A DNA stretch of 64,000 nucleotides from positions 1-64,000 of the forward strand of contig CACNLH010000004.1 of the NCBI GenBank assembly GCA_902621205.1, in the 5' to 3' direction. This stretch comes from an uncultured Alphaproteobacteria bacterium (lineage in GTDB: Bacteria > Pseudomonadota > Alphaproteobacteria > HIMB59). The notes under the pieces were generated by a model. That model had not been told where the DNA came from. It saw only the letters and a list, made by a program, of their open reading frames with translations, and searched no databases. The first letter of the stretch is position 1, and every line of letters starts with the position of its first letter. Shown here one piece after another: positions 1 through 64,000 of the stretch. A program made the translations under genes and the position numbers.

Positions 1-154
1 GAATTTTAGCCATCTTACCAAATAAATTAATAAAATTATCCTCTTCACCATAAACTGTACTCGGTCTTACGATAATATGATTGGTATTATTATTTTCAAT
101 AAATTCTTCGCCCATTTTTTTGCTAATTAAATAATTTTGATAAATACAAAAATT
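1..154 (-). pseudogene. Middle segment of an NAD(P)-binding epimerase (NDUFA9/complex I-like extended SDR), running out of the window
   Basis: Manual minus-strand translation reads ...NYLISKKMGEEFIENNNTNHIIVRPSTVYGEEDNFINLFGKMAKI..., with the SDR YxxxK motif and RPSxVYG motif; an in-frame TAG at 155-157 precedes it. Confidence 0.6.
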
Positions 155-456
155 CTAATTTAGCAGCTGTAGGTAATGAGATATTTACTTTTAAAGAAAT
201 TTTAAGTCATGTATTCATGTCTTTGAAAAAAAAGGAAAGATTTTTTTATATGCCTTCTTTTCTTGCAATCCTCCAAGGCAAAATATTAGAAAAACTTCCT
301 AAACCTTTATTTACTTATGATCAGTATGTAACTCTTTCACATGATAGTATATCAGAGGGAAGTCAAAAATTAGTCACCAAGATATTGAAACAAGATCTGT
401 CAAATATGAAAATTATTACTTCAGAGTATCTTAAAAAGTTTATTGATAGAGTTTAA
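127..456 (+). pseudogene. C-terminal segment of an NDUFA9-like epimerase
   Basis: Open frame upstream of the ORF-track start reads LNNFDKYKNSNLAAVGNEIFTFKEILSHVF..., continuing to ...LPKPLFTYDQYVTLSHDSI..., typical of the C-terminal part of NDUFA9-like proteins. No N-terminal Rossmann part in frame. Confidence 0.55.
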
Positions 457-1208
457 TAAACATAAATTAACAAGACTATGCCTATCAAGATTCTATAAAC
501 AACAAACGGTGTGAAACTAATTTTATTTATAAAATTAATAAAAATAGAAATTGTGATATAAGCTGCAAAAAATGATGAAAAAAAAACTATATATAGACCC
601 TTATCAATAATAACATTCTCAAAATCACTTATATTTGAAAAAAAAGATAGCCCAATAATAGGTATACCCATATACAAACTGTAGATAGAAGAATATTTAC
701 GGTCTTCTCCAAATAACCTAAAGGCAATGATACAACTTCCTGCTCTACTAAAACCTGGTAAAAAGGCAAGACACTGAAAAAAACCAGCTAAAATAAACTT
801 GGCACTTTTGCTTTTAATGACAAATTTAAATTTATTTGGTTTGTCTGAGATATAGAGCAATATTGCTCCTATAATTGAGGTGTATCCTATTAACTTTAAG
901 CTAATAAAACTTAAATTATAAAATTTTAGTATTATGCCCAGAAATACTGCTGGAATAGTTGCATAAAATATTATCTTAAAGTTGGCTTTAATATTTGATT
1001 TTGAAAAATGTTTATGTGCAAACAGATATATTAACAAAGCTAATAAAGAGGCAAAGTGAGCAGATGTTTCATATAAATAGTTTCTTGATTCTGTGTTCCT
1101 ATAAAGTATTTCTAAGATATTTATGTGACCGCTTGAACTAATGGGGATAAATTCAGTAATTCCTTGTATTAAACCATAAAAAATATAAAAAAAACCATCA
1201 TTAGTCAT
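453..1208 (-). CDS. uppP: Undecaprenyl-diphosphatase
   Basis: 251 aa multi-TM protein with GLIQGITEFIPISSSGH and FLPGFSRAGSCI motifs of the UppP/BacA family. Confidence 0.9.
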   Translation of the reverse strand: MTNDGFFYIFYGLIQGITEFIPISSSGHINILEILYRNTESRNYLYETSAHFASLLALLIYLFAHKHFSKSNIKANFKIIFYATIPAVFLGIILKFYNLSFISLKLIGYTSIIGAILLYISDKPNKFKFVIKSKSAKFILAGFFQCLAFLPGFSRAGSCIIAFRLFGEDRKYSSIYSLYMGIPIIGLSFFSNISDFENVIIDKGLYIVFFSSFFAAYITISIFINFINKISFTPFVVYRILIGIVLLIYVY

Positions 1209-1303
1209 AATATATTACCATTTATTGGTTTACTAAGTCTTATAATCTTTATATTAATACCATCCGATTTATTTGTAGGAAAATAAAGTAATATTTTATT
1301 ATC

Positions 1304-2716
1304 ATGTTAGAGTTCCATAAAAAAAAACCAAAGAATCCATCTAAAACTGAACCTGAAAAAAGGATAAAGGATTTTCAGGAGATTTATAGTCAGTTTGGTA
1401 AAAATGACTCTGTAGAACAATCGTCAAGATGCTCACAATGCGGAATACCATATTGTCAAATTCATTGTCCTTTAAACAATAATATACCAGATTGGCTTCG
1501 TTACATCGCTGAAGGCCGATTAGAAGAAGCTTATCAAGTATCCGCTTCTACAAATGCATTCCCAGAGGTATGTGGGAGGGTCTGTCCTCAAGATCGATTG
1601 TGTGAGGGCAACTGCGTTGTTGAACAGGCAGGCTTTGGTGCAATTACAATTGGTAATTTAGAAAAATATCTAACAGAAATAGCATGGGAAAAAGGATGGG
1701 TTAGAAACCTATCATCACAAAACCAATACAAGCAGAAAGTTGCAATAATAGGATCGGGCCCTGCAGGAATGGCTGCATCAGCCTATTTAACTCAAAATGG
1801 ATATCAAGTAGATGTTTTTGAAAAGAATGACAGAGCTGGTGGTTTAATGATTTATGGCATACCAAACTTTAAATTAGATAAAAAAATTGTTGAAAGAAGA
1901 ACGGAGTGGCTCACAGAGAGTGGCGTTACATTCAACTTAAACACGGAAGTTGGGAAAAATATCTCCTTTCAAGATTTGGAAAAAGATTATGATGCAATAT
2001 TAATTGCAACTGGAGTATACAAAGCTAGACAATTGGATATTGACACCTCATCAGTCAATAATAGCATTCCTGCTTTAGATTTTTTAATTGAGAGTAACAG
2101 AACTGGTTTAGGTGACTCTCCCTCAAAAAATAAATATCTCACAGCAAAAGATAAACATGTAGTTGTTATTGGTGGAGGCGATACTGCTATGGATTGTGTC
2201 AGAACAGCGATTAGACAGCAGGCAAAAGAGGTTACTTGTCTCTACAGAAGAAACAAAGAAAATATGCCAGGATCAGCAAGAGAAGTTTTAAATGCAGAAC
2301 AAGAGGGTATCAAATTTAATTGGCTATCTGTTCCCTCTAAAATTATCAGCGATAGCTCTACCGCAACGAGTATGACATACAAAGTGGCTACATTAGGAGA
2401 GGTGGACGAGAGTGGAAGAAGAAAACCAATTGACACTGGTGTTGAAAAACAAATAAAAAGTGACTTAATTATTCAAGCCCTTGGTTTTGAGCCTGAAGAT
2501 TTAAACCATAATTTCAAAACAAATATTGAATTAACTAGCTGGAAAACGGTTAAAGTTGATTTTAAAAAGTTTCAAACTAATAATCCAAAGATTTTTGCTG
2601 CAGGGGATATTGTTAGAGGCGCCTCTCTCGTTGTTTGGGCGATACATGATGGCCGAGAAGTTGCAAAATCTATTCATAATTTTTTACAGAATTCGAAAAT
2701 TAAAAAAGCATCATGA
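1304..2716 (+). CDS. gltD: Glutamate synthase small subunit
   Basis: CSQCGIPYC/CGRVCPQDRLCEGNC Cys motifs, GSGPAGMAAS and GGGDTAMDC nucleotide-binding motifs; next to gltB. Confidence 0.95.
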   Translation: MLEFHKKKPKNPSKTEPEKRIKDFQEIYSQFGKNDSVEQSSRCSQCGIPYCQIHCPLNNNIPDWLRYIAEGRLEEAYQVSASTNAFPEVCGRVCPQDRLCEGNCVVEQAGFGAITIGNLEKYLTEIAWEKGWVRNLSSQNQYKQKVAIIGSGPAGMAASAYLTQNGYQVDVFEKNDRAGGLMIYGIPNFKLDKKIVERRTEWLTESGVTFNLNTEVGKNISFQDLEKDYDAILIATGVYKARQLDIDTSSVNNSIPALDFLIESNRTGLGDSPSKNKYLTAKDKHVVVIGGGDTAMDCVRTAIRQQAKEVTCLYRRNKENMPGSAREVLNAEQEGIKFNWLSVPSKIISDSSTATSMTYKVATLGEVDESGRRKPIDTGVEKQIKSDLIIQALGFEPEDLNHNFKTNIELTSWKTVKVDFKKFQTNNPKIFAAGDIVRGASLVVWAIHDGREVAKSIHNFLQNSKIKKAS

Positions 2717-5700
2717 AAGATAATCCATCAGAAATTTTCAAAATAAATAGACAAAAACTAAAGGATAATCACGTTTATAGTGAAAAATATGAACATGATA
2801 ATTGTGGTGTAGGTTTAGTTGCTTCAATAAGCGGTGAGTCAAGAAGAGATATAGTCGAAAAAGGAGTTGAGGCACTTAAGGCAGTATTCCATAGAGGTGC
2901 GGTCGATGCTGATGGCAAAACTGGAGATGGTGCTGGTATTATGTTAGAGGTTTCAAATTCTTTTTTCAGCAAACAAGTTTTAAAAATGGGTCACAGAACA
3001 ACTAAAGACTCTGTGTTAGGTGTGGGTATGATTTTTCTTCCTAAAAGAGATTTTGGAGCTCAAGAAAAATGCAGAGCTATCGTTGAATATGAAATAATAA
3101 AATCTGGAATGAATCTGTTCGGATGGAGACAGGTTCCTGTAAATACAGAAATCATTGGTGAAAAAGCTAACTATACTAAACCAGAAATTGAACAAATAAT
3201 TTTCTCACCTAAAGAAAAAACACCTGATATCGAAAAGAAACTTTATTTAACAAGAAAAAGGATAGAGAACAAAATTAAAGCACAGAGTATAAATGATTTT
3301 TATGTTTGCTCTTTATCGACACAAACAATTGTTTATAAAGGTATGTTTTTAGCTGAACAGTTATCAGAGTTTTATCCAGATTTACTTGATAATGAATTTA
3401 CTTCTAAATTTGCCATTTACCATCAAAGATATTCTACCAACACATTTCCTACATGGTCCTTGGCGCAACCATTTCGAGTTTTAGCTCATAATGGTGAAAT
3501 TAATACTCTAAAGGGAAATATAAATTGGATGAGTGCACACGAACCAAGAATTACACACCCCTTTTTTAACGAGAGAATTAACGATTTGAAACCGATACTC
3601 GATCCAGACGCCTCTGACTCTGCTTCGCTTGATGCTGCTTTTGAACTGTTTGTTCAAACTGATAGGGACTTGCCGATGGCAAAATCAATGATAATTCCTG
3701 AGTCTTGGTCTAATCGACCTGATTTATCTGATCAATTAAAGGCCATGTACGCTTATTGTAACGCTGTTATTGAGCCATGGGACGGACCGGCAGCTGTCTG
3801 CGGAAATTTTGGAGATTGGATAATTTCCGGCATGGACAGAAACGGGTTAAGACCTCTTCGATACATACTAACGGATGACGACTTACTAATTTCAGGGTCT
3901 GAAGTTGGAATGATTAATATAGATGAGAAAAATATTACAAAAAAAGGCAGAGTTGGGCCTGGTGAACTTATAGCAGTTAATTATAAAGAGAATAAGTTTT
4001 ATGAGAGCTTTGAATTAAAAGAATTACTTAGTAAACGTAATAATTACTCAGATTGGAATCAAAAAACTATAAAGTTAGATAACATCTTATCTAATGACAT
4101 AATTTACGAACCATCACCTGAGGATGAAGAAAATGTTTTTCAAATTGCAAAATCATTTAATTTAACATTAGAAACTCTTGATTTAATTTTAGACCCTATG
4201 GTTAAAACAGGACAAGAGGCTATTGGATCAATGGGAGACGATGCACCCTTAAGTGTGCTCACTGAAAGATACCGAGGCCTTCATAGTTTCTTTAAACAAA
4301 ATTTTGCTCAAGTAACAAACCCTCCAATTGATAGCCTAAGGGAACAAGTTGTAATGAGTTTAAAAACTAGGCTTGGAAACCTTGGAAATATTGTAGAAGA
4401 AGACTCTGAACAATGTAATTTGGTACTTTTAGAGAGCCCTTTATTATTAGATAATGAACTGGAGACATTAAAAAGTCATTTATCAAAGCATACAACAGAG
4501 ATTGACTGTACTTATAAATTAAATGAAGAGACTAACTTCTTAAATGAAATCCAAAGAATATGTTCTGAGGCTGAACAAGCAGTTAGGTCTGGTTCTCAAC
4601 ATCTAATTATTACTGATAATAATATTAATAAAGACAGAATTGCTTTACCTATGATACTTGCAACTAGTGCTGTTCATAGTTATTTAATAAAAAATAATTT
4701 AAGGACTTTTACTTCTTTAAACGTTTCTTCTAGAGAGTGTCTTGACGTACACTACTTTGCAGTACTTATTGGTGTTGGTGCTACTACTGTTAATGCTTCT
4801 TTAGTGGAAAAACTGATTTCAAATAGGTATAAAAAAAATATTTATCAGAATACTGATTATCCTCAACTAATTAAAAACTTTAAAAAATCTATAGAGAAAG
4901 GACTAAGAAAAATTATTAGTAAAATGGGAATTTCAGTAATTAGCTCATATCGCGGTGGAAGAAATTTTGAAATAATTGGCTTAAGTAGAAGCATGGTTGA
5001 GAGTTTTTTTCCAGGAATGTCTTCTAGAATTTCTGGTATCGGATTAGACGGTTTAGAAAAAAGAGTAAGGCGACAGCATGAGGTATCATTTAAATCTGAT
5101 AATGTAATTTTAGATATAGGTGGTGAGTATAGATTTAGAGCTAATAGCGAAGCACACGCTTATGAGGGTGTTTCAATACATATGCTTCAAGAAGCTGTAA
5201 CCAGAGACTCATATAACCTTTATAAAAAATATACTTCAAGAATTTATAGCTCCAAACCAATTCAAATAAGGGATTTACTTCAATTTAATGAAAGTAGCAA
5301 TTCTCTAAATTTAGATAATGTAGAGAGTATTTCTGAAATAAGAAAAAGCTTTGTATCCCCTGGAATTTCACTTGGTGCTCTTAGCCCTGAGGCTCATGAG
5401 ACATTGGCTATTGCAATGAACAGAATAGGTTCAAAGTCAGATAGCGGAGAAGGAGGAGAGGATGCAAGAAGATATTCCAAATTAAAAAATGGTGATAATC
5501 CAAGTTCAGCAATTAAACAAGTTGCAAGCGGAAGATTTGGTGTGACCGCGGAATATTTGAATAACTGTTCAGAATTAGAAATTAAAATAGCCCAAGGTGC
5601 TAAGCCTGGAGAAGGTGGTCAATTACCTGGATTTAAGGTTACTGATTTAATAGCTAAATTAAGACATAGTACAAAAGGTGTAACGCTTATTAGCCCTCCG

Positions 5701-7227
5701 CCACATCATGATATTTATTCTATAGAGGATCTTGCTCAACTTATATACGACTTAAAACAAATCAATCCAACAGCAAAGGTTTGTGTAAAACTAGTCGCGC
5801 AATCAGGAATAGGAACTGTTGCTGCCGGTGTCGCAAAGGCCAAAGCTGATGTAATTTTAGTTTCAGGACACTCAGGCGGTACAGGGGCAAGTCCTCAGTC
5901 AAGTATTAAGTATGTTGGCCTTCCATGGGAATTGGGAATAAGTGAGGTTCACCAAATTTTAGCTTTAAATGGTTTAAGAGACAAAGTTCTTCTTAGAACA
6001 GACGGAGGTATCAAAACAGGAAAAGATATTGTTATTGCTGCAATATTAGGAGCTGAGGAATACGGTATCGGTACAGCTTCATTAGTTGCTATGGGATGTA
6101 TTATGGTAAGACAATGTCACTCAAATACTTGTCCAGTTGGTGTATGTACCCAAGATGAAAAACTTCGTGAAAAATTTGGAGGAACTCCTGAAAAAGTTGT
6201 AAATTTGTTTTCATTTATTGCCGAAGAAGTCAGAGAAATTCTGGCATCTTTAGGTTACAAATCCTTAAAGGATATTATTGGTAAAACAGAATTATTATCT
6301 CAAATTCATTATGGATCTAGTGATTTAGATAATCTTGACTTAAATCCTATATTAACAAAGATCGATGATGGCAAAATTTATGATTACCATTCTATAAAAA
6401 AACGAAACGATGTACCAAAAACACTTGATGATCAGTTCGAAAAAGATGGAAAAGACTTTATTAACTCAGGTCAAAAAATTGAATTAACATACAATATACA
6501 AAATACATTACGAACAATAGGAACTAAAATTTCATCTATAATTACAAGAAAATATGGAATGAATACCTTATCTGAAGATCATGTCACTCTAAAACTAAGA
6601 GGCTCAGCTGGTCAGTCCTTAGGAGCATTCGCCGTCAAGGGTCTTACTTTAAAAGTGTTTGGCGATGCGAATGACTATGTAGGCAAAGGTCTTTCTGGAG
6701 GAAAGATTATCGTTCAGCCAAGAAACTCATTTACTCAACCTAGTCATGAAAATGTAATCATTGGAAATGTCACCCTTTATGGAGCTACTGATGGAAGGTT
6801 ATATGCTTCTGGTCAAGCAGGGGATAGATTTTGTGTCAGAAACTCAGGTGCACTTGCAATTGTCGAAGGATGTGGTGCTAATGGCTGTGAGTATATGACA
6901 GGTGGTTCTGCAATTATTTTAGGAGATGTTGGTGATAACTTTGGTGCTGGGATGACTGGTGGTTCTGCATTTATTTATTCTGAACAAAAGAATATTTCTG
7001 ATTTGATGAACATGGAAACAATAGGGCTTTATGAAATAGATAATAAAGATTGGAAAAACCATATTCTAGATCTTTTAAAAGATTTCTACAAAGAGACTAA
7101 ATCAAAAAGAGCTGAGTTTATTATTGAAAATTATGAATCTGAGATAAAAAAATTTGCTCACGTCGTTCCTAATGAAGTGATTGATAAACTAGAATTTCCA
7201 GTTACAAAAAAATCAAAAATAGCTTAA
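2713..7227 (+). CDS. gltB: Glutamate synthase large subunit
   Basis: 1504 aa; N-terminal Ntn amidotransferase (DNCGVGLVASISG), FMN/Fe-S region (CPVGVCTQD) and GXGXG C-terminal domain. Confidence 0.96.
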   Translation: MKDNPSEIFKINRQKLKDNHVYSEKYEHDNCGVGLVASISGESRRDIVEKGVEALKAVFHRGAVDADGKTGDGAGIMLEVSNSFFSKQVLKMGHRTTKDSVLGVGMIFLPKRDFGAQEKCRAIVEYEIIKSGMNLFGWRQVPVNTEIIGEKANYTKPEIEQIIFSPKEKTPDIEKKLYLTRKRIENKIKAQSINDFYVCSLSTQTIVYKGMFLAEQLSEFYPDLLDNEFTSKFAIYHQRYSTNTFPTWSLAQPFRVLAHNGEINTLKGNINWMSAHEPRITHPFFNERINDLKPILDPDASDSASLDAAFELFVQTDRDLPMAKSMIIPESWSNRPDLSDQLKAMYAYCNAVIEPWDGPAAVCGNFGDWIISGMDRNGLRPLRYILTDDDLLISGSEVGMINIDEKNITKKGRVGPGELIAVNYKENKFYESFELKELLSKRNNYSDWNQKTIKLDNILSNDIIYEPSPEDEENVFQIAKSFNLTLETLDLILDPMVKTGQEAIGSMGDDAPLSVLTERYRGLHSFFKQNFAQVTNPPIDSLREQVVMSLKTRLGNLGNIVEEDSEQCNLVLLESPLLLDNELETLKSHLSKHTTEIDCTYKLNEETNFLNEIQRICSEAEQAVRSGSQHLIITDNNINKDRIALPMILATSAVHSYLIKNNLRTFTSLNVSSRECLDVHYFAVLIGVGATTVNASLVEKLISNRYKKNIYQNTDYPQLIKNFKKSIEKGLRKIISKMGISVISSYRGGRNFEIIGLSRSMVESFFPGMSSRISGIGLDGLEKRVRRQHEVSFKSDNVILDIGGEYRFRANSEAHAYEGVSIHMLQEAVTRDSYNLYKKYTSRIYSSKPIQIRDLLQFNESSNSLNLDNVESISEIRKSFVSPGISLGALSPEAHETLAIAMNRIGSKSDSGEGGEDARRYSKLKNGDNPSSAIKQVASGRFGVTAEYLNNCSELEIKIAQGAKPGEGGQLPGFKVTDLIAKLRHSTKGVTLISPPPHHDIYSIEDLAQLIYDLKQINPTAKVCVKLVAQSGIGTVAAGVAKAKADVILVSGHSGGTGASPQSSIKYVGLPWELGISEVHQILALNGLRDKVLLRTDGGIKTGKDIVIAAILGAEEYGIGTASLVAMGCIMVRQCHSNTCPVGVCTQDEKLREKFGGTPEKVVNLFSFIAEEVREILASLGYKSLKDIIGKTELLSQIHYGSSDLDNLDLNPILTKIDDGKIYDYHSIKKRNDVPKTLDDQFEKDGKDFINSGQKIELTYNIQNTLRTIGTKISSIITRKYGMNTLSEDHVTLKLRGSAGQSLGAFAVKGLTLKVFGDANDYVGKGLSGGKIIVQPRNSFTQPSHENVIIGNVTLYGATDGRLYASGQAGDRFCVRNSGALAIVEGCGANGCEYMTGGSAIILGDVGDNFGAGMTGGSAFIYSEQKNISDLMNMETIGLYEIDNKDWKNHILDLLKDFYKETKSKRAEFIIENYESEIKKFAHVVPNEVIDKLEFPVTKKSKIA

Positions 7228-7949
7228 ATAAATTTAGATAGGGTTATTAAACTATCTTTATCAGATAAGCTATGATCTGCATGTTTAATGTAAATATTTT
7301 TAAAGTTTTTAAATTTTTTATTAAAATAGAAACTATCATTATATCCATACGGAACAGCTTTGTCTTGGCCCCCATGAAGGAAAATAGTTTCACCTGAAAA
7401 ATTACCCTTAATTTTTTTAATTAGATATTTTTTACTTCTTTTAAATAGTTCCGGAGAGTAATAATACGCAAAATCAGAACTAACCTTTTGTTTTACGATC
7501 TTATTGTTTTTAATTTTATTTTTTTGATGAATATTAAAATTTTTCCAAATTAACTTTGTAGTAAAATCTGGTGCAGGGGCAATACCTATAAGTTTTGTAA
7601 CTTTGCTTGGATGTATCAAAGCATATATGATCGCAACCCATCCACCCATACTACTGCCAACCAGAATGAAATTCTTTATTTTTAAGTATGTTATAATATT
7701 GACTAGATCATTATACCAATCACTAATACCAAAGTTAGTGAATTTACCACTAGATCTACCATGCCCTTGAAAGTCGAAACACAAATATGAAATTTTATTT
7801 TTTTTGCAATAATTATTTAAAAAATTAGACTTTTTACCATCCTTATCAGATAATAAACCATGTAAAAAAATCAGAGTTTTTTTACTTCTTTTGTAATATC
7901 TATAAGATATTTTAACATCATCTTTTTTATAAAAGCTTAGTTTTGACAC
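7224..7949 (-). CDS. Alpha/beta hydrolase
   Basis: LIFLHGLLSDKDG, nucleophile elbow GSSMGG, C-terminal HADHSL. Confidence 0.8.
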   Translation of the reverse strand: MSKLSFYKKDDVKISYRYYKRSKKTLIFLHGLLSDKDGKKSNFLNNYCKKNKISYLCFDFQGHGRSSGKFTNFGISDWYNDLVNIITYLKIKNFILVGSSMGGWVAIIYALIHPSKVTKLIGIAPAPDFTTKLIWKNFNIHQKNKIKNNKIVKQKVSSDFAYYYSPELFKRSKKYLIKKIKGNFSGETIFLHGGQDKAVPYGYNDSFYFNKKFKNFKNIYIKHADHSLSDKDSLITLSKFI

Positions 7950-9037
7950 AGATTAAAAATACAAAAAAAATAACTTGTTTACAAATTATTCCAACCATGG
8001 GTATTGGAGGTATTGAGACTGGTGTGAGAGATATTGCAAATTACCTTAATAAAAAAAAAATTGATAACTATATTTTATGTGAAAGCAGCAACAAAAATTT
8101 AAAAGTTAAAGGTCTAAAAATAATAAAATTAGACAATTTAAAATTTAAAAACATTTTCGATCAAAACAAAATCAAAATGCAAATACAACAATTAATAAGA
8201 AAAAAAAGAATAAATTTAGTTCATATCTCTTCAAGAGCGCCAGCTTTTTTTCTTATTAAATATATTAAAAATTTAAATATAAAAGTTGTTACAAGTGTTC
8301 ACAACAAATATGAGTCAAAATCATTTTTAAAAGATTGGTATAACAGTTTTTTATTGAAGGGCGATGCTATAATTTTTAACTCAAATTTTGTCAAAAAAAC
8401 ATATGAGCATAAATTTAATGATAAAACTAAACTACATGTTATTCCAAGGGGCATAGATACAAATTACTTTTCACCATCGAGAAAAAAACTTGTTAGTAAA
8501 AGTATTTTCATACCCTCGAGGATTTCAAGTTGGAAAGGGCATGAATTATTACTAAATTACTTCTCATTATTGCAGCAAAAGCACAAAGACACATTCAATA
8601 TTCACATTGTATCTTTAAATAAAAGTAAAGAAGAAAAAAAAATACAATTACTAATTAATAAATTAAATATATCAAAAAAAATTATAATTCACAAACCTAC
8701 ATTAGATGTAAAAAAACTGTATCAAGGGGCATACTTGGTTGTAAATATCTCTAAGAGACCCGAAGGGTTTGGTAGAACTGTTTCTGAGGCATTATCCGTA
8801 TCTAAAGTTGTTATAGCGCCTAATCAAGGTGGTACTAAAGAGCAACTTCTTAAATTTAATAAAAATTTGTTATTTGATGTTAAATCTTTTAAATCATTCC
8901 AAAAAACTTTTAAATATGCTTTAAAAAATTATAAAGAAATATCAAAAAAAGGAAGATCTTATGTAGAAAAAAATTACTCATCTGATCTTATGTGCAGAAA
9001 AACTTTGGATATTTATAATCATTTAATAAATTCATGA
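7943..9037 (+). CDS. Glycosyltransferase family 4
   Basis: N-terminal IIPTMGIGGIETGVRDI and C-terminal RPEGFGRTVSEAL...APNQGGTKE motifs; TTG start. Confidence 0.85.
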   Translation: MTQIKNTKKITCLQIIPTMGIGGIETGVRDIANYLNKKKIDNYILCESSNKNLKVKGLKIIKLDNLKFKNIFDQNKIKMQIQQLIRKKRINLVHISSRAPAFFLIKYIKNLNIKVVTSVHNKYESKSFLKDWYNSFLLKGDAIIFNSNFVKKTYEHKFNDKTKLHVIPRGIDTNYFSPSRKKLVSKSIFIPSRISSWKGHELLLNYFSLLQQKHKDTFNIHIVSLNKSKEEKKIQLLINKLNISKKIIIHKPTLDVKKLYQGAYLVVNISKRPEGFGRTVSEALSVSKVVIAPNQGGTKEQLLKFNKNLLFDVKSFKSFQKTFKYALKNYKEISKKGRSYVEKNYSSDLMCRKTLDIYNHLINS

Positions 9038-9942
9038 ATATTCTAGTAATTAAACATGGTTCACTTGGTGATTTAGTCTTATCATTTGGAGCTATTAAAA
9101 CTTTAAGAGAAAATTATCCAAACTCGAACATATACTTACTCACTCAGTCTAACTATAAACAAATTTTTAAAAACTTACCTTATGTGAATGAAATTTTAGT
9201 TGATAATAGGATATTAATTTTCCCTTCAATAAAAAATATTTTGAAAAAAGTTAAAGAAAAAAAAATAGATTTATTAATTGATTTACAAAATTCAAATAGA
9301 ACAGAAATTTATAATTTTTTTATTAAGATGTTTACTAAATGTAAAATCTTATCTGCAAGAAAATTTTCAAGTTTCAAATATAAGCAAAAAAAACTTGGTA
9401 TTCAACACATCACAAAAAACCATCAAGAACAATTAAAATATCTGAAAATAAATAATTACTCACAACCTGATTTAAATTGGATGCTTAAAGGTAATACAAA
9501 ACCATCAAATAAAGTAATTTTTATACCAGGGACATCTAAATCTGGAGAATATAAAAAATGGCCTTCGGATAAATATGCCCAAGTAGCAAAGTATTTAGTT
9601 GGTAGAAACTATGAAGTTTATCTAACAGGCTCTGATTTGGATTTAGATACAATTAATGAAATAATTAAATTGTGTCCAGAGTCTAAAAATAAAATCAATG
9701 AATCAAAGATTGAGGATTTCTATCAATTATGTAATTCTTCTGAGTTAGTCATTACAAATGACACAGGACCAGCCCATATTGCAGGTTTAACAAATAAAAA
9801 CGTAATTTGGTTAGCAAATGATAACGAAATTTCTCGATCATGTTACCCTCTAGGGAATAATTTACATAAAATCACGGCATCTAACGTAAAAAATATTAGT
9901 GTGAACATTATTATCAATAAAATAGAACAAATATTAAAATAA
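9034..9942 (+). CDS. Glycosyltransferase family 9 (heptosyltransferase-like)
   Basis: MNILVIKHGSLGDLVLSFGAIKTL N-terminus and VITNDTGPAHIAGLT motif. Confidence 0.85.
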   Translation: MNILVIKHGSLGDLVLSFGAIKTLRENYPNSNIYLLTQSNYKQIFKNLPYVNEILVDNRILIFPSIKNILKKVKEKKIDLLIDLQNSNRTEIYNFFIKMFTKCKILSARKFSSFKYKQKKLGIQHITKNHQEQLKYLKINNYSQPDLNWMLKGNTKPSNKVIFIPGTSKSGEYKKWPSDKYAQVAKYLVGRNYEVYLTGSDLDLDTINEIIKLCPESKNKINESKIEDFYQLCNSSELVITNDTGPAHIAGLTNKNVIWLANDNEISRSCYPLGNNLHKITASNVKNISVNIIINKIEQILK

Positions 9943-10056
9943 TTTATATTTACAATTGATCTATCTTTGCTAATAATCCTTAGATGATTTTATTAAAGCA
10001 ATCACTAGGACATTTATAATTGCAAACCTCCTTTCTTTTCCATCACACAAAATATT

Positions 10057-10602
10057 TTGAATAAACCTTACCAAAGAAATAATAACTTTCGTGGCAAAAA
10101 AGATCTCCATAAGATAAATAATTTTATTTCTGCGGCGGATGTTAGGGTTATTCTTGATGATGGGGAGCAATTAGGAGTTATGAAAAAAAATGAAGCTATA
10201 GACATTGCTAAAGGTAGAGGTATGGATTTAGTAGAGATAGCTCCAAATAATAATCCTCCAGTTTGTAAAATAGTAGACTATGGAAAATTTAAGTATCAAG
10301 AACAGAAGAAAAAAAATGAAGCAAAAAAGAAACAAAAAGTAATTGAAACCAAAGAGCTTAAAATTAGACCGGGTACAGGAGAGCACGACTACCAAGTTAA
10401 AATCAGAAATGCTCAGAAATTTTTAAAAGAGGGTAACAGAGTGAAATTCAGCTTGAGATTTAAGGGTAGAGAAATGGAGCATTCTAATTTAGGTATTGAT
10501 ATGCTCAAAAGGGTTAAAACAGATTTGGGAGATCTTATCAGAGTTGAAATGGAACCTAAAATCGAGGGAAGACAAGCTTTTCTCGTAGTTGCACCCAAAT
10601 AA
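10057..10602 (+). CDS. infC: Translation initiation factor IF-3
   Basis: VRVILDDGEQLGVMKKNEAIDIA... and IRPGTGEHDYQVKIRNAQKFL; no ATG start (TTG at 10057 or ATT at 10054). Confidence 0.93.
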   Translation: MNKPYQRNNNFRGKKDLHKINNFISAADVRVILDDGEQLGVMKKNEAIDIAKGRGMDLVEIAPNNNPPVCKIVDYGKFKYQEQKKKNEAKKKQKVIETKELKIRPGTGEHDYQVKIRNAQKFLKEGNRVKFSLRFKGREMEHSNLGIDMLKRVKTDLGDLIRVEMEPKIEGRQAFLVVAPK

Positions 10603-10693
10603 ATTTTATGATATTTAACTGACATCAACTGATCGAAAAGGCTTTTAAAGGGTATGCCTTAAGATCTTATTAACTTACTCAAAAGGAGATGAA

Positions 10694-10894
10694 ATGCCCA
10701 AACTAAAAACAAAAAGTAGCGTCAAAAAACGCTTTAAAAAATCCTCATCAGGAAAACTAGTTGTCGGAAACGTTGGTAAACGCCATGGCATGTCTAAAAG
10801 AACAAACTCTTTTATCAGGAATTCTAAAGGTACAAGGGTCTTATCAAAATCTGCATCAATAATAATTGAGTCAATGATGCCATATTCTAAATAG
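10694..10894 (+). CDS. rpmI: 50S ribosomal protein L35
   Basis: [21 protein letters not shown]...; position between infC and rplT. Confidence 0.95.
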
Positions 10895-10910
10895 GTAAAG
10901 GAGAGATATT

Positions 10911-11270
10911 ATGCCAAGAGTTAAAAGAGGTGTTACAGCAAGAGCCAAACATAAAAAAGTTTTTGAATTTACAAAAGGACATCGAGGTAGAAGAAAAAAT
11001 GTTTATAGAGTAGCAACACAAAGTATGGATAAAGCTCTCCAATACGCTTATCGTGATAGAAGAAATAAGAAAAGAGATTTTAGAGGATTATGGATCCAAA
11101 GAATTAATGCCGGAGTTAGAGAGCATGGTCTAACTTATGCAAAATTTATCGATGGATTAAAAAAAGCAAACATTGAAATCAATAGAAAAATTCTCTCTGA
11201 AATTGCATTTCATGAACCCGCTGCTTTTAAATCAATTGTTGAGAAAGCCAAGGCTAATTTAGCCAACTAG
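10911..11270 (+). CDS. rplT: 50S ribosomal protein L20
   Basis: [35 protein letters not shown].... Confidence 0.97.
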
Positions 11271-11277
11271 ATTAATA

Positions 11278-12327
11278 ATGGACATTAAAAAAGTCCTAAA
11301 TGAAGTTACTAAAGAGATAGAGCAAAGCTCTAGCCAACAAGAATTACAAAACGTTAAAGTAGCTTACTTAGGAAAAAAGGGGAAAATAACTGAGTTATTG
11401 AAAAGTCTTAAGGATCTTTCTTTAGAAGAAAAAAAATCTTCAGGTTCAAAATTAAATTTACTAAGAATTGAAGTTGATAATCTTATTAAAAATAAATTTA
11501 ATGATTTAAAAATTGAAGAAATAAACTCTAAATTAAAAAACGAATATTTAGATATAAGTTTCCCTCCACCAAATTCTATAGCCTCGAAGGCTCATCCAAT
11601 ATCAAAAACATTTGATGAGGTTATCACTATTTTTGGATCAATGGGTTACTCTGTTGCCGAAGGCCCTGATATTGAGACAGATTTTTTCAATTTTTCAGCG
11701 TTAAATATTCCTGAAAATCATCCTGCACGTGAAATGCAGGATACTTTTTATATAGATGACAAGGATAAAGAAGGTAAGCCCTACGTTTTACGAACACACA
11801 CTAGCCCAGTTCAAATTAGAACGTTATTAAATCAAAAACCCCCAGTCAAAATAATTGCTCCTGGAAGAACATATAGGTGTGACTCTGACTCAACACATTC
11901 TCCAATGTTTCATCAAGTTGAGGGTTTGTTTATTAATGAAAATGCAAATATGGGAGATTTGAAGGGCACTCTAATTGAATTCTGTAAACAATTTTTTAAT
12001 GTACAGAATTTAAAAGTAAGATTTCGACCTAGTTACTTTCCTTTTACTGAACCTTCTGCTGAAATGGATATTGCTTATGAAATAGTTAATAACAAGATCC
12101 AATTAGGTCAAGGTGATCGTTGGCTTGAGATTCTTGGATGTGGAATGGTGAACCCAATAGTTTTAGAGAACTGCAATGTGGATACGAATACCTATCAAGG
12201 TTTTGCATTTGGAGTGGGCTTAGACAGAATCACAATGTTAAAGTATGGGCTTACAGACATTAGATCATTTTTTAGTGGAAATTTAAATTGGATAGCTAGC
12301 AATGGCTTTACCATAGGAGAATTTTAG
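11278..12327 (+). CDS. pheS: Phenylalanine-tRNA ligase alpha subunit
   Basis: HPAREMQDTFY, RTHTSPVQIR, GLGCGMV-like ILGCGMVNP class II aaRS motifs. Confidence 0.96.
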   Translation: MDIKKVLNEVTKEIEQSSSQQELQNVKVAYLGKKGKITELLKSLKDLSLEEKKSSGSKLNLLRIEVDNLIKNKFNDLKIEEINSKLKNEYLDISFPPPNSIASKAHPISKTFDEVITIFGSMGYSVAEGPDIETDFFNFSALNIPENHPAREMQDTFYIDDKDKEGKPYVLRTHTSPVQIRTLLNQKPPVKIIAPGRTYRCDSDSTHSPMFHQVEGLFINENANMGDLKGTLIEFCKQFFNVQNLKVRFRPSYFPFTEPSAEMDIAYEIVNNKIQLGQGDRWLEILGCGMVNPIVLENCNVDTNTYQGFAFGVGLDRITMLKYGLTDIRSFFSGNLNWIASNGFTIGEF

Positions 12328-14720
12328 TGAAGTTTAGTTATAGTTGGTTGTGTGATCATTTAGAGACAGATAAAAATGCAAATGAAATTGGTGAAGCTCT
12401 TACAAATTTAGGTCTTGAACTTGAGAGCTTGACTGACTATTCAGAATACTCAAAGTTTGTAGTTGCAACCATAAATGATTTTAGAAAACATCCTAATGCA
12501 GATAGATTAAATATCTGTAAAGTTGACGATGGAACCAATACCTATCAGGTAATCTGTGGAGCAAATAATGTAAAGAAGGGATTAAAAGGAATATTTGCCA
12601 AAGATGGCATGTATATTCCAGGAACACAGATAAATTTAAAAAAAGGAAAAATTAGAGGTGAAATATCTGAGGGTATGCTTTTGTCTGAGAGGGAGCTTAA
12701 CTTAAGTGATGATCATGAGGGTATTATTGAGTTACTTGATGATTTTGAAAATGGCACTTCAGCAGTTGAAGCTTTGAAATTAAATGATCCTATTTTCGAG
12801 ATAGGTATTACACCTAATAGAGGAGATTGCCTTGGTGTTAGAGGCGTTGCTAGAGATCTCTCAGCTAAAGGTGTTGGTAAACTAAAGCCTTTAAATTTTA
12901 AAAAAATAAATCAGTTAGAATTCGCAAGCCCAATCATTTGGAATATTAACAATGATGATAATAGTTGTGAATATGTAGTAAGTAGATATTTTAAAAATGT
13001 AAATAATTCTAAATCTCCAGAATGGTTACAAAAAAAACTTATCAGCCTTGGACTAAGACCTATAAACGCTTTAGTAGATATAACAAATTATATCACTATT
13101 GATTTAGGCAGACCTTTACACGTTTTTGATGCAGATAAAATTGGAAAAAAACTAGATATGAGGCTTGCAAATGCGAACGAAAGAATTCTTGCTTTAGATA
13201 ACAAAGAATACACATTAGATAAAAATACAACCGTAATAGCTGATGGAAATAATGCACTTGCCATAGCAGGAATTATAGGAGGAGACCTCAGCGGATGCAC
13301 AGATGATACTAAAAATGTATTTCTTGAGGTTGCTCTTTTTAATCCAAATAGCGTAGCGCAAACTGGAAGATCTCTTGGAATAAATTCAGATGCTAGGTAT
13401 CGTTTTGAAAGAGGATTAGATAAAAATATGGTCATTGAAGGTTTAGAATATGCATCATATTTAATAAATAAAATATGTGGGGGCTTAGTAAGTAAAAATA
13501 TTGAAGCTGGAAAATTAGAAAATTTTGAGCATAAAATAAATTATAATTTTGATTACTTTAATAAGACTATTGGTTTAGAACTAGACCCACAAAAACAAAT
13601 CAAAATATTAAAAGATCTTAAATTTCAAATTAATAAAAGCAATGAAAAGGAATGTGAAGTCTTAGTTCCATCATGGAGGAATGATGTTAAAAACAAAATC
13701 GATATAGTTGAAGAAATTATAAGAATTTACGGATATGAAAATATTAAACAAAGTGTGCCATCTGCATCAATCGATGAGATTGATAAAATTGATAATTCAT
13801 CATCAAATAAGAAATTTAAATCAATAAAAAAACTTAAAAAAACCCTTATATCTAATGGAATTTCTGAAGTTATAACTTTTTCTTTTCACTCAATTAGAGC
13901 CCAAGAAATCCTTAAAGGAGATAAATCCTTAAAAATTTCAAATGCAATCAGTGATGATCAATCTTATATGAGAAATTCTATGATATTTAACCATTTAGAA
14001 AGTGCAGAATTAAATTTTAAAAAAGGTTTTAAAAATATTCAATTATTTGAAATAGGACCTATTTATAATTCATCTCAATCTCAAGAAAATATTCTATCAT
14101 TGCTTATTTCAACTGAAGAAAATACAAACTCTATTTACAAATCTGAAGAATTTAATTTTTACTCTTTAACAGAATTAACCTCAATATTAATAAGTTCATT
14201 AAATTTTGACATAAAACAATTTAACATATCAAGATCAACTTCAAATACTTATCACCCAGGTCAGTCTGCTGAACTATTTATGGGAAAAAAATTAATAGCT
14301 AGATATGGAAAAGTTCATCCACTAATTATGGAGGAATTTTCTAAACTTAAAAATTGTTATGCAATTGAATTATTTTTTGAAAACCTTCCAATTGATTCAA
14401 TTAGTAGAGCTAATAATATAAATATCTTAGATTCCCAATTTCAGTTCAGTGAAAAAGACTTTTCTTTTTTATTCGAAAAGGAGCAAAACCTCTATGAAGT
14501 TCAGAGATACGTAAAAGGTTTAGATAAAAACTTAATTAAAAATGTAGAATTTTTTGATTTATATGTAGCAAAAGACTTAGGTGATGACAGTAAAAGTGTA
14601 ACATTTAGGGTTACTATTCAATCTAAAGAAAAAACTCTTGAAGAAAAAGATTTAGAACAATTACATAAAAATATTTTAGAAAAAGTATCAAATAAATTTA
14701 AAGCAAAAATTAGAAGCTAA
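12327..14720 (+). CDS. pheT: Phenylalanine-tRNA ligase beta subunit
   Basis: [34 protein letters not shown]3/B4 and FDX-ACB regions; GTG start overlapping the pheS stop. Confidence 0.96.
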
Positions 14721-16519
14721 TGGAAATTTCTAAAATTAGAAATTTTTCGATAATAGCTCATATTGATCATGGTAAATCCACTCTAGCGGACAGAATAATT
14801 GAAATTTGTGGAGGGATGGATGACAGGACTAAAAAAGACCAAGTCTTGGATTCAATGGAGATTGAAAGAGAAAGGGGGATCACTATAAAAGCTCAAACAG
14901 TCCGATTAAACTATAAAAATAAAAAAGGTGATGAATATCAACTTAATATACTTGATACACCTGGACACGTTGATTTTTCCTATGAAGTTTCAAGATCACT
15001 ATCAGCTTGTGAAGGCTCAGTTTTAGTTGTTGACAGCACACAGGGTGTTGAGGCACAAACTCTCGCAAATGCTTATCAGGCAATAGATGTAAATCATGAG
15101 ATACTTCCAGTTCTCAATAAAGCAGATTTACCTGCATCCGAGCCAGAAAGAGTAAAAGAAGACATTGAACAAACAATAGGAATAGATACTTCAGAAGCTC
15201 GTCTCGTTTCTGCAAAAACTGGACTTGGAGTTGAAGATTTATTAGATCAGATTGTAGAGAAACTACCTTCTCCAAATACAAATGAAAAAAATCTCAAGGC
15301 TCTCTTAGTGGACAGTTGGTACGATAATTATTTAGGAGTAACAGTTCTGGTGAGAGTTCTTGATGGAGTTATGAAAAAAGGTATGAAGGTTAAGTTTTTA
15401 TCTAATAATCAACAATACAATATCGATAGAATTGGATATTTCACACCTGAAATAAATTATTGTGATGAATTAGGTCCAGGAGAAATAGGTTTTATTAATG
15501 CTAGTATAAAGTCAGTTGCTGACTGTAAGGTCGGTGACACAATAGCAGAATTAAATGATCAAAAAATAAAACCACTTCCAGGTTTCAAGCCCTCATTACC
15601 AGTCGTGTTTTGTGGGATATATCCTGTTGATACATCAGATTATGAGAGACTTAAAGAGAGTTTTGAAAAACTTGCTTTAAATGACTCAAGTTTTACATAT
15701 GAAAATGAAACTAGTGCTGCTTTAGGTTATGGTTTTAGGTGTGGTTTTTTAGGTTTGCTTCACCTAGAGGTTACAACAGAAAGACTTAGAAGAGAATTTG
15801 ATTTAGATTTAATTACTACTGCTCCAGGAGTTGTATATAAAGTAATTGACAGAAATAAAAACGAAATTGTAATAAGAAATCCCTCTGAACTACCTGATCC
15901 AGCTGAAATAGATAAAATTTTAGAACCATGGGTTAAATCTACTATAATAGTGCCACAGGATTATTTGGGTACTGTAATAACACTTTGTATTGAAAAAAGA
16001 GGTAAACAAAAAAACTTAAATATACAAAACAACAGAGCTATCTTAGAAATGGAATTACCTTTGAATGAAATTGTAATAGATTTTTATGACAAATTAAAAT
16101 CTTATTCAAAAGGTTATGCTAGTTTTGATTATCAGGTCTACGATTATTTTGAAGGAGATTTAGTAAAACTAAATATTCTTGTTAATTCAGAAACTGTTGA
16201 TGCATTTTCAAATATAGTTCATAAATCAAGAGCTGAAACGATTGGTAGAAGGATTTGTAATAAGCTAAAAGATTTAATTCCAAGACAAAACTTTCAAATA
16301 CCAATTCAGGCTGCAATTTATGGAAAAATTATAGCCAGAGAAACCATTAAAGCTTTTAGAAAAGATGTGACTGCTAAACTTTATGGCGGAGATGTGAGTA
16401 GAAAGAAAAAACTTTTGGAAAAACAAAAAAAGGGAAAGAAAAGAATGAAACAATTTGGTAATGTTGAAATTCCGCAGACTGCTTTTTTTGAGGCATTAAA
16501 AATAGGTGATAATGAATAA
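14720..16519 (+). CDS. lepA: Elongation factor 4
   Basis: [37 protein letters not shown], LepA C-terminal domain. Confidence 0.97.
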
Positions 16520-16523
16520 TCAT

Positions 16524-16613
16524 GGAGAGATGGCCGAGTGGTTTAAGGCGCACGCCTGGAACGCGTGTATAGGGGCAACTCTATCGTGGGTTCGAATCCC
16601 ACTCTCTCCGCCA
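16524..16613 (+). tRNA. tRNA-Ser (anticodon GGA), CCA encoded
   Basis: GGAGAGA/TCTCTCC acceptor stem, anticodon arm CACGC-CTGGAAC-GCGTG, long class II variable arm, TTCGAATC T-loop, 3' G-CCA. Confidence 0.96.
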
Positions 16614-16618
16614 ATAAA

Positions 16619-17437
16619 ATGAGTGAGTCAATAGGATATAATCTTAGAAAATTTGCCAGAAAATTTACTGAGTTTCCATTAGTTGAAATAAAAGACAAAA
16701 TAATCAACCACAAATCAATTAATAAAATACCCCAAAATGTCTATCAAACATGGGAGACTAGATCTCTTGGAAAGACTCACGCTAAATCAATTCAAGAATT
16801 TAGAGAAAAAAATCCAACTTTCTCTTTCTATTTATATGATAAGGAGAAAAGAGATAGCTACATGGAGTCTAGTTGGGGCAAGGAAGATATTTCAAAAATA
16901 TATTTCAAAAGTATCTTTGGTCCAATGAAAGCTGATATTTTCCGTTATTGTATATTGTATGAGTTAGGTGGTTATTATTTCGATATAGCAAAAGGCTGCA
17001 AATGCCCACTTAATCAACTTCATGATAGTAATCACATAGGAGTCTTAACTTATGAGGATACAATATGCTATTACCCACCAAATGATCCAAAACTTTTTTC
17101 ACTACTCAGACCTTTTAACCATTTTTTGCAATGGGGACTTGCATTTTCATCAAAAAATTTGTTTCTAGAGAGTTTAATAAATAATATTTGTTCAGACTAT
17201 AAATATTATAGAGATAAAGTTTTTGAAAATCCAAAGGTAGCTATTTTAAATTTTACTGGACCTGGTATGTATACAAAAGTAATGAGAAATTATATTTCAA
17301 ATAATGATATTTTTGACATGTCTGAATTAGATATAAAGTTTAATAACAATGGAATATTTAAATTAAAGGGATCCTCTGTAAGACATTATATAGTCCCTAG
17401 TTATACTTATCAAAAAAACTCAAAAATAGTTAGTTAG
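16619..17437 (+). CDS. Glycosyltransferase, Gly_transf_sug/GT32-like
   Basis: [13 protein letters not shown]...[19 protein letters not shown] pattern. ORF-track start at 16565 lies inside the tRNA; the ATG at 16619 is preferred. Confidence 0.7.
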
Positions 17438-18407
17438 CATCAATTGATTTAAGAAATTCTCGTAAAATATTTTCATAAATATTCAATGGGAAATCTTTTA
17501 AATTTTTAAAACCGTAATCTTTTATTTGAATTGTCTTTGAAAAACCAGGTCTTGAAAATTTTTTTTCATTTGTAACTCCAAATATTTTAAGTGTTTTTAC
17601 TCCCATAAATTCAAACATCCAAGCAGTGCCACTATCATTGCAAAGCAAACAACTCATTTGTTTTGCTAAACCCATAGTGAAAGTTATATCGTTTGAGATT
17701 AACTCACCATTTTTCCATTCTGGGCAGTTAAAGCCATTTTTTAGACAAATATTTAAGAGATCTTTTTCATCAGGACCTAAAAAAAAGAAAATATTATAGC
17801 CATTTTTCTGCAATTTGTGTGCAATCATTAAATATTTTTCAAAATCCCATTGTCTTATTTTATTGCCAGCGCCTGGTGAGATTGCAATATTTTTGTTAAT
17901 TTCTTCATTATTAAATGAAAACTTAATATTTTTTGGAAGTATTATATTAGGTATCTCTTTAATAACTCTTTTTTGAAGGGTTGATAAAATATTAAAATAA
18001 AATTGCTCAATATAAACATCTTTAAATTTTAAATTGTATTTATTTTTAATATCAGAAAAAAAAAAGTTTGCACATGAACTAAAAAAATATTTGTGTGGTA
18101 TTTTTTTTAGACTTAGTGTCCTTAAAACAACTTTTTGTAAATCTATGATTAAATCAAAATATTGATTTTCAAGTTTAGTATTTTTTCTAAATAGATTTAA
18201 TATTGATGACTGTATGCCATTATTTTCAATGATTTCAAAAATTGTATCTTTTACTAATGGATTTAATTTATCTTTAAAAGTTGTTGAATTGGTTGTCGTG
18301 TAATAAATTTTTGATTCAGGGTATATGTTTTTTAAAGTTTGTAAAAAAGTTACCTTTTGTAAGCCATCTCCAATTTTATCATTAAAACTATATACAAGAA
18401 TATTCAT
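17430..18407 (-). CDS. Glycosyltransferase family 9-like
   Basis: NILVYSFNDKIGDGLQKVTFLQTL, AISPGAGNKIRQWDFEKY, LLCNDSGTAWMFEFMGV. Confidence 0.7.
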   Translation of the reverse strand: MNILVYSFNDKIGDGLQKVTFLQTLKNIYPESKIYYTTTNSTTFKDKLNPLVKDTIFEIIENNGIQSSILNLFRKNTKLENQYFDLIIDLQKVVLRTLSLKKIPHKYFFSSCANFFFSDIKNKYNLKFKDVYIEQFYFNILSTLQKRVIKEIPNIILPKNIKFSFNNEEINKNIAISPGAGNKIRQWDFEKYLMIAHKLQKNGYNIFFFLGPDEKDLLNICLKNGFNCPEWKNGELISNDITFTMGLAKQMSCLLCNDSGTAWMFEFMGVKTLKIFGVTNEKKFSRPGFSKTIQIKDYGFKNLKDFPLNIYENILREFLKSIDAN

Positions 18408-19153
18408 TCATTAATATCTAACTCAACTTTTGTTTTGGCACCTAAATCTTTAATTTTATTAGCCCTACTTAATAAACTACCCTTACCATCTGTTATATAT
18501 TTTTTAGACTGATTTATATTTTCAGTTGATTTAATTAAACTTGCTTCAGTTTTTTCTAGCAAATTTAAAGTTTTTGCAATCTGGTCAAACATACTACCTG
18601 CAATTTCTGCAATTTCTTTTGAATTTTTATTTTGTTTCTCGAGTCTCCAAATACTCTCGACGAGTTTCATGCACATAATGAGAGTAGATGGTCCCACAAT
18701 TATTACTTGTTTTTGTTGTGCATAGTTTGAAATACTCTGATCGTACTTTTGAGCAGTGATCAATGCATAATCATGAGGCATGAATATAAAGACATAATCT
18801 GGCGAATTCAGTTTTATGAGGTTTGTATAATCCTTTTTGTGAATTGCATTTATATGACTTTTCATTGAACTTATGAAATTTTTTATAGACACCTCTTTTG
18901 CCTTTTCATCATCAGTATTTTGATAATCATACCAATCTTTCATTGGTAATTTTGAATCAATAATAATATTCCTTTTTTCTGGAAGAAAAATTACTACATC
19001 AGGCCTAAAAATTTGCCCACTCTCATTTTTATCAGTAAATTGCGTTTTGTAGTCTCTATCTTTGGTCATTCCACAATCTTGTAAGATATTCTCCAAAATA
19101 GCCTCACCCATGTCGCCCATATCGGAGATATTTGCTGTCAAGGCATTAGTCAT
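18404..19153 (-). pseudogene. rmuC: RmuC family protein, C-terminal nuclease-like portion (downstream of an in-frame stop)
   Basis: GDMGEAILENILQDCGM...RPDVVIFLPEKRNIIIDSKLPM...VGPSTL typical of RmuC; upstream part separated by TAA in the same frame. Confidence 0.7.
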
Positions 19154-19162
19154 TTTTTTTGT

Positions 19163-19366
19163 TTAAACTCCAATTTCATCTATTTTGGAATTTACATATC
19201 CTGTTTGTTCAAGAGTTTTATCAAATAGGTTTGCGAGGTTTTCGTTAATTTTTTTTAAATCTAAATCTGTGTTATCATTAGTCTTAGTACTCGACTTTAA
19301 CAAAACAAAAATTAAAAGAACGATTACAATAATTAAAAATATAATTATTAAAAAATCCAAATTCAT
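19163..19366 (-). pseudogene. rmuC: RmuC N-terminal membrane anchor and coiled coil, ending at in-frame TAA
   Basis: MNLDFLIIIFLIIVIVLLIFVLL TM segment plus coiled-coil-like KKINENLANLFDKTLEQ; same frame as the downstream ORF. Confidence 0.55.
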
Positions 19367-19383
19367 ATAAATTTAATTAATAT

Positions 19384-19758
19384 TTAAGAGTAAATTTTAT
19401 GAATATTATCAATATTACTCTTTAATTTATTCTTTAATATATTTAATGACTCATAATCAAAAAAATTCTGTTCTAAAAACTTATTATAACTCTGTTTAAT
19501 CTCATGGGAGATTTGCTCGATTTTTAAAAAATCTTCTGGTATGTGATTTTTTATTTTTTTTACTTCTTGATTGAAATCATTAAGTGCATTTTTAAAATGT
19601 TTATCAGAAAAAGTTTCAAGTTTATTTTTAATATTTGAGATATTTAAATTAGTATCAATTTTAGATTCCAAGTCATAAACAGTTAAACTAAAATAGTCAA
19701 AAATTTGTTCATACAAATCGTAAAGTTTTTGGGAATTTATGACTTTTGGAATATTCAT
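19384..19758 (-). CDS. Hypothetical protein, predicted coiled coil
   Basis: 124 aa ORF with ATG start, K/E-rich helical sequence; no family recognised. Confidence 0.45.
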   Translation of the reverse strand: MNIPKVINSQKLYDLYEQIFDYFSLTVYDLESKIDTNLNISNIKNKLETFSDKHFKNALNDFNQEVKKIKNHIPEDFLKIEQISHEIKQSYNKFLEQNFFDYESLNILKNKLKSNIDNIHKIYS

Positions 19759-19810
19759 ATATAAAGATTACATTAGATACTTTTGATATGTCAAAGAAAT
19801 TTTAAAATGA

Positions 19811-19844
19811 AAAAAGCCTAAATACTTATTTATCTAGGCTTTTT
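19811..19844 (-). terminator. Rho-independent-type terminator for the one-carbon cluster
   Basis: AAAAAGCCTA ... TAGGCTTTTT inverted repeat directly after the 19854 stop; U-tract possible on both strands. Confidence 0.7.
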
Positions 19845-19853
19845 AAAATAAAA

Positions 19854-21158
19854 TTAATATGCCGTATCTCTTCCATCATCCTTTGCAATTTCTCGTGCAT
19901 TAGGATTTACTGACGGTCTAAAAGGTATTTCAACTATTTCACCGTCTACAGGCGACCCTGGAGTTTCACAATACTCATCAGGTAGATGAAATTTAAATTT
20001 ATTACCTAAGTCTTTTTTCTCATAAGGTACATATCCCATTGCGATATTTGTTCCCAATTCAGGGGAATACCAAGGTGATGTTAGATACCCTATTGGTGTA
20101 GATCCATCTTCAGATATAAGCCAAAAGTCTGGAGCATATTCATCAATGGGTTTACCACCTAATCTAAATCCAACTAGTTGGTTGCTATATGGTTTCTCAC
20201 CTGCCTCAATTTTTGTTCTCATTGTCTCTAGAGCCTCTTTACCAATATAGTCAGCTTGTTTTTTTCTTGGGACCTGATAGCCAAGGTTGCATTGAAATGG
20301 ATAAGTTTCAGCATCAAGATCCTGACCCCAAGATAAAATTCCTGCAGCTATTCTTCTATGATGAGCAGGTGCAATTACTTTTAAATTGTGTTTTTTTCCA
20401 GCCTCTAAAACAGCATTCCACATATCATCTGCATACAAAGTTGCATCTCTTAGGTAGATTTCATATCCCTTTTCCCCAGTAAAACCTGTTTGGGAAATAA
20501 TACAATCTCTCCCTCCAACTTTTGCTGCCATTAAGCCATAGTAGGGAATATCTCTAACAGCATCTCCAACCAAATCTGCCATAAGATCGATTGACTTTGG
20601 TCCTTGAATTTGAACAGGTGATACATCTATTTCATCAATTTCTACATTAAATTTTTTATCGTGATTTACGCCTTGAAGAAAAAACATAATATCGGAGTCA
20701 GAAAGTGAAAACCAAAATTCATCTTCTGCAATTCTAAGTAATATAGGATCATTTAAAACTCCTCCTTTGTCATTACAAAGGATTACATATTTTCCTTTCA
20801 TAACTTCAATTCTCGTTGCATCTCTTGTGATTACATAATTCGTAAATTTTAATGCATCAGGCCCTTTTACACGAATTTGTCTTTCAACTGCTACATTCCA
20901 CATTGTTACGTGATTAACTAACGCATCATATTCGATCATTGCACCACCATCTTCAGGTTTTACATAACCTCTAGGATGATACATTCTATTGTATACGGTG
21001 CATCTCCAACATCCCGCTTCAACTGATAAATGCCAATAAGGATTTTTTCTAACTCTAGTAGATATAAGCATTTGTTGAGGTGTTGGTCCTGATTGCCTTA
21101 AATTAAATGGGACTTTTCTATCAGATTGGTCCACTGAACTTGGTTGCTTTAGCTTCAT
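19854..21158 (-). CDS. GcvT-family folate-dependent protein (aminomethyltransferase/DmdA-like)
   Basis: VTMWNVAVERQIRVKGPDALKFTNYVITRD, QTGFTGEKGYEIYL, GYLTSPWYSPELGTNIAMGYV; similar to GcvT/DmdA superfamily. Confidence 0.75.
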   Translation of the reverse strand: MKLKQPSSVDQSDRKVPFNLRQSGPTPQQMLISTRVRKNPYWHLSVEAGCWRCTVYNRMYHPRGYVKPEDGGAMIEYDALVNHVTMWNVAVERQIRVKGPDALKFTNYVITRDATRIEVMKGKYVILCNDKGGVLNDPILLRIAEDEFWFSLSDSDIMFFLQGVNHDKKFNVEIDEIDVSPVQIQGPKSIDLMADLVGDAVRDIPYYGLMAAKVGGRDCIISQTGFTGEKGYEIYLRDATLYADDMWNAVLEAGKKHNLKVIAPAHHRRIAAGILSWGQDLDAETYPFQCNLGYQVPRKKQADYIGKEALETMRTKIEAGEKPYSNQLVGFRLGGKPIDEYAPDFWLISEDGSTPIGYLTSPWYSPELGTNIAMGYVPYEKKDLGNKFKFHLPDEYCETPGSPVDGEIVEIPFRPSVNPNAREIAKDDGRDTAY

Positions 21159-21238
21159 ATATCCTCCTATAAAAAATGCAGTAGCAATTTTTGAAAATTA
21201 ATTTCTTTTTAAGGTCTATGCAATCGAAAAATTTGAAC

Positions 21239-22120
21239 TTAAAAGATTTTGTTGTGGAGGACTATTTTGTCATTTTTCATAGTAAAATCACCATTTTGAA
21301 GAGCATTTAACCAATGACATGTCTTCTCGAAGCCACCAAAAGGAAAGCAGTGAAAATTTTTAAATGAACTTTGTTCTTCAGAGAAATTTGCTAACTCAAT
21401 AAACATTTCATCGTTTGAAGTTTTTGTTAGAAGGTCAGTTACTTTAGACGAGTTCTTTTTAAGAAAACTTAATGAATTTCCAACACCACTCATTATCCCA
21501 AAATTAAGAAGTGTTTTAAAAGACGCTGGGCCTGGAAAGCCTACTCTGACGGGTAATTTTATATTTGAATTATCTAAAAATTTGCACCATTTAATAAATG
21601 GTTCGGCATTAAAAAAAAATTGAGTAACAAGTTCTAAACTTAAATTTTTATTCTTTGATAATTCATATTTTTTATCTAAAAATTCGTTGACAGTATTTTG
21701 ATCAATATCAGGTGAACCTTCTGGGTGTCCAGCTATTCCTATCTCTTCAAATTCATTATCCTTTAATAAACCAGACTCTAGTATTTCCAGCGAGGATGAT
21801 ACTGATCCATTCTGATTACCACCACCACCTATAACAAGAATTTTTTTGCTATCTGTTCTATTTCTTAGTTCTTTTAGGAAGTCTGAAACATGATCTAAAT
21901 CTCTCATTGTCCTTGCAGGCAAATGAGTAATAGGGGTTAATTCTTGTTTAGATACAAAATCAACAGTTTCTAAGATATCGTTTTCCGTAGCATCAGGTAA
22001 ATATGTTATGTAGACATTATTTTTTTTATCTAGAGGGATAGACTTTAGTTTGTGTCTTACTTTTGGGTTTAACTCTATGGTAAAGCCATCTACTAAAGAA
22101 ATGATATTTTCTTTGATCAT
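21239..22120 (-). CDS. Methylenetetrahydrofolate reductase-like protein
   Basis: ITHLPARTMRD, GIAGHPEGSP, TQFFFNAEPFIKW motifs of the MetF TIM barrel family. Confidence 0.75.
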   Translation of the reverse strand: MIKENIISLVDGFTIELNPKVRHKLKSIPLDKKNNVYITYLPDATENDILETVDFVSKQELTPITHLPARTMRDLDHVSDFLKELRNRTDSKKILVIGGGGNQNGSVSSSLEILESGLLKDNEFEEIGIAGHPEGSPDIDQNTVNEFLDKKYELSKNKNLSLELVTQFFFNAEPFIKWCKFLDNSNIKLPVRVGFPGPASFKTLLNFGIMSGVGNSLSFLKKNSSKVTDLLTKTSNDEMFIELANFSEEQSSFKNFHCFPFGGFEKTCHWLNALQNGDFTMKNDKIVLHNKIF

Positions 22121-22138
22121 ATTTTTAAAATATAATAG

Positions 22139-24613
22139 TTAAGACTTTAATCTACGATTTTCTGGGTCGAGCAAAGGTTCCTCTGTAACTGTTAATGGAT
22201 ACCTTTTGCCAAAGTACTCGACCTCTAACTTATTTCCTTTTTCTGACAATTCTGTTGGTAAATATCCATAAACAATGTGTTTATCTACAAAATAGCCATA
22301 ATTTGTACTTGTAACATACCCTACAGCTTTACCATTTGAATAAATTGGTTCTGTGCCCAAGGCCATTCCTTCAGGGTCATCAATAATCATACAAGTAAGT
22401 CTCTTTTCAATTGGTTTTTCTTTTATTTTTTGAAGTGCATTCTTACCGATAAACTCATCATCTTTTTTAAGCTTTACTGTAAAGCCTAAGCCTGACTCAT
22501 AAGGGTTGTAATTAGTATGAATATCTGTACCCAGTGATCTATAGCCTTTCTCCAATCTGAGTGACTCAAAAGCACCAGCACCTGAGCAAATCATGTTGAA
22601 CTCTCTTGAGGTTTCTCGAAGTTCATCCCATAATGATAGCCCATACTCAGTAGGTGTGTATATTTCCCAACCTAATTCACCTATATAAGATATTCTTACA
22701 GCAACACAAGGAATGTTACTGATTGAAATCTTTTTAATATGGAAAAATGGAAAACCTTCGTTAGATACATCATCATCATCACACAGCTTTTCAAGAACAG
22801 ATCTTGAATTTGGCCCCCATAATCCGATACCTGCAAAAGCAGATGTCCAATCTATGATCTGAACACTTCCGTCATCAGGAGCATTTGCTCGAAGCCAACT
22901 AATATCAATCATTCCATTCCCAGCTCCTGCCAAGACCCAAAATTTATTTTCCTCAAGTCTACTAATAGTTAGATCACTCTTTATACCACCATACATATTA
23001 GAAATTACGCTATAAACAACTTTACCTACGGCAACATCAATATTATTTGTGCAAACTTTCTGTAATAATTTTAGAGCACCTTTTCCACTTACTTCAATTT
23101 TCACAAATCCTGTAATATCAAACAGGGCACCCGTTTGTCTTGTTACAAGATGTTCAGCTGCTTGAATTGGTGACCAATATTTTGCAGCCCAGCCTGTCCT
23201 ATTTGGAAAGTTTTTACCTTTCATTAATTCAGCATTTGACTCATACCATTGAGGTCTTTCCCAGCCCATAGTCTCAAAGAAATGTGCTTTTTGTCCTTCT
23301 AACCTTGCATAAAATGGACTTCTTCTGAGTGGTCTTGGCTGCTCCATTTGTTGAAGCGGGTGAATAATATCATATACCTCTTTATAATTCTGCTTACCCC
23401 TTGACCTTAGATATTTCCTGACATGATGATGTTGATGAAAACGATTGATATCTCCTTGACGAACATCAAGTTCAGGCTCACCATTCACTATCCATTCTGC
23501 CATAGCTTTTCCAACACCACCCGCATGTGTTATCCATACAGCATTAGCGGTCCACAAACCTTTTACACTTGTCTCGCCCATTAAAGGGTTACCATCTGTT
23601 GTAAATGAAAAAATTCCATTAATTTTTTTTGTAAGTTTTTTTTCTGAAAATCTTGGGAACAACCAATTCGACTCTTTATGTGCACCTTCAAAATCATCAG
23701 GTCTAAAGTCCACCAAAGAGGGCATTTCTTCAGCATCTTCAGGTTTCTTTAATTCTTCTGACTCTAAAATTCTTGGTTCATGTCGATAATTCCCAATAAC
23801 ATAAGTATCATTCCATTGTCTGAAATAGAGACTGTAATCTTGGTGACGCATCAATGCGTGTTCAACCAAAGCTTCTTTGTGATCAGCTTTAAATTCTTTC
23901 AATTCTTCAAACGGTTCTAACCACACCATTTGATGTTCGCAGGGAACTAGAGGCAATGATATGTTCGCAAGTCTTCCCATTTTTGGAGCCCAGATACCAG
24001 TTGAGACAAGTACAATATCGGCTTCATAATCACCCTTAGATGTTTGTACACCGCGAATTTGATTATTCTGAATTTTAAAACCATTAACTGCTGTGTCACC
24101 AAAGAATTCCCCTGCTTTTAAATCAGTCACATATTTTGCCATTGCTCTAACTGCCCTTACAGGTGCTGCTAAACCATCAGTTGGAACATAATATCCTCCG
24201 TGAATTTTTTCTGGATCAATATAGGGGCTCATTTTTAAAACTTCATCTGGAGTAATTATTTTTGCATCAGTTAATCCATAACTGTGAGCTATACCTAGTT
24301 TTCGATACAGGTCTTGATGTCTTTCTTTTGTCTTCGATACTTCAATTCCTCCAACAGTATGAAAACAAGGTTTTCCCTCGTATGATAAGGATCTAAGTAA
24401 GTCAACTGTGTACTGCGCAAATTTACACATCATTCGTGAAGGATTAGTTTGAAATACACCTCCTGGTGCATGACTCGTAGAGCCTCCAGTTTCAAACAAT
24501 GGCCCTTGATCGAGTATGACCATATCTTTCCAACCCAATTGAGCTAAATGATAGGCGGTGCTCGCTCCAACAATACCACTGCCAACGATAATTATTCTTG
24601 ATTTTCTTGCCAT
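22139..24613 (-). CDS. FAD-dependent dimethylglycine/sarcosine dehydrogenase-like protein with C-terminal GcvT domain
   Basis: IIIVGSGIVGASTAYHLAQLG FAD motif; HAGGVGKAMAEWI; C-terminal GYRSLGTDIHTNYNPYESGL GcvT-type domain; 824 aa. Confidence 0.85.
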   Translation of the reverse strand: MARKSRIIIVGSGIVGASTAYHLAQLGWKDMVILDQGPLFETGGSTSHAPGGVFQTNPSRMMCKFAQYTVDLLRSLSYEGKPCFHTVGGIEVSKTKERHQDLYRKLGIAHSYGLTDAKIITPDEVLKMSPYIDPEKIHGGYYVPTDGLAAPVRAVRAMAKYVTDLKAGEFFGDTAVNGFKIQNNQIRGVQTSKGDYEADIVLVSTGIWAPKMGRLANISLPLVPCEHQMVWLEPFEELKEFKADHKEALVEHALMRHQDYSLYFRQWNDTYVIGNYRHEPRILESEELKKPEDAEEMPSLVDFRPDDFEGAHKESNWLFPRFSEKKLTKKINGIFSFTTDGNPLMGETSVKGLWTANAVWITHAGGVGKAMAEWIVNGEPELDVRQGDINRFHQHHHVRKYLRSRGKQNYKEVYDIIHPLQQMEQPRPLRRSPFYARLEGQKAHFFETMGWERPQWYESNAELMKGKNFPNRTGWAAKYWSPIQAAEHLVTRQTGALFDITGFVKIEVSGKGALKLLQKVCTNNIDVAVGKVVYSVISNMYGGIKSDLTISRLEENKFWVLAGAGNGMIDISWLRANAPDDGSVQIIDWTSAFAGIGLWGPNSRSVLEKLCDDDDVSNEGFPFFHIKKISISNIPCVAVRISYIGELGWEIYTPTEYGLSLWDELRETSREFNMICSGAGAFESLRLEKGYRSLGTDIHTNYNPYESGLGFTVKLKKDDEFIGKNALQKIKEKPIEKRLTCMIIDDPEGMALGTEPIYSNGKAVGYVTSTNYGYFVDKHIVYGYLPTELSEKGNKLEVEYFGKRYPLTVTEEPLLDPENRRLKS

Positions 24614-24671
24614 TTATTCCTCTAAAAATACCTAATCAGTTCCAAAATTTGATGTCAATATGAAAAAAAAC

Positions 24672-25193
24672 CTAATAGTTAACCGCGTCAATAAGACGAT
24701 CCTCAAGATAGTCAGCAAATGATCGATTACAACTAAGTAACAATTTTAGATCAAGATTAAAAATAGAACAGTCTACTCTAGCTAATAATGTTTGTGCAGC
24801 AGTGGATTTTTTAAAGGATTTTTCTCTAAAGTCAAAATGCGTTAATTTATTTAATATATCAAAACTATTTTTACCCTGAATTTCAAAAAATACTTGTGAG
24901 TCAGAAATATTTGTCGCCAATATTAAGGGTGATTTATTTAAGTCAGCTAAGATTTTGTTGAGTTTATTATTTTCAATTTCTTTTTCAAATATCAAATTCC
25001 ATTGATCAAAAGACATTTTTGCTAAAGTATAATTATCATTTGAAATTATCCTTAAATTATCTGATGGTGGTAAAAGTTTTAAAGATTTATTTATGTGATT
25101 ATTAAATTTTGAGTCACCAGATCCTCTTAACAGAATCTGTTGAATAACTTTTTTTTTTATTTCAATACCATCAGATCGGATTACTTCAGTCAT
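24672..25193 (-). CDS. soxG: Sarcosine oxidase gamma subunit
   Basis: Short GcvT-like C-terminus plus position directly after soxA. Confidence 0.7.
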   Translation of the reverse strand: MTEVIRSDGIEIKKKVIQQILLRGSGDSKFNNHINKSLKLLPPSDNLRIISNDNYTLAKMSFDQWNLIFEKEIENNKLNKILADLNKSPLILATNISDSQVFFEIQGKNSFDILNKLTHFDFREKSFKKSTAAQTLLARVDCSIFNLDLKLLLSCNRSFADYLEDRLIDAVNY

Positions 25194-28168
25194 GAAACTA
25201 ACCTTTTATTACCTTCATCATAAAAAACTGGTTTAACTATATCCACACCAGTTGTGCCCATACTTGATGTAGAAGCGTAAGCTTTTGTTCCAATCATAGA
25301 GTGGCCATTTTTGATAACAGCTAATGCAAAATCATGACCTAATGTAGGACTATAATAACAAGATGTAATATGACCAAGCATTGGAACAGGAGACTTAATT
25401 TCTTTATCAAGAATGATATGTTGTCCTTCCTCTAGTTTATCGGTTTTATTCGAGGGAATAATACCAACAAGTTGTTTTCTATCTTCTCTTATAGTATCAG
25501 ACCGAGTAAGTGATCTTTTACCTAAAAAATCTTTTTTTGATTTACCAATCATCCAGCTAAGTCCTAAATCTATTGGCGTTATAGAACCATCTGTGTCTTG
25601 GCCAACAATAATGTAACCCTTTTCTGCCCTTAAAAGATGCATTGCCTCCGTGCCGTAGGGAGCAAGACCAAATTCTTTTCCAACACTTTGAATGTTATCC
25701 CAAATTTTAGGGGCACTATTTGACGGAATATATATTTCGTAACCTAACTCCCCAGTAAAGCTTGCTCTTAGAATTCGTATTGGAACACCATTAAATTCAT
25801 GAAATTGGAAAGTCATAAATGGAAACTCCTCATTGCTAAAATTGATATTTGGAAAGGCTTTTTTCATAATTTCTCTGGTTTTTGGTCCACTGATGTTGAA
25901 AGTTGCATATTGCTCTGTAATCGAGTTCATAAAAACTTTTAAATTTGGCCACTCGGTTTGAGCATATTCCTCCATGCAACCTAAAACAGTAGCAGCACCT
26001 CCAGTAGTTGTAGTGGCAATAAAATGCTGATCAGAAATTTTACAAATTATCCCGTCATCTTTTACCATTCCATCTTCCCCCAACATAAGAGCATATCTTG
26101 CAGAACCTTGTTTCATCTTAGTAAAACTGTTTGTGTAAATTAAATTCATAAATTCCAAAGCATCCTCACCTTTGATCTCAATTTTTCCTAATGTGCTCCC
26201 ATCTAAAATACCTGCGTTTTCTCTTACATTTTTGCTCTCTCGTTGAACAGCATCATGCATCGACTCATCTTTATTAATTTGAAAATACCATGGCCTTTTC
26301 CATTGCCCGACATCCTCAAAAATTGCACCATTTTTTAAGTGCCAATTATGTATTGGTGATTTTCTCTCTGGGTCATAAAACTCATAGCAATTTCTGCCAG
26401 CTATTGCAGAAAAACTTAAAGGAGCATAGGGTGGTCGATAAATAGTTGTGCCAACTTCATTTACTTTTTTATCCAGAAGATCAGAAACTATTCCCAGTGC
26501 GTTAATACTACTAATTTTACCTTGATCGGTTCCCATACTATTTGTTGTATATCTTTTTAAATGTTCAATTCTATCAAAACCCTCTGTTATTGCTTGACGG
26601 ATATCTTTAGTTGTTACATCATTTTGTAAGTCAATAAATGATTTAGCCCATAATGATTTCTTTTGCGGAGAGACCTCCCACAATTTTTCAATGTTATACT
26701 TAGCATTTGTATTTAATTCGAGTTTAACGTCTAATTTTTTGACTTTAAAAGTTTTCAATTTTTCATTTATATCAGAATTTAAATTATCAAAATTAAATTG
26801 TCCTGAAGCAGAACCAAGAGTTATGGTAGGTTGAAAAGGTTTTGATGGTTTGTAAGTTAAATCTTTCTCATCCCAATCTAATAAACCTTTTGATTGAGTA
26901 AACAAGTGAACATCTGGATTTATTCCACCTGACAAACATAAGCAGTCACATTTAATTTCATTCAAGGCACCAGAACTATCCTCAACAAGAATTTTTTCAA
27001 TTTTTTTGTTTCCAAATGCTCCTTTTATTTGTGAATTTGTGTAAAGAGGAACATCATTTTTTCTTATCAAGTCAAACAAATTTGGCTCAATTTCCTCCCC
27101 GGATCGTGAGTCGATATATGCTTTTGGTTTTAAACCAGCTTTTATAAGACTATAAACTAAGCTGTTTGAATTCGAATTATTACTGAAAATAACAGGTTCT
27201 TTAGAAGGTGCTAGTCCATATCGGCACATATATTTTTCAAAGGAAGAGCTTAGCATTATGCCTGGGAGATCGTTATTTTGAAAAGATAAAAATCTCTCAA
27301 TGTGTCCATTACATAATATTGTGTGACCTGTGCGTATCTTATGTAAAGTGCTATTAACTTTTCCTTCTATCGGTTTAGAGCCAACAAATCTATCTTCAAT
27401 GGCTATAAGATGATTAATGTAATTATAAGTAGTAACAAGTGTGTTTTTTAAAATCTTTATATTCTTAGAGTCTTCTATTTCTTGTATAGTTTCTTTTAAC
27501 CAATCTTTAGGCTCTTTGTTATCAATTGATGATATTTTGTTTGAATTATTTATAATGCCACCAAGTTGTTCCTCAAAGTCAATTAACAACACATCATAAT
27601 TTGAGTTGATGAAAGATTTAGCTGCGAGGAGTCCATTTAATCCTCCTCCTATAATTGTAATATCGACATTGTGATGGATATGATTGCTTATGCCTTTGAA
27701 ATCTTTGGGAGGTTTACCTAATCCAGCGGCCCTTCTAATAAGTGGTTCATACAAATTTTTCCAAAATTTCTTATGCGGCCCCATGAACGTTTTATAGTAA
27801 AAACCAGCAGTAAAAATTGGAGAAAATAAGTTATTGATACTTCCAAAATCGTTTTCAAGAGAAGGCCATCTGTTTTGACTTTCAATTTCCATTCCTTCAT
27901 AAATTTTTTTTATAGTTGCTCTTGTGTTTGGTTCGGAATATTCACTAATTATTTGGACTAGAGCATTTGGTTCTTCTATACCACAAGTATAAATTCCTCT
28001 TGGCCTATGGTACTTAAAACTTCTTCCTACAAGGTTAACATTATTTCTTAATAGAGCTGAGGCTATAGTATCGCCTTTGTAGCCAAAATATTTGACCCCA
28101 TCGAATTTGAAGCTAATTTTTTGATGAAACTGAATAAATTGATTTTCTTTTAAATTTATAGATTTCAT
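25190..28168 (-). CDS. soxA: Sarcosine oxidase alpha subunit
   Basis: 992 aa; GRSFKYHRPRGIYTCGIEEPNALV, FAD/NAD domain (ITIIGGGLNGLLAA), C-terminal GcvT domain. Confidence 0.93.
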   Translation of the reverse strand: MKSINLKENQFIQFHQKISFKFDGVKYFGYKGDTIASALLRNNVNLVGRSFKYHRPRGIYTCGIEEPNALVQIISEYSEPNTRATIKKIYEGMEIESQNRWPSLENDFGSINNLFSPIFTAGFYYKTFMGPHKKFWKNLYEPLIRRAAGLGKPPKDFKGISNHIHHNVDITIIGGGLNGLLAAKSFINSNYDVLLIDFEEQLGGIINNSNKISSIDNKEPKDWLKETIQEIEDSKNIKILKNTLVTTYNYINHLIAIEDRFVGSKPIEGKVNSTLHKIRTGHTILCNGHIERFLSFQNNDLPGIMLSSSFEKYMCRYGLAPSKEPVIFSNNSNSNSLVYSLIKAGLKPKAYIDSRSGEEIEPNLFDLIRKNDVPLYTNSQIKGAFGNKKIEKILVEDSSGALNEIKCDCLCLSGGINPDVHLFTQSKGLLDWDEKDLTYKPSKPFQPTITLGSASGQFNFDNLNSDINEKLKTFKVKKLDVKLELNTNAKYNIEKLWEVSPQKKSLWAKSFIDLQNDVTTKDIRQAITEGFDRIEHLKRYTTNSMGTDQGKISSINALGIVSDLLDKKVNEVGTTIYRPPYAPLSFSAIAGRNCYEFYDPERKSPIHNWHLKNGAIFEDVGQWKRPWYFQINKDESMHDAVQRESKNVRENAGILDGSTLGKIEIKGEDALEFMNLIYTNSFTKMKQGSARYALMLGEDGMVKDDGIICKISDQHFIATTTTGGAATVLGCMEEYAQTEWPNLKVFMNSITEQYATFNISGPKTREIMKKAFPNINFSNEEFPFMTFQFHEFNGVPIRILRASFTGELGYEIYIPSNSAPKIWDNIQSVGKEFGLAPYGTEAMHLLRAEKGYIIVGQDTDGSITPIDLGLSWMIGKSKKDFLGKRSLTRSDTIREDRKQLVGIIPSNKTDKLEEGQHIILDKEIKSPVPMLGHITSCYYSPTLGHDFALAVIKNGHSMIGTKAYASTSSMGTTGVDIVKPVFYDEGNKRLVS

Positions 28169-28515
28169 TTTTCAACCGTAAAATTACCCGACCCAACTTC
28201 TGGTTCACCAGAGGGCGTTTTAACAACACTTTTAAAATTATTTAAATTTGGTTTTTTTTCATAGAGCTTGTAGGTCACCAAAATTTCATCAGTAGATGTA
28301 TCTCTTACACAATTAAACCATTTGCGACAACCATGTGTGTGTACCCAGCGCTCATAAAACAAACCTTTGGGATTTGCTCTTATAAAGACGTATTCTCCCC
28401 ACTCACGATCACCAATTTCTTTTGATCCATCGGGTCTTTTTACATGTGCCTCTCCTCCATTTGAAAATTCCGATTGATCTCTCGGGCCGCAATAAGGGCA
28501 ATTAATTATGAGCAT
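28165..28515 (-). CDS. soxD: Sarcosine oxidase delta subunit
   Basis: MLIINCPYCGPRDQSEFSNGGEAH...VHTHGCRKWFNCVRDT. Confidence 0.93.
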   Translation of the reverse strand: MLIINCPYCGPRDQSEFSNGGEAHVKRPDGSKEIGDREWGEYVFIRANPKGLFYERWVHTHGCRKWFNCVRDTSTDEILVTYKLYEKKPNLNNFKSVVKTPSGEPEVGSGNFTVEK

Positions 28516-28520
28516 ATTTA

Positions 28521-29771
28521 TTAATGTGCTACGGCAGCAGCACCGTGTTCGTCTACTAATCTTCCACTTGCAAATCTATCAAGATTAAACGCACTATTAA
28601 TTTGATGAGGTTCATTTTTTGCAATGGTATGTGCGAAAACATTTGCACTTCCAGGTGTAGCTTTAAAACCACCTGTGCCCCAGCCACAATTAAAAAATAA
28701 ACCTTCAATATCACATTTACTAATAATAGGACTAGCATCTGGGCAGATGTCAACAATACCACCCCATTGACGAAGCATTTTCATTTTGCCAAATACTGGA
28801 TAAAGCTCGACCATAGCTCGAATAGTATCTTCAATAATGTTAAAACCACCTCTTTGAGTAAAAGAATTATAACTGTCGGTTCCTGCTCCAATAACTAATT
28901 CACCTTTATCAGATTGACTGACATAAGCATGAACTGCAGAGGACATTACCACTGTATCAATAATAGGTTTAATTGGTTCAGAAACAAGTGCCTGAAGTGG
29001 CTTACTTTGTAAAGGTAATCTGATACCCGCACTCTCTGCTAAAACACCAGTATGACCTGAAGCAACAACTCCAATTTTATTTGCCCTTAAAAAACCCTTG
29101 GAAGTTTCGACACCTTCTATTGTTCCATTTTTAGTCCTTATTTGATGTGCCTCACAATTTTGAATTATATCAACTCCCATCTCATCAGCGCGCATTGCAA
29201 AACCCCATGCTATTGCATCATGTCGTGCTACACCACCGCGAGGTTGGTAAGATGCACCTAGCACTGGATATCGAAGATTGTCAGTATTCATTATAGGAAC
29301 CTTTTTTTGAATTTCTTCTTTAGATAACCAAAATGAATCAATACCATTTAAATTATTTGCACTAACTCTTCTTTTAATTTCTTTTATATCATGTTCGTTA
29401 TGGGCTAAATTCATAACCCCTCTTTGACTAAACATTACATTGTAATTTAATTCGCTTGATAGGTTTTCCCATAACTTCAAAGAGTGTTCGTACAAATGAG
29501 CACTATCATCCCATAAATAATTTGATCTAATGATAGTGGTGTTTCTACCTGTGTTACCTCCACCAAGCCAACCTTTTTCTATTACGGCAATATTTTTTAA
29601 TCCATGTTCTTTTGCTAAGTAATATGCAGTTCCTAGTCCATGACCCCCACCACCAATTATTATGACATCATAAAACTCTCTGGGTTCGGGGCTTCTCCAC
29701 ATTTTTGGCCAGTCTTTATGGCCAGATAGTGCATTTTTAGCAAGGCTAAATATTGAATATTTTTTCTTCAC
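28521..29771 (-). CDS. soxB: Sarcosine oxidase beta subunit
   Basis: [66 protein letters not shown]. Confidence 0.93.
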
Positions 29772-29799
29772 ATCAGCAAATTAGCAAAAAATAAAATAA

Positions 29800-30630
29800 T
29801 CAGCTAGTTATTTTCAGGGGCGAATTGTCATTAATTTTTTTAAAAATTTTAGGGAACTTCCATTGCAAATCGCAGTCTACATTTGGGGCTTGAGCTGAAC
29901 TATTTAAGTCGTTTTCACAAATAGTTCTAATTTCAAAGCTTATCCTTGTATTTTCAGACTTTTCTTTTGATGAGCTATGTAAGTGAGCACCTGAAAAACA
30001 TAAAATTTCTCCTGGTTTTATAGTTACTGGTATTTTCTTAATATTGCTGGGCAAGTCTTCTTTTAATTGTGGAGCAGAGGGATAAGAAAAATCGCCTTTT
30101 TTTCTATTGGCTAAATAAATGTTTAAGTCCCAAGTCGAAGTAGTATTTTTTACTGGAACATCAAAATAATCTGGATAAAAAATCATAGTATTTTTTTCCT
30201 CTACATTGCTTACTGGTGCCCACCAATTAATTTGTTGATACAAATTTGTGCCCCAAGTATCACGATGAATATTTATTCTAGATGCTTCTCTGTAAGGTAA
30301 GTTATTTTCTGCTGGTGCTACTCTTACAACAAATCGATCCCAAAAAGTTTCACCTTTATTATATCCAATTTCATATAAAAAGTTTGAAAATAGTTTTCTG
30401 AAATCTTCATGGTTTTTTAATTTTGATACAATATCCTTACTTATATCCTCAGAATTTTTTAAATGGTGTATTTCTTCTATTTCACCATCATAAATATTTT
30501 GTATTTTATTTTTAATTTGGGTTATTAAATCATTTGAAGTTTTTGATTTTTGAAATACAAAAACTTTTCCACTAAAAATATCTTTTTTAAATTCTTGAAG
30601 ATTTGAAATTTTTTCTATTGGTATAAACAT
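29800..30630 (-). CDS. 2OG-Fe(II) oxygenase-like protein of unknown substrate
   Basis: Possible facial triad INIHRDTWGT (HxD), FSGAHLHSS (H) and downstream RISFEIR (R). Confidence 0.55.
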   Translation of the reverse strand: MFIPIEKISNLQEFKKDIFSGKVFVFQKSKTSNDLITQIKNKIQNIYDGEIEEIHHLKNSEDISKDIVSKLKNHEDFRKLFSNFLYEIGYNKGETFWDRFVVRVAPAENNLPYREASRINIHRDTWGTNLYQQINWWAPVSNVEEKNTMIFYPDYFDVPVKNTTSTWDLNIYLANRKKGDFSYPSAPQLKEDLPSNIKKIPVTIKPGEILCFSGAHLHSSSKEKSENTRISFEIRTICENDLNSSAQAPNVDCDLQWKFPKIFKKINDNSPLKITS

Positions 30631-31713
30631 TCACTTTATATCACCAACATATACCCCAAGTGCTAAAGCAGTTTCAATTAGAGGATCGGATCTATCTACA
30701 ACTTTATAAGTAGAAATTCCTTCACTAATTGGAACATCAACAACTTTTCTATCTCTCCATGCAACCATTCTTCCATATTTTCCTTTTGCTATTAAATCAA
30801 CAGCATAAACTCCAAAAGCACTTGCTAAAATTCTATCACGTGGAGTAGGGGGCGCACCTCGTTGAACATGCCCCAAAGAAGTAACCCTACACTCTATATC
30901 AGTACTTTTCATTATTTCCTCTGAAAGATAATTACCTATACCGCCTAATCTTTTTTGACCATCAGCGTATTCAACAGTATAACTTTTTCCGCTTTCTGTT
31001 TTTACTGCCTCTGCTACTACAATCAGCGAATGAACTATTCCTCTATTTTTCATTTCAGTGAGTTTATTGACAATTCCTTTGATAGAGTAATTTAATTCAG
31101 GAATTAGGATTACATCTGCTCCACCTGCAATGCCAGCGTTAATAGCTATGTGTCCTGCGTCTCTCCCCATTACTTCTAAAATCATCGTTCTTTGATGACT
31201 TGCAGCAGTTGTTTGTAAGTTATCTAGTGCTTGGGTAGCAACATTTACAGCTGTATTAAACCCTATGGAGCTTTCAGTAGCTCCCACATCATTGTCAATT
31301 GTTTTAGGTATGGCTACAATATTTAAGTCACCTCTTTTTGCAATTTCAGTTAATATCGACATGCTTCCATCACCGCCTATAACAATAAGCCCATCAAGAC
31401 CTAATTCTTTGTAACCATCAATAATGTCTTGGGATCTATCTTTGTATTTACCATCTGGCATGGGAAATTTAAAAGGATTACCTTTACTTGTTGTTCCCAA
31501 AAATGTCCCACCTTGTCTTAGAAGAGAACCGCTAAAAGTTTGATAGTCTAATGGAACATAAGCCACTGGTCTTTGCATTAAACCAACAGTGCCATCACGA
31601 ATACCCATAACTTCCATCTGATATGTATTTTTAGCTCTGAAAAATATCGATCTAACTGCCGCGTTTAAACCACCACAGTCTCCACCACTAGTAAGAATTC
31701 CAATTTTTTTCAT
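30631..31713 (-). CDS. pfkA: 6-phosphofructokinase family
   Basis: KIGILTSGGDCGGLNAAVR, VIGGDGSMS, PKTIDNDV, MGRDAGHIA, GHVQRGAPPTPRDR. Confidence 0.92.
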   Translation of the reverse strand: MKKIGILTSGGDCGGLNAAVRSIFFRAKNTYQMEVMGIRDGTVGLMQRPVAYVPLDYQTFSGSLLRQGGTFLGTTSKGNPFKFPMPDGKYKDRSQDIIDGYKELGLDGLIVIGGDGSMSILTEIAKRGDLNIVAIPKTIDNDVGATESSIGFNTAVNVATQALDNLQTTAASHQRTMILEVMGRDAGHIAINAGIAGGADVILIPELNYSIKGIVNKLTEMKNRGIVHSLIVVAEAVKTESGKSYTVEYADGQKRLGGIGNYLSEEIMKSTDIECRVTSLGHVQRGAPPTPRDRILASAFGVYAVDLIAKGKYGRMVAWRDRKVVDVPISEGISTYKVVDRSDPLIETALALGVYVGDIK

Positions 31714-32637
31714 TTAAAATTTATCTGAGTCCCACAACCACGCTGCTCCTCTAACACCGCTGGAGTCACCGTGAGTATTCCGTAAGATCTTATTCCTTAT
31801 CTTATCACTAAATGTGTATTTAGGAAGTAATTTAGGTATATTGTCATAAAGTCTACCAACGTTTGACATACCTCCACCAAAAACTATTACCTCAGGGTCA
31901 ACGATACCTATCATGACAGATATTAATCTGGCAAAACGATCTTCATATAATTCAAATTCTTTTTTTGCTCTTTCATCTCCATTTGCTTCCAAAGCAACTA
32001 TTTCTCTTGTTCTTAAACTGGTGCCATATTTCTCGTTAAATAATTTTGTAAAACCTATTCCTGATATAAATTGCTCAGCACATAAGGGTCTTTTGCAATT
32101 ACCTACATTACATTGGACATTAGAATTAATTTCCTCCTCAGTAGGATAGGGCAATGGTTGATGTCCCCAATCTCCTGCAATTTGGTTGACGCCCTCAATG
32201 ACTTTCTTTTCATAAACAAATGATCCGCCAAAACCAGATCCAATAATTACACCCCAAACTGATTTATAATTTGCCCCAGAGCCATCGATAGCTTCAGATA
32301 ATGCAAAACAGTTAGCATCATTCATGATTCGAATTTCTCTATTTAAACTTTTTTCTAAGTCTTTATGAAATGGTTTGTCATTAATCCATATACAATTAGC
32401 ATTATTTACTAAGCCAGTTTCATATGAAGAAAATCCTGGTATGCAAACCCCTACAGAATTTTGTTGATCTGTAAATTTATCAAATTCTGAAACTAAAGAT
32501 TTTACGGTATTTAAACCACTTTCGTAATTTTTTTCATAAGTAGATCTTTTTCTCAGAATTTCTTTACCATTTGAGTCTATTAAAATACCCTCAATTTTGG
32601 TACCACCGTAATCAATGCCTATTTTAAAATCACTCAT
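31714..32637 (-). CDS. ROK family sugar kinase
   Basis: KIGIDYGGTKIEGILID, GSGFGGSFVYEKK, GDWGHQPLPY, C.VGNCKRPLCAEQ Zn motif. Confidence 0.88.
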   Translation of the reverse strand: MSDFKIGIDYGGTKIEGILIDSNGKEILRKRSTYEKNYESGLNTVKSLVSEFDKFTDQQNSVGVCIPGFSSYETGLVNNANCIWINDKPFHKDLEKSLNREIRIMNDANCFALSEAIDGSGANYKSVWGVIIGSGFGGSFVYEKKVIEGVNQIAGDWGHQPLPYPTEEEINSNVQCNVGNCKRPLCAEQFISGIGFTKLFNEKYGTSLRTREIVALEANGDERAKKEFELYEDRFARLISVMIGIVDPEVIVFGGGMSNVGRLYDNIPKLLPKYTFSDKIRNKILRNTHGDSSGVRGAAWLWDSDKF

Positions 32638-32728
32638 TTTTAAATAGATACCATAAGTTATAAAAAAAATGTATGAAATCTTTTAAATATATGTATGGAT
32701 TGTAGTCAGATAGTTTTAAATTTTTTTT

Positions 32729-33736
32729 ATGAAAAAAAAAATTATTAATTGGGGCATATTAAGCACTGCTAAAATTGGTTGGGAGCACGTAATACCTGCA
32801 ATAAAAAAATCTAAAAATAGTCAGGTTATAGCGCTCGCTAGTAGAAATTTATCCAGAGCAACAGCTCTAACAAAAAAATTTAAAATACCAAAAAGCTATG
32901 GTTCTTATAAAGAGTTGTATGAAGATAAAGATGTAGATGTAATATATAACCCTCTTCCTAACCACTTACATATAAAATCAAGTATTGAGGCCTGTAAAAA
33001 TAAAAAAAATCTCCTATTAGAAAAACCATTATCTTTAAAATCAAAAGATATAGATCCATTAATAAAAATTGCCTCACAAAATAAAGTTATTGTTAAAGAA
33101 GCATTTATGGTCAGGCATCATCCTCAATGGCGATGGGTTAAAGAATATATAAAATCAGGTAAAATCGGATCAATATCAAGTATATCAACAGTGTTTTCAT
33201 ACAATAATAAAAATCCAAAAAATATCAGAAATATCAAAAACTTTGGTGGAGGGGCCATCTATGACATTGGATGTTATCCGACTGTCATATCAAGATTTCT
33301 AATAGATAAAGAACCAAAAAGAGTTATTGCAACTTCTAAAAATGATAAAAAATTTAAAACAGATATCTTATCATCTGCATTATTAGATTTTGGAGATATT
33401 TTCTCAACCTTTACAGTTGCTACACAAAGCACATATTCACAACAAGTAGTAATTCTTGGCACAAAAAAAACAGTTGTTATTGAAAATCCTTTCAACGCAA
33501 TTGCGAATAAACCAACTACAGTTGTTATCTACAATGGAAAATCAATCTATCGAAAAGACAATACAATAAAAGTATTTCCAGCAGCTGATCAATATGAGCA
33601 TCAAGTTACAAAATTTTCTAATGAGTTAATTTATAAAACTAAAGTAGATTATGGATTATTAGATGCAAAAAAAAATATGAAAGTATTAGATGCAATTTTT
33701 ATGTCTATTAAGAAAAAAAAGTGGATTAAAATTTAA
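32729..33736 (+). CDS. Gfo/Idh/MocA family oxidoreductase
   Basis: NWGILSTAKIGWEHVIPAI, LLEKPLSL, GGGAIYDIGCYP. Confidence 0.88.
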   Translation: MKKKIINWGILSTAKIGWEHVIPAIKKSKNSQVIALASRNLSRATALTKKFKIPKSYGSYKELYEDKDVDVIYNPLPNHLHIKSSIEACKNKKNLLLEKPLSLKSKDIDPLIKIASQNKVIVKEAFMVRHHPQWRWVKEYIKSGKIGSISSISTVFSYNNKNPKNIRNIKNFGGGAIYDIGCYPTVISRFLIDKEPKRVIATSKNDKKFKTDILSSALLDFGDIFSTFTVATQSTYSQQVVILGTKKTVVIENPFNAIANKPTTVVIYNGKSIYRKDNTIKVFPAADQYEHQVTKFSNELIYKTKVDYGLLDAKKNMKVLDAIFMSIKKKKWIKI

Positions 33737-33769
33737 TTTATCAGTGAGATAATAAAAAATTTAAATTAA

Positions 33770-34795
33770 TCAATGGGCACTAGAAGGAGCCCATATATTT
33801 ATATCACCCTCTTTTGCCGCTTTATTTATTTCTTTTATTTCTTTTTTTGAAAATTTTAAATTATCAAGTGCAGCTAAGTTTTCTTTAAGCTGTTTTACGG
33901 TTCTAGCTCCAATTAAAGCAGAAGTTATTGCACGATTATTTAATACCCATGCTATAGCCATTTGGGATAGAGATTGATTTCTTCTTTTTGCAATTTTATT
34001 GAGTTCATTAATAATTTTAGTATTTTTTTTCGTTATTAAATCTTTGCTGAAAGAGCTATTTTCATTAACTCTTGAAACTTTAGGAACACCTTTCAAATAT
34101 TTATTAGATAAAAAACCTTGGGCTAGTGGAGAAAAGGCGATACAACCAACCCCTTTTTTTATTAGAGTTCTTGTTAAATCTTTTTCAATCCATCTATTGA
34201 TTAACGAATAAGAGGGTTGATGAATTAATAATTTGATACCTTTGCTCTTTAAAATTGAAATCATTTTATTTGTCTTGTTGGAGGAGTAAGAAGAGACACC
34301 AATATACAGGGCCTTACCAGCTTTATAGATACTTTCTAAGGCATCAGCTGTTTCCTCAAGAGGTGTATTCGGATCAAAACGATGTGAATAAAATATATCT
34401 ACATAATCCAGTTTCATCCTCGTTAAACTTTGATCGCAACTAGCAATTACATGTTTTTTTGAACCCCATTCACCATAGGGTCCATCCCACATATCGTAAC
34501 CTGCTTTAGACGATATAATTAACTCATCACGGTATTTTCCAAGATCACTTTTCATGACTTTTCCAAAATTAGACTCAGCACTGCCATAAGGTGGTCCATA
34601 ATTATTTGCTAAATCAAAATGAGTAATTCCTGCATCAAAAGACTCAAAAAGAATTTTTTTAGACTCTGAAGCCATTCCATTGCCACCAAAGTTATGCCAT
34701 AACCCTATTGACAAGACAGGTAGTTTTAAACCACTATCACCACAGTTTCTATAATGCATTTTTTGATAGCGATTTTTGTCTGAAATATATGGCAT
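33770..34795 (-). CDS. Aldo/keto reductase
   Basis: HFDLANNYGPPYGSAE, IAFSPLAQGFLS, ALIGARTVKQLKENLAAL. Confidence 0.9.
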   Translation of the reverse strand: MPYISDKNRYQKMHYRNCGDSGLKLPVLSIGLWHNFGGNGMASESKKILFESFDAGITHFDLANNYGPPYGSAESNFGKVMKSDLGKYRDELIISSKAGYDMWDGPYGEWGSKKHVIASCDQSLTRMKLDYVDIFYSHRFDPNTPLEETADALESIYKAGKALYIGVSSYSSNKTNKMISILKSKGIKLLIHQPSYSLINRWIEKDLTRTLIKKGVGCIAFSPLAQGFLSNKYLKGVPKVSRVNENSSFSKDLITKKNTKIINELNKIAKRRNQSLSQMAIAWVLNNRAITSALIGARTVKQLKENLAALDNLKFSKKEIKEINKAAKEGDINIWAPSSAH

Positions 34796-34797
34796 TT

Positions 34798-35703
34798 TTA
34801 AAGTAATTCCTCTTTGTATGGCATTGAATTTGCTGCTCCCTCCCTTGTAACAGAAACACCTGCCACAAGATTAGCAAACTCAATAGCTTCTTTGTAGTTT
34901 TTATTTTGTGAGATTGCCACACTTAAAGCCCCATTAAAAGCATCCCCCGCACCTGTTGTATCAACTACTGGTTTCTTTAGATTTGATGCAGGTACCATAA
35001 ACTCCTCTTTATTGTTTTTAAAATAACAACCATTTTCTCCAAGTGTAATAATTATATTTTTTATCCCTTTATCTAAAAAAAAACTTCCTGCTTTTTTACA
35101 GTCTTCCTCATTTTTAATTGATTGACCATAATAAAAACTTGCCTCCGTTTCATTGGGGGTAAAAAAATCAAAATATTGAAAGTTATCATCATTTATTTCA
35201 CTGGCGGGTGCTGGATTTAGAATTGTTGTACAATTAAAATTTTTCGCTTTTTTTAGAGCATAGAGTGTTACCTCTTTTGGTGTCTCTAACTGTGTTAAAA
35301 AAACATCAGAAGACTCTATTATATTTAACTTTGAGTCGATTAACTTTTCATCGATTGTACCAGCGGCTCCTGGAACAACATTTATTGCATTTTGCCCAGT
35401 TTTTTCATTAATCAAAATACCTGCAGCCCCAGTTGATTCATTTTCAGAGATAACCAAACCATCATAATTTATTTTATCTTTGTCATATAAAGAGATTGCA
35501 AGATCGGCATAGCTATCTTTACCTACTTTACTTATAAATGATACATTACCTCCAGCTCTTGCTGCTGCTATTGCTTGGTTTGACCCTTTACCACCTGGTC
35601 CGATGATGTGTTTTTTTCCTAATACCGTTTGACCTGGTATTGGAATATCATTTGCAAAAAAACATAGATCTGCAACGAATATCCCAAATACACAAATACT
35701 CAC
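34798..35703 (-). CDS. rbsK: Ribokinase (PfkB family)
   Basis: GPGGKGSNQAIAAARAGG, VVDTTGAGDAFNGALSVA. Confidence 0.85.
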   Translation of the reverse strand: MSICVFGIFVADLCFFANDIPIPGQTVLGKKHIIGPGGKGSNQAIAAARAGGNVSFISKVGKDSYADLAISLYDKDKINYDGLVISENESTGAAGILINEKTGQNAINVVPGAAGTIDEKLIDSKLNIIESSDVFLTQLETPKEVTLYALKKAKNFNCTTILNPAPASEINDDNFQYFDFFTPNETEASFYYGQSIKNEEDCKKAGSFFLDKGIKNIIITLGENGCYFKNNKEEFMVPASNLKKPVVDTTGAGDAFNGALSVAISQNKNYKEAIEFANLVAGVSVTREGAANSMPYKEELL

Positions 35704-36158
35704 TTATCTAGTACCCAAACAGTACCATCAGGTTTAACAACTCCTTTTGTTAAAATAAAACAACCAAATGGTCGTGTCTCATTAGTTGTGATAATTGCAA
35801 AGGCTTTTTTTGCCTCTTCATAAAACATAAATCTTTCGATTGATCCTATTTTCCAGTTGTCACCTGCTACACTTCTAGTTACATCAATAATTTCTTTATG
35901 AACATCGTTAAGCTCATCAGGTTTGTTATCGATTTGCATTCTTAGTATTGGAAACTCTATAAAACTATCCAGAGGGAAAATAGATAATATAGCTTTTGCT
36001 GCTTTTGCTGCATCAACTCCATCTAAACGATGTACAACTGAATTCATAGAATAAGCTGGAAAGTTTGAGTCACATAAAATGAGTTTGTCACCATGGCCCA
36101 TAGCACGAAGGGTGTGAAGAACCTCAGGTCCAAGAATTGGATCAATATTAATTAACAT
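35700..36158 (-). CDS. RbsD/FucU family sugar mutarotase
   Basis: ILGPEVLHTLRAMGHGDKLILCDSNFPA motif; overlaps ribokinase start. Confidence 0.9.
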   Translation of the reverse strand: MLINIDPILGPEVLHTLRAMGHGDKLILCDSNFPAYSMNSVVHRLDGVDAAKAAKAILSIFPLDSFIEFPILRMQIDNKPDELNDVHKEIIDVTRSVAGDNWKIGSIERFMFYEEAKKAFAIITTNETRPFGCFILTKGVVKPDGTVWVLDK

Positions 36159-36198
36159 GTACCTATAGAACTAAATAAATTAACTATATTCAATATAA

Positions 36199-37215
36199 TT
36201 AATTTATAACAACTGGCTTAGATCTTAAATTTTTGACAGTTTCCAATTCTGCTCGACGACATAATTTAGGAGGCAGTCCTTTTGTGATCAAATTTAAATC
36301 CTCATAAACAATCTCTCCCATTTCAAAAAAAACACTATTTAAAGCTCCCGCCCTGTGAGAAGAAAAAAGAATATTTTTTTGTCTTCTTATTTGATCATTT
36401 TTAGGAACAGGTTCTTGGGGAAAAACATCAGTGGCAACTTTAATTTTACCTTTATTTAAAATTTTATTTAAATCTTGAAAATTAATTACATTAGCTCTAC
36501 TTAGAATGATTAAACAAGCATCTTTTTTCATTAATCTCAAGAGTTTTTCATCTATCATATTTTTATTTTTTTTTGTTATTGTGGTAAGTATGTATATTAC
36601 CTCACAATTTTTGAAAATTTTACCTAATGATGCTGGCTTGCAACCATTGTCCTCTATAAGTTTATTTGGAAGCCAAGGATCATAAACTTGAAAATCTGAA
36701 GTATAAGGTACCAACATAGGTTTAAGACTTTTAGCTAAGTCTCCAAACCCGACAATGCCGATTTTATTGTTAAGCAATAGACTGCTTCGCTTATTACTTT
36801 CTAAGCCATACTTTTCCTTTTTTCGTATAAAATCTAAGTGTGCTTTATGTATTTCTCTTTTCAAAGAAATAGTCAAACCAATAGCTATTTCAGCAACACT
36901 CTGAGCAAAAACTGGAGCCGTGGATAAAACATAGATATTGTTATTAAAGCAGTAATCATAGTCCATGTTATCCATAAAATTACTTTCAACATTGAAAATT
37001 GCTTTAAGTTTTTTACCTAAAATTAATATTGATTTTGGTAGATCAGGTTGGCCAATAATAAAATCAGCATTAGGGATATTTTGTTTATAAAATTTTAGTT
37101 TATTTTCTTTAGGTGCATTAATTATATTAAATTTTTTTTTTAAAAGTTTAAGTTTACTAGATTTAAAAATTAATTCCATTTTACGTGGAAATGGATCAAC
37201 AATAATTGTTTTCAT
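36199..37215 (-). CDS. D-2-hydroxyacid dehydrogenase family protein
   Basis: KIGIVGFGDLAKSLKPML Rossmann motif and C-terminal DVFPQEPVPKNDQIR...HRAGA. Confidence 0.8.
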   Translation of the reverse strand: MKTIIVDPFPRKMELIFKSSKLKLLKKKFNIINAPKENKLKFYKQNIPNADFIIGQPDLPKSILILGKKLKAIFNVESNFMDNMDYDYCFNNNIYVLSTAPVFAQSVAEIAIGLTISLKREIHKAHLDFIRKKEKYGLESNKRSSLLLNNKIGIVGFGDLAKSLKPMLVPYTSDFQVYDPWLPNKLIEDNGCKPASLGKIFKNCEVIYILTTITKKNKNMIDEKLLRLMKKDACLIILSRANVINFQDLNKILNKGKIKVATDVFPQEPVPKNDQIRRQKNILFSSHRAGALNSVFFEMGEIVYEDLNLITKGLPPKLCRRAELETVKNLRSKPVVIN

Positions 37216-37259
37216 TACATGATTATATCAATTATTTTTATTTTTGATAATCTAACATC

Positions 37260-37925
37260 ATGAAGCGCTCAGAGATTAATAATGCTATAGAAACAGCAAA
37301 AAAAATGATGGATACATATAATTGGACACTTCCAAAATGGGGTTATTGGTCAAAGGAAGATTATAACAACAATCCCGAGATGACTAAATACCTCAAAGAT
37401 CATCAAATGGGTTGGGATGTAACAGATTTTGGAAAAGATAATTTTAATATTCAAGGTATAACACTTTTTTGTATTAGGAATGGCATTCAAAGTAATTTTG
37501 ATGATAAACCTTATGCAGAAAAATTACTCTTCATGCAAGAGGGCCAGGAAATCCCTTTTCATAGTCATAAGATTAAATTGGAAGATATTATAAATAGAGG
37601 TGGTGGAGATTTAGCAATTGAGTTTTTAGAAATTGATTCTAATAACAAGCAATTATCAAAAAAAATTACTGTTCTAGTTGATGGAGAAAAAATAGAACTA
37701 GATCCACTTGAACCTTTGATTTTAAAAAAGGGTCAAAGCGTTACTGTTGAGAGAAATATTTTCCATAGATTTTATTCTGTTAAAGGTTCTGGAATGGTTA
37801 TGGCTGGAGAAGTGTCCCAAGTTAATGATGACAATAATGACAATTATTTTCTTGAGCAAGTTGGAAGATTTAGTCAGATACAAGAAGATGAGCCACCTCT
37901 TCATCCCTTATGGAATGAAGTTTAA
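37260..37925 (+). CDS. D-lyxose ketol-isomerase family protein
   Basis: MKRSEINNAIETAKKMM, cupin-like metal region EGQEIPFHSHKIKLEDIINRGGG. Confidence 0.75.
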   Translation: MKRSEINNAIETAKKMMDTYNWTLPKWGYWSKEDYNNNPEMTKYLKDHQMGWDVTDFGKDNFNIQGITLFCIRNGIQSNFDDKPYAEKLLFMQEGQEIPFHSHKIKLEDIINRGGGDLAIEFLEIDSNNKQLSKKITVLVDGEKIELDPLEPLILKKGQSVTVERNIFHRFYSVKGSGMVMAGEVSQVNDDNNDNYFLEQVGRFSQIQEDEPPLHPLWNEV

Positions 37926-38899
37926 TGCGCCGTGGGGTTGTAGGGTTAGGTATATGGTGCGTAGATACAACTTATAAAATTGACTACCTTCCCGAGAGAG
38001 GCAAGCTTGAGTCTATCAAAGATCAATATCAATGTGTTGGCGGCGGTCCTAATAATGTATTAACAAACTTATCTTCTCTTGGTTTCAAATATAATTTAAT
38101 TGCCATGGGATCAATAGGAAATGATGATAATTCTAAACTTATTAAAAATCATTGTCGAAGTAATGGCATTATTTCAAAATATCTTACAGTTTCATCTAAT
38201 ATCCCAACCTCATATTCTTTGTGCATGTCTGAGAAACAAAATGAAAGAACTTTTCTCTACTATTCTGGAGCAAATGATTTATTAGACATAGATCATTTTA
38301 GATTAAGTAAACTCAACAATTATCCTAAAATTTTATATGTAGGATATCTCAGCCTTTTAGGAAAATTAGATGACTTTAGTGGTAAAGAAACAAGACTTTG
38401 TCAAGTTTTAAAAGAGTCAAGAAGAAAAGATATAATCAATATAATTGATTTAGCATCAAATAATACTCCAAATTTTCAAAAAATTATTTTTAGCGCTCTT
38501 CCTTATACTGACTATCTTTTATTAAATGAAATTGAAGCTCAATTACTTTTTAAAAAACCAATAATAAACTCAAAAAACCAATTGGACAAAAAATTAATTA
38601 TAAAATTATCTTGGAAAATTTTCCAAAAAGGACTTAATAAAGCTTTAGTGATACATAGCCCTCATGAATCACTCTATATCTCTAAAAAAGATATTTATCA
38701 CTCCAAGTCGCCAAAAATTTCAAAAAAGAATATTAAAAATGCTGTTGGTGCGGGGGATGCTTTTTGTGCGGGATTTATTTTCGGAGTGCATGAAGACTGG
38801 GATACTGAGGTTACTCTGAATAAGTCACATGCAGCGGGATCAGCTATGATGAAAATTGACTCATCTTCAGGTAATTTACCTAATATTAAAAAATTATAA
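37925..38899 (+). CDS. PfkB family carbohydrate kinase
   Basis: GGGPNNVLTNLSSLG and NAVGAGDAFCAGFIFG. Confidence 0.85.
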   Translation: MRRGVVGLGIWCVDTTYKIDYLPERGKLESIKDQYQCVGGGPNNVLTNLSSLGFKYNLIAMGSIGNDDNSKLIKNHCRSNGIISKYLTVSSNIPTSYSLCMSEKQNERTFLYYSGANDLLDIDHFRLSKLNNYPKILYVGYLSLLGKLDDFSGKETRLCQVLKESRRKDIINIIDLASNNTPNFQKIIFSALPYTDYLLLNEIEAQLLFKKPIINSKNQLDKKLIIKLSWKIFQKGLNKALVIHSPHESLYISKKDIYHSKSPKISKKNIKNAVGAGDAFCAGFIFGVHEDWDTEVTLNKSHAAGSAMMKIDSSSGNLPNIKKL

Positions 38900-39886
38900 C
38901 TTTAAAATAGGATCAGTTATTTCAAGATCTTTTAAAAGAGCACGGTCCGGACGAATATTATTTATATTTAATTCATTATGATATAATCTTACAGCCTCAT
39001 CAGTTTTTAAGTTTTTTTCAATTACCTCCCTCATTAGTTTTACAAGTAAGATTGGATCTTCTGAGAGGTTTATTTTTCTTCCAAAAAGAGCAACTCTTGC
39101 GCCATAGTTGTAGGCTTTGTTAATTAATTCAAAACAATCACGGGTGGTTCCTTTTTTTCCACCTAATATACCAATAATTAAATTTCCAGGATCATAAGTC
39201 GCCAATTCTTCCATTGCTTTTGGACCATTATAAGCAATCTTCAAAAACAGTGGTCTTTCCTCTATGGTTTGACCTGCAATAGCTTTGATTATGCAATCAT
39301 TAATATATTCACCAAGTTCATTTGATTTTAAACCGATATTTATTGGAGGATTAAATACTTCTAGGAAATGATTAAATTTATAATTGGTTGCTTCGATTCT
39401 AAAGTCTCTATAAGCATTTAACATCGCTAAATCAAAATCTAAATTCTTTGAGAATGTCATTGAAAATAATCCCAAATTTGCAAATTTTGATACAAAGGCA
39501 ATACGCGCAGATTGGAAAGGTCGTGGGTAGGTAGATCTGTAATTACCATTTCTCATTAACCAAATATCCGTTGTATCGTTCATTCGAATAGCAGGTGTAA
39601 CTTTTGAATTACTGAATATTTTTTTTTTAATTAAATCCTCTCCCGTTGACGCAGACATTAACATTATATCTATGAGATTAGATTTAGTCATTGATACCAT
39701 AGCCTGTTTATAATCATTAAGCTTCTTATAAGATTTCAAAATTTTACCCTTATTATTTCTTTTAGGGCCCGGTGTATAAATACCCATTGCCATATCACCG
39801 TCTTTAGCATCCGCTATAATAAAATCTTTGGGTTTAAAAATTTGTTTTTTAATCTTTCTTAATTTTGTCTCTAATGATTTATTCAT
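38894..39886 (-). CDS. Putative DeoC/LacD-like class I aldolase family protein
   Basis: PLFLKIAYNGPKAM (candidate Schiff-base Lys), GILGGKKGTTRDCFELINKAYNYGARVALFGRKINLSEDP. Confidence 0.5.
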   Translation of the reverse strand: MNKSLETKLRKIKKQIFKPKDFIIADAKDGDMAMGIYTPGPKRNNKGKILKSYKKLNDYKQAMVSMTKSNLIDIMLMSASTGEDLIKKKIFSNSKVTPAIRMNDTTDIWLMRNGNYRSTYPRPFQSARIAFVSKFANLGLFSMTFSKNLDFDLAMLNAYRDFRIEATNYKFNHFLEVFNPPINIGLKSNELGEYINDCIIKAIAGQTIEERPLFLKIAYNGPKAMEELATYDPGNLIIGILGGKKGTTRDCFELINKAYNYGARVALFGRKINLSEDPILLVKLMREVIEKNLKTDEAVRLYHNELNINNIRPDRALLKDLEITDPILKL

Positions 39887-39960
39887 TATATTAAAACTTT
39901 ATCATCAAATTTCTCACAGTATAAATAGAAAATTTTTTTAAAGATTGTATAGTTATAATC

Positions 39961-41406
39961 ATGTATTTAGGGATTGATCTTGGAACTTCATCAATGAAAT
40001 GCTTAGTCATTGGTGAGGAACAGGAAATTATACACAGTGTATCGAGTGATGATATACCTTTATCTAACCCTAAAAGTGGATGGTCTGAACAAGATCCATC
40101 CTCTTGGATAGTTGCTCTTGATCAATGTATGTTAAGATTAAAAGAAAAAATCAATATCAACGATATAAATTCAGTCTCTTTTTCAGGGCATATGCATGGT
40201 GCTACTTGTATAAATAAAGATTATGAAATAATCAGACCCTGTATACTTTGGAATGATACAAGAAGCCATCAAGAGTGTTCAGAGATAATGACTGATAAAT
40301 CTGTTATGGATATAGCTGGAAACATTGCAATGCCAGGTTTCACAGCACCAAAAGTTTTATGGATTAAAAGAAATGAAAATAAAAATTTTAATAAAATCTA
40401 TAAGGCTCTTTTGCCTAAAGATTACCTAAGATTTTACTTAACAGGAGAATTTTTTAGCGATTTATCTGATGCTTCTGGGACTTATTGGTTGGACGTAGAA
40501 AAAAGAGATTGGTCTACAAGATTACTTGAAGCGAGCTCAATGAATATATCACAAATGCCAAATGTTTGTGAGGGCACTGATCAAACTGGTATTATAAAAA
40601 AGGATATAGCTGAGAAATATGGCTTCAATATGAAATGCAAGGTTTACGGTGGAGCAGGAGATAATGCTGCTGCTGCGGTCGGCTTAGGATTGTATGAAGA
40701 GGGTGATGCATCAATATCACTAGGTACTTCTGGCGTGATATTTGGGTCCACAAAGAAATTCTTAAAAAATTATGATGATGCAATACACTCTTTTTGCCAT
40801 TGTTTGCCGAATACTTGGCATCTCATGTCAGTAATGCTTTCTTGCACCTCAAATATTAATTGGTTTATAAATACATTTAATTCTTCAATTGATGAAATTA
40901 CAAAGTTTTTAAAAGAGTCTATTAGTTCTGATATTTCAATGAGCAACTCACCCTATTACTTACCTTATTTGACAGGAGAAAGAACTCCATTAAACGACCC
41001 ACACATTCGAGCAAGTTTTCATAATATGGGGATCGAAACAGATAAAAATACACTTGTTTATAGTTTAATTGAAGGTATTTCTTTTGGTCTTTTTGATAAC
41101 TACCAAGCTCTTTCAAAAACTGGCATAAAATTAAATAATTTATTTGTAATTGGTGGCGGATCAAAAAATAAAGAATGGATTAAACTGTTAGCATCAATAC
41201 TTGATAGAGATCTAGCTATTACAGAAGCATCAGATGCTATGGCTGCTTATGGTGCCGCAAGGTTGGCATATCTCGGATTTAATAATCTTAAACATCAAGA
41301 TGTATTAAAGCCACCCTTAGTTAAAGAAATAATAAAAAAAAATAACAATACAAAATCAATACTTAAAGATCGCTTTGATAGTTGGAAGAAATATTATGTT
41401 AAATAG
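39961..41406 (+). CDS. xylB: Xylulokinase
   Basis: MYLGIDLGTSSMKCLVI, SGHMHGATCI, GAGDNAAAAVGLG, PYLTGERTPLNDP. Confidence 0.88.
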   Translation: MYLGIDLGTSSMKCLVIGEEQEIIHSVSSDDIPLSNPKSGWSEQDPSSWIVALDQCMLRLKEKININDINSVSFSGHMHGATCINKDYEIIRPCILWNDTRSHQECSEIMTDKSVMDIAGNIAMPGFTAPKVLWIKRNENKNFNKIYKALLPKDYLRFYLTGEFFSDLSDASGTYWLDVEKRDWSTRLLEASSMNISQMPNVCEGTDQTGIIKKDIAEKYGFNMKCKVYGGAGDNAAAAVGLGLYEEGDASISLGTSGVIFGSTKKFLKNYDDAIHSFCHCLPNTWHLMSVMLSCTSNINWFINTFNSSIDEITKFLKESISSDISMSNSPYYLPYLTGERTPLNDPHIRASFHNMGIETDKNTLVYSLIEGISFGLFDNYQALSKTGIKLNNLFVIGGGSKNKEWIKLLASILDRDLAITEASDAMAAYGAARLAYLGFNNLKHQDVLKPPLVKEIIKKNNNTKSILKDRFDSWKKYYVK

Positions 41407-41423
41407 TTTTTCTTAAAAAAATA

Positions 41424-42053
41424 ATGTCAATATTATCTTATGATCAACTTATAATATCAGTTTCAGATCACATTGATAATGATGATAAAAACCGTTATTT
41501 TATTGCTCTTTCTGGCCCTCCTGCCTCTGGCAAAAGTACTATATCTGAAAATTTAGCAAAAGACCTTAGTGCAAAGGGATATCACTCTAGTATTCTTCAA
41601 ATGGACGGTTTTCACTACGATGACCTAATTTTAAAAGAGAAAAAACTTTTATCAAAAAAAGGAGCACCAGAAACATTTGACGTTATGGGTTTAATTAACT
41701 TTGTATCTAGATTGCATAAAGAAGACGAGGTTGTAATACCAATTTTTGATCGATCATTAGAATTATCAAGATCCTCAGCAGTTATAATTTCAAAAAATAC
41801 TAAAGTAATTATAGTTGAGGGAAATTATGTCCTTTTAAATTCCTACCCTTGGAGCGAGTTACATAAATTTTTTAATACAACTATAATGATAAATTGTGAA
41901 AAAAAAATTTTAGAAAAAAGATTAATTGAACGATGGAAAAACTTCAATTTACCAAAACAAGAGATTGATGAAAAAGTATATAAAAACGATCTCCCTAATG
42001 GAGTAAATGTTTTAAAAAATAGTATTGGAGCTGAGTATATTCTTGAAAATTAA
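41424..42053 (+). CDS. P-loop kinase of the uridine-kinase-like / fructose-transport-kinase (FrcK) family
   Basis: IALSGPPASGKSTISENLA Walker A, MDGFHYDD, VEGNYVLL. Confidence 0.75.
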   Translation: MSILSYDQLIISVSDHIDNDDKNRYFIALSGPPASGKSTISENLAKDLSAKGYHSSILQMDGFHYDDLILKEKKLLSKKGAPETFDVMGLINFVSRLHKEDEVVIPIFDRSLELSRSSAVIISKNTKVIIVEGNYVLLNSYPWSELHKFFNTTIMINCEKKILEKRLIERWKNFNLPKQEIDEKVYKNDLPNGVNVLKNSIGAEYILEN

Positions 42054-42814
42054 TTTAGTGGAGGTTCTTTAGCTCCAGTCATAAATGCAACAGCATCTGA
42101 CATTTCATATTTTTTTGGATCAATAACACAGAGTCTAGTGCCTAATCGATGTACATGAATTCTATCTGCAACTTCAAATACGTGGGGCATATTGTGAGAA
42201 ATTAAAATAATAGGTATTCCTCTTGCTCTAACTTCTCCGATTAACTCTAATACTCTTCTACTTTCTTTTACACCCAAGGCGGCGGTGGGTTCATCCATAA
42301 TTACTACCTTAGTTCCAAAAGAGGTAGCGCGAGCAACGGCTACACCTTGTCTTTGTCCTCCAGATAGTGTTTCGACAAGTTGGTTAATGTTTTGAATAGT
42401 TAAGAGACCAAGATCAGAGAGTCTTTTTCTTGCTTCTTCTGCCATAGCTTTTTGATCAAGAAATTTCAAAATTCTTCCCATAAATCCTTTTTGTCTAATT
42501 TCTCTGCCTAAAAACATATTATCTGTGATTGATAAAGCTGGAGAGAGCGCGAGGTTCTGGTAAACAGTTTCAATACCTAACTTTCTAGCTTCAATAGGAG
42601 AGGTAAAAGAAACCTTATTTCCATCTAATTGAATTTCACCACTATCTGGAATTACTGCACCACAAAGAGCTTTAATCAATGTTGATTTTCCGGCACCATT
42701 GTCACCAATTACTCCTAAAACTTCACCTGGGTATAATTCAAGATCAGCATTATCTAACGCTACTACTTTTCCATATTTTTTTGACAGTTTTTTTGCAACA
42801 AGAACCGGATCCAT
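42050..42814 (-). CDS. frcA: Sugar ABC transporter ATP-binding protein (FrcA-like)
   Basis: GDNGAGKSTLIKAL, LSGGQRQGVAVARA, VVIMDEPTAALG; start moved to the ATG overlapping the permease TAA (ORF-track start 42892 lies in the permease). Confidence 0.85.
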   Translation of the reverse strand: MDPVLVAKKLSKKYGKVVALDNADLELYPGEVLGVIGDNGAGKSTLIKALCGAVIPDSGEIQLDGNKVSFTSPIEARKLGIETVYQNLALSPALSITDNMFLGREIRQKGFMGRILKFLDQKAMAEEARKRLSDLGLLTIQNINQLVETLSGGQRQGVAVARATSFGTKVVIMDEPTAALGVKESRRVLELIGEVRARGIPIILISHNMPHVFEVADRIHVHRLGTRLCVIDPKKYEMSDAVAFMTGAKEPPLN

Positions 42815-43908
42815 TAGTTTGACACCTTTCTTATCCATTGATCTATTCCAACGGCTACAATTATAAGACAACCTAAAGCAAATCGCTGCCATAAAACATC
42901 CAAGCCCGCTATTGATAATCCAGAACTAAAAACTCCCACAATTAACGCTCCAAATAGAGAGCCAATTATTGTTCCCCTTCCTCCAAATAGTGAGGTTCCT
43001 CCAATAACAACAGCAGTAATTGAGTCTAAGTTACCCTCATAGAAACTTGTAGGTGATACTGAACCAACTCTACCTATTGAAACCCAAGCTCCAATTGCAA
43101 CTACAAATCCTGCCACTGCATATATTGAAACAAGCATTCTATCTGTTCTAATACCTGAGAGTTCCGCAGCTTCTTTATCATCACCAATTGCATAAACATG
43201 TCTGCCCCATGCTGTTCTGTTAAGTAAAAACCATAAAAAAATGAAAATGCCAATCATAAGGAAAGCACCATATGTAAATACAAAGCCTCCAAGATTAATT
43301 CTTTCTCCCCAAAAATGTAAAAGAGGTGCATTTACTTCAATGTCAGAGCTTCTAATAGATTGAGACCCGGTAAAAAAGATCACTAAAGCAAAGAATATGT
43401 TCCAAGTTCCCAATGTAACAATAAATGGAGGCAATCTTAATCTTGTAACTAATAATCCATTGAATGCTCCTGTCGCAACACCTGATATCATTCCAACAAG
43501 AATAGCAGGTAATGTAGGTATGCCCATTTCGACAGAAAGTTTACCCATAAAAACTGATGCCAAAACCATCATAGCAGCAACACTTAGGTCAATACCAGCA
43601 GTGAGAATAATTAGCGTCTGAGCAGCTGCAAGTATCCCAACGATTGTAACTTGTTGAACAATTAAAGATAAATTGAAAGCAGAGAAAAATTTTCCTCCAG
43701 CTATAAAACCGAAAGCGATAACGCTTAAAATCAAAATTATAACAGGAACTATAGTTGGGTTACCATGAAGAAAATGTTGAATTTTTTTTAGTGTGGTCTG
43801 TTCACCTAAATCAAATGAGTGATGATCTTGATCTTTCTCACCGATATCAGTTGTAAATTTAGGTTGATCCTTTAAATCTTTAGAAATGTCATCAGAAATT
43901 TTATTCAT
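42814..43908 (-). CDS. frcC: Sugar ABC transporter permease (FrcC-like)
   Basis: Multi-TM; AGIDLSVAAMMVLASV, GGTSLFGGRGTIIGSLFGA. Confidence 0.85.
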   Translation of the reverse strand: MNKISDDISKDLKDQPKFTTDIGEKDQDHHSFDLGEQTTLKKIQHFLHGNPTIVPVIILILSVIAFGFIAGGKFFSAFNLSLIVQQVTIVGILAAAQTLIILTAGIDLSVAAMMVLASVFMGKLSVEMGIPTLPAILVGMISGVATGAFNGLLVTRLRLPPFIVTLGTWNIFFALVIFFTGSQSIRSSDIEVNAPLLHFWGERINLGGFVFTYGAFLMIGIFIFLWFLLNRTAWGRHVYAIGDDKEAAELSGIRTDRMLVSIYAVAGFVVAIGAWVSIGRVGSVSPTSFYEGNLDSITAVVIGGTSLFGGRGTIIGSLFGALIVGVFSSGLSIAGLDVLWQRFALGCLIIVAVGIDQWIRKVSN

Positions 43909-43925
43909 ATTAAAAATGCAAAAGT

Positions 43926-43951
43926 TTCAGGGCAGAATAATCTGCCCTGAA
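43926..43951 (-). terminator. Stable intercistronic hairpin between solute-binding protein and permease genes
   Basis: Perfect 11-bp stem TTCAGGGCAGA-ATAA-TCTGCCCTGAA; weak U-tract. Confidence 0.7.
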
Positions 43952-43967
43952 CAATAAAATTATTGGA

Positions 43968-45002
43968 TTAACCCCAACATCTGTCCATACCTTCTTTGAC
44001 ACTAATTGATGGAACTCCGCTAGCAGCATTATCTGTAACTAAGTTCACACCAGTGTTAAAGAAGTCAAGACCTGGAGTATTTTCAGGCTTTGATCCATCT
44101 TCAGCCCAAGCTTTAATAGCTTCAACACCTAAAGAAGCCATTAATAATGGGTATTGTTGAGATGTAGCACCAATGATACCTCTTTCAACATCAGCTACAC
44201 CTGGGCAACCTCCGTCAACTGAAGCAATGAGAACACTACCATCATCTTTACCAACTGCTTTTAACGCCTCATAAGCACCAACAGCTGCTGGCTCATTAAT
44301 AGTGTAAACAACGTTTATGTCTGGATCTTTTTGAAGACATTTTTCCATTGCAGTTCTTCCACCTTCTTCGTTACCGTTTGTAACTTCATTACAGATAATT
44401 CTTGGATCATCTTCATCTCCCCATCTGGAAACATCTTTTACATCGATTCCAAATCCAGTTAAGAAACCTTGATCTCTAAGAACACCAACAGATGGTTGAC
44501 TCTCGTTAAGGTCTAACATTGCAATTTTGGCATTAGCAGCATCTGCTCCTAACTTTGCAGCAACCCATGCTCCACCTAATTCACCTGCCTTGAAGTTATC
44601 AGTTGCAAAAGTTGAGTCTGCAGCTGTAATTGGCTCTAGTGGTGTGTCAAGAGCAATGACTAATAAACCATTGTCTTGAGCATTTTTTAATGGAGTAACA
44701 ATAGCTTTTGTGTCAGATGCAGCGATTAAAATACCTTTTGCACCTGAAGCAATACAAGTCTCAATAGCTCTTACTTGAGTCTCATGGTCACCATCAACTT
44801 TACCCGCAAAGAATGATAATTTGACACCTAATTCATTAGCTCTCGCCTCTGCACCTTCTTTCATCTTAACGAAGAAAGGATTGATGTCTGTTTTTGTAAT
44901 TAAGCAAGCTTCAACAGCATGGCTTCCTGCTTTTGCTGGCATTGTAGCAAAAGTAAAAGCAACTGCCATAAGTGAAGCTAGAACTAGAGATAATTTTCTC
45001 AT
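43968..45002 (-). CDS. frcB: Sugar ABC transporter substrate-binding protein (FrcB-like)
   Basis: Signal peptide [25 protein letters not shown]; Peripla_BP_4-type fold; permease and ATPase downstream. Confidence 0.85.
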
Positions 45003-45031
45003 AGTTATTTCCTCCTATATATAGTCATAAC

Positions 45032-45048
45032 AACAATATCCTATTGTT
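45032..45048. promoter_or_regulatory. Inverted repeat upstream of frcB-like gene (candidate operator)
   Basis: AACAATA-TCC-TATTGTT, 7-bp arms with 3-nt spacer, ~30 nt upstream of the ATG; nested in CATAACAA-N10-TTGTTATG. Confidence 0.5.
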
Positions 45049-45078
45049 ATGCTAACTTACTAGTTAAATTTTAATTTT

Positions 45079-46554
45079 TTAGTCTTGATTTTTAATGAAA
45101 TGTTTATCTACGATATCTTTCCATAAGTTATAGGAGTTTCTTGTAATCTCATTATTACCGGGGCTAATTACTGAACTTTTTACTTTAAAATCTCTCAAAT
45201 CGTCCAAATTTTTAAAATTATGAAAATATTGCATCCCAAAAAGTAAGGCTCCATAGGAAGACATATCTTCCATTTCAGGAATAGTTAAATCAATTTCTAA
45301 TAGGTCACTAATTATTTGAAGAAAAAACCTATTTTTTATCATTCCACCATCAATAGATAAACTTTTTAAATCCAAATTTCTCGATTTCTTCATAGTTTCT
45401 AAATATACCACCATTTGATAAGCAACTGACTCTAATCCAGCTCTAACTAAATGATTTCTATTTGTTGATGCACTGATACCAAAGAAAGCAGCTCTTGCGT
45501 TAGATTTCCAAAATGGTGGACCCAGTCCAGAGAAAGCAGGAATGAAACACACTCCATTACTATCTTTTTCTTTTTTTGAATAGATTTCACTTTCGCTAGC
45601 TGTTTCAATTAAATTTAAACTATTCTTTAACCATGAGATTGTTCCTCCAGCAAAAGAATTCAAGCACTCTAATGCATAAATATTTTCTTTATCACTTGTG
45701 AAAGCAAGTGAGGTAAGTGAATTTTCATCAATTACCATTTCATTGCCAATATTTGTTTGAATATTAAAACCTGTTCCAGTTGTAATTTTCGTATCACCTT
45801 TATTAAAACAAAAATTAGCAAAAAGTGATGCTTGTGCATCACCAGCTACTCCAATTATTTGTATTGGATTTTTGAAAGCTTTATTAAAATCACTCTCTCC
45901 AAATATCTCTGAGCTTTTAATTATTTTTGGAAAATTGAGATTTGTACCATCAAAAATATTTAACAATTCATCATCCCAAGAATTATTCAAACAATTAAAT
46001 AATAAAGTTCTTGATGCATTGGTTGTGTCTGTGACATATGAACTAAAGTTTGTGAGTCGGTAAATTAGATATGTCTCAATTGTCCCAAATAAAATATCAC
46101 CGTTATCAATCTTCGATTTAATTTCTAATTTGTTGTTATATAGCCATTTAAATTTACTTCCCGAAAAAAATGTATTTGGTTTGAGACCTGTTTTAGTAAG
46201 AATTTCATCACTTTTTGATACATTTTTCAGAATATCTTCACAAATTTTTTGACCTCTAGTACATTGCCAAACAACTGCATTATGTATTGGCTTCCCGTCC
46301 TTTTTGCTAAAAAGAGTAAATGTTTCTCTCTGATTAGTCAGACTAATGAACTTGGGATTAGGTATTATTTCAGATGCATCTTTAATTAAGTCAAGTAAGT
46401 TTTGATAAATCTCCTCTAAATCGTGCTCAATATATCCTTCTTCTGTAATTATTTGGCGATGTTCTTTTTGAAATCTTTTTATTGTTTCTAATTTTTCATT
46501 AAATACAAGAACTGTTGTAGAAGATGTGCTTGAGTCAATAGTCAGATAGCTCAT
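45079..46554 (-). CDS. FGGY family carbohydrate kinase (glycerol kinase-like)
   Basis: YLTIDSSTSSTTVLVF, TNQRETFTLF, GDAQASLF, FIPAFSGLGPPFWKSNARA. Confidence 0.82.
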   Translation of the reverse strand: MSYLTIDSSTSSTTVLVFNEKLETIKRFQKEHRQIITEEGYIEHDLEEIYQNLLDLIKDASEIIPNPKFISLTNQRETFTLFSKKDGKPIHNAVVWQCTRGQKICEDILKNVSKSDEILTKTGLKPNTFFSGSKFKWLYNNKLEIKSKIDNGDILFGTIETYLIYRLTNFSSYVTDTTNASRTLLFNCLNNSWDDELLNIFDGTNLNFPKIIKSSEIFGESDFNKAFKNPIQIIGVAGDAQASLFANFCFNKGDTKITTGTGFNIQTNIGNEMVIDENSLTSLAFTSDKENIYALECLNSFAGGTISWLKNSLNLIETASESEIYSKKEKDSNGVCFIPAFSGLGPPFWKSNARAAFFGISASTNRNHLVRAGLESVAYQMVVYLETMKKSRNLDLKSLSIDGGMIKNRFFLQIISDLLEIDLTIPEMEDMSSYGALLFGMQYFHNFKNLDDLRDFKVKSSVISPGNNEITRNSYNLWKDIVDKHFIKNQD

Positions 46555-47492
46555 TTATTCAGTAAATCCTTAGATATTTCAACTATCTTCTCTGGGCTCA
46601 TATTATAGTAATCTAACACATCAGATTGAGATCCATTAATCATATATTCATCAGGGATTCCAAGTATTTTGAGGTTTGTATCTATATTGTTTTGAGCAAT
46701 TAAGTTTGCACAGCATTCTCCAAGCCCCCCAAATATACTATGTTCTTCTATAGTTAAGATCGCTTTGGAGTTTTTAGAAAATTCTAAAAATGTATCTTCA
46801 TCAAAGGGCTTTATTGTATGCATACTAATAATAGAACAATGAATGTTGTTTTCTTTTAAAATTTCATAAGCTAAATATGCTCGTTGTAAAGTTTCACCAG
46901 TTGCAATTATTGTTAAATCCTCTCCCTTTTTGACCAAAATAGATTTTCCAATTTTAAATTTTGTACCTGGAGGATGAATATCCATCATTGGTTTTTTTCC
47001 ATACCTAATGTAAAGAGGTTGATTATAAGAAACAGCCTGTTTAATAACCTCTGATGCTTCAAAGTTATCTGCAGGTGCGACTATTGTCATGTTATTTATT
47101 GTTCTTAATGTAGCAAAATCATGAATTGAGTGATGTGTTGACCCAAGCTGCCCATAACTTATCCCTGCACTGATCCCAATTAATGTAACATTACAGTTAG
47201 AATAGGCGACATCATTCTTTATCTGCTCTAAAGATCTAGCAGTTAAAAAACTTGCAGGTGATACCCCAAATACAATCTTTCCCCCAGCAGCTAACCCCGC
47301 TGAAACTCCCACTAAATTCTGCTCAGCTATACCTACTTCAATGATTTGGTCAGGCAATTCTCTACCAAAAGGGACTAATTTTCCAGATCCCCTTGAGTCA
47401 CTTGTTACAACTATAATGTCCTTATTTTTTTTCGCTTCATACATTAATGTCTCAGAAAAGATCTCAAGGTTAGGTTTACCAATTTTATTCAT
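46551..47492 (-). CDS. Transketolase, C-terminal subunit
   Basis: Pyrimidine-binding domain: DQIIEVGIAEQNLVGVSAGLAAGGK; STHHSIHDFATLR. Confidence 0.88.
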   Translation of the reverse strand: MNKIGKPNLEIFSETLMYEAKKNKDIIVVTSDSRGSGKLVPFGRELPDQIIEVGIAEQNLVGVSAGLAAGGKIVFGVSPASFLTARSLEQIKNDVAYSNCNVTLIGISAGISYGQLGSTHHSIHDFATLRTINNMTIVAPADNFEASEVIKQAVSYNQPLYIRYGKKPMMDIHPPGTKFKIGKSILVKKGEDLTIIATGETLQRAYLAYEILKENNIHCSIISMHTIKPFDEDTFLEFSKNSKAILTIEEHSIFGGLGECCANLIAQNNIDTNLKILGIPDEYMINGSQSDVLDYYNMSPEKIVEISKDLLNK

Positions 47493-48312
47493 AAGAATTT
47501 AGTTTCTCGTTTAACTCTGAGATTGCCCTCCCATACTCATCCTCACTAGGTACTTTATGGTGCCAATTGATTTGGTTTTCTATGAAGCTTACACCTGACC
47601 CTTTAATAGTTTTTGCAATTATTACAGTTGGCTTACCCCCTTTAATAGGTATTTTTTTAAATACATTTAAGAGATCAGATATATTATTCCCATTTGTCAA
47701 AATAGTTTCAAAACCAAATGACTCAAATTTTTTATCAATGGGTTCAATAGGATTAACTTCTTCAGTCTTTCCAGTAATTTGTAAATCATTTCTATCTATA
47801 ATTACGATTAAATTATCTAATTTATATTTAGAAGCTGTGGTACAGGCCTCCCAAACTGAACCCTCAGATAACTCACCGTCTCCCAACAATGTAAAAACTT
47901 TATTTGTTTTTTTATCTATTTTTTTAGATAGCGCTAAACCTACAGCAACTGACAGACCATGTCCTAGAGCTCCAGTGTTATGTTCAATTCCAGGTACCTT
48001 TATTGTAGGGTGACCAATAAAGTGCGAATTAAATTGATTTAAAGTACTTAAATCTTTTTTTGAATAAAAACCACAATCACATAATACTGTGTATAATGCT
48101 TCCACAGAGTGTCCTTTACTTTGAATAAAATGATCACGATCCAAGCCCGAAAAATTTTTGGGAGAAATATTCATAACTGAATTGTAAAGAACATTCAAAA
48201 TATCAATACAAGAGAGACTCCCCCCAGTATGACCTGCACCAGATTGAAAAATTATTTCAAGGATAGTTTTTCTATATTCTAATGATTTCTTTTTTAAATT
48301 TTTCTCATTCAT
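47485..48312 (-). CDS. Transketolase, N-terminal subunit
   Basis: TPP motif LLGDGELSEGSVWEACTTASKYKLDNLIVIIDRNDLQ; GALGHGLSVAVGLAL. Confidence 0.9.
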   Translation of the reverse strand: MNEKNLKKKSLEYRKTILEIIFQSGAGHTGGSLSCIDILNVLYNSVMNISPKNFSGLDRDHFIQSKGHSVEALYTVLCDCGFYSKKDLSTLNQFNSHFIGHPTIKVPGIEHNTGALGHGLSVAVGLALSKKIDKKTNKVFTLLGDGELSEGSVWEACTTASKYKLDNLIVIIDRNDLQITGKTEEVNPIEPIDKKFESFGFETILTNGNNISDLLNVFKKIPIKGGKPTVIIAKTIKGSGVSFIENQINWHHKVPSEDEYGRAISELNEKLNSYE

Positions 48313-48394
48313 AGTGAATAGATAAAGAATATCCCCTTTCTAGGCTTGATCAATTATTATATATTACATTTAGTAAGGTAGGAGGTAATAAGAC

Positions 48395-49798
48395 GTGTCA
48401 TCAACATTAGGTATAATAATAGGTAATAGAGATTTTTTTCCAGATCATCTTATTACTGAGGCTAGAAATGAAGTTTTAAATATTTTTAAGAATAAAGGTT
48501 TAAAACCTATTATTTTGAAAGACTCAGACACTAAGCTGGGTGGAGTGGAAACATTTCTTGAAGCTCAAAAGTGCGCTGATCTTTTTAAATCCCATAAAGA
48601 TGAAATAGAGGGCATATTAGTGGTCTTACCTAATTTTGGTGATGAAAAAGGAGTAGCTGACACAATTAGACTATCAGGTTTAGATGTGCCTGTTCTGGTT
48701 CAAGCAACTCCAGATGATTTAGATAAAATGCAACCCTCAAATAGAAGAGATGCTTATTGTGGTAAAATATCTGTTTGTAATAATCTTTATCAATATGGAA
48801 TAAAGTACTCGTTAACAAAAAGCCATGTTGTAAGTTTGTCCGGAAATGAATTTGATCATGAGCTAAATAAATTTATTTCAATTTGTAAAGTAGTGAAAGG
48901 TATGAGGAGAGTCAGAATAGGAGCTGTTGGAGCAAGACCACAAGCTTTTAATACAGTCAGGTTCAGTGAAAAAATTTTAGAACGCCATGGTATTAGTGTC
49001 ACTACTATCGATTTATCAGAAGTCCTTGGTAAAGCTAAAGAACTTAATGATGATAGCAAAAAAGTTAAAGACTCGATGAATAAAATTTCAGGTTATGGAG
49101 ATTCTACTGATACTCCATCTGAAAAATTATTACAGCTTGCGAGGCTCGATGTTGTTTTAAATGATTTTGTTGAAACAAACAAACTCGATGCTACTGCTAT
49201 TCAATGTTGGACAAGTGTTCAAGAAAATTATGGATGTAATGTTTGTACATCAATGAGTATGATGAGCGAAAATATGCTTCCAAGTGCTTGTGAAGTAGAT
49301 GTCACTGGAACTTTAACGATGTATGCTATGCAATTAGCCTCGAACAGTCCTAGTGCTTTAGTTGATTGGAATAATAATTATGACCAAGACGAGGAAAAGT
49401 GTGTTTTATTTCATTGTGGAAATTGGGCTAAAAGTTTCCTCCCTGATTTGAAAATAAGTACAGCACCTATATTGGGAAGTGTTTTTGGTGAGGAAAAGAC
49501 CCATGGTGCACTTGAAGGTAGAACACCAGCCAATCCTCTAACTTATGGAAGGATTTCCACTGATGATAATTTAGGTAAAATAAAATGCTACTTTGGAGAG
49601 GGAGAGCTAACTGATGATCCTTTAAACACTTTTGGTACAAGAGCAGTTGCGAAAGTACCTAAGCTTCAAAAATTAATGCAATATGTTTGTAGACACGGTT
49701 ATGAACACCATGTAGTGATGAATGCTTCAAATACAGGCGAAATATTAAATGAGGCTTGTGGGAATTATCTTAATTGGGAAACTTATATTCATAGTTAA
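48395..49798 (+). CDS. L-fucose/L-arabinose isomerase family protein
   Basis: 467 aa; fucose-isomerase-like C-terminus (CEVDVTGTLTMYAMQLAS, LFHCGNWAKSF); GTG start with GGAGG upstream. Confidence 0.8.
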   Translation: MSSTLGIIIGNRDFFPDHLITEARNEVLNIFKNKGLKPIILKDSDTKLGGVETFLEAQKCADLFKSHKDEIEGILVVLPNFGDEKGVADTIRLSGLDVPVLVQATPDDLDKMQPSNRRDAYCGKISVCNNLYQYGIKYSLTKSHVVSLSGNEFDHELNKFISICKVVKGMRRVRIGAVGARPQAFNTVRFSEKILERHGISVTTIDLSEVLGKAKELNDDSKKVKDSMNKISGYGDSTDTPSEKLLQLARLDVVLNDFVETNKLDATAIQCWTSVQENYGCNVCTSMSMMSENMLPSACEVDVTGTLTMYAMQLASNSPSALVDWNNNYDQDEEKCVLFHCGNWAKSFLPDLKISTAPILGSVFGEEKTHGALEGRTPANPLTYGRISTDDNLGKIKCYFGEGELTDDPLNTFGTRAVAKVPKLQKLMQYVCRHGYEHHVVMNASNTGEILNEACGNYLNWETYIHS

Positions 49799-49993
49799 TT
49801 TAGCTAATATGCTTTGATTTATTATGAGTAAAACACTAGGAATACATATAATTTTTGATTATTGAAACTTTTTGAAGTTTAATCTGATTTTTTTTGTCGC
49901 AAATGATCAAATTGCATGATTTTTAGTAACAAATGTTTTGGATTTGCTTGAAAAAATTAATATTATGCTCTCGTTATAATTAAGGAGGAATTT

Positions 49994-50896
49994 ATGAGAA
50001 AAATAATTCTTACAATTCTTGTATCATTCTTATCTCTTTCTGCATTTGCTGAAAGATATGTAATGGTAACACACGGTGAGGGTAAAGACCCATTCTGGCC
50101 TGTTGTGCAAAAAGGTGGTGAAGATGCTGCTAGACACGTAGGTGCAGATTTTGAATATATCTTCAACCCTTCAGGTGACATGGGTGACATGGCAAAATCA
50201 ATTGCTGCTGCTGCAGCAACTCAGCCTGATGGAATGGTAGTTTCACTTCCAGATCCTGAAGCTTTAGGTCAAGCAATTAAAGACGCTGTTGCTGCTGGTA
50301 TTCCAGTCATCACAATGAACTCAGGTCTTGAGTCTTCTGCTTCACTTGGTGCATTAATGCACGTTGGTCAGCCTGAATACCTTGCTGGTCAATCTGCTGG
50401 TGCAAGAGCAAAAGCAGAAGGTGCTACAAAAGCTCTTTGCATGATTCAAGAAGCATACAACACAGCTTTGACAGATAGATGTGGTGGTTACGGTGAAGCT
50501 ATTCCTACTGAATTAGTAGATAGCTCAAACGATCCAGCTACTATCCCAACAAGAGCTGCTGCTGGTTTACAAGCAAACCCAGATGTTGATGCAGTATTAT
50601 CAGTTGGTCCGCACGTTTGTGTTGGAGTTCAACAGGCTATCGATGAGTTAGGTATGTCAGTACACCACTCTTGTTTTGACTTAAGCCCACCTGTTATGGA
50701 CTTAATCAATGAGGGTAAAGTTGCTTTCACAATTGACCAACAACAACGTCTACAAGGTTATATGCCTGTTGTAGTATTACACTTATACAACAACGGTGCT
50801 GGCCTTTTACCTGGTGCAAATATTCCATCAGGTCCAGGATTTGTTGACAAGTCAAATGCTTCATCAGTTGCTGCTTTAGCAGGTATTGATAGATAG
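49994..50896 (+). CDS. Sugar ABC transporter substrate-binding protein
   Basis: Signal peptide MRKIILTILVSFLSLSAFA; periplasmic-binding-protein fold; followed by permease and ATPase. Confidence 0.85.
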   Translation: MRKIILTILVSFLSLSAFAERYVMVTHGEGKDPFWPVVQKGGEDAARHVGADFEYIFNPSGDMGDMAKSIAAAAATQPDGMVVSLPDPEALGQAIKDAVAAGIPVITMNSGLESSASLGALMHVGQPEYLAGQSAGARAKAEGATKALCMIQEAYNTALTDRCGGYGEAIPTELVDSSNDPATIPTRAAAGLQANPDVDAVLSVGPHVCVGVQQAIDELGMSVHHSCFDLSPPVMDLINEGKVAFTIDQQQRLQGYMPVVVLHLYNNGAGLLPGANIPSGPGFVDKSNASSVAALAGIDR

Positions 50897-50916
50897 TATA
50901 ATCTTATAAACTTTGA

Positions 50917-50949
50917 AAAGTGGGTATTAAACTGCCCACTTTTTTTTTA
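50917..50949 (+). terminator. Hairpin plus T-tract between solute-binding protein and permease genes
   Basis: AAAGTGGG-TATTAAACTG-CCCACTTT followed by a run of T. Confidence 0.85.
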
Positions 50950-51003
50950 AATTTAAGTAAAATTAAACTGAATGACTTTTATTAAAATTATATAAAATAA
51001 AAT

Positions 51004-52593
51004 ATGGCAATAACCTCTACTCCCCAAAGACAAGAGTCTGATAGGCATCAAAAGAAAACTTGGCTTACCACACTGGTTTCAAGACCAGAAATTGGACCTA
51101 TCGGAGTTATGCTCCTTTTATTTGGAATGCTTGGTTATTTCTCCATCCCTACTGGTGAAATGTCTTGGAACCCTTTTACAGGCGAGGGTTTTAATGCATT
51201 AGGTATTAGAAACTTTCTAAGAGTTATATCTCAACTTGGTATCATAGCAATTGGTGCTGGTCTATTAATCATAGCAGGTGAGTTTGACTTATCTATTGGA
51301 TCCATGATTGGTTTCGCAGGAGCCTGTATGGCAATGATTCTTAGATGGGGTTTTTCATTTATTGTGCCCTACATATCTTTTGAGGGAGGTTTCCATATAG
51401 AATTTTATACGGTTTTCCACATTGCTGATGTTTCCCCAATACTAGCAATATTTATTACTTTATGTTTCACACTTTTTTTTGGATGGATACAAGGTACCAT
51501 TGTAGTTAGATCAGGCTTACCTTCTTTCATTGTTACCCTTGGTGGATTATTTTTTTTAAGAGGACTTACAGAAGTATCTCTACGCTCTTTCAATCATAGA
51601 CCAGATCAAGCTAAAGGCGCTACAACAGTTACAGAAATCCCAGATATTAAAAATATTGTAAATGTCCCCGGACATGGTGAAATGGTTCGTGAAAAAGCAA
51701 AAGCTCTTCCAGAAGCTGACCTTGTTTCTTTAGCTCAAACATTACCAGCTGATACAGTCGCAGCAATAACTGAAAGACTCGAATATACATATCAAAGGGT
51801 AGCAGATGCCAAAACTCAAATTTTGGTGGATAAAGGCACCAAACCTTTGCAAGAAGCTCTATTAAATGCTCAGGCTACCGGAAACGAATATATGGTTGGG
51901 ATGATACAAGAAAAAATTGCTAACTTTCAAATTGATCCCGTTGTTGCAAAAACTGTTACAGATGTTGATATAGCAAGGGTTTATATAGACTCATTATACT
52001 CAGCTCAACCTGTCGCTAACTTTTTTGGTGGAGATATTTTAGAGCCTGTATTTGATTGGTTATATTTTCCAATTGATTGGAATACCAATAATTTTGGAAA
52101 TCAATTTGCCCCTGGGTTATACTCGTGTGTAATGATTTGGCTTATTATAGCCATAATCTGTTATGTTGTTTTAAGTAGAACACAGGCCGGTAACTGGATT
52201 TATTCTACTGGTGGAAACTTAAGTGCCGCTAAAGCTAATGGTGTGCCCACAGATAAAGTTAAAGTATCTCTATTTATGTTTTCTGCTTTTTGTGCAACTG
52301 TATTTGCAACTTGCCAAGTTTTCGAGGTTAATACCGCAGATGCAGCTAAAGGAAATTTAAAAGAATTAGAGGCGATTGCTGCTGCTGTTATTGGTGGTGT
52401 CGTACTAACAGGTGGTTTTGGAACAATTTTAGGTATATGTGTTGGTGCATTTATTTTTGGAATAGCAAAAGAGGCTTTCTTCTATATACCTGGAATTGAT
52501 GGATCATTTTATAGAGTATTTTTAGGGTTAGTGATCATAGCCTCTGCACTAACTAATGAAAATATCCGAAAAAGAATCATAGGAAGCATATAA
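51004..52593 (+). CDS. Sugar ABC transporter permease with large hydrophilic insert
   Basis: AGEFDLSIGSMIGFAGA and VIGGVVLTGGFGTILGICVGA motifs; 529 aa. Confidence 0.88.
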   Translation: MAITSTPQRQESDRHQKKTWLTTLVSRPEIGPIGVMLLLFGMLGYFSIPTGEMSWNPFTGEGFNALGIRNFLRVISQLGIIAIGAGLLIIAGEFDLSIGSMIGFAGACMAMILRWGFSFIVPYISFEGGFHIEFYTVFHIADVSPILAIFITLCFTLFFGWIQGTIVVRSGLPSFIVTLGGLFFLRGLTEVSLRSFNHRPDQAKGATTVTEIPDIKNIVNVPGHGEMVREKAKALPEADLVSLAQTLPADTVAAITERLEYTYQRVADAKTQILVDKGTKPLQEALLNAQATGNEYMVGMIQEKIANFQIDPVVAKTVTDVDIARVYIDSLYSAQPVANFFGGDILEPVFDWLYFPIDWNTNNFGNQFAPGLYSCVMIWLIIAIICYVVLSRTQAGNWIYSTGGNLSAAKANGVPTDKVKVSLFMFSAFCATVFATCQVFEVNTADAAKGNLKELEAIAAAVIGGVVLTGGFGTILGICVGAFIFGIAKEAFFYIPGIDGSFYRVFLGLVIIASALTNENIRKRIIGSI

Positions 52594-53384
52594 TGAGTCA
52601 AGATAATCAAGCTCCATTTATTGAAATTACAAATTTAGTTAAAAAGTTTGGTACATTCACAGCACTGAACGGAGTCTCCTTAAATGTTTTACCTGGAGAG
52701 GTTCACGCACTACTTGGTGATAATGGTGCAGGAAAGTCAACTTTGATAAAAGTTTTATCTGGTGTTCACAAACCTACATCTGGTGTTATTAAAGTTGCTG
52801 GAAGTGAAGTGAAATTTGGATCTCCAAGAGAAGCTACGAGTGCAGGCATAGGAACTGTTTATCAAGATTTAGCACTGAACGCACTTACTTCGGTTACTAG
52901 AAACTTTTTTTTGGGCAATGAGTTAAAAAAAGGTCCAGGACCACTTGGAATTTTAGACTTTAAAAATATGAATGAAATTACTATTGCTGAGATGGGTAAG
53001 ATAGGAATAAATATCTCTGATCCGACTCAGTTAGTAGGTACGATGTCTGGAGGACAGAGACAAACTTTGGCGATTGCTAGAGCGATATACTTTGGAGCTA
53101 AAATATTAATCTTGGATGAACCTACATCTGCACTTGGGCAAAAACAACAAATGGAAGTTTTAAAAACTATTAAAAAAGTCCAACAATTAGGGAATATAGC
53201 TATTATTTTGATTACTCACAATGAAATCCACGCAAGACTTATTGCTGATCGATTTACATTCTTAAGCTTAGGTGAAGTAATAGGATCTGGAAAGTCATCA
53301 GAATTAGGTGGAGATGATGTTAAGCGTTTAATGGCTGGCGGTGCTCAAATAGGCGATCTAGCTAAAGAGCTTGAAGCTGTATAA
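52593..53384 (+). CDS. Sugar ABC transporter ATP-binding protein
   Basis: GDNGAGKSTLIKVLSG, MSGGQRQTLAIARA, LILDEPTSALG. Confidence 0.92.
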   Translation: MSQDNQAPFIEITNLVKKFGTFTALNGVSLNVLPGEVHALLGDNGAGKSTLIKVLSGVHKPTSGVIKVAGSEVKFGSPREATSAGIGTVYQDLALNALTSVTRNFFLGNELKKGPGPLGILDFKNMNEITIAEMGKIGINISDPTQLVGTMSGGQRQTLAIARAIYFGAKILILDEPTSALGQKQQMEVLKTIKKVQQLGNIAIILITHNEIHARLIADRFTFLSLGEVIGSGKSSELGGDDVKRLMAGGAQIGDLAKELEAV

Positions 53385-53392
53385 TATTTTTA

Positions 53393-54214
53393 CTAGTAAG
53401 AGCTAGGATTATTATCTTTATCAGACTCATCGTAGTTTTGATTAGTGAGCTCTTTGAATTTTCTCACATGAGTGGCTGCTGCTCCAGATAACAACCTTAC
53501 ATCATTTGTAATTGTCACAAGATCAAAACCCCATTCAGATGCCTTGGCAGCATACTCTGGAGTCCCACAATGAAGACATGCAACTTTTCCATGTTTATGA
53601 GCAATATCTAAAATTTTCTTTTTAGACTCAATCATCTCAGGTTCTGTTCGATCAAACCCAGGTGTTAACTTTCCTTGGTTCAGCCCTATTGTTAAATCTG
53701 CTGTCCCGATATAAAGGCCATCAAGACCAGGAGTGGATGCTATATCATCAAGATTATCAAATGCTTCTTGAGTTTCTATCATGGCAAGACAAAACGTTCC
53801 CTCATTTGACTCATAAAAATAATTTGAACTAACGGAAAAGTTAGCTCTCGTCGGACCAAAACTTCTAATACCTACAGGTGGATATTTACAATCTTGAACA
53901 AGTTTTTGTGCTTGCTCTTTATTATTAATCATTGGGCAAATGATACCCAAAGCACCTGCATCCATAACTTTCGATATTACTGCGTGATCTAATCCTGAAA
54001 CTCTACAGATTGGAGTGACACCACTATTTCTAATACTTTGCAACATTTTAAATAAATCACTAAAGCCAATCATCCCATGTTGATAGTCAATGGTAAGGGC
54101 GTCATAACCTTGCTCAGACATAATTTCAGCAGTAAAAGTATTAGGTATTGATAAAAAGCTATTAACAACCACTTCTTTTTTTTGCCATTTAGCTTTTACT
54201 TTGTTTTCAATCAT
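53393..54214 (-). CDS. HpcH/HpaI aldolase family protein
   Basis: EIMSEQGYDALTIDYQHGMIGF, MDAGALGIICPMIN, GLYIGTADLTIGLN. Confidence 0.88.
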   Translation of the reverse strand: MIENKVKAKWQKKEVVVNSFLSIPNTFTAEIMSEQGYDALTIDYQHGMIGFSDLFKMLQSIRNSGVTPICRVSGLDHAVISKVMDAGALGIICPMINNKEQAQKLVQDCKYPPVGIRSFGPTRANFSVSSNYFYESNEGTFCLAMIETQEAFDNLDDIASTPGLDGLYIGTADLTIGLNQGKLTPGFDRTEPEMIESKKKILDIAHKHGKVACLHCGTPEYAAKASEWGFDLVTITNDVRLLSGAAATHVRKFKELTNQNYDESDKDNNPSSY

Positions 54215-54289
54215 TGAGTGTTAGATATCAAAATTATTTAAAAATATGATTATAACAATTATTTATTATTCATGAATAAATGCATAAAT

Positions 54290-55294
54290 TTAATCAATAT
54301 TCTCCATCCTCCCACTTTTGACAGATTTATAAGCAGTTTCGGCTAAGAGAAGAGCTCTTCTTCCGTCCTCAAAGCCAACAGATACAGGCTTTTTTTCCAA
54401 AATTGTTTCAACAAATGAGCTAATAGAATTCATATAAGACTCCTGGTATCTCTCAATAAAAAAATTTAAATAGGGTTCACTTTTGTCAACAAACTCTGAA
54501 TTGTATTTTTTCAATTCATGTGGCTTTCTATTTTCAGATATAACCATCCCTTTGCTTCCAAACAACTCAACTCTTTGATCATATCCATAAGTTGCTGATC
54601 TAGAGTTGTTTATATGACATTGTTTTCCCGAGGCTGTTTCCATTATAATCATCAAGGTGTCACTATCATTTAATTCAGATTTAATTTTTGGATCTATTAA
54701 AGCATTAGAAATTGCAAATACCTTAACTGGCTCTTCACCAAGCATAAAACGGGCTAAATCAAAATCATGAATTGTCATATCTCTAAATTGCCCACCAGAC
54801 ACTTTTAAATAATCCCAACTTGGCAGACCTGGATCTCTAGATGTAATCAGACATTGATGAAGCTCACCAATTTCACCATTAATAAAAGATTTTTTTGCAG
54901 CCTGATGACCAGGATCAAATCTTCTATTAAAGCCTAATTGAATTGGAACTTTATTACCTTCAAGTCTTTTTGAAAACTCATCAACTTTATTTATATCGAG
55001 GTCAATAGGTTTCTCACACAAAACAGGTTTTTTTGATGCAACAGATCTCTCTATGAAATCAATATGTGTATTTGTAGGGGAAGAAATAAGAACAGCATCA
55101 ATATCATTATTGTTAAAAATATCATCAACATTTTCCACAGCAAATACGTTTAAATCATTTGATACTTTTTTTGCAAATTCTTCATTTGGGTCATAAATGC
55201 ATACTAAATTTGTCTGTTCATGAAGTTGAATATTCTTAGCATGCATTTGGCCAATTCGCCCGCACCCAATAACTGCAATACTAACTTTTTTCAT
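54290..55294 (-). CDS. iolG: Gfo/Idh/MocA oxidoreductase, inositol 2-dehydrogenase-like
   Basis: IAVIGCGRIGQMHAKNI, LCEKPIDL, GFNRRFDPGHQAAKK, GGQFRDMTIHDFDLARFMLGEEP. Confidence 0.8.
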   Translation of the reverse strand: MKKVSIAVIGCGRIGQMHAKNIQLHEQTNLVCIYDPNEEFAKKVSNDLNVFAVENVDDIFNNNDIDAVLISSPTNTHIDFIERSVASKKPVLCEKPIDLDINKVDEFSKRLEGNKVPIQLGFNRRFDPGHQAAKKSFINGEIGELHQCLITSRDPGLPSWDYLKVSGGQFRDMTIHDFDLARFMLGEEPVKVFAISNALIDPKIKSELNDSDTLMIIMETASGKQCHINNSRSATYGYDQRVELFGSKGMVISENRKPHELKKYNSEFVDKSEPYLNFFIERYQESYMNSISSFVETILEKKPVSVGFEDGRRALLLAETAYKSVKSGRMENID

Positions 55295-55336
55295 ATCACA
55301 GAATTATAGTATTCTTTAAATTTTAGAAATAAAAAA

Positions 55337-55353
55337 AAATTCATTTTGAATAA
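55337..55353. promoter_or_regulatory. Weaker copy of ATATTCA-N3-TGAATAT inverted repeat upstream of iolE-like gene
   Basis: AAATTCA-TTT-TGAATAA; 5-bp perfect inner arms ATTCA/TGAAT; 57 nt upstream of the ATG. Confidence 0.45.
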
Positions 55354-55410
55354 AATTTAAGTATTCTTTAAAAGGTTTATTTATCTATAATCTTTTCATA
55401 GGAGGGGTTT

Positions 55411-56322
55411 ATGAAAGCAAAATTGGGAATAGCACCTATAGCATGGTCCAATGATGATTTACCTGAACTTGGAGGAGAGACTTCTTTGGATACTTGCCTT
55501 AGTGAGTCAAAACTTGCTGGATTTACTGGTGTGGAAACAGGTGGAAAATTTCCAAAAACTCCTGAAAAACTTGGTCCAATTTTAAAAAATCACAAACTAT
55601 ACTTGGCATCAGGGTGGTATTCAGGAACTGTGCTAGATAATGACCTAGAAAATGAAAAAGATAAAGTCCTTCAACAACTCACTCTCTTCAGAGACCTAGG
55701 CGCAGCAGTTTTAGCATATGGAGAAACATCTGGAACTATCCAAAATATTAGACATGCTCCTTTAAACACAAAAAGAAAAATACATAGTGAGGATTTTAGA
55801 GAGTATGGAAGGAAACTAACATTATTTGCAGAATTTTGTGCAGATTTTGGTGTGCCAATTTCATTTCATCATCACATGGGTACAGCGATTGAGACTGAGG
55901 ATGAGCTTGATAAATTGATGAACCACACGGGTGAGGCAGTAAAAATCTTATTTGATACAGGCCATATGACCTTTGCAGGAGGCAACTCTTTGAGAGTAAT
56001 AAATAAATACGCAAAAAGAATAAATCACTTTCATGCTAAAGACATTCGCTCAAAGGTTGTAAATGATTTAGATCGATCAAAAAAAAGTTTTTTAGATTTT
56101 GTATTAGAGGGAGCCTTCACAGTGCCTGGAGATGGAAATATTAATTTTAAGGAAGTAGTTGAGACATTATCAAATAATAATTATGAAGGATGGTTCATTG
56201 TTGAGGCAGAGCAAGATCCCGCCAAAGCAAACCCATTTGAATATGCTAAGATTGGAAATAAAGAACTCGTAGAATGCTTAAGTATGTATGGATATGAAAT
56301 AGAGGATTATAGAGATGAATAG
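55411..56322 (+). CDS. iolE: Myo-inosose-2 dehydratase-like protein (AP endonuclease 2 / sugar isomerase fold)
   Basis: MKAKLGIAPIAWSNDDLPELGG, FHHHMGTAIETEDELD, FDTGHMTFAGGN, HFHAKDIR. Confidence 0.8.
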   Translation: MKAKLGIAPIAWSNDDLPELGGETSLDTCLSESKLAGFTGVETGGKFPKTPEKLGPILKNHKLYLASGWYSGTVLDNDLENEKDKVLQQLTLFRDLGAAVLAYGETSGTIQNIRHAPLNTKRKIHSEDFREYGRKLTLFAEFCADFGVPISFHHHMGTAIETEDELDKLMNHTGEAVKILFDTGHMTFAGGNSLRVINKYAKRINHFHAKDIRSKVVNDLDRSKKSFLDFVLEGAFTVPGDGNINFKEVVETLSNNNYEGWFIVEAEQDPAKANPFEYAKIGNKELVECLSMYGYEIEDYRDE

Positions 56323-57136
56323 TATTAAGGGAAAGTTTGCACTAGTGACTGGAGGAACGCAAGGTTTAGGAGCTGCAATTGCAAAACATTTTGCCGATAG
56401 CGGAGCTGCAGGTATTGTCACAATTGGTAGAAAAGAGGATAAAGGAAATGAGGTAGCAAAAAAAATTCAAGATGAAACTGGGTGTAAAGTAATTTTTGCA
56501 AAAACAGACCTTGGAGAGGTCCAAGAGTGTAGAAATGCAGTTTCAGTTGCCAAACAAGAATTTGGGAGATTGGATGTTCTTGTAAACGCTGCCGGTATTA
56601 CTGATAGGGGAGATATTGTTAATACGAGCGAAGAACTGTTCGATAAAATGATTGGCACCAACTTAAAAGGCCCTTATTTTCTTATACAAGATACAGTGAA
56701 AATTATGATTGAACAAAACATAGAGGGTTCAATTATTAATATTGGATCTGTGGCAGCTATGACTGGCCAACCATTCATATCAACTTATTGCGTATCAAAA
56801 GGGGCACTTGCAACATTAACAAGGAATACAGCATTCGCTTTGTTAAAAAATAAAATTAGAGTTAATCAGTTAAATATTGGTTGGATGGCTTCAGATGGAG
56901 AGCATGAGATACAAACAAAATATCATGGTGCCTCAGAAAATTGGTTAGAAGATGCTGGTAAAGCTCAACCATTTGGAAGGCTGCTTGATCCAAAAGAGGT
57001 AGCTAAAGCAGTTACATTTTTAGCATCTGATGATTCAGGTATGATGACAGGTTCTGTTGTAAACTTTGACCAGTCGGTGTGGGGAGGATACCCTTTTGCA
57101 CCTCCTCAGCCTGCAGAAAAAATGGAAATAAAATAG
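56315..57136 (+). CDS. SDR family oxidoreductase
   Basis: ALVTGGTQGLGAAIAKHFA, VNAAGITDRG, STYCVSKGAL (YxxxK). Confidence 0.9.
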   Translation: MNSIKGKFALVTGGTQGLGAAIAKHFADSGAAGIVTIGRKEDKGNEVAKKIQDETGCKVIFAKTDLGEVQECRNAVSVAKQEFGRLDVLVNAAGITDRGDIVNTSEELFDKMIGTNLKGPYFLIQDTVKIMIEQNIEGSIINIGSVAAMTGQPFISTYCVSKGALATLTRNTAFALLKNKIRVNQLNIGWMASDGEHEIQTKYHGASENWLEDAGKAQPFGRLLDPKEVAKAVTFLASDDSGMMTGSVVNFDQSVWGGYPFAPPQPAEKMEIK

Positions 57137-57137
57137 T

Positions 57138-58823
57138 CTAATTTAAATACTTTTGGGCACTTTGTTGACAACTCTTTAGTGTAGTTTCCAAATCCTTATT
57201 CAAAAAAATATACTCATAAATTTTATGACCAACTTCTTCAATAATATTTGAATAGGTTGGCAAAGGATATCTTGCCCATTCTATAATTTTTTCCTCCTTT
57301 TCCATTTTATCAATTTCATTAAATATTGGACTTAAAGCTCTCACTTCAGGATCATTTACGACACTAAAAACGGGAGATGATAAACTACCATGCTCAATAT
57401 AATATTTTATAAATTCAGGAGAGACAAAATTACGAATATTTTTCATAACAAAAGGTATTTTTTCAGGAGAGATATTTGAGGGTATGCCTAATGAAAACCC
57501 ACCTATTGGAGATACTTGAAAAGAGGAATTTCCAGCAGGTCTTGGTAAATAACCAGTTTTTTTATATGCAGGTGAAGCCTCATTTAGTTCGAACAAATGG
57601 GCTCTACTACTCCAATTCATTGCCATAGCTGATTTACCCTGACTATAATATTCAACACATTCATCATTGGAATGAGCAGATAATTCATTTGGCGAGTATA
57701 AAGTCAATTTTTTCAACATTTTAGCTGCTTCAAAAGATGCATCAGATAAAAAATTTGCTTTTAATAGTATTTTTTCCACATCTAAATCATAAATATTTTT
57801 CCCAATGTACCTAAGGTTTACATATGGTTTTCCATAATTTGCCATTGCTAAAATAAAACTAGTAGCAAGTGGTTGACCTTTTTTAGCTGGCCAAGAAATA
57901 GGACTTTCTATCTGTTTGTCCCCTTTTAATACCTCACAGGCATGGAGTAAATCCTGAAATGTTTTTGGTGGACTCAAAGCATATTTTTGAAAAATATCTG
58001 TTCTATAAAATAATAGATCAGGAATTGCTTCGATCGGAATCCCATAAAGTTTTTTATTAAAAGAACTTGATCTTACTCCTGAATAGTGAAAGTCATTCAA
58101 ATTTATTCCAACATCTTTAACAAAATTATTCAAAGGAAGAAGGCAATTTAATTTAGTTAACTGTCCAATCCATGGAATATTAAAAGCAACTATGTCAAAT
58201 TTAGACTTTTTATTTGATGAGGAATTTTTAATTATTACATTAAGTAGTTTTTTCAAATCACCTTCAATAATAAGTTCAATTTCACAATCAAGTATATATT
58301 CAAAAAAATCAATATTCTTATCTATCACTTTAAATGTGGGATTATCATTGGCAAGAAAGTTAATTTTTTTGTATTTTTTATTTTGATTAATTATAACATT
58401 TGGTGCAGGAATAATATTTCCTGCAGATAGAGAAGTTCCAAAAAAATAATTATCATTAAAATCACTGTAACCTAAGTTCAGGGCCACCTCTTTTTTGATT
58501 GAAAGTAAATAATCCGTGAATTCTTTAATGAGATTATTACTTGGATGTATAGAAAACGATTTACCTGATTTTGTTTTTGATCTTTGTATTAATTTTTTTT
58601 CTTGAATAAGTTTTTTTACTCTTCTCAAACCAGTTGCAAATGGCAAACCTGATGCCTGGATGATACTCGTAGTAGTGGTAATTTTATTGTCTAGATGGTT
58701 AATAATAACGTATGAAAAAATATTCCAATCAGCGTCAATTGTTTTAATTGAAATAGATCTGTTAAATAAAAGTCTTGTTTTATCAACGAATTTTAAAAGA
58801 GTGGTAATCTCGTTTCTATTCAT
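57138..58823 (-). CDS. Predicted transcription regulator: N-terminal winged-HTH fused to ABC solute-binding-protein (SBP_bac_1-like) domain
   Basis: No signal peptide; IIQASGLPFATGLRRVKKLIQEKKLIQRSKTKSGKSFSIHPS MarR-like wHTH; then KLYGIPIEAIPDLLFYRTDIFQKYALSPPKTFQDLLHACEVL and AMAMNWSSRAHLFEL...PIGGFSLGIPSN typical of SBP_bac_1. Confidence 0.8.
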   Translation of the reverse strand: MNRNEITTLLKFVDKTRLLFNRSISIKTIDADWNIFSYVIINHLDNKITTTTSIIQASGLPFATGLRRVKKLIQEKKLIQRSKTKSGKSFSIHPSNNLIKEFTDYLLSIKKEVALNLGYSDFNDNYFFGTSLSAGNIIPAPNVIINQNKKYKKINFLANDNPTFKVIDKNIDFFEYILDCEIELIIEGDLKKLLNVIIKNSSSNKKSKFDIVAFNIPWIGQLTKLNCLLPLNNFVKDVGINLNDFHYSGVRSSSFNKKLYGIPIEAIPDLLFYRTDIFQKYALSPPKTFQDLLHACEVLKGDKQIESPISWPAKKGQPLATSFILAMANYGKPYVNLRYIGKNIYDLDVEKILLKANFLSDASFEAAKMLKKLTLYSPNELSAHSNDECVEYYSQGKSAMAMNWSSRAHLFELNEASPAYKKTGYLPRPAGNSSFQVSPIGGFSLGIPSNISPEKIPFVMKNIRNFVSPEFIKYYIEHGSLSSPVFSVVNDPEVRALSPIFNEIDKMEKEEKIIEWARYPLPTYSNIIEEVGHKIYEYIFLNKDLETTLKSCQQSAQKYLN

Positions 58824-58853
58824 TTGTTGGTATTATATTATAAATTCATCAAA

Positions 58854-58870
58854 ATATTCAATTTGAATAT
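58854..58870. promoter_or_regulatory. Perfect inverted repeat in the divergent regulator/ABC-operon region (candidate operator)
   Basis: ATATTCA-ATT-TGAATAT; near-identical 24-nt block at 63649-63672. Confidence 0.65.
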
Positions 58871-58937
58871 ATTTGAGATTAAATCTCTTAATAAATCATG
58901 GATAATTTATATATATAAGGATATTAGGAGGATCAAT

Positions 58938-59981
58938 ATGAACAAACTAATAAAAGTATTAGCTGTTCTAATGTGCTTTTCTTTCGGTTCAGCTAAGGCA
59001 GTTGAAATCGTGTCTTTTAATGCTGCGTCATCTGAGGCTTATGTTGGTGCGTTCGTTAAAGGTATTAAAGCTACAGCAGAGCAATATGGCTATGATATTA
59101 CTGTTTTTGAAAACAACTATAACCAAGCAGAGCAAAACCAACAAGTAGAACAATACTTGTCAAGTGGTGCACTACCTGATGTATTTATTTGGTGGCCACC
59201 TGATGCTGTTGCAGGTTTAGGTTCGTTAAGAAAGCTTGCTAAAACTGGAGTACCAGTTTTAAAAATCAATCAGTTACCCAATGAGCAAGATAAAGCATTC
59301 ATCTTTGGATATGCCGGACCAGATGATAGTCTTCGCGCTTATAACGCAGGTGAGATGATGGTTAAAGCTATGAAGATGAAACAAGCTGCAGGTGGAGATG
59401 GATATAATGTAATTGCATTATCATATCCTCACTCTTACGGTGGATATGGCTTATCAATAAATGCTTTCAAACAAGCTATCGCTGGAACTGACTTAAATCT
59501 TATCGGTGACATCGGTGAGGGATTTGGACAGGCTAACGGTTATAAAGGAGCAGCTAAGCTAATAGCTAAAGTTAAAGATCAGGGAATTCATTTTGTATAT
59601 GGTATGGACGATGCGATCTTAACTGGTGGTATTAAGGCTTTAGAAGAAGCTGGTTATAATGTTGACTGGTATGCAGGTACTGGCAAAAGTGGCAGTGTAG
59701 ATAGTGATGCTGTCATTACAGTTGGTACTGTGTGTAACGGTGATAAGCAGATGATTACTGATGGAAAGCAATTTGGTACTACTCTACAGTCACCTCTTCA
59801 TGAAGGTCAATTAGCTATAGCTCTTGTTAAAGAGTACATGGAGAACGGTAAGCTAGCAAACTACATTAACTTTACACCTAACCCTTCAGTGACTGGTGCC
59901 ACTATGGACTTCACAGCACTTAGAGGTTTTGATGGTAAGTTATATGGCATTAACGAGCTTTGCTCAGGTGCTTGGGACTAA
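58938..59981 (+). CDS. Sugar ABC transporter substrate-binding protein
   Basis: ATG after AGGAGG; signal peptide MNKLIKVLAVLMCFSFGSAKA; Peripla_BP_4-like. ORF-track start 58824 gives an implausible 38 aa N-extension. Confidence 0.88.
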   Translation: MNKLIKVLAVLMCFSFGSAKAVEIVSFNAASSEAYVGAFVKGIKATAEQYGYDITVFENNYNQAEQNQQVEQYLSSGALPDVFIWWPPDAVAGLGSLRKLAKTGVPVLKINQLPNEQDKAFIFGYAGPDDSLRAYNAGEMMVKAMKMKQAAGGDGYNVIALSYPHSYGGYGLSINAFKQAIAGTDLNLIGDIGEGFGQANGYKGAAKLIAKVKDQGIHFVYGMDDAILTGGIKALEEAGYNVDWYAGTGKSGSVDSDAVITVGTVCNGDKQMITDGKQFGTTLQSPLHEGQLAIALVKEYMENGKLANYINFTPNPSVTGATMDFTALRGFDGKLYGINELCSGAWD

Positions 59982-60007
59982 GTTTTAGTCTTTTCATAAC
60001 AATTTTT

Positions 60008-60033
60008 ACACACAGGGAAGTATCCCTGTGTGT
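60008..60033 (+). terminator. Stable hairpin between solute-binding protein and ATPase genes
   Basis: Perfect 11-bp stem ACACACAGGGA-AGTA-TCCCTGTGTGT followed by GTTTT. Confidence 0.75.
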
Positions 60034-60070
60034 GTTTTATAAATAAATAAGGTGTACAATCTTCTTTAAT

Positions 60071-61579
60071 ATGTCCACAAATCCAATTCTTAAAATTTCA
60101 AAAGTTTCTAGGACTTTTGGCGCTATACAGGCTCTAAAAGAAGCAAATTTTGAGATAAACGAAGGTGAAATTATGGGACTAGTTGGAGAAAATGGAGCTG
60201 GGAAATCAACTCTTGTTAAAATTATAAGTGGATTTGACCCTGGTTTTAAAGGCAGCTATCAAATCAATGGTAAAGAAGTAAAATTTGAAACGCCTTCACA
60301 AGCAGAGGAGTCTGGCATTGCTATTGCTCAACAAGAATTAAGCTTGATTCCTAATATGTCAGTTGCAGAAAATATTTTTCTTACTGGAGCTAAAGTAAAA
60401 AAATTTGCTACTCTTAATACATTGGCAAAGATGGCACGCCCATATCTTGATGAAGTTGGATTAACTGAAGTAGACCCAACTACTAGAATAAATTTATTAT
60501 CTGTTGGTGAACAACATTTGGTAGAAGTAGCTAGACTAATTTCTAGAGAAGCAAAAATTTTAATTTTAGATGAGCCTACAGCTGCGTTAGGTGAAGCAGA
60601 GAGTCGAAGAATTTTAGAAATGGTTGAGCGTCTTGCTGCAAATGGTAAATCAATAATTTATGTAAGTCATAGACTGGACGAAATTTTTAAGATTACAAAA
60701 AGAATAACAATATTAAGAGACGGAGTAAGTCAAGGTATTCAAGAAACTAAAGATATTGATGTAAATAAACTAGTTGAAATTATGCTTGGAAGAGAATTGG
60801 CAAATATGTTCCCATCAAAAGCTGACCATATAAGTGATGATCCAAAATTAGAGGTAAAAGAACTTTGGCCTGATGGCGTTCTAGAGCCGGTTAGTTTTTC
60901 AGCCTTCAAGGGAGAGATACTTGGGCTCTCTGGGCAACTTGGTAGTGGAGCAGGTGAAGTATTAGCCTCTATAGCAGGTGCACTTCAATCTAGATCAGGT
61001 TCACTCACTTTGAACGGTGAAACCTTTTTACCTAAATCACCAAGTCATGCTATAAAGAAAAAAATTGCATATTGCTCCTCCGATAGAAAAAAAGATGGTC
61101 TTTTTCTTGGACGTCCAATATTTGAGAATTTAACCTCCCCAGCACTTGGTGCGATATCAAAATATGGATTTAACTTTGGCAGTTCCGAGGATAATTATTC
61201 CAGAAATTTAGCAAAAGAGTTCTTAATTGATGTCAAAAGAATGCACGATGAGTCAGGTCTTTTAAGTGGCGGAAATCAACAAAAAGTAGCATTAGGAAAA
61301 TGGCTTTCAATCAAGCCCGATGTATTGCTTGTAAATGAGCCGACAAGAGGTGTTGATGTTGGTGCTAAATCAGAGATATATCAAAGAATGAGAGAATTAG
61401 CAGCAAGAGGAATTACAATTATTTTTGCCTCTACTGATATCCAAGAAATCACATATCTTCCTGACAGGGTGATTACATTTTATAGAGGAATGATGATTGA
61501 TGAACACCGATTAGAAAAAATTAAAACACCTGTTATTCTTAAAGAGATTACTGATCCATTTAACGAGACAAGCCTATGA
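60071..61579 (+). CDS. Sugar ABC transporter ATP-binding protein, two ABC domains (RbsA/MglA type)
   Basis: GENGAGKSTLVKII, second-half SGGNQQKVALGKWL, NEPTRGVDVGAKSEIY. Confidence 0.92.
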   Translation: MSTNPILKISKVSRTFGAIQALKEANFEINEGEIMGLVGENGAGKSTLVKIISGFDPGFKGSYQINGKEVKFETPSQAEESGIAIAQQELSLIPNMSVAENIFLTGAKVKKFATLNTLAKMARPYLDEVGLTEVDPTTRINLLSVGEQHLVEVARLISREAKILILDEPTAALGEAESRRILEMVERLAANGKSIIYVSHRLDEIFKITKRITILRDGVSQGIQETKDIDVNKLVEIMLGRELANMFPSKADHISDDPKLEVKELWPDGVLEPVSFSAFKGEILGLSGQLGSGAGEVLASIAGALQSRSGSLTLNGETFLPKSPSHAIKKKIAYCSSDRKKDGLFLGRPIFENLTSPALGAISKYGFNFGSSEDNYSRNLAKEFLIDVKRMHDESGLLSGGNQQKVALGKWLSIKPDVLLVNEPTRGVDVGAKSEIYQRMRELAARGITIIFASTDIQEITYLPDRVITFYRGMMIDEHRLEKIKTPVILKEITDPFNETSL

Positions 61580-62616
61580 GTGCTATTATCGAAAATAATC
61601 AATTACCTTTTTCTGCAAAGTTTTTGCAATTCTATAAGGATCGCACACTTCTTGCTATTTTATTGTCACTTTTTGCTGTGATGTTTATATATGGAATTTT
61701 TTTCACAGAAAATTATTTAACAATAACCAATTTTAAAGCAATTATTAGAGATGCAGCACTATATGGCATTATGGCTATAGGACTTACATTTGTAACTTTA
61801 TCAGGAAATTTTTTTTTATTGTCATTAAAAGAAACAGCATCTATTTGTGGTGTTACGTTTGCTATGGGTATGGCTACTGGTTTTGGATCACCGGATCTTG
61901 CAGGAAACTTTTTAGTTTCACTATTAGCTGCTTTAGCAGTAGGTGTCGTAAGTGGAGTAATACAAGGATATTTTGTTGGAATGGGAGGCAACCCAATTGT
62001 TGTAACATTAGGTGGAGCAGGCATCCTATATGGTATTGGTGCATGGTGGAGTGATAACCTTGTAATAAACTTTACAAGACCTCATGATGCTGAATGGTTA
62101 GGAACTGGTTCTTTTTTGGGTCTTCCAAGTATCACATGGTCTTTTATTTTAATTGCCATTGCAGCTGAGATAGTTTTAAGACATACAAATTTTGGAAGGA
62201 AAGTTTATTTAGTTGGAGCAAACAAAGCTGCTGGAAAAGCCACTGGCCATGAAAATTTTTCTATGGCGATAATTGTTTTCACAATCTGTTCTGTTTGTTG
62301 TGCATTTGTTGCAGTAGCTTTTGTTGCTCAAATGGATAGTGCTCAATCTAATTATTTTTCTGCAGAATTTGGATCATCAGGTGATATGACTATACTCGTT
62401 ATAGCAACTGTCATGGTTGGTGGAAATTCAATAATGGGTGGTTATGGATCTACTTTAAGGACTAGTTTGGGAGCAATTTTTATTGCTATGGTTGATAATA
62501 TGATGGTTTTACAAGGATTTAATAGCGGACCTAGAATAGTTGGTGTGGGCTTAATGATCGTGTTTAGTATCATTGTTTTTGGTTTATTTGCTAAAGGAAG
62601 TAGGGCTCAGGAATAA
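61576..62616 (+). CDS. Sugar ABC transporter permease
   Basis: BPD_transp_2-like multi-TM; VTLGGAGILYG, VGGNSIMGGYGSTLRTSLGAIF. Confidence 0.87.
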   Translation: MSAIIENNQLPFSAKFLQFYKDRTLLAILLSLFAVMFIYGIFFTENYLTITNFKAIIRDAALYGIMAIGLTFVTLSGNFFLLSLKETASICGVTFAMGMATGFGSPDLAGNFLVSLLAALAVGVVSGVIQGYFVGMGGNPIVVTLGGAGILYGIGAWWSDNLVINFTRPHDAEWLGTGSFLGLPSITWSFILIAIAAEIVLRHTNFGRKVYLVGANKAAGKATGHENFSMAIIVFTICSVCCAFVAVAFVAQMDSAQSNYFSAEFGSSGDMTILVIATVMVGGNSIMGGYGSTLRTSLGAIFIAMVDNMMVLQGFNSGPRIVGVGLMIVFSIIVFGLFAKGSRAQE

Positions 62617-63650
62617 TGGAAAATTTTATAAAAAAGATTACAAAAGATGTAGATCTCTCTTTTGCAATCTTATTATCATTTTGTGTTTACGTATTCTTTG
62701 CAATTAATATTGAAGTTTTCTTTAGCCACAATATTAGTTTCGCTATTCTTGAAAGGTTTGCAGTCTTGGGTCTTGTAGGTTTAGCATTAACAATTTGTAT
62801 AATAGCTGGAGAAATTGATTTATCAATTGGGTCTAACGCAGCCTTATGCGCTGTGATAGTTGTAAAATTAACAGACCCCTTGGGCGCACCATTAGCGATG
62901 CTTATAGGACTTTCAGTTTCAACTTTAATCGGCGTAACACAAGGTTTTGTTATAGCATTCATAAGAATAAGAGCGATTGTGATTACAGTTGGTACTCTAA
63001 TGCTGCTTAGAGGAGTAGCTTTGCTAATTGCTGAAGAAAAAACAGTTATGTTAACGGATTTTAGAGTTCCTGATTTTATTACTACTAAAGTTTTAATGTA
63101 TTTTTCTCCTGCTAGTCTAACGGTTATCTTCATATTCATTTGCGTAGGAATTTTTATGCGTTACACAAAATATGGAAGGGAAATATATGCGATTGGTGGA
63201 GCAAGAAAAGAAGCACTCACTGCAGGTATACCTTTAAGACGCCCAATGATTATAGCCTTTGCGCTGTCAGGTTTTTGTGCCGGTTTTGCTGGAACTGTAA
63301 TTGGTTTGAAATCAGGAACGGCTCAAGGTTTAGGACTACAATACCTTCTTTTAGCAGGAACTGTTGCAGCTTTTGTTGGAGGTGTGAGCATACTAGGAGG
63401 AAAGGGTGGTGTTTTAGGAGCAGCTATCGGAGCTTTAACAGTTAATTTTTTGAATACTGGTCTCGTATTTTATGCACTTCAGGTTCATTTTGTTCAATTA
63501 TTCACATCAGTGCTTTTGGTTATCGTTATAGTTTTTCAAACTATGTCTAGGGTATTTGACTCGCGGCAAGCTAGGAAAGGTCTGCTTGCCACAATTGATG
63601 AACGAAAAACATCTTTGCTGGAAAAAAAGAGATCGGCTTTAGGTAGATAA
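62616..63650 (+). CDS. Sugar ABC transporter permease
   Basis: AGEIDLSIGSNAALCAV, VGGVSILGGKGGVLGAAIGAL. Confidence 0.9.
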   Translation: MENFIKKITKDVDLSFAILLSFCVYVFFAINIEVFFSHNISFAILERFAVLGLVGLALTICIIAGEIDLSIGSNAALCAVIVVKLTDPLGAPLAMLIGLSVSTLIGVTQGFVIAFIRIRAIVITVGTLMLLRGVALLIAEEKTVMLTDFRVPDFITTKVLMYFSPASLTVIFIFICVGIFMRYTKYGREIYAIGGARKEALTAGIPLRRPMIIAFALSGFCAGFAGTVIGLKSGTAQGLGLQYLLLAGTVAAFVGGVSILGGKGGVLGAAIGALTVNFLNTGLVFYALQVHFVQLFTSVLLVIVIVFQTMSRVFDSRQARKGLLATIDERKTSLLEKKRSALGR

Positions 63651-63666
63651 TATTCATTTTGAATAT
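63650..63666. promoter_or_regulatory. Second perfect copy of the inverted repeat, upstream of SDR gene (candidate operator)
   Basis: ATATTCA-TTT-TGAATAT, 54 nt upstream of the SDR ATG. Confidence 0.65.
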
Positions 63667-63720
63667 ATTTGAAGTCAGTAATTTAATTACATATTATATA
63701 ATATAGTCGGAGGAAATTTA

Positions 63721-64000
63721 TGGATAAAGAGAGACTAAAAGGGAAAAATGTCCTTATTACAGGCGCTGCTCAGGGCATGGGCGCTGCGGTAGGAGAGCAC
63801 TTTGCTGCCCAAGGAGCCAAAATTTGTCTAACAGATGTCAACCTTGACGGTTGTAAAGAGGTTGAAGAGAGAATTAGGTCAGCTGGAGGTGAGGCTATTT
63901 CATGTAAAGTAGACGTGCGAAATCGTGAAGATCACGTAGCTGCTGTAAAAGCAACAGTTGAAAATTTTGGTAGTCTAAATGTTTCTATAAATAATGCTGG
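63721..64000 (+). CDS. SDR family oxidoreductase, truncated by window end
   Basis: ATGGATAAAGAGAGACTAAAAGGG... encodes KNVLITGAAQGMGAAVGEHFAAQGA and VSINNAG; GGAGG upstream. Confidence 0.88.

Follow-up and report, generated by a model that had tools for sequence, protein, structure and literature searches.

Among the transcriptional regulators in which a solute-binding protein has become an intracellular sensor, the closest described systems are SgrR of E. coli and DsvR/Vca0578 of Vibrio cholerae (PMC13060122), in which an N-terminal HTH is fused to a cytosolic solute-binding-protein (SBP) domain, and which are autoregulated and control sugar genes. In these regulators the DNA-binding domain is SgrR_N and the sensor belongs to the SBP_bac_5 family. 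The LysR and LacI families are also generally regarded as one-component regulators with a periplasmic-binding-protein-fold sensor, and LysR genes are often divergent from their targets and act as activator plus autorepressor, but both DNA-binding domain and sensor family differ from those considered here. Here, we describe a gene annotated as a secreted sugar-binding protein whose product is a predicted fusion of a winged helix with an SBP_bac_1 domain and which belongs to a widespread and apparently undescribed family of probable intracellular regulators. The gene lies in the 64,000-nucleotide stretch of DNA analysed here (the window; contig CACNLH010000004.1 of assembly GCA_902621205.1, positions 1 to 64,000), derived from an uncultured alphaproteobacterium.

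The ORF at 57138-58823, on the minus strand, starts with ATG and encodes 561 aa. Pfam identifies SBP_bac_1 (E = 4.3e-19) at residues 201-450, only SBP_bac_1 and SBP_bac_8 reaching the cut-off, and finds nothing in the N-terminus of this protein. However, the sequence before residue ~150 is a real domain. In fact, a profile built from 22 family members matches winged-helix proteins in the PDB (TubR, 1.8e-4; MarR/SlyA-type, 2e-3), while 12 of the 22 members match MarR_2 (best 3.4e-5) and 7 of 22 match HTH_IclR (best 1.3e-8). Modelling with AlphaFold from the single sequence was of no use (pLDDT 33), but an AlphaFold2 model from nine close sequences predicts a textbook winged helix, with helices at residues 29-44, 51-58 and 62-74, a wing formed by strands 78-82 and 90-94, and a helix at 96-116; the block-mean pLDDT is 83-91 for residues 31-80, 66 for 81-90 (the wing loop), and 89 and 77 for 91-110. 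The peptide ASGLPFATGLRRVKKLIQEKKLIQR, on which the preliminary description had based its proposal of a MarR-type winged helix, falls on the helix-turn-helix (helices 51-58 and 62-74), although the resemblance to MarR is only at the level of the fold, and MarR proteins lack such a sensor domain. The predicted winged-helix domain covers residues 1-116 (58476-58823, minus strand), and is followed by a linker at residues 117-151 (58371-58475), the least conserved part, and by the SBP_bac_1 (CUT1-type) domain at residues 152-561 (57141-58370). Residues ~155-562 of the family profile show clear homology to solved CUT1 sugar-binding proteins (PDB 5iai, 1.5e-59; 1eu8, 1.7e-44; another example of this group is SmoF, 7nbz). 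The SBP half of the model is of low confidence, and a structure search with this shallow model gave SBP matches with poor whole-chain TM-scores.

In comparison with SgrR and DsvR, the protein has neither an SBP_bac_5 domain nor, in the window member, a match to SgrR_N (PF12793), which is found in only 1 of the 22 members at E = 0.014, and taxa and gene neighbourhood are also different. No HTH_1, LysR_substrate or LacI domain is found. It is important to distinguish this protein from an ordinary transport SBP with an N-terminal extension, or from a cytosolic SBP that regulates a transporter by contact rather than by transcription, a possibility suggested by the database name of its relatives, 'extracellular solute-binding protein', and by the good conservation of the SBP domain. 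However, the protein has no signal peptide, the maximum 15-residue Kyte-Doolittle mean being 0.77 against 2.0-2.5 for the SBPs of the same genome, the N-terminus is confidently modelled as a winged helix, and the neighbouring transporter usually has its own SBP of another fold, so that this alternative appears very improbable.

The fusion is conserved over its full length in orthologues of the same genus at 62-100% identity, and synonymous divergence is near saturation while pN is only 0.13-0.17 in both domains, indicating that the whole protein is under purifying selection. Outside the genus, full-length relatives at 21-34% identity occur in Skermanella, Marinovum, Tritonibacter, Phaeobacter, Loktanella, Shinella, Sinorhizobium, Agrobacterium, Rhizobium, Aminobacter and Paraburkholderia, where most of the annotated ones are called 'extracellular solute-binding protein'. 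The fusion is not unique; it belongs to a coherent, misannotated family in AEGEAN-169/HIMB59-type bacteria, Rhodobacteraceae, Rhizobiaceae, Azospirillaceae and Burkholderiales. The assignment of the host to AEGEAN-169/HIMB59 is itself inferred, from small AT-rich genomes, the published sugar repertoire of that group (PMC10308909) and the presumed size of the HIMB59 genome, the close hits being single-cell genomes titled uncultured Alphaproteobacteria. Profile searches of 386 genomes of the class and 399 of the phylum separate full-length members (574 bits or more) from ordinary SBPs (207 bits or less) with nothing in between. In a tree of SBP domains the fusions lie on one side of a branch with 100/100 support, consistent with a single fusion event; one row of this tree (genome G676) was read in a wrong frame and sits on a false long branch, and four SBP rows are short fragments, but neither breaks the split between fusions and SBPs. 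Some genomes have two or three copies. In particular, at locus L014 a second fusion paralogue (L014:410-2110), 41% identical to the first and about 6 kb from it, is followed by a Gfo/Idh (iolG-like) gene and preceded by ATATTCATTTTGAATAT at 293, and in genome G728 two fusion genes (L111:4449-6284 and 12159-13916) flank one ABC/Gfo-Idh operon, with a third copy elsewhere.

In the window, the gene is divergent from a CUT2-type operon that begins with a Peripla_BP_4 sugar-binding protein gene with signal peptide (58938-59981, plus strand; 7.9e-25), whose true start is at 58938 and not at the TTG at 58824, and continues with an ABC ATPase and two BPD_transp_2 permeases (three genes, 60071-63650, plus strand). 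The preliminary description had correctly suggested that the binding protein of this operon belongs to a different fold family. On the other side, the gene is convergent with an SDR oxidoreductase gene (56315-57136, plus strand), which follows iolE, a myo-inosose-2 dehydratase above the TIGR04379 cut-off (55411-56322, plus strand), and beyond this lies an iolG-like inositol 2-dehydrogenase above the TIGR04380 cut-off (54290-55294, minus strand). A second CUT2-type ABC operon is found at 49994-53384, with an SBP related to the rhizopine SBP family (1.8e-70, below the cut-off), and next to the cluster, at 48395-49798, there is a fucose-isomerase-C family protein with distant similarity to sulfoquinovose isomerase (2.9e-26, far below the cut-off). 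Further along the contig follow a sorbitol/acetoin-dehydrogenase-like SDR, an M24 hydrolase, PDH-type E1 alpha and a likely beta subunit, SSADH, Gfo/Idh, an iolC-like kinase, an iolB-like isomerase and a class II aldolase, forming an inositol-type catabolic cluster. The unit of SDR, M24 hydrolase (distantly DddP/ectoine-hydrolase-like), PDH-type E1 subunits and SSADH (L123:3720-9500) is conserved and shared with roseobacters, although its substrate is not obvious. Many distant members of the family are divergent from the same PBP4-SDR-permease-permease-ATPase unit and are followed by SDR-M24-E1a-E1b-E2-SSADH genes, whereas others sit beside Gfo/Idh, sugar isomerase and ABC genes.

The 114-bp divergent gap (58824-58937), exactly the region that the preliminary description had proposed for a binding assay, carries a perfect 17-bp dyad, ATATTCAATTTGAATAT (58854-58870), which is a candidate operator. 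In the orthologous gaps compared side by side the dyad is unchanged except for the central base, which is A or T, although the flanks diverge; the congener G026 has one further change in the centre (ATATTCAGTTTGAATAT). A second dyad in the gap, GAGATTAAATCTC, is conserved only in near-identical species and was not considered further. A second copy of the candidate operator, ATATTCATTTTGAATAT, lies at 63650-63666 before the SDR/M24 hydrolase/E1/SSADH operon, and a weaker one, AAATTCATTTTGAATAA, at 55337-55353 between iolG and iolE, with counterparts at equivalent places in most relatives. A third site in the genome with one mismatch (C1:149473) lies inside an ORF and is taken as chance. In 41 congeneric genomes the exact pattern ATATTCANNNTGAATAT occurs zero to two times per genome, the two being about 4.8 kb apart where both occur, as in this cluster, while the reversed control never occurs. 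The pattern is present in all 18 genomes with the complete regulator and in 1 of 17 without it (G010, 55% complete), genomes G011 and G035, which have regulator fragments only, being left out (Fisher 4e-9). However, the whole cluster probably comes and goes together, and these are not independent events.

The same core, TATYCANNNTGRATA, precedes many orthologues at about 30% protein identity, often as two sites exactly 21 bp apart. With the motif fixed from the genus alone, the per-locus shuffle P values are modest (0-0.2), but the summed best match over 11 upstream regions is 106 against 85.5 +/- 2.3 in shuffles (maximum 95 of 300). With the degenerate consensus TATYCANNNTGRATA, which was widened after the distant sites had been seen, nine pairs of sites (up to three mismatches) are exactly 21 bp apart, while no other spacing occurs more than twice. 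The 11 regions are those of the subfamily in which sites were seen, whereas 11 regions of more divergent members show none; in particular, no shared dyad was found in the Shinella/Agrobacterium, Sinorhizobium/Loktanella/Aminobacter/G777, G176b/G728b, G401 and Paraburkholderia subfamilies. A scan of 386 alphaproteobacterial genomes for the tandem gave three hits, two of them at the promoter of this regulator, but the reversed control gave four, so that the scan is weak by count and its value lies in where the hits fall; a tandem-site hit in genome G152, between two unidentified ORFs, is taken as chance. In seven regulator-bearing genomes, six of seven hits with up to one mismatch are at the regulator promoter, with none in the control.

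Since the dyad was found by conservation and not by binding, and many regulator families bind such dyads, it could in principle be the site of another regulator. This seems very unlikely, because the site tracks the fusion gene across families with partly different surroundings, including a genome outside the class, and no RpiR/IolR-type regulator is found in the genome, which is 86% complete. Furthermore, two congeners (G023 and G031) encode the winged-helix domain alone, in proteins of 144 and 146 aa that are 47-49% identical (L118:6813-7247 and L119:8400-8840), each near a PotD-like ABC operon whose upstream gap has an operator-like dyad, TGTCCAAAATGAACA or AGTTCAAAATGAACT (L118:8480-8494 and L119:10080-10094), with TATAAT at offset 31. 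This suggests that the winged helix recognises such dyads by itself, although these are only two related cases, noticed after the fact.

The promoter geometry gives some indication of the direction of regulation. In the host genome a -10-like hexamer starts 30 bp after the site at the promoter of the divergent ABC operon (GATAAT, 58901-58906, plus strand), 30 bp after the site at 63650 (TATAAT) and 32 bp after the site at 55337, towards iolE (TATAAT). The site thus sits just upstream of where the -35 would be and no good -35 is seen, which is the geometry of an activator. On the other strand, the dyad at 58854-58870 contains the -35 of the candidate promoter of the regulator itself (TTGAAT-18-TATAAT, 58832-58861, minus strand), which suggests autorepression, but this is a weak point, as it rests on a consensus match only and the promoter scan finds no more than expected by chance. 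A pure repressor of the catabolic cluster, released by the ligand, is the main alternative, and MarR- and LacI-type sugar regulators do seem to be mostly repressors; the overlap of the site with its own candidate promoter would agree with this, and the tandem sites of roseobacters, 21 bp apart, fit either model. However, at the three promoters of the cluster the site would not overlap the -10 or the start site, and we consider a repressor unlikely.

The best explanation, which we hold with good confidence although it rests on computation alone, is that the protein is a one-component cytoplasmic transcription regulator, as the preliminary description had proposed for the neighbouring sugar/inositol genes, naming SgrR as the nearest known analogue by architecture. 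In this model, the CUT1-type domain senses an inositol- or sugar-like ligand or pathway intermediate, and the N-terminal winged helix binds, presumably as a dimer, the dyad TATTCANNNTGAATA, which at 58854-58870 covers the candidate -35 of the regulator's own promoter and lies about 40 bp upstream of the -10 of the divergent ABC operon. As sites with the same spacing stand before the downstream catabolic operon and between iolG and iolE, the ligand-bound regulator most likely activates the whole cluster, and we favour such ligand-dependent activation with autorepression, as known for SgrR and many LysR regulators; DNA binding, dimerisation, ligand and direction of regulation are all inferred. 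More generally, it is probable, but less certain, that these proteins form an undescribed family of one-component activators, spread over Alpha- and some other Proteobacteria, in which a CUT1 sugar-binding protein was internalised and fused to a winged helix, probably once, which controls ABC/inositol-type operons through a conserved TATYCANNNTGRATA operator, often a 21-bp tandem, and whose winged helix can also act without its sensor before another ABC operon. No paper on the family was found in the open literature, in which most subscription journals are not covered.

These findings show another route from a transporter binding protein to an intracellular sensor, beside LacI, LysR and SgrR, and correct a systematic misannotation of regulators called 'extracellular solute-binding protein'. 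Because ligand-bound SBP structures are plentiful, such fusions could also serve as biosensor scaffolds. For AEGEAN-169/HIMB59-type ocean bacteria with small genomes, and for cultivable roseobacters, they provide an immediately testable operator and regulon for inositol/sugar catabolism.

Follow-up and report, generated by a model that had tools for sequence, protein, structure and literature searches.

The one-component regulators SgrR of E. coli and DsvR of Vibrio cholerae are built from an N-terminal helix-turn-helix (HTH) followed by a C-terminal solute-binding domain, SBP_bac_5, which defines the SgrR family. The MarR family (MepR, TcaR) comprises proteins of about 140 aa that consist only of a winged HTH (wHTH) and dimer helices and hold their ligand between the wHTH and the dimer domain. 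The MarR family also has palindromic operators beside a divergent gene. SgrR represses its own gene and activates neighbouring and distant ones (PMC13060122, PMC4021124). Inositol catabolism in Alphaproteobacteria is under the control of the RpiR-type protein IolR in Sinorhizobium (PMC8877191), which belongs to a different protein family, and inositol goes unmentioned in the AEGEAN-169/HIMB59 genome paper (PMC10308909).

The window (the whole stretch of 64,000 nucleotides analysed here) encodes a 561-aa regulator that shares the HTH-then-solute-binding layout with SgrR and DsvR and the winged-helix topology with the MarR family. Unlike SgrR and DsvR, it carries SBP_bac_1/SBP_bac_8 as its sensor in place of SBP_bac_5, has a MarR-like N-terminal domain, and lies in a sugar-ABC and catabolic gene cluster with a defined 13–17-bp palindrome; unlike the MarR proteins, it contains a whole SBP domain. 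This C-terminal domain is related to the extracellular binding proteins of sugar ABC importers (trehalose/maltose-binding proteins, SmoF), whereas a wHTH appears to stand in the regulator where those proteins have a signal peptide. The architecture is SgrR-like; no description of this regulator family was found in the openly accessible literature, subscription journals lying mostly outside the search.

A conserved palindrome between the regulator gene and the importer operon

The earlier note on this DNA had read the 17-bp palindrome ATATTCA-ATT-TGAATAT (site 1; Table 1) as a candidate operator of the divergent HTH-SBP regulator, and a second palindrome beside it as likewise fitting binding by that regulator; the sequence, coordinates and distances given for both agreed with the letters. 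Site 1 is exact; it is separated from the regulator ATG (58823, minus strand) by 30 bases and from the binding-protein ATG (58938) by 67, and the centre of the second palindrome lies 19 bp from that of the first. Of dinucleotide shuffles of the 114-bp intergenic region, 9% contained a perfect 7-3-7 repeat (spacer 3) and 40% some perfect inverted repeat whose arms were at least 7 long with a spacer of 0–8, so that the window alone is no proof that site 1 is functional. In a phylogenetic footprint of eight lineages, namely that of the window and seven others with regulators 62–77% identical to the window's, 15 of the 17 columns of site 1 were invariant versus 10 of 81 elsewhere in the intergenic region (Fisher p = 2e-9), both variable columns falling in the N3 centre. 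The arms were unchanged in orthologues down to 62% regulator identity, whereas the rest of the intergenic region had diverged; this conservation, though not the window by itself, rules out a chance inverted repeat as the origin of site 1. Since the palindrome is kept upstream of orthologues and is not scattered in coding DNA, the main claim of the earlier note is supported, and sequence comparison makes site 1 very probably the docking site of the neighbouring regulator.

The second palindrome fared differently: a 6-1-6 repeat was present in 21% of the dinucleotide shuffles of the same 114 bp, and the palindrome was intact only in near relatives, both arms being altered in the G005 lineage and the repeat broken in G001 and the others. 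Being unconserved and frequent in shuffles, it was dropped as a second operator and is probably incidental.

Table 1 Features of the regulator locus and its surroundings (window positions)
Feature	Position	Strand	Remarks
iolG, inositol 2-dehydrogenase	54290..55294	-	TIGR04380 above cut-off
Operator site 3 (weaker), AAATTCATTTTGAATAA	55337..55353	.	Divergent iolG/iolE intergenic region; 2 mismatches
Candidate -10 box TATAAT of iolE	55386..55391	+	32 bp from site 3 edge
iolE, myo-inosose-2 dehydratase	55411..56322	+	TIGR04379 above cut-off
Regulator, 561 aa	57138..58823	-	MarR-like winged HTH ~1-118, SBP_bac_1/SBP_bac_8 ~201-492; from Pfam, model, Foldseek and family alignment
Candidate -10 boxes of the regulator gene, two overlapping TATAAT	58832..58842	-	Strong TATAAT in near relatives only
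Operator site 1, ATATTCAATTTGAATAT	58854..58870	.	Perfect 7-3-7 palindrome; arms invariant in every orthologous intergenic region found
Second palindrome, GAGATT-A-AATCTC	58875..58887	.	Probably incidental; not conserved past near relatives, common in shuffles
Candidate -10 box GATAAT of the binding-protein/ABC operon	58901..58906	+	30 bp from site 1 edge
Periplasmic binding protein (Peripla_BP_4), first gene of the ABC operon	58938..59981	+	Pfam
Sugar-type ABC ATPase	60071..61579	+	Profile match
ABC permease (BPD_transp_2)	61576..62616	+	Pfam
Second ABC permease (BPD_transp_2)	62616..63650	+	Pfam
Operator site 2, ATATTCATTTTGAATAT	63650..63666	.	Sites 1 and 2 are the genome's only perfect copies
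Candidate -10 box TATAAT of the SDR2 operon	63697..63702	+	30 bp from site 2 edge
SDR2, acetoin-reductase-like SDR dehydrogenase	63720..64000	+	Heads operon; runs past the window

Further sites in the gene cluster and across the genus

The source assembly is a 23-contig draft of 1.30 Mb (86% complete) with the window on contig C4, and it was compared with 51 further genomes of the same genus (52 in all), one of them a single contig of 1,410,127 bp; near relatives that carry names are single-cell 'uncultured Alphaproteobacteria'. The whole 1.30-Mb genome has only two exact copies of the motif, both in one gene cluster and separated by 4.8 kb. The second copy, site 2, begins on the final base of the stop codon of the second permease gene, 53 bp ahead of SDR2 and hence of the next operon, and shares with site 1 the ATTTGA that directly follows the motif; it is kept across the genus, with one mismatch in G005 and a degenerate form in G009. 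The weaker site 3 retains its core, ATTCA-N3-TGAAT, in G033, G040 and G047, and was absent from the G001, G007, G025 and G005 lineages. Neither of these sites, nor the -10 spacing and the class-wide motif family described below, had been part of the earlier note. As further regulon members, the near-matches were rejected: all four 1-mismatch copies elsewhere in the genome, and the two 2-mismatch ones checked, sit in open reading frames.

Beyond SDR2, the operon continues with genes for M24-like, E1 alpha, E1 beta, lipoyl-domain, SSADH-like ALDH, Gfo/Idh, IolC and IolB-like proteins, the lipoyl, M24-like and IolB-like calls coming from inspection and homologue annotation. The lipoyl domain is encoded by a stand-alone reading frame between the E1 beta and aldehyde dehydrogenase genes (L065:15793-16030; C4 ~67793-68030, past the window). 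The iolD gene lies on a different contig (C2), and no operator site was found upstream of it. Another sugar ABC importer is encoded ahead of the iol genes, at 49994-53384, and includes a rhizopine-binding-like protein (NF052284, E 1.8e-70, below cut-off); no near-perfect operator copy was found in this region.

Across the genus, the motif was present in 30 of the 52 genomes, mostly exactly twice about 4.8 kb apart, and a reversed control pattern in none of the 52; most relatives having the cluster carry the pair of sites 1 and 2. Of the 28 genomes with a regulator match 27 had it, versus 3 of the 24 without one, a difference whose p value of 2e-10 is indicative only, since related genomes were counted as independent. 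The importer shows the same pattern of presence and absence as the regulator; the two are gained and lost together, so that co-occurrence with the motif in the genus cannot tell them apart. Site 2 is retained on broken or partial clusters in G013, G024, G044 and G049, and G006 has a single unrelated copy of the motif within a reading frame. In G042 a second regulator, 41% identical, and a Gfo/Idh gene lie between the second permease gene and SDR2 (L069:14209-16961); this regulator adjoins SDR2 and has its own separate perfect ATATTCA-N3-TGAATAT.

The binding protein of the importer shows 100% identity (rounded) in 17 genomes, and 96–99% in lineages whose adjacent regulator is only 72–77% identical, which points to either extreme conservation or recent exchange of the importer operon. 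On one 12-kb contig (G023:C18), the binding protein and a truncated regulator are co-oriented, unlike in all relatives, an arrangement that is probably a chimera of single-cell amplification.

Domain composition of the regulator

SBP_bac_1 was detected by Pfam in the regulator with an E value of 4.3e-19 (70 bits vs a cut-off of 26), and the solved structures closest in sequence to its C-terminal domain are those of trehalose/maltose-binding proteins (PDB 1eu8, E = 3e-16). The N-terminal 118 residues were modelled as a winged HTH (pLDDT 84.5) with a recognition helix at 62–74 and a wing at 78–94, whose nearest fold is that of the MarR family, at a weak Foldseek score (best E 5.7e-3); the full-length AlphaFold model was poor (pLDDT 49) and left out of the argument. 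Among 16 family members, Pfam found SBP_bac_1 and SBP_bac_8 in all, SBP_bac_5 in none, and MarR_2 in eight (best E 2.3e-4), the window regulator having no MarR_2 match at E <= 1. The protein begins with MNRNEITTLLKFVDKTRLLF, followed by the wHTH, and no signal peptide or lipobox was seen by inspection. With a wHTH apparently in place of a signal peptide at the N-terminus, the regulator is predicted to stay in the cytoplasm.

Promoter geometry and proposed mode of action

Candidate -10 boxes, scored with an E. coli-type matrix and not always the top hexamer (e.g. in G001, G033 and G047), lie at a near-constant distance from the operator sites. At site 1, GATAAT (or GATACT/AATAAT) is found at 30–31 bp in 13 of 14 genomes; at site 2, TATAAT/TAGAAT at 30–31 bp in 8 of 10; and at site 3, a -10-like box at 32 bp in all four lineages that retain the site. 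This spacing does not hold in G009 (sites 1 and 2) or, at site 2, in G042. The -35 boxes are poor at all three operator-linked promoters. With the -10 boxes at 30, 30 and 32 bp, the operator centre would fall near -50, just upstream of the weak -35 box, as suits an activator. For the regulator gene, a -10-like TATAAT (58832–58837) is found 16 bp from site 1, and its geometry would place the -35 position of that gene inside the operator, which fits self-repression and is consistent with the autoregulation proposed in the earlier note. The ends of this gene's best -10 boxes are separated from the ATG by 8–13 nt, and no Shine-Dalgarno sequence is visible (58824–58842), suggesting an mRNA with no leader or a very short one.

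The computational analysis shows the sites and how they are conserved, ties them to the regulator family and gives its domain make-up; from this we infer the following mechanism, from binding and dimerisation to the ligand. The MarR-like winged helix of the window regulator would bind the palindrome, presumably as a dimer in which each monomer contacts one ATTCA half-site, while the cytoplasmic SBP_bac_1 domain would sense a transported or catabolised polyol or sugar as its putative ligand. Bound about 50 bp upstream of the start and just ahead of the weak -35 boxes, the regulator would activate three operons, namely the binding protein/ABC importer operon, SDR2...iolC-iolB and iolE-SDR1; on the opposite strand, site 1 overlaps the predicted -35 position of the regulator gene, so that binding would repress it. 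We consider it likely that site 1 is the operator of the 561-aa regulator acting in this manner, as an activator of three operons and repressor of its own gene that senses a polyol or sugar through the SBP domain.

Alternatively, the same regulator could use the same operators as a repressor of the three operons that is released when a ligand binds the SBP domain, following a LacI-like logic. Repression is a frequent mode of action among MarR-type and sugar-sensing one-component regulators. In Sinorhizobium, IolR too acts by repression (PMC8877191). However, the distance from site to -10 box is nearly the same at all three promoters, each site being upstream of the inferred -35 position and the -35 boxes being poor, and a repressor does not need so fixed a spacing; repression of the three operons is unlikely on this evidence, and activation is favoured.

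A class-wide family and its motif

Full-length homologues of the regulator, 27–34% identical, occur in Rhodobacterales, Rhizobiaceae and Skermanella and, by organism count, in Paraburkholderia; where an annotation exists, it nearly always reads extracellular solute-binding protein. In many of them the regulator gene is divergent from a sugar-type ABC operon and is followed by SDR, M24-like, E1 alpha, E1 beta and SSADH-like genes, a set that matches that of the present gene cluster, with the M24-like protein 65–70% identical. The intergenic regions between these regulators and the binding proteins contain palindromes of the type ATCCA-N3-TGGAT. Perfect RTYCA-N3-TGRAY sites numbered 16 there, versus 0.14 expected from shuffles, a comparison that is partly circular and whose exact odds are not to be trusted, since the consensus was broadened (C/T) after the homologues had been viewed. 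A tandem spacing of 21 bp recurs nine times in these intergenic regions.

Separately, apparently stand-alone proteins of about 140–150 aa were observed that are related only to the DNA-binding domain of the regulator (44–49% identical; L075:8816-9142, L076:9403-9810 and L077:16-312), two of them with a tRNA-like gene just upstream.

The homologues also bear on whether the palindrome belongs to a different regulator encoded elsewhere, a reading that draws on the link between protein and site being made through sequence and on the joint gain and loss of regulator and importer. The motif stays beside the regulator family throughout the class, even where the importer genes differ strongly (binding proteins 22–27% identical). 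It does so also where the neighbourhood has changed: in Rhizobiaceae, where other genes flank the homologue, ATCCA-N3-TGGAT or ATCCG-N3-CGGAT is present in intergenic regions close by. The complete 4.2-Mb genome G204 has perfect ATCCA-N3-TGGAT twice, one copy at the regulator. The motif thus tracks the regulator and not one set of target genes. Moreover, HTH_6 (PF01418) gave no match in the whole 86% complete genome, in which positive controls worked, so that an RpiR-type IolR was excluded as the binder for want of a candidate. Another regulator is accordingly very improbable. That the palindrome acts as an RNA or DNA structure (hairpin, terminator), as its perfect inverted repeat and the position of site 2 right at a stop codon might suggest, is scarcely credible, given that its arms are AT-rich, that site 1 lies upstream of both inferred starts and would not be transcribed from them, that the genus conserves the actual letters and shows no compensatory pairs, and that class-wide change leaves the N3 centre intact and recurs in tandem copies spaced by 21 bp.

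Collectively, returning to the regulator as binder, we hold with moderate confidence that a widespread and so far undescribed alphaproteobacterial family of one-component proteins (MarR-like wHTH plus SBP_bac_1), hidden under the label extracellular solute-binding protein, acts as dual regulators through RTYC-N5-GRAY operators, in tandem 21 bp apart in many lineages, and runs an inositol-linked regulon in ocean bacteria of the AEGEAN-169/HIMB59 type.

Significance

If this is true, an abundant and hard-to-grow ocean lineage gains a sugar-type regulon in which operator, regulator and targets are defined and which would be testable in cultivable roseobacters carrying the homologous cluster. The findings also suggest that a group of proteins whose annotation reads secreted binding protein act as transcription factors; these would then be natural counterparts of the fusions of DNA-binding domains with binding proteins that synthetic biologists have built by hand (PMC6079105).
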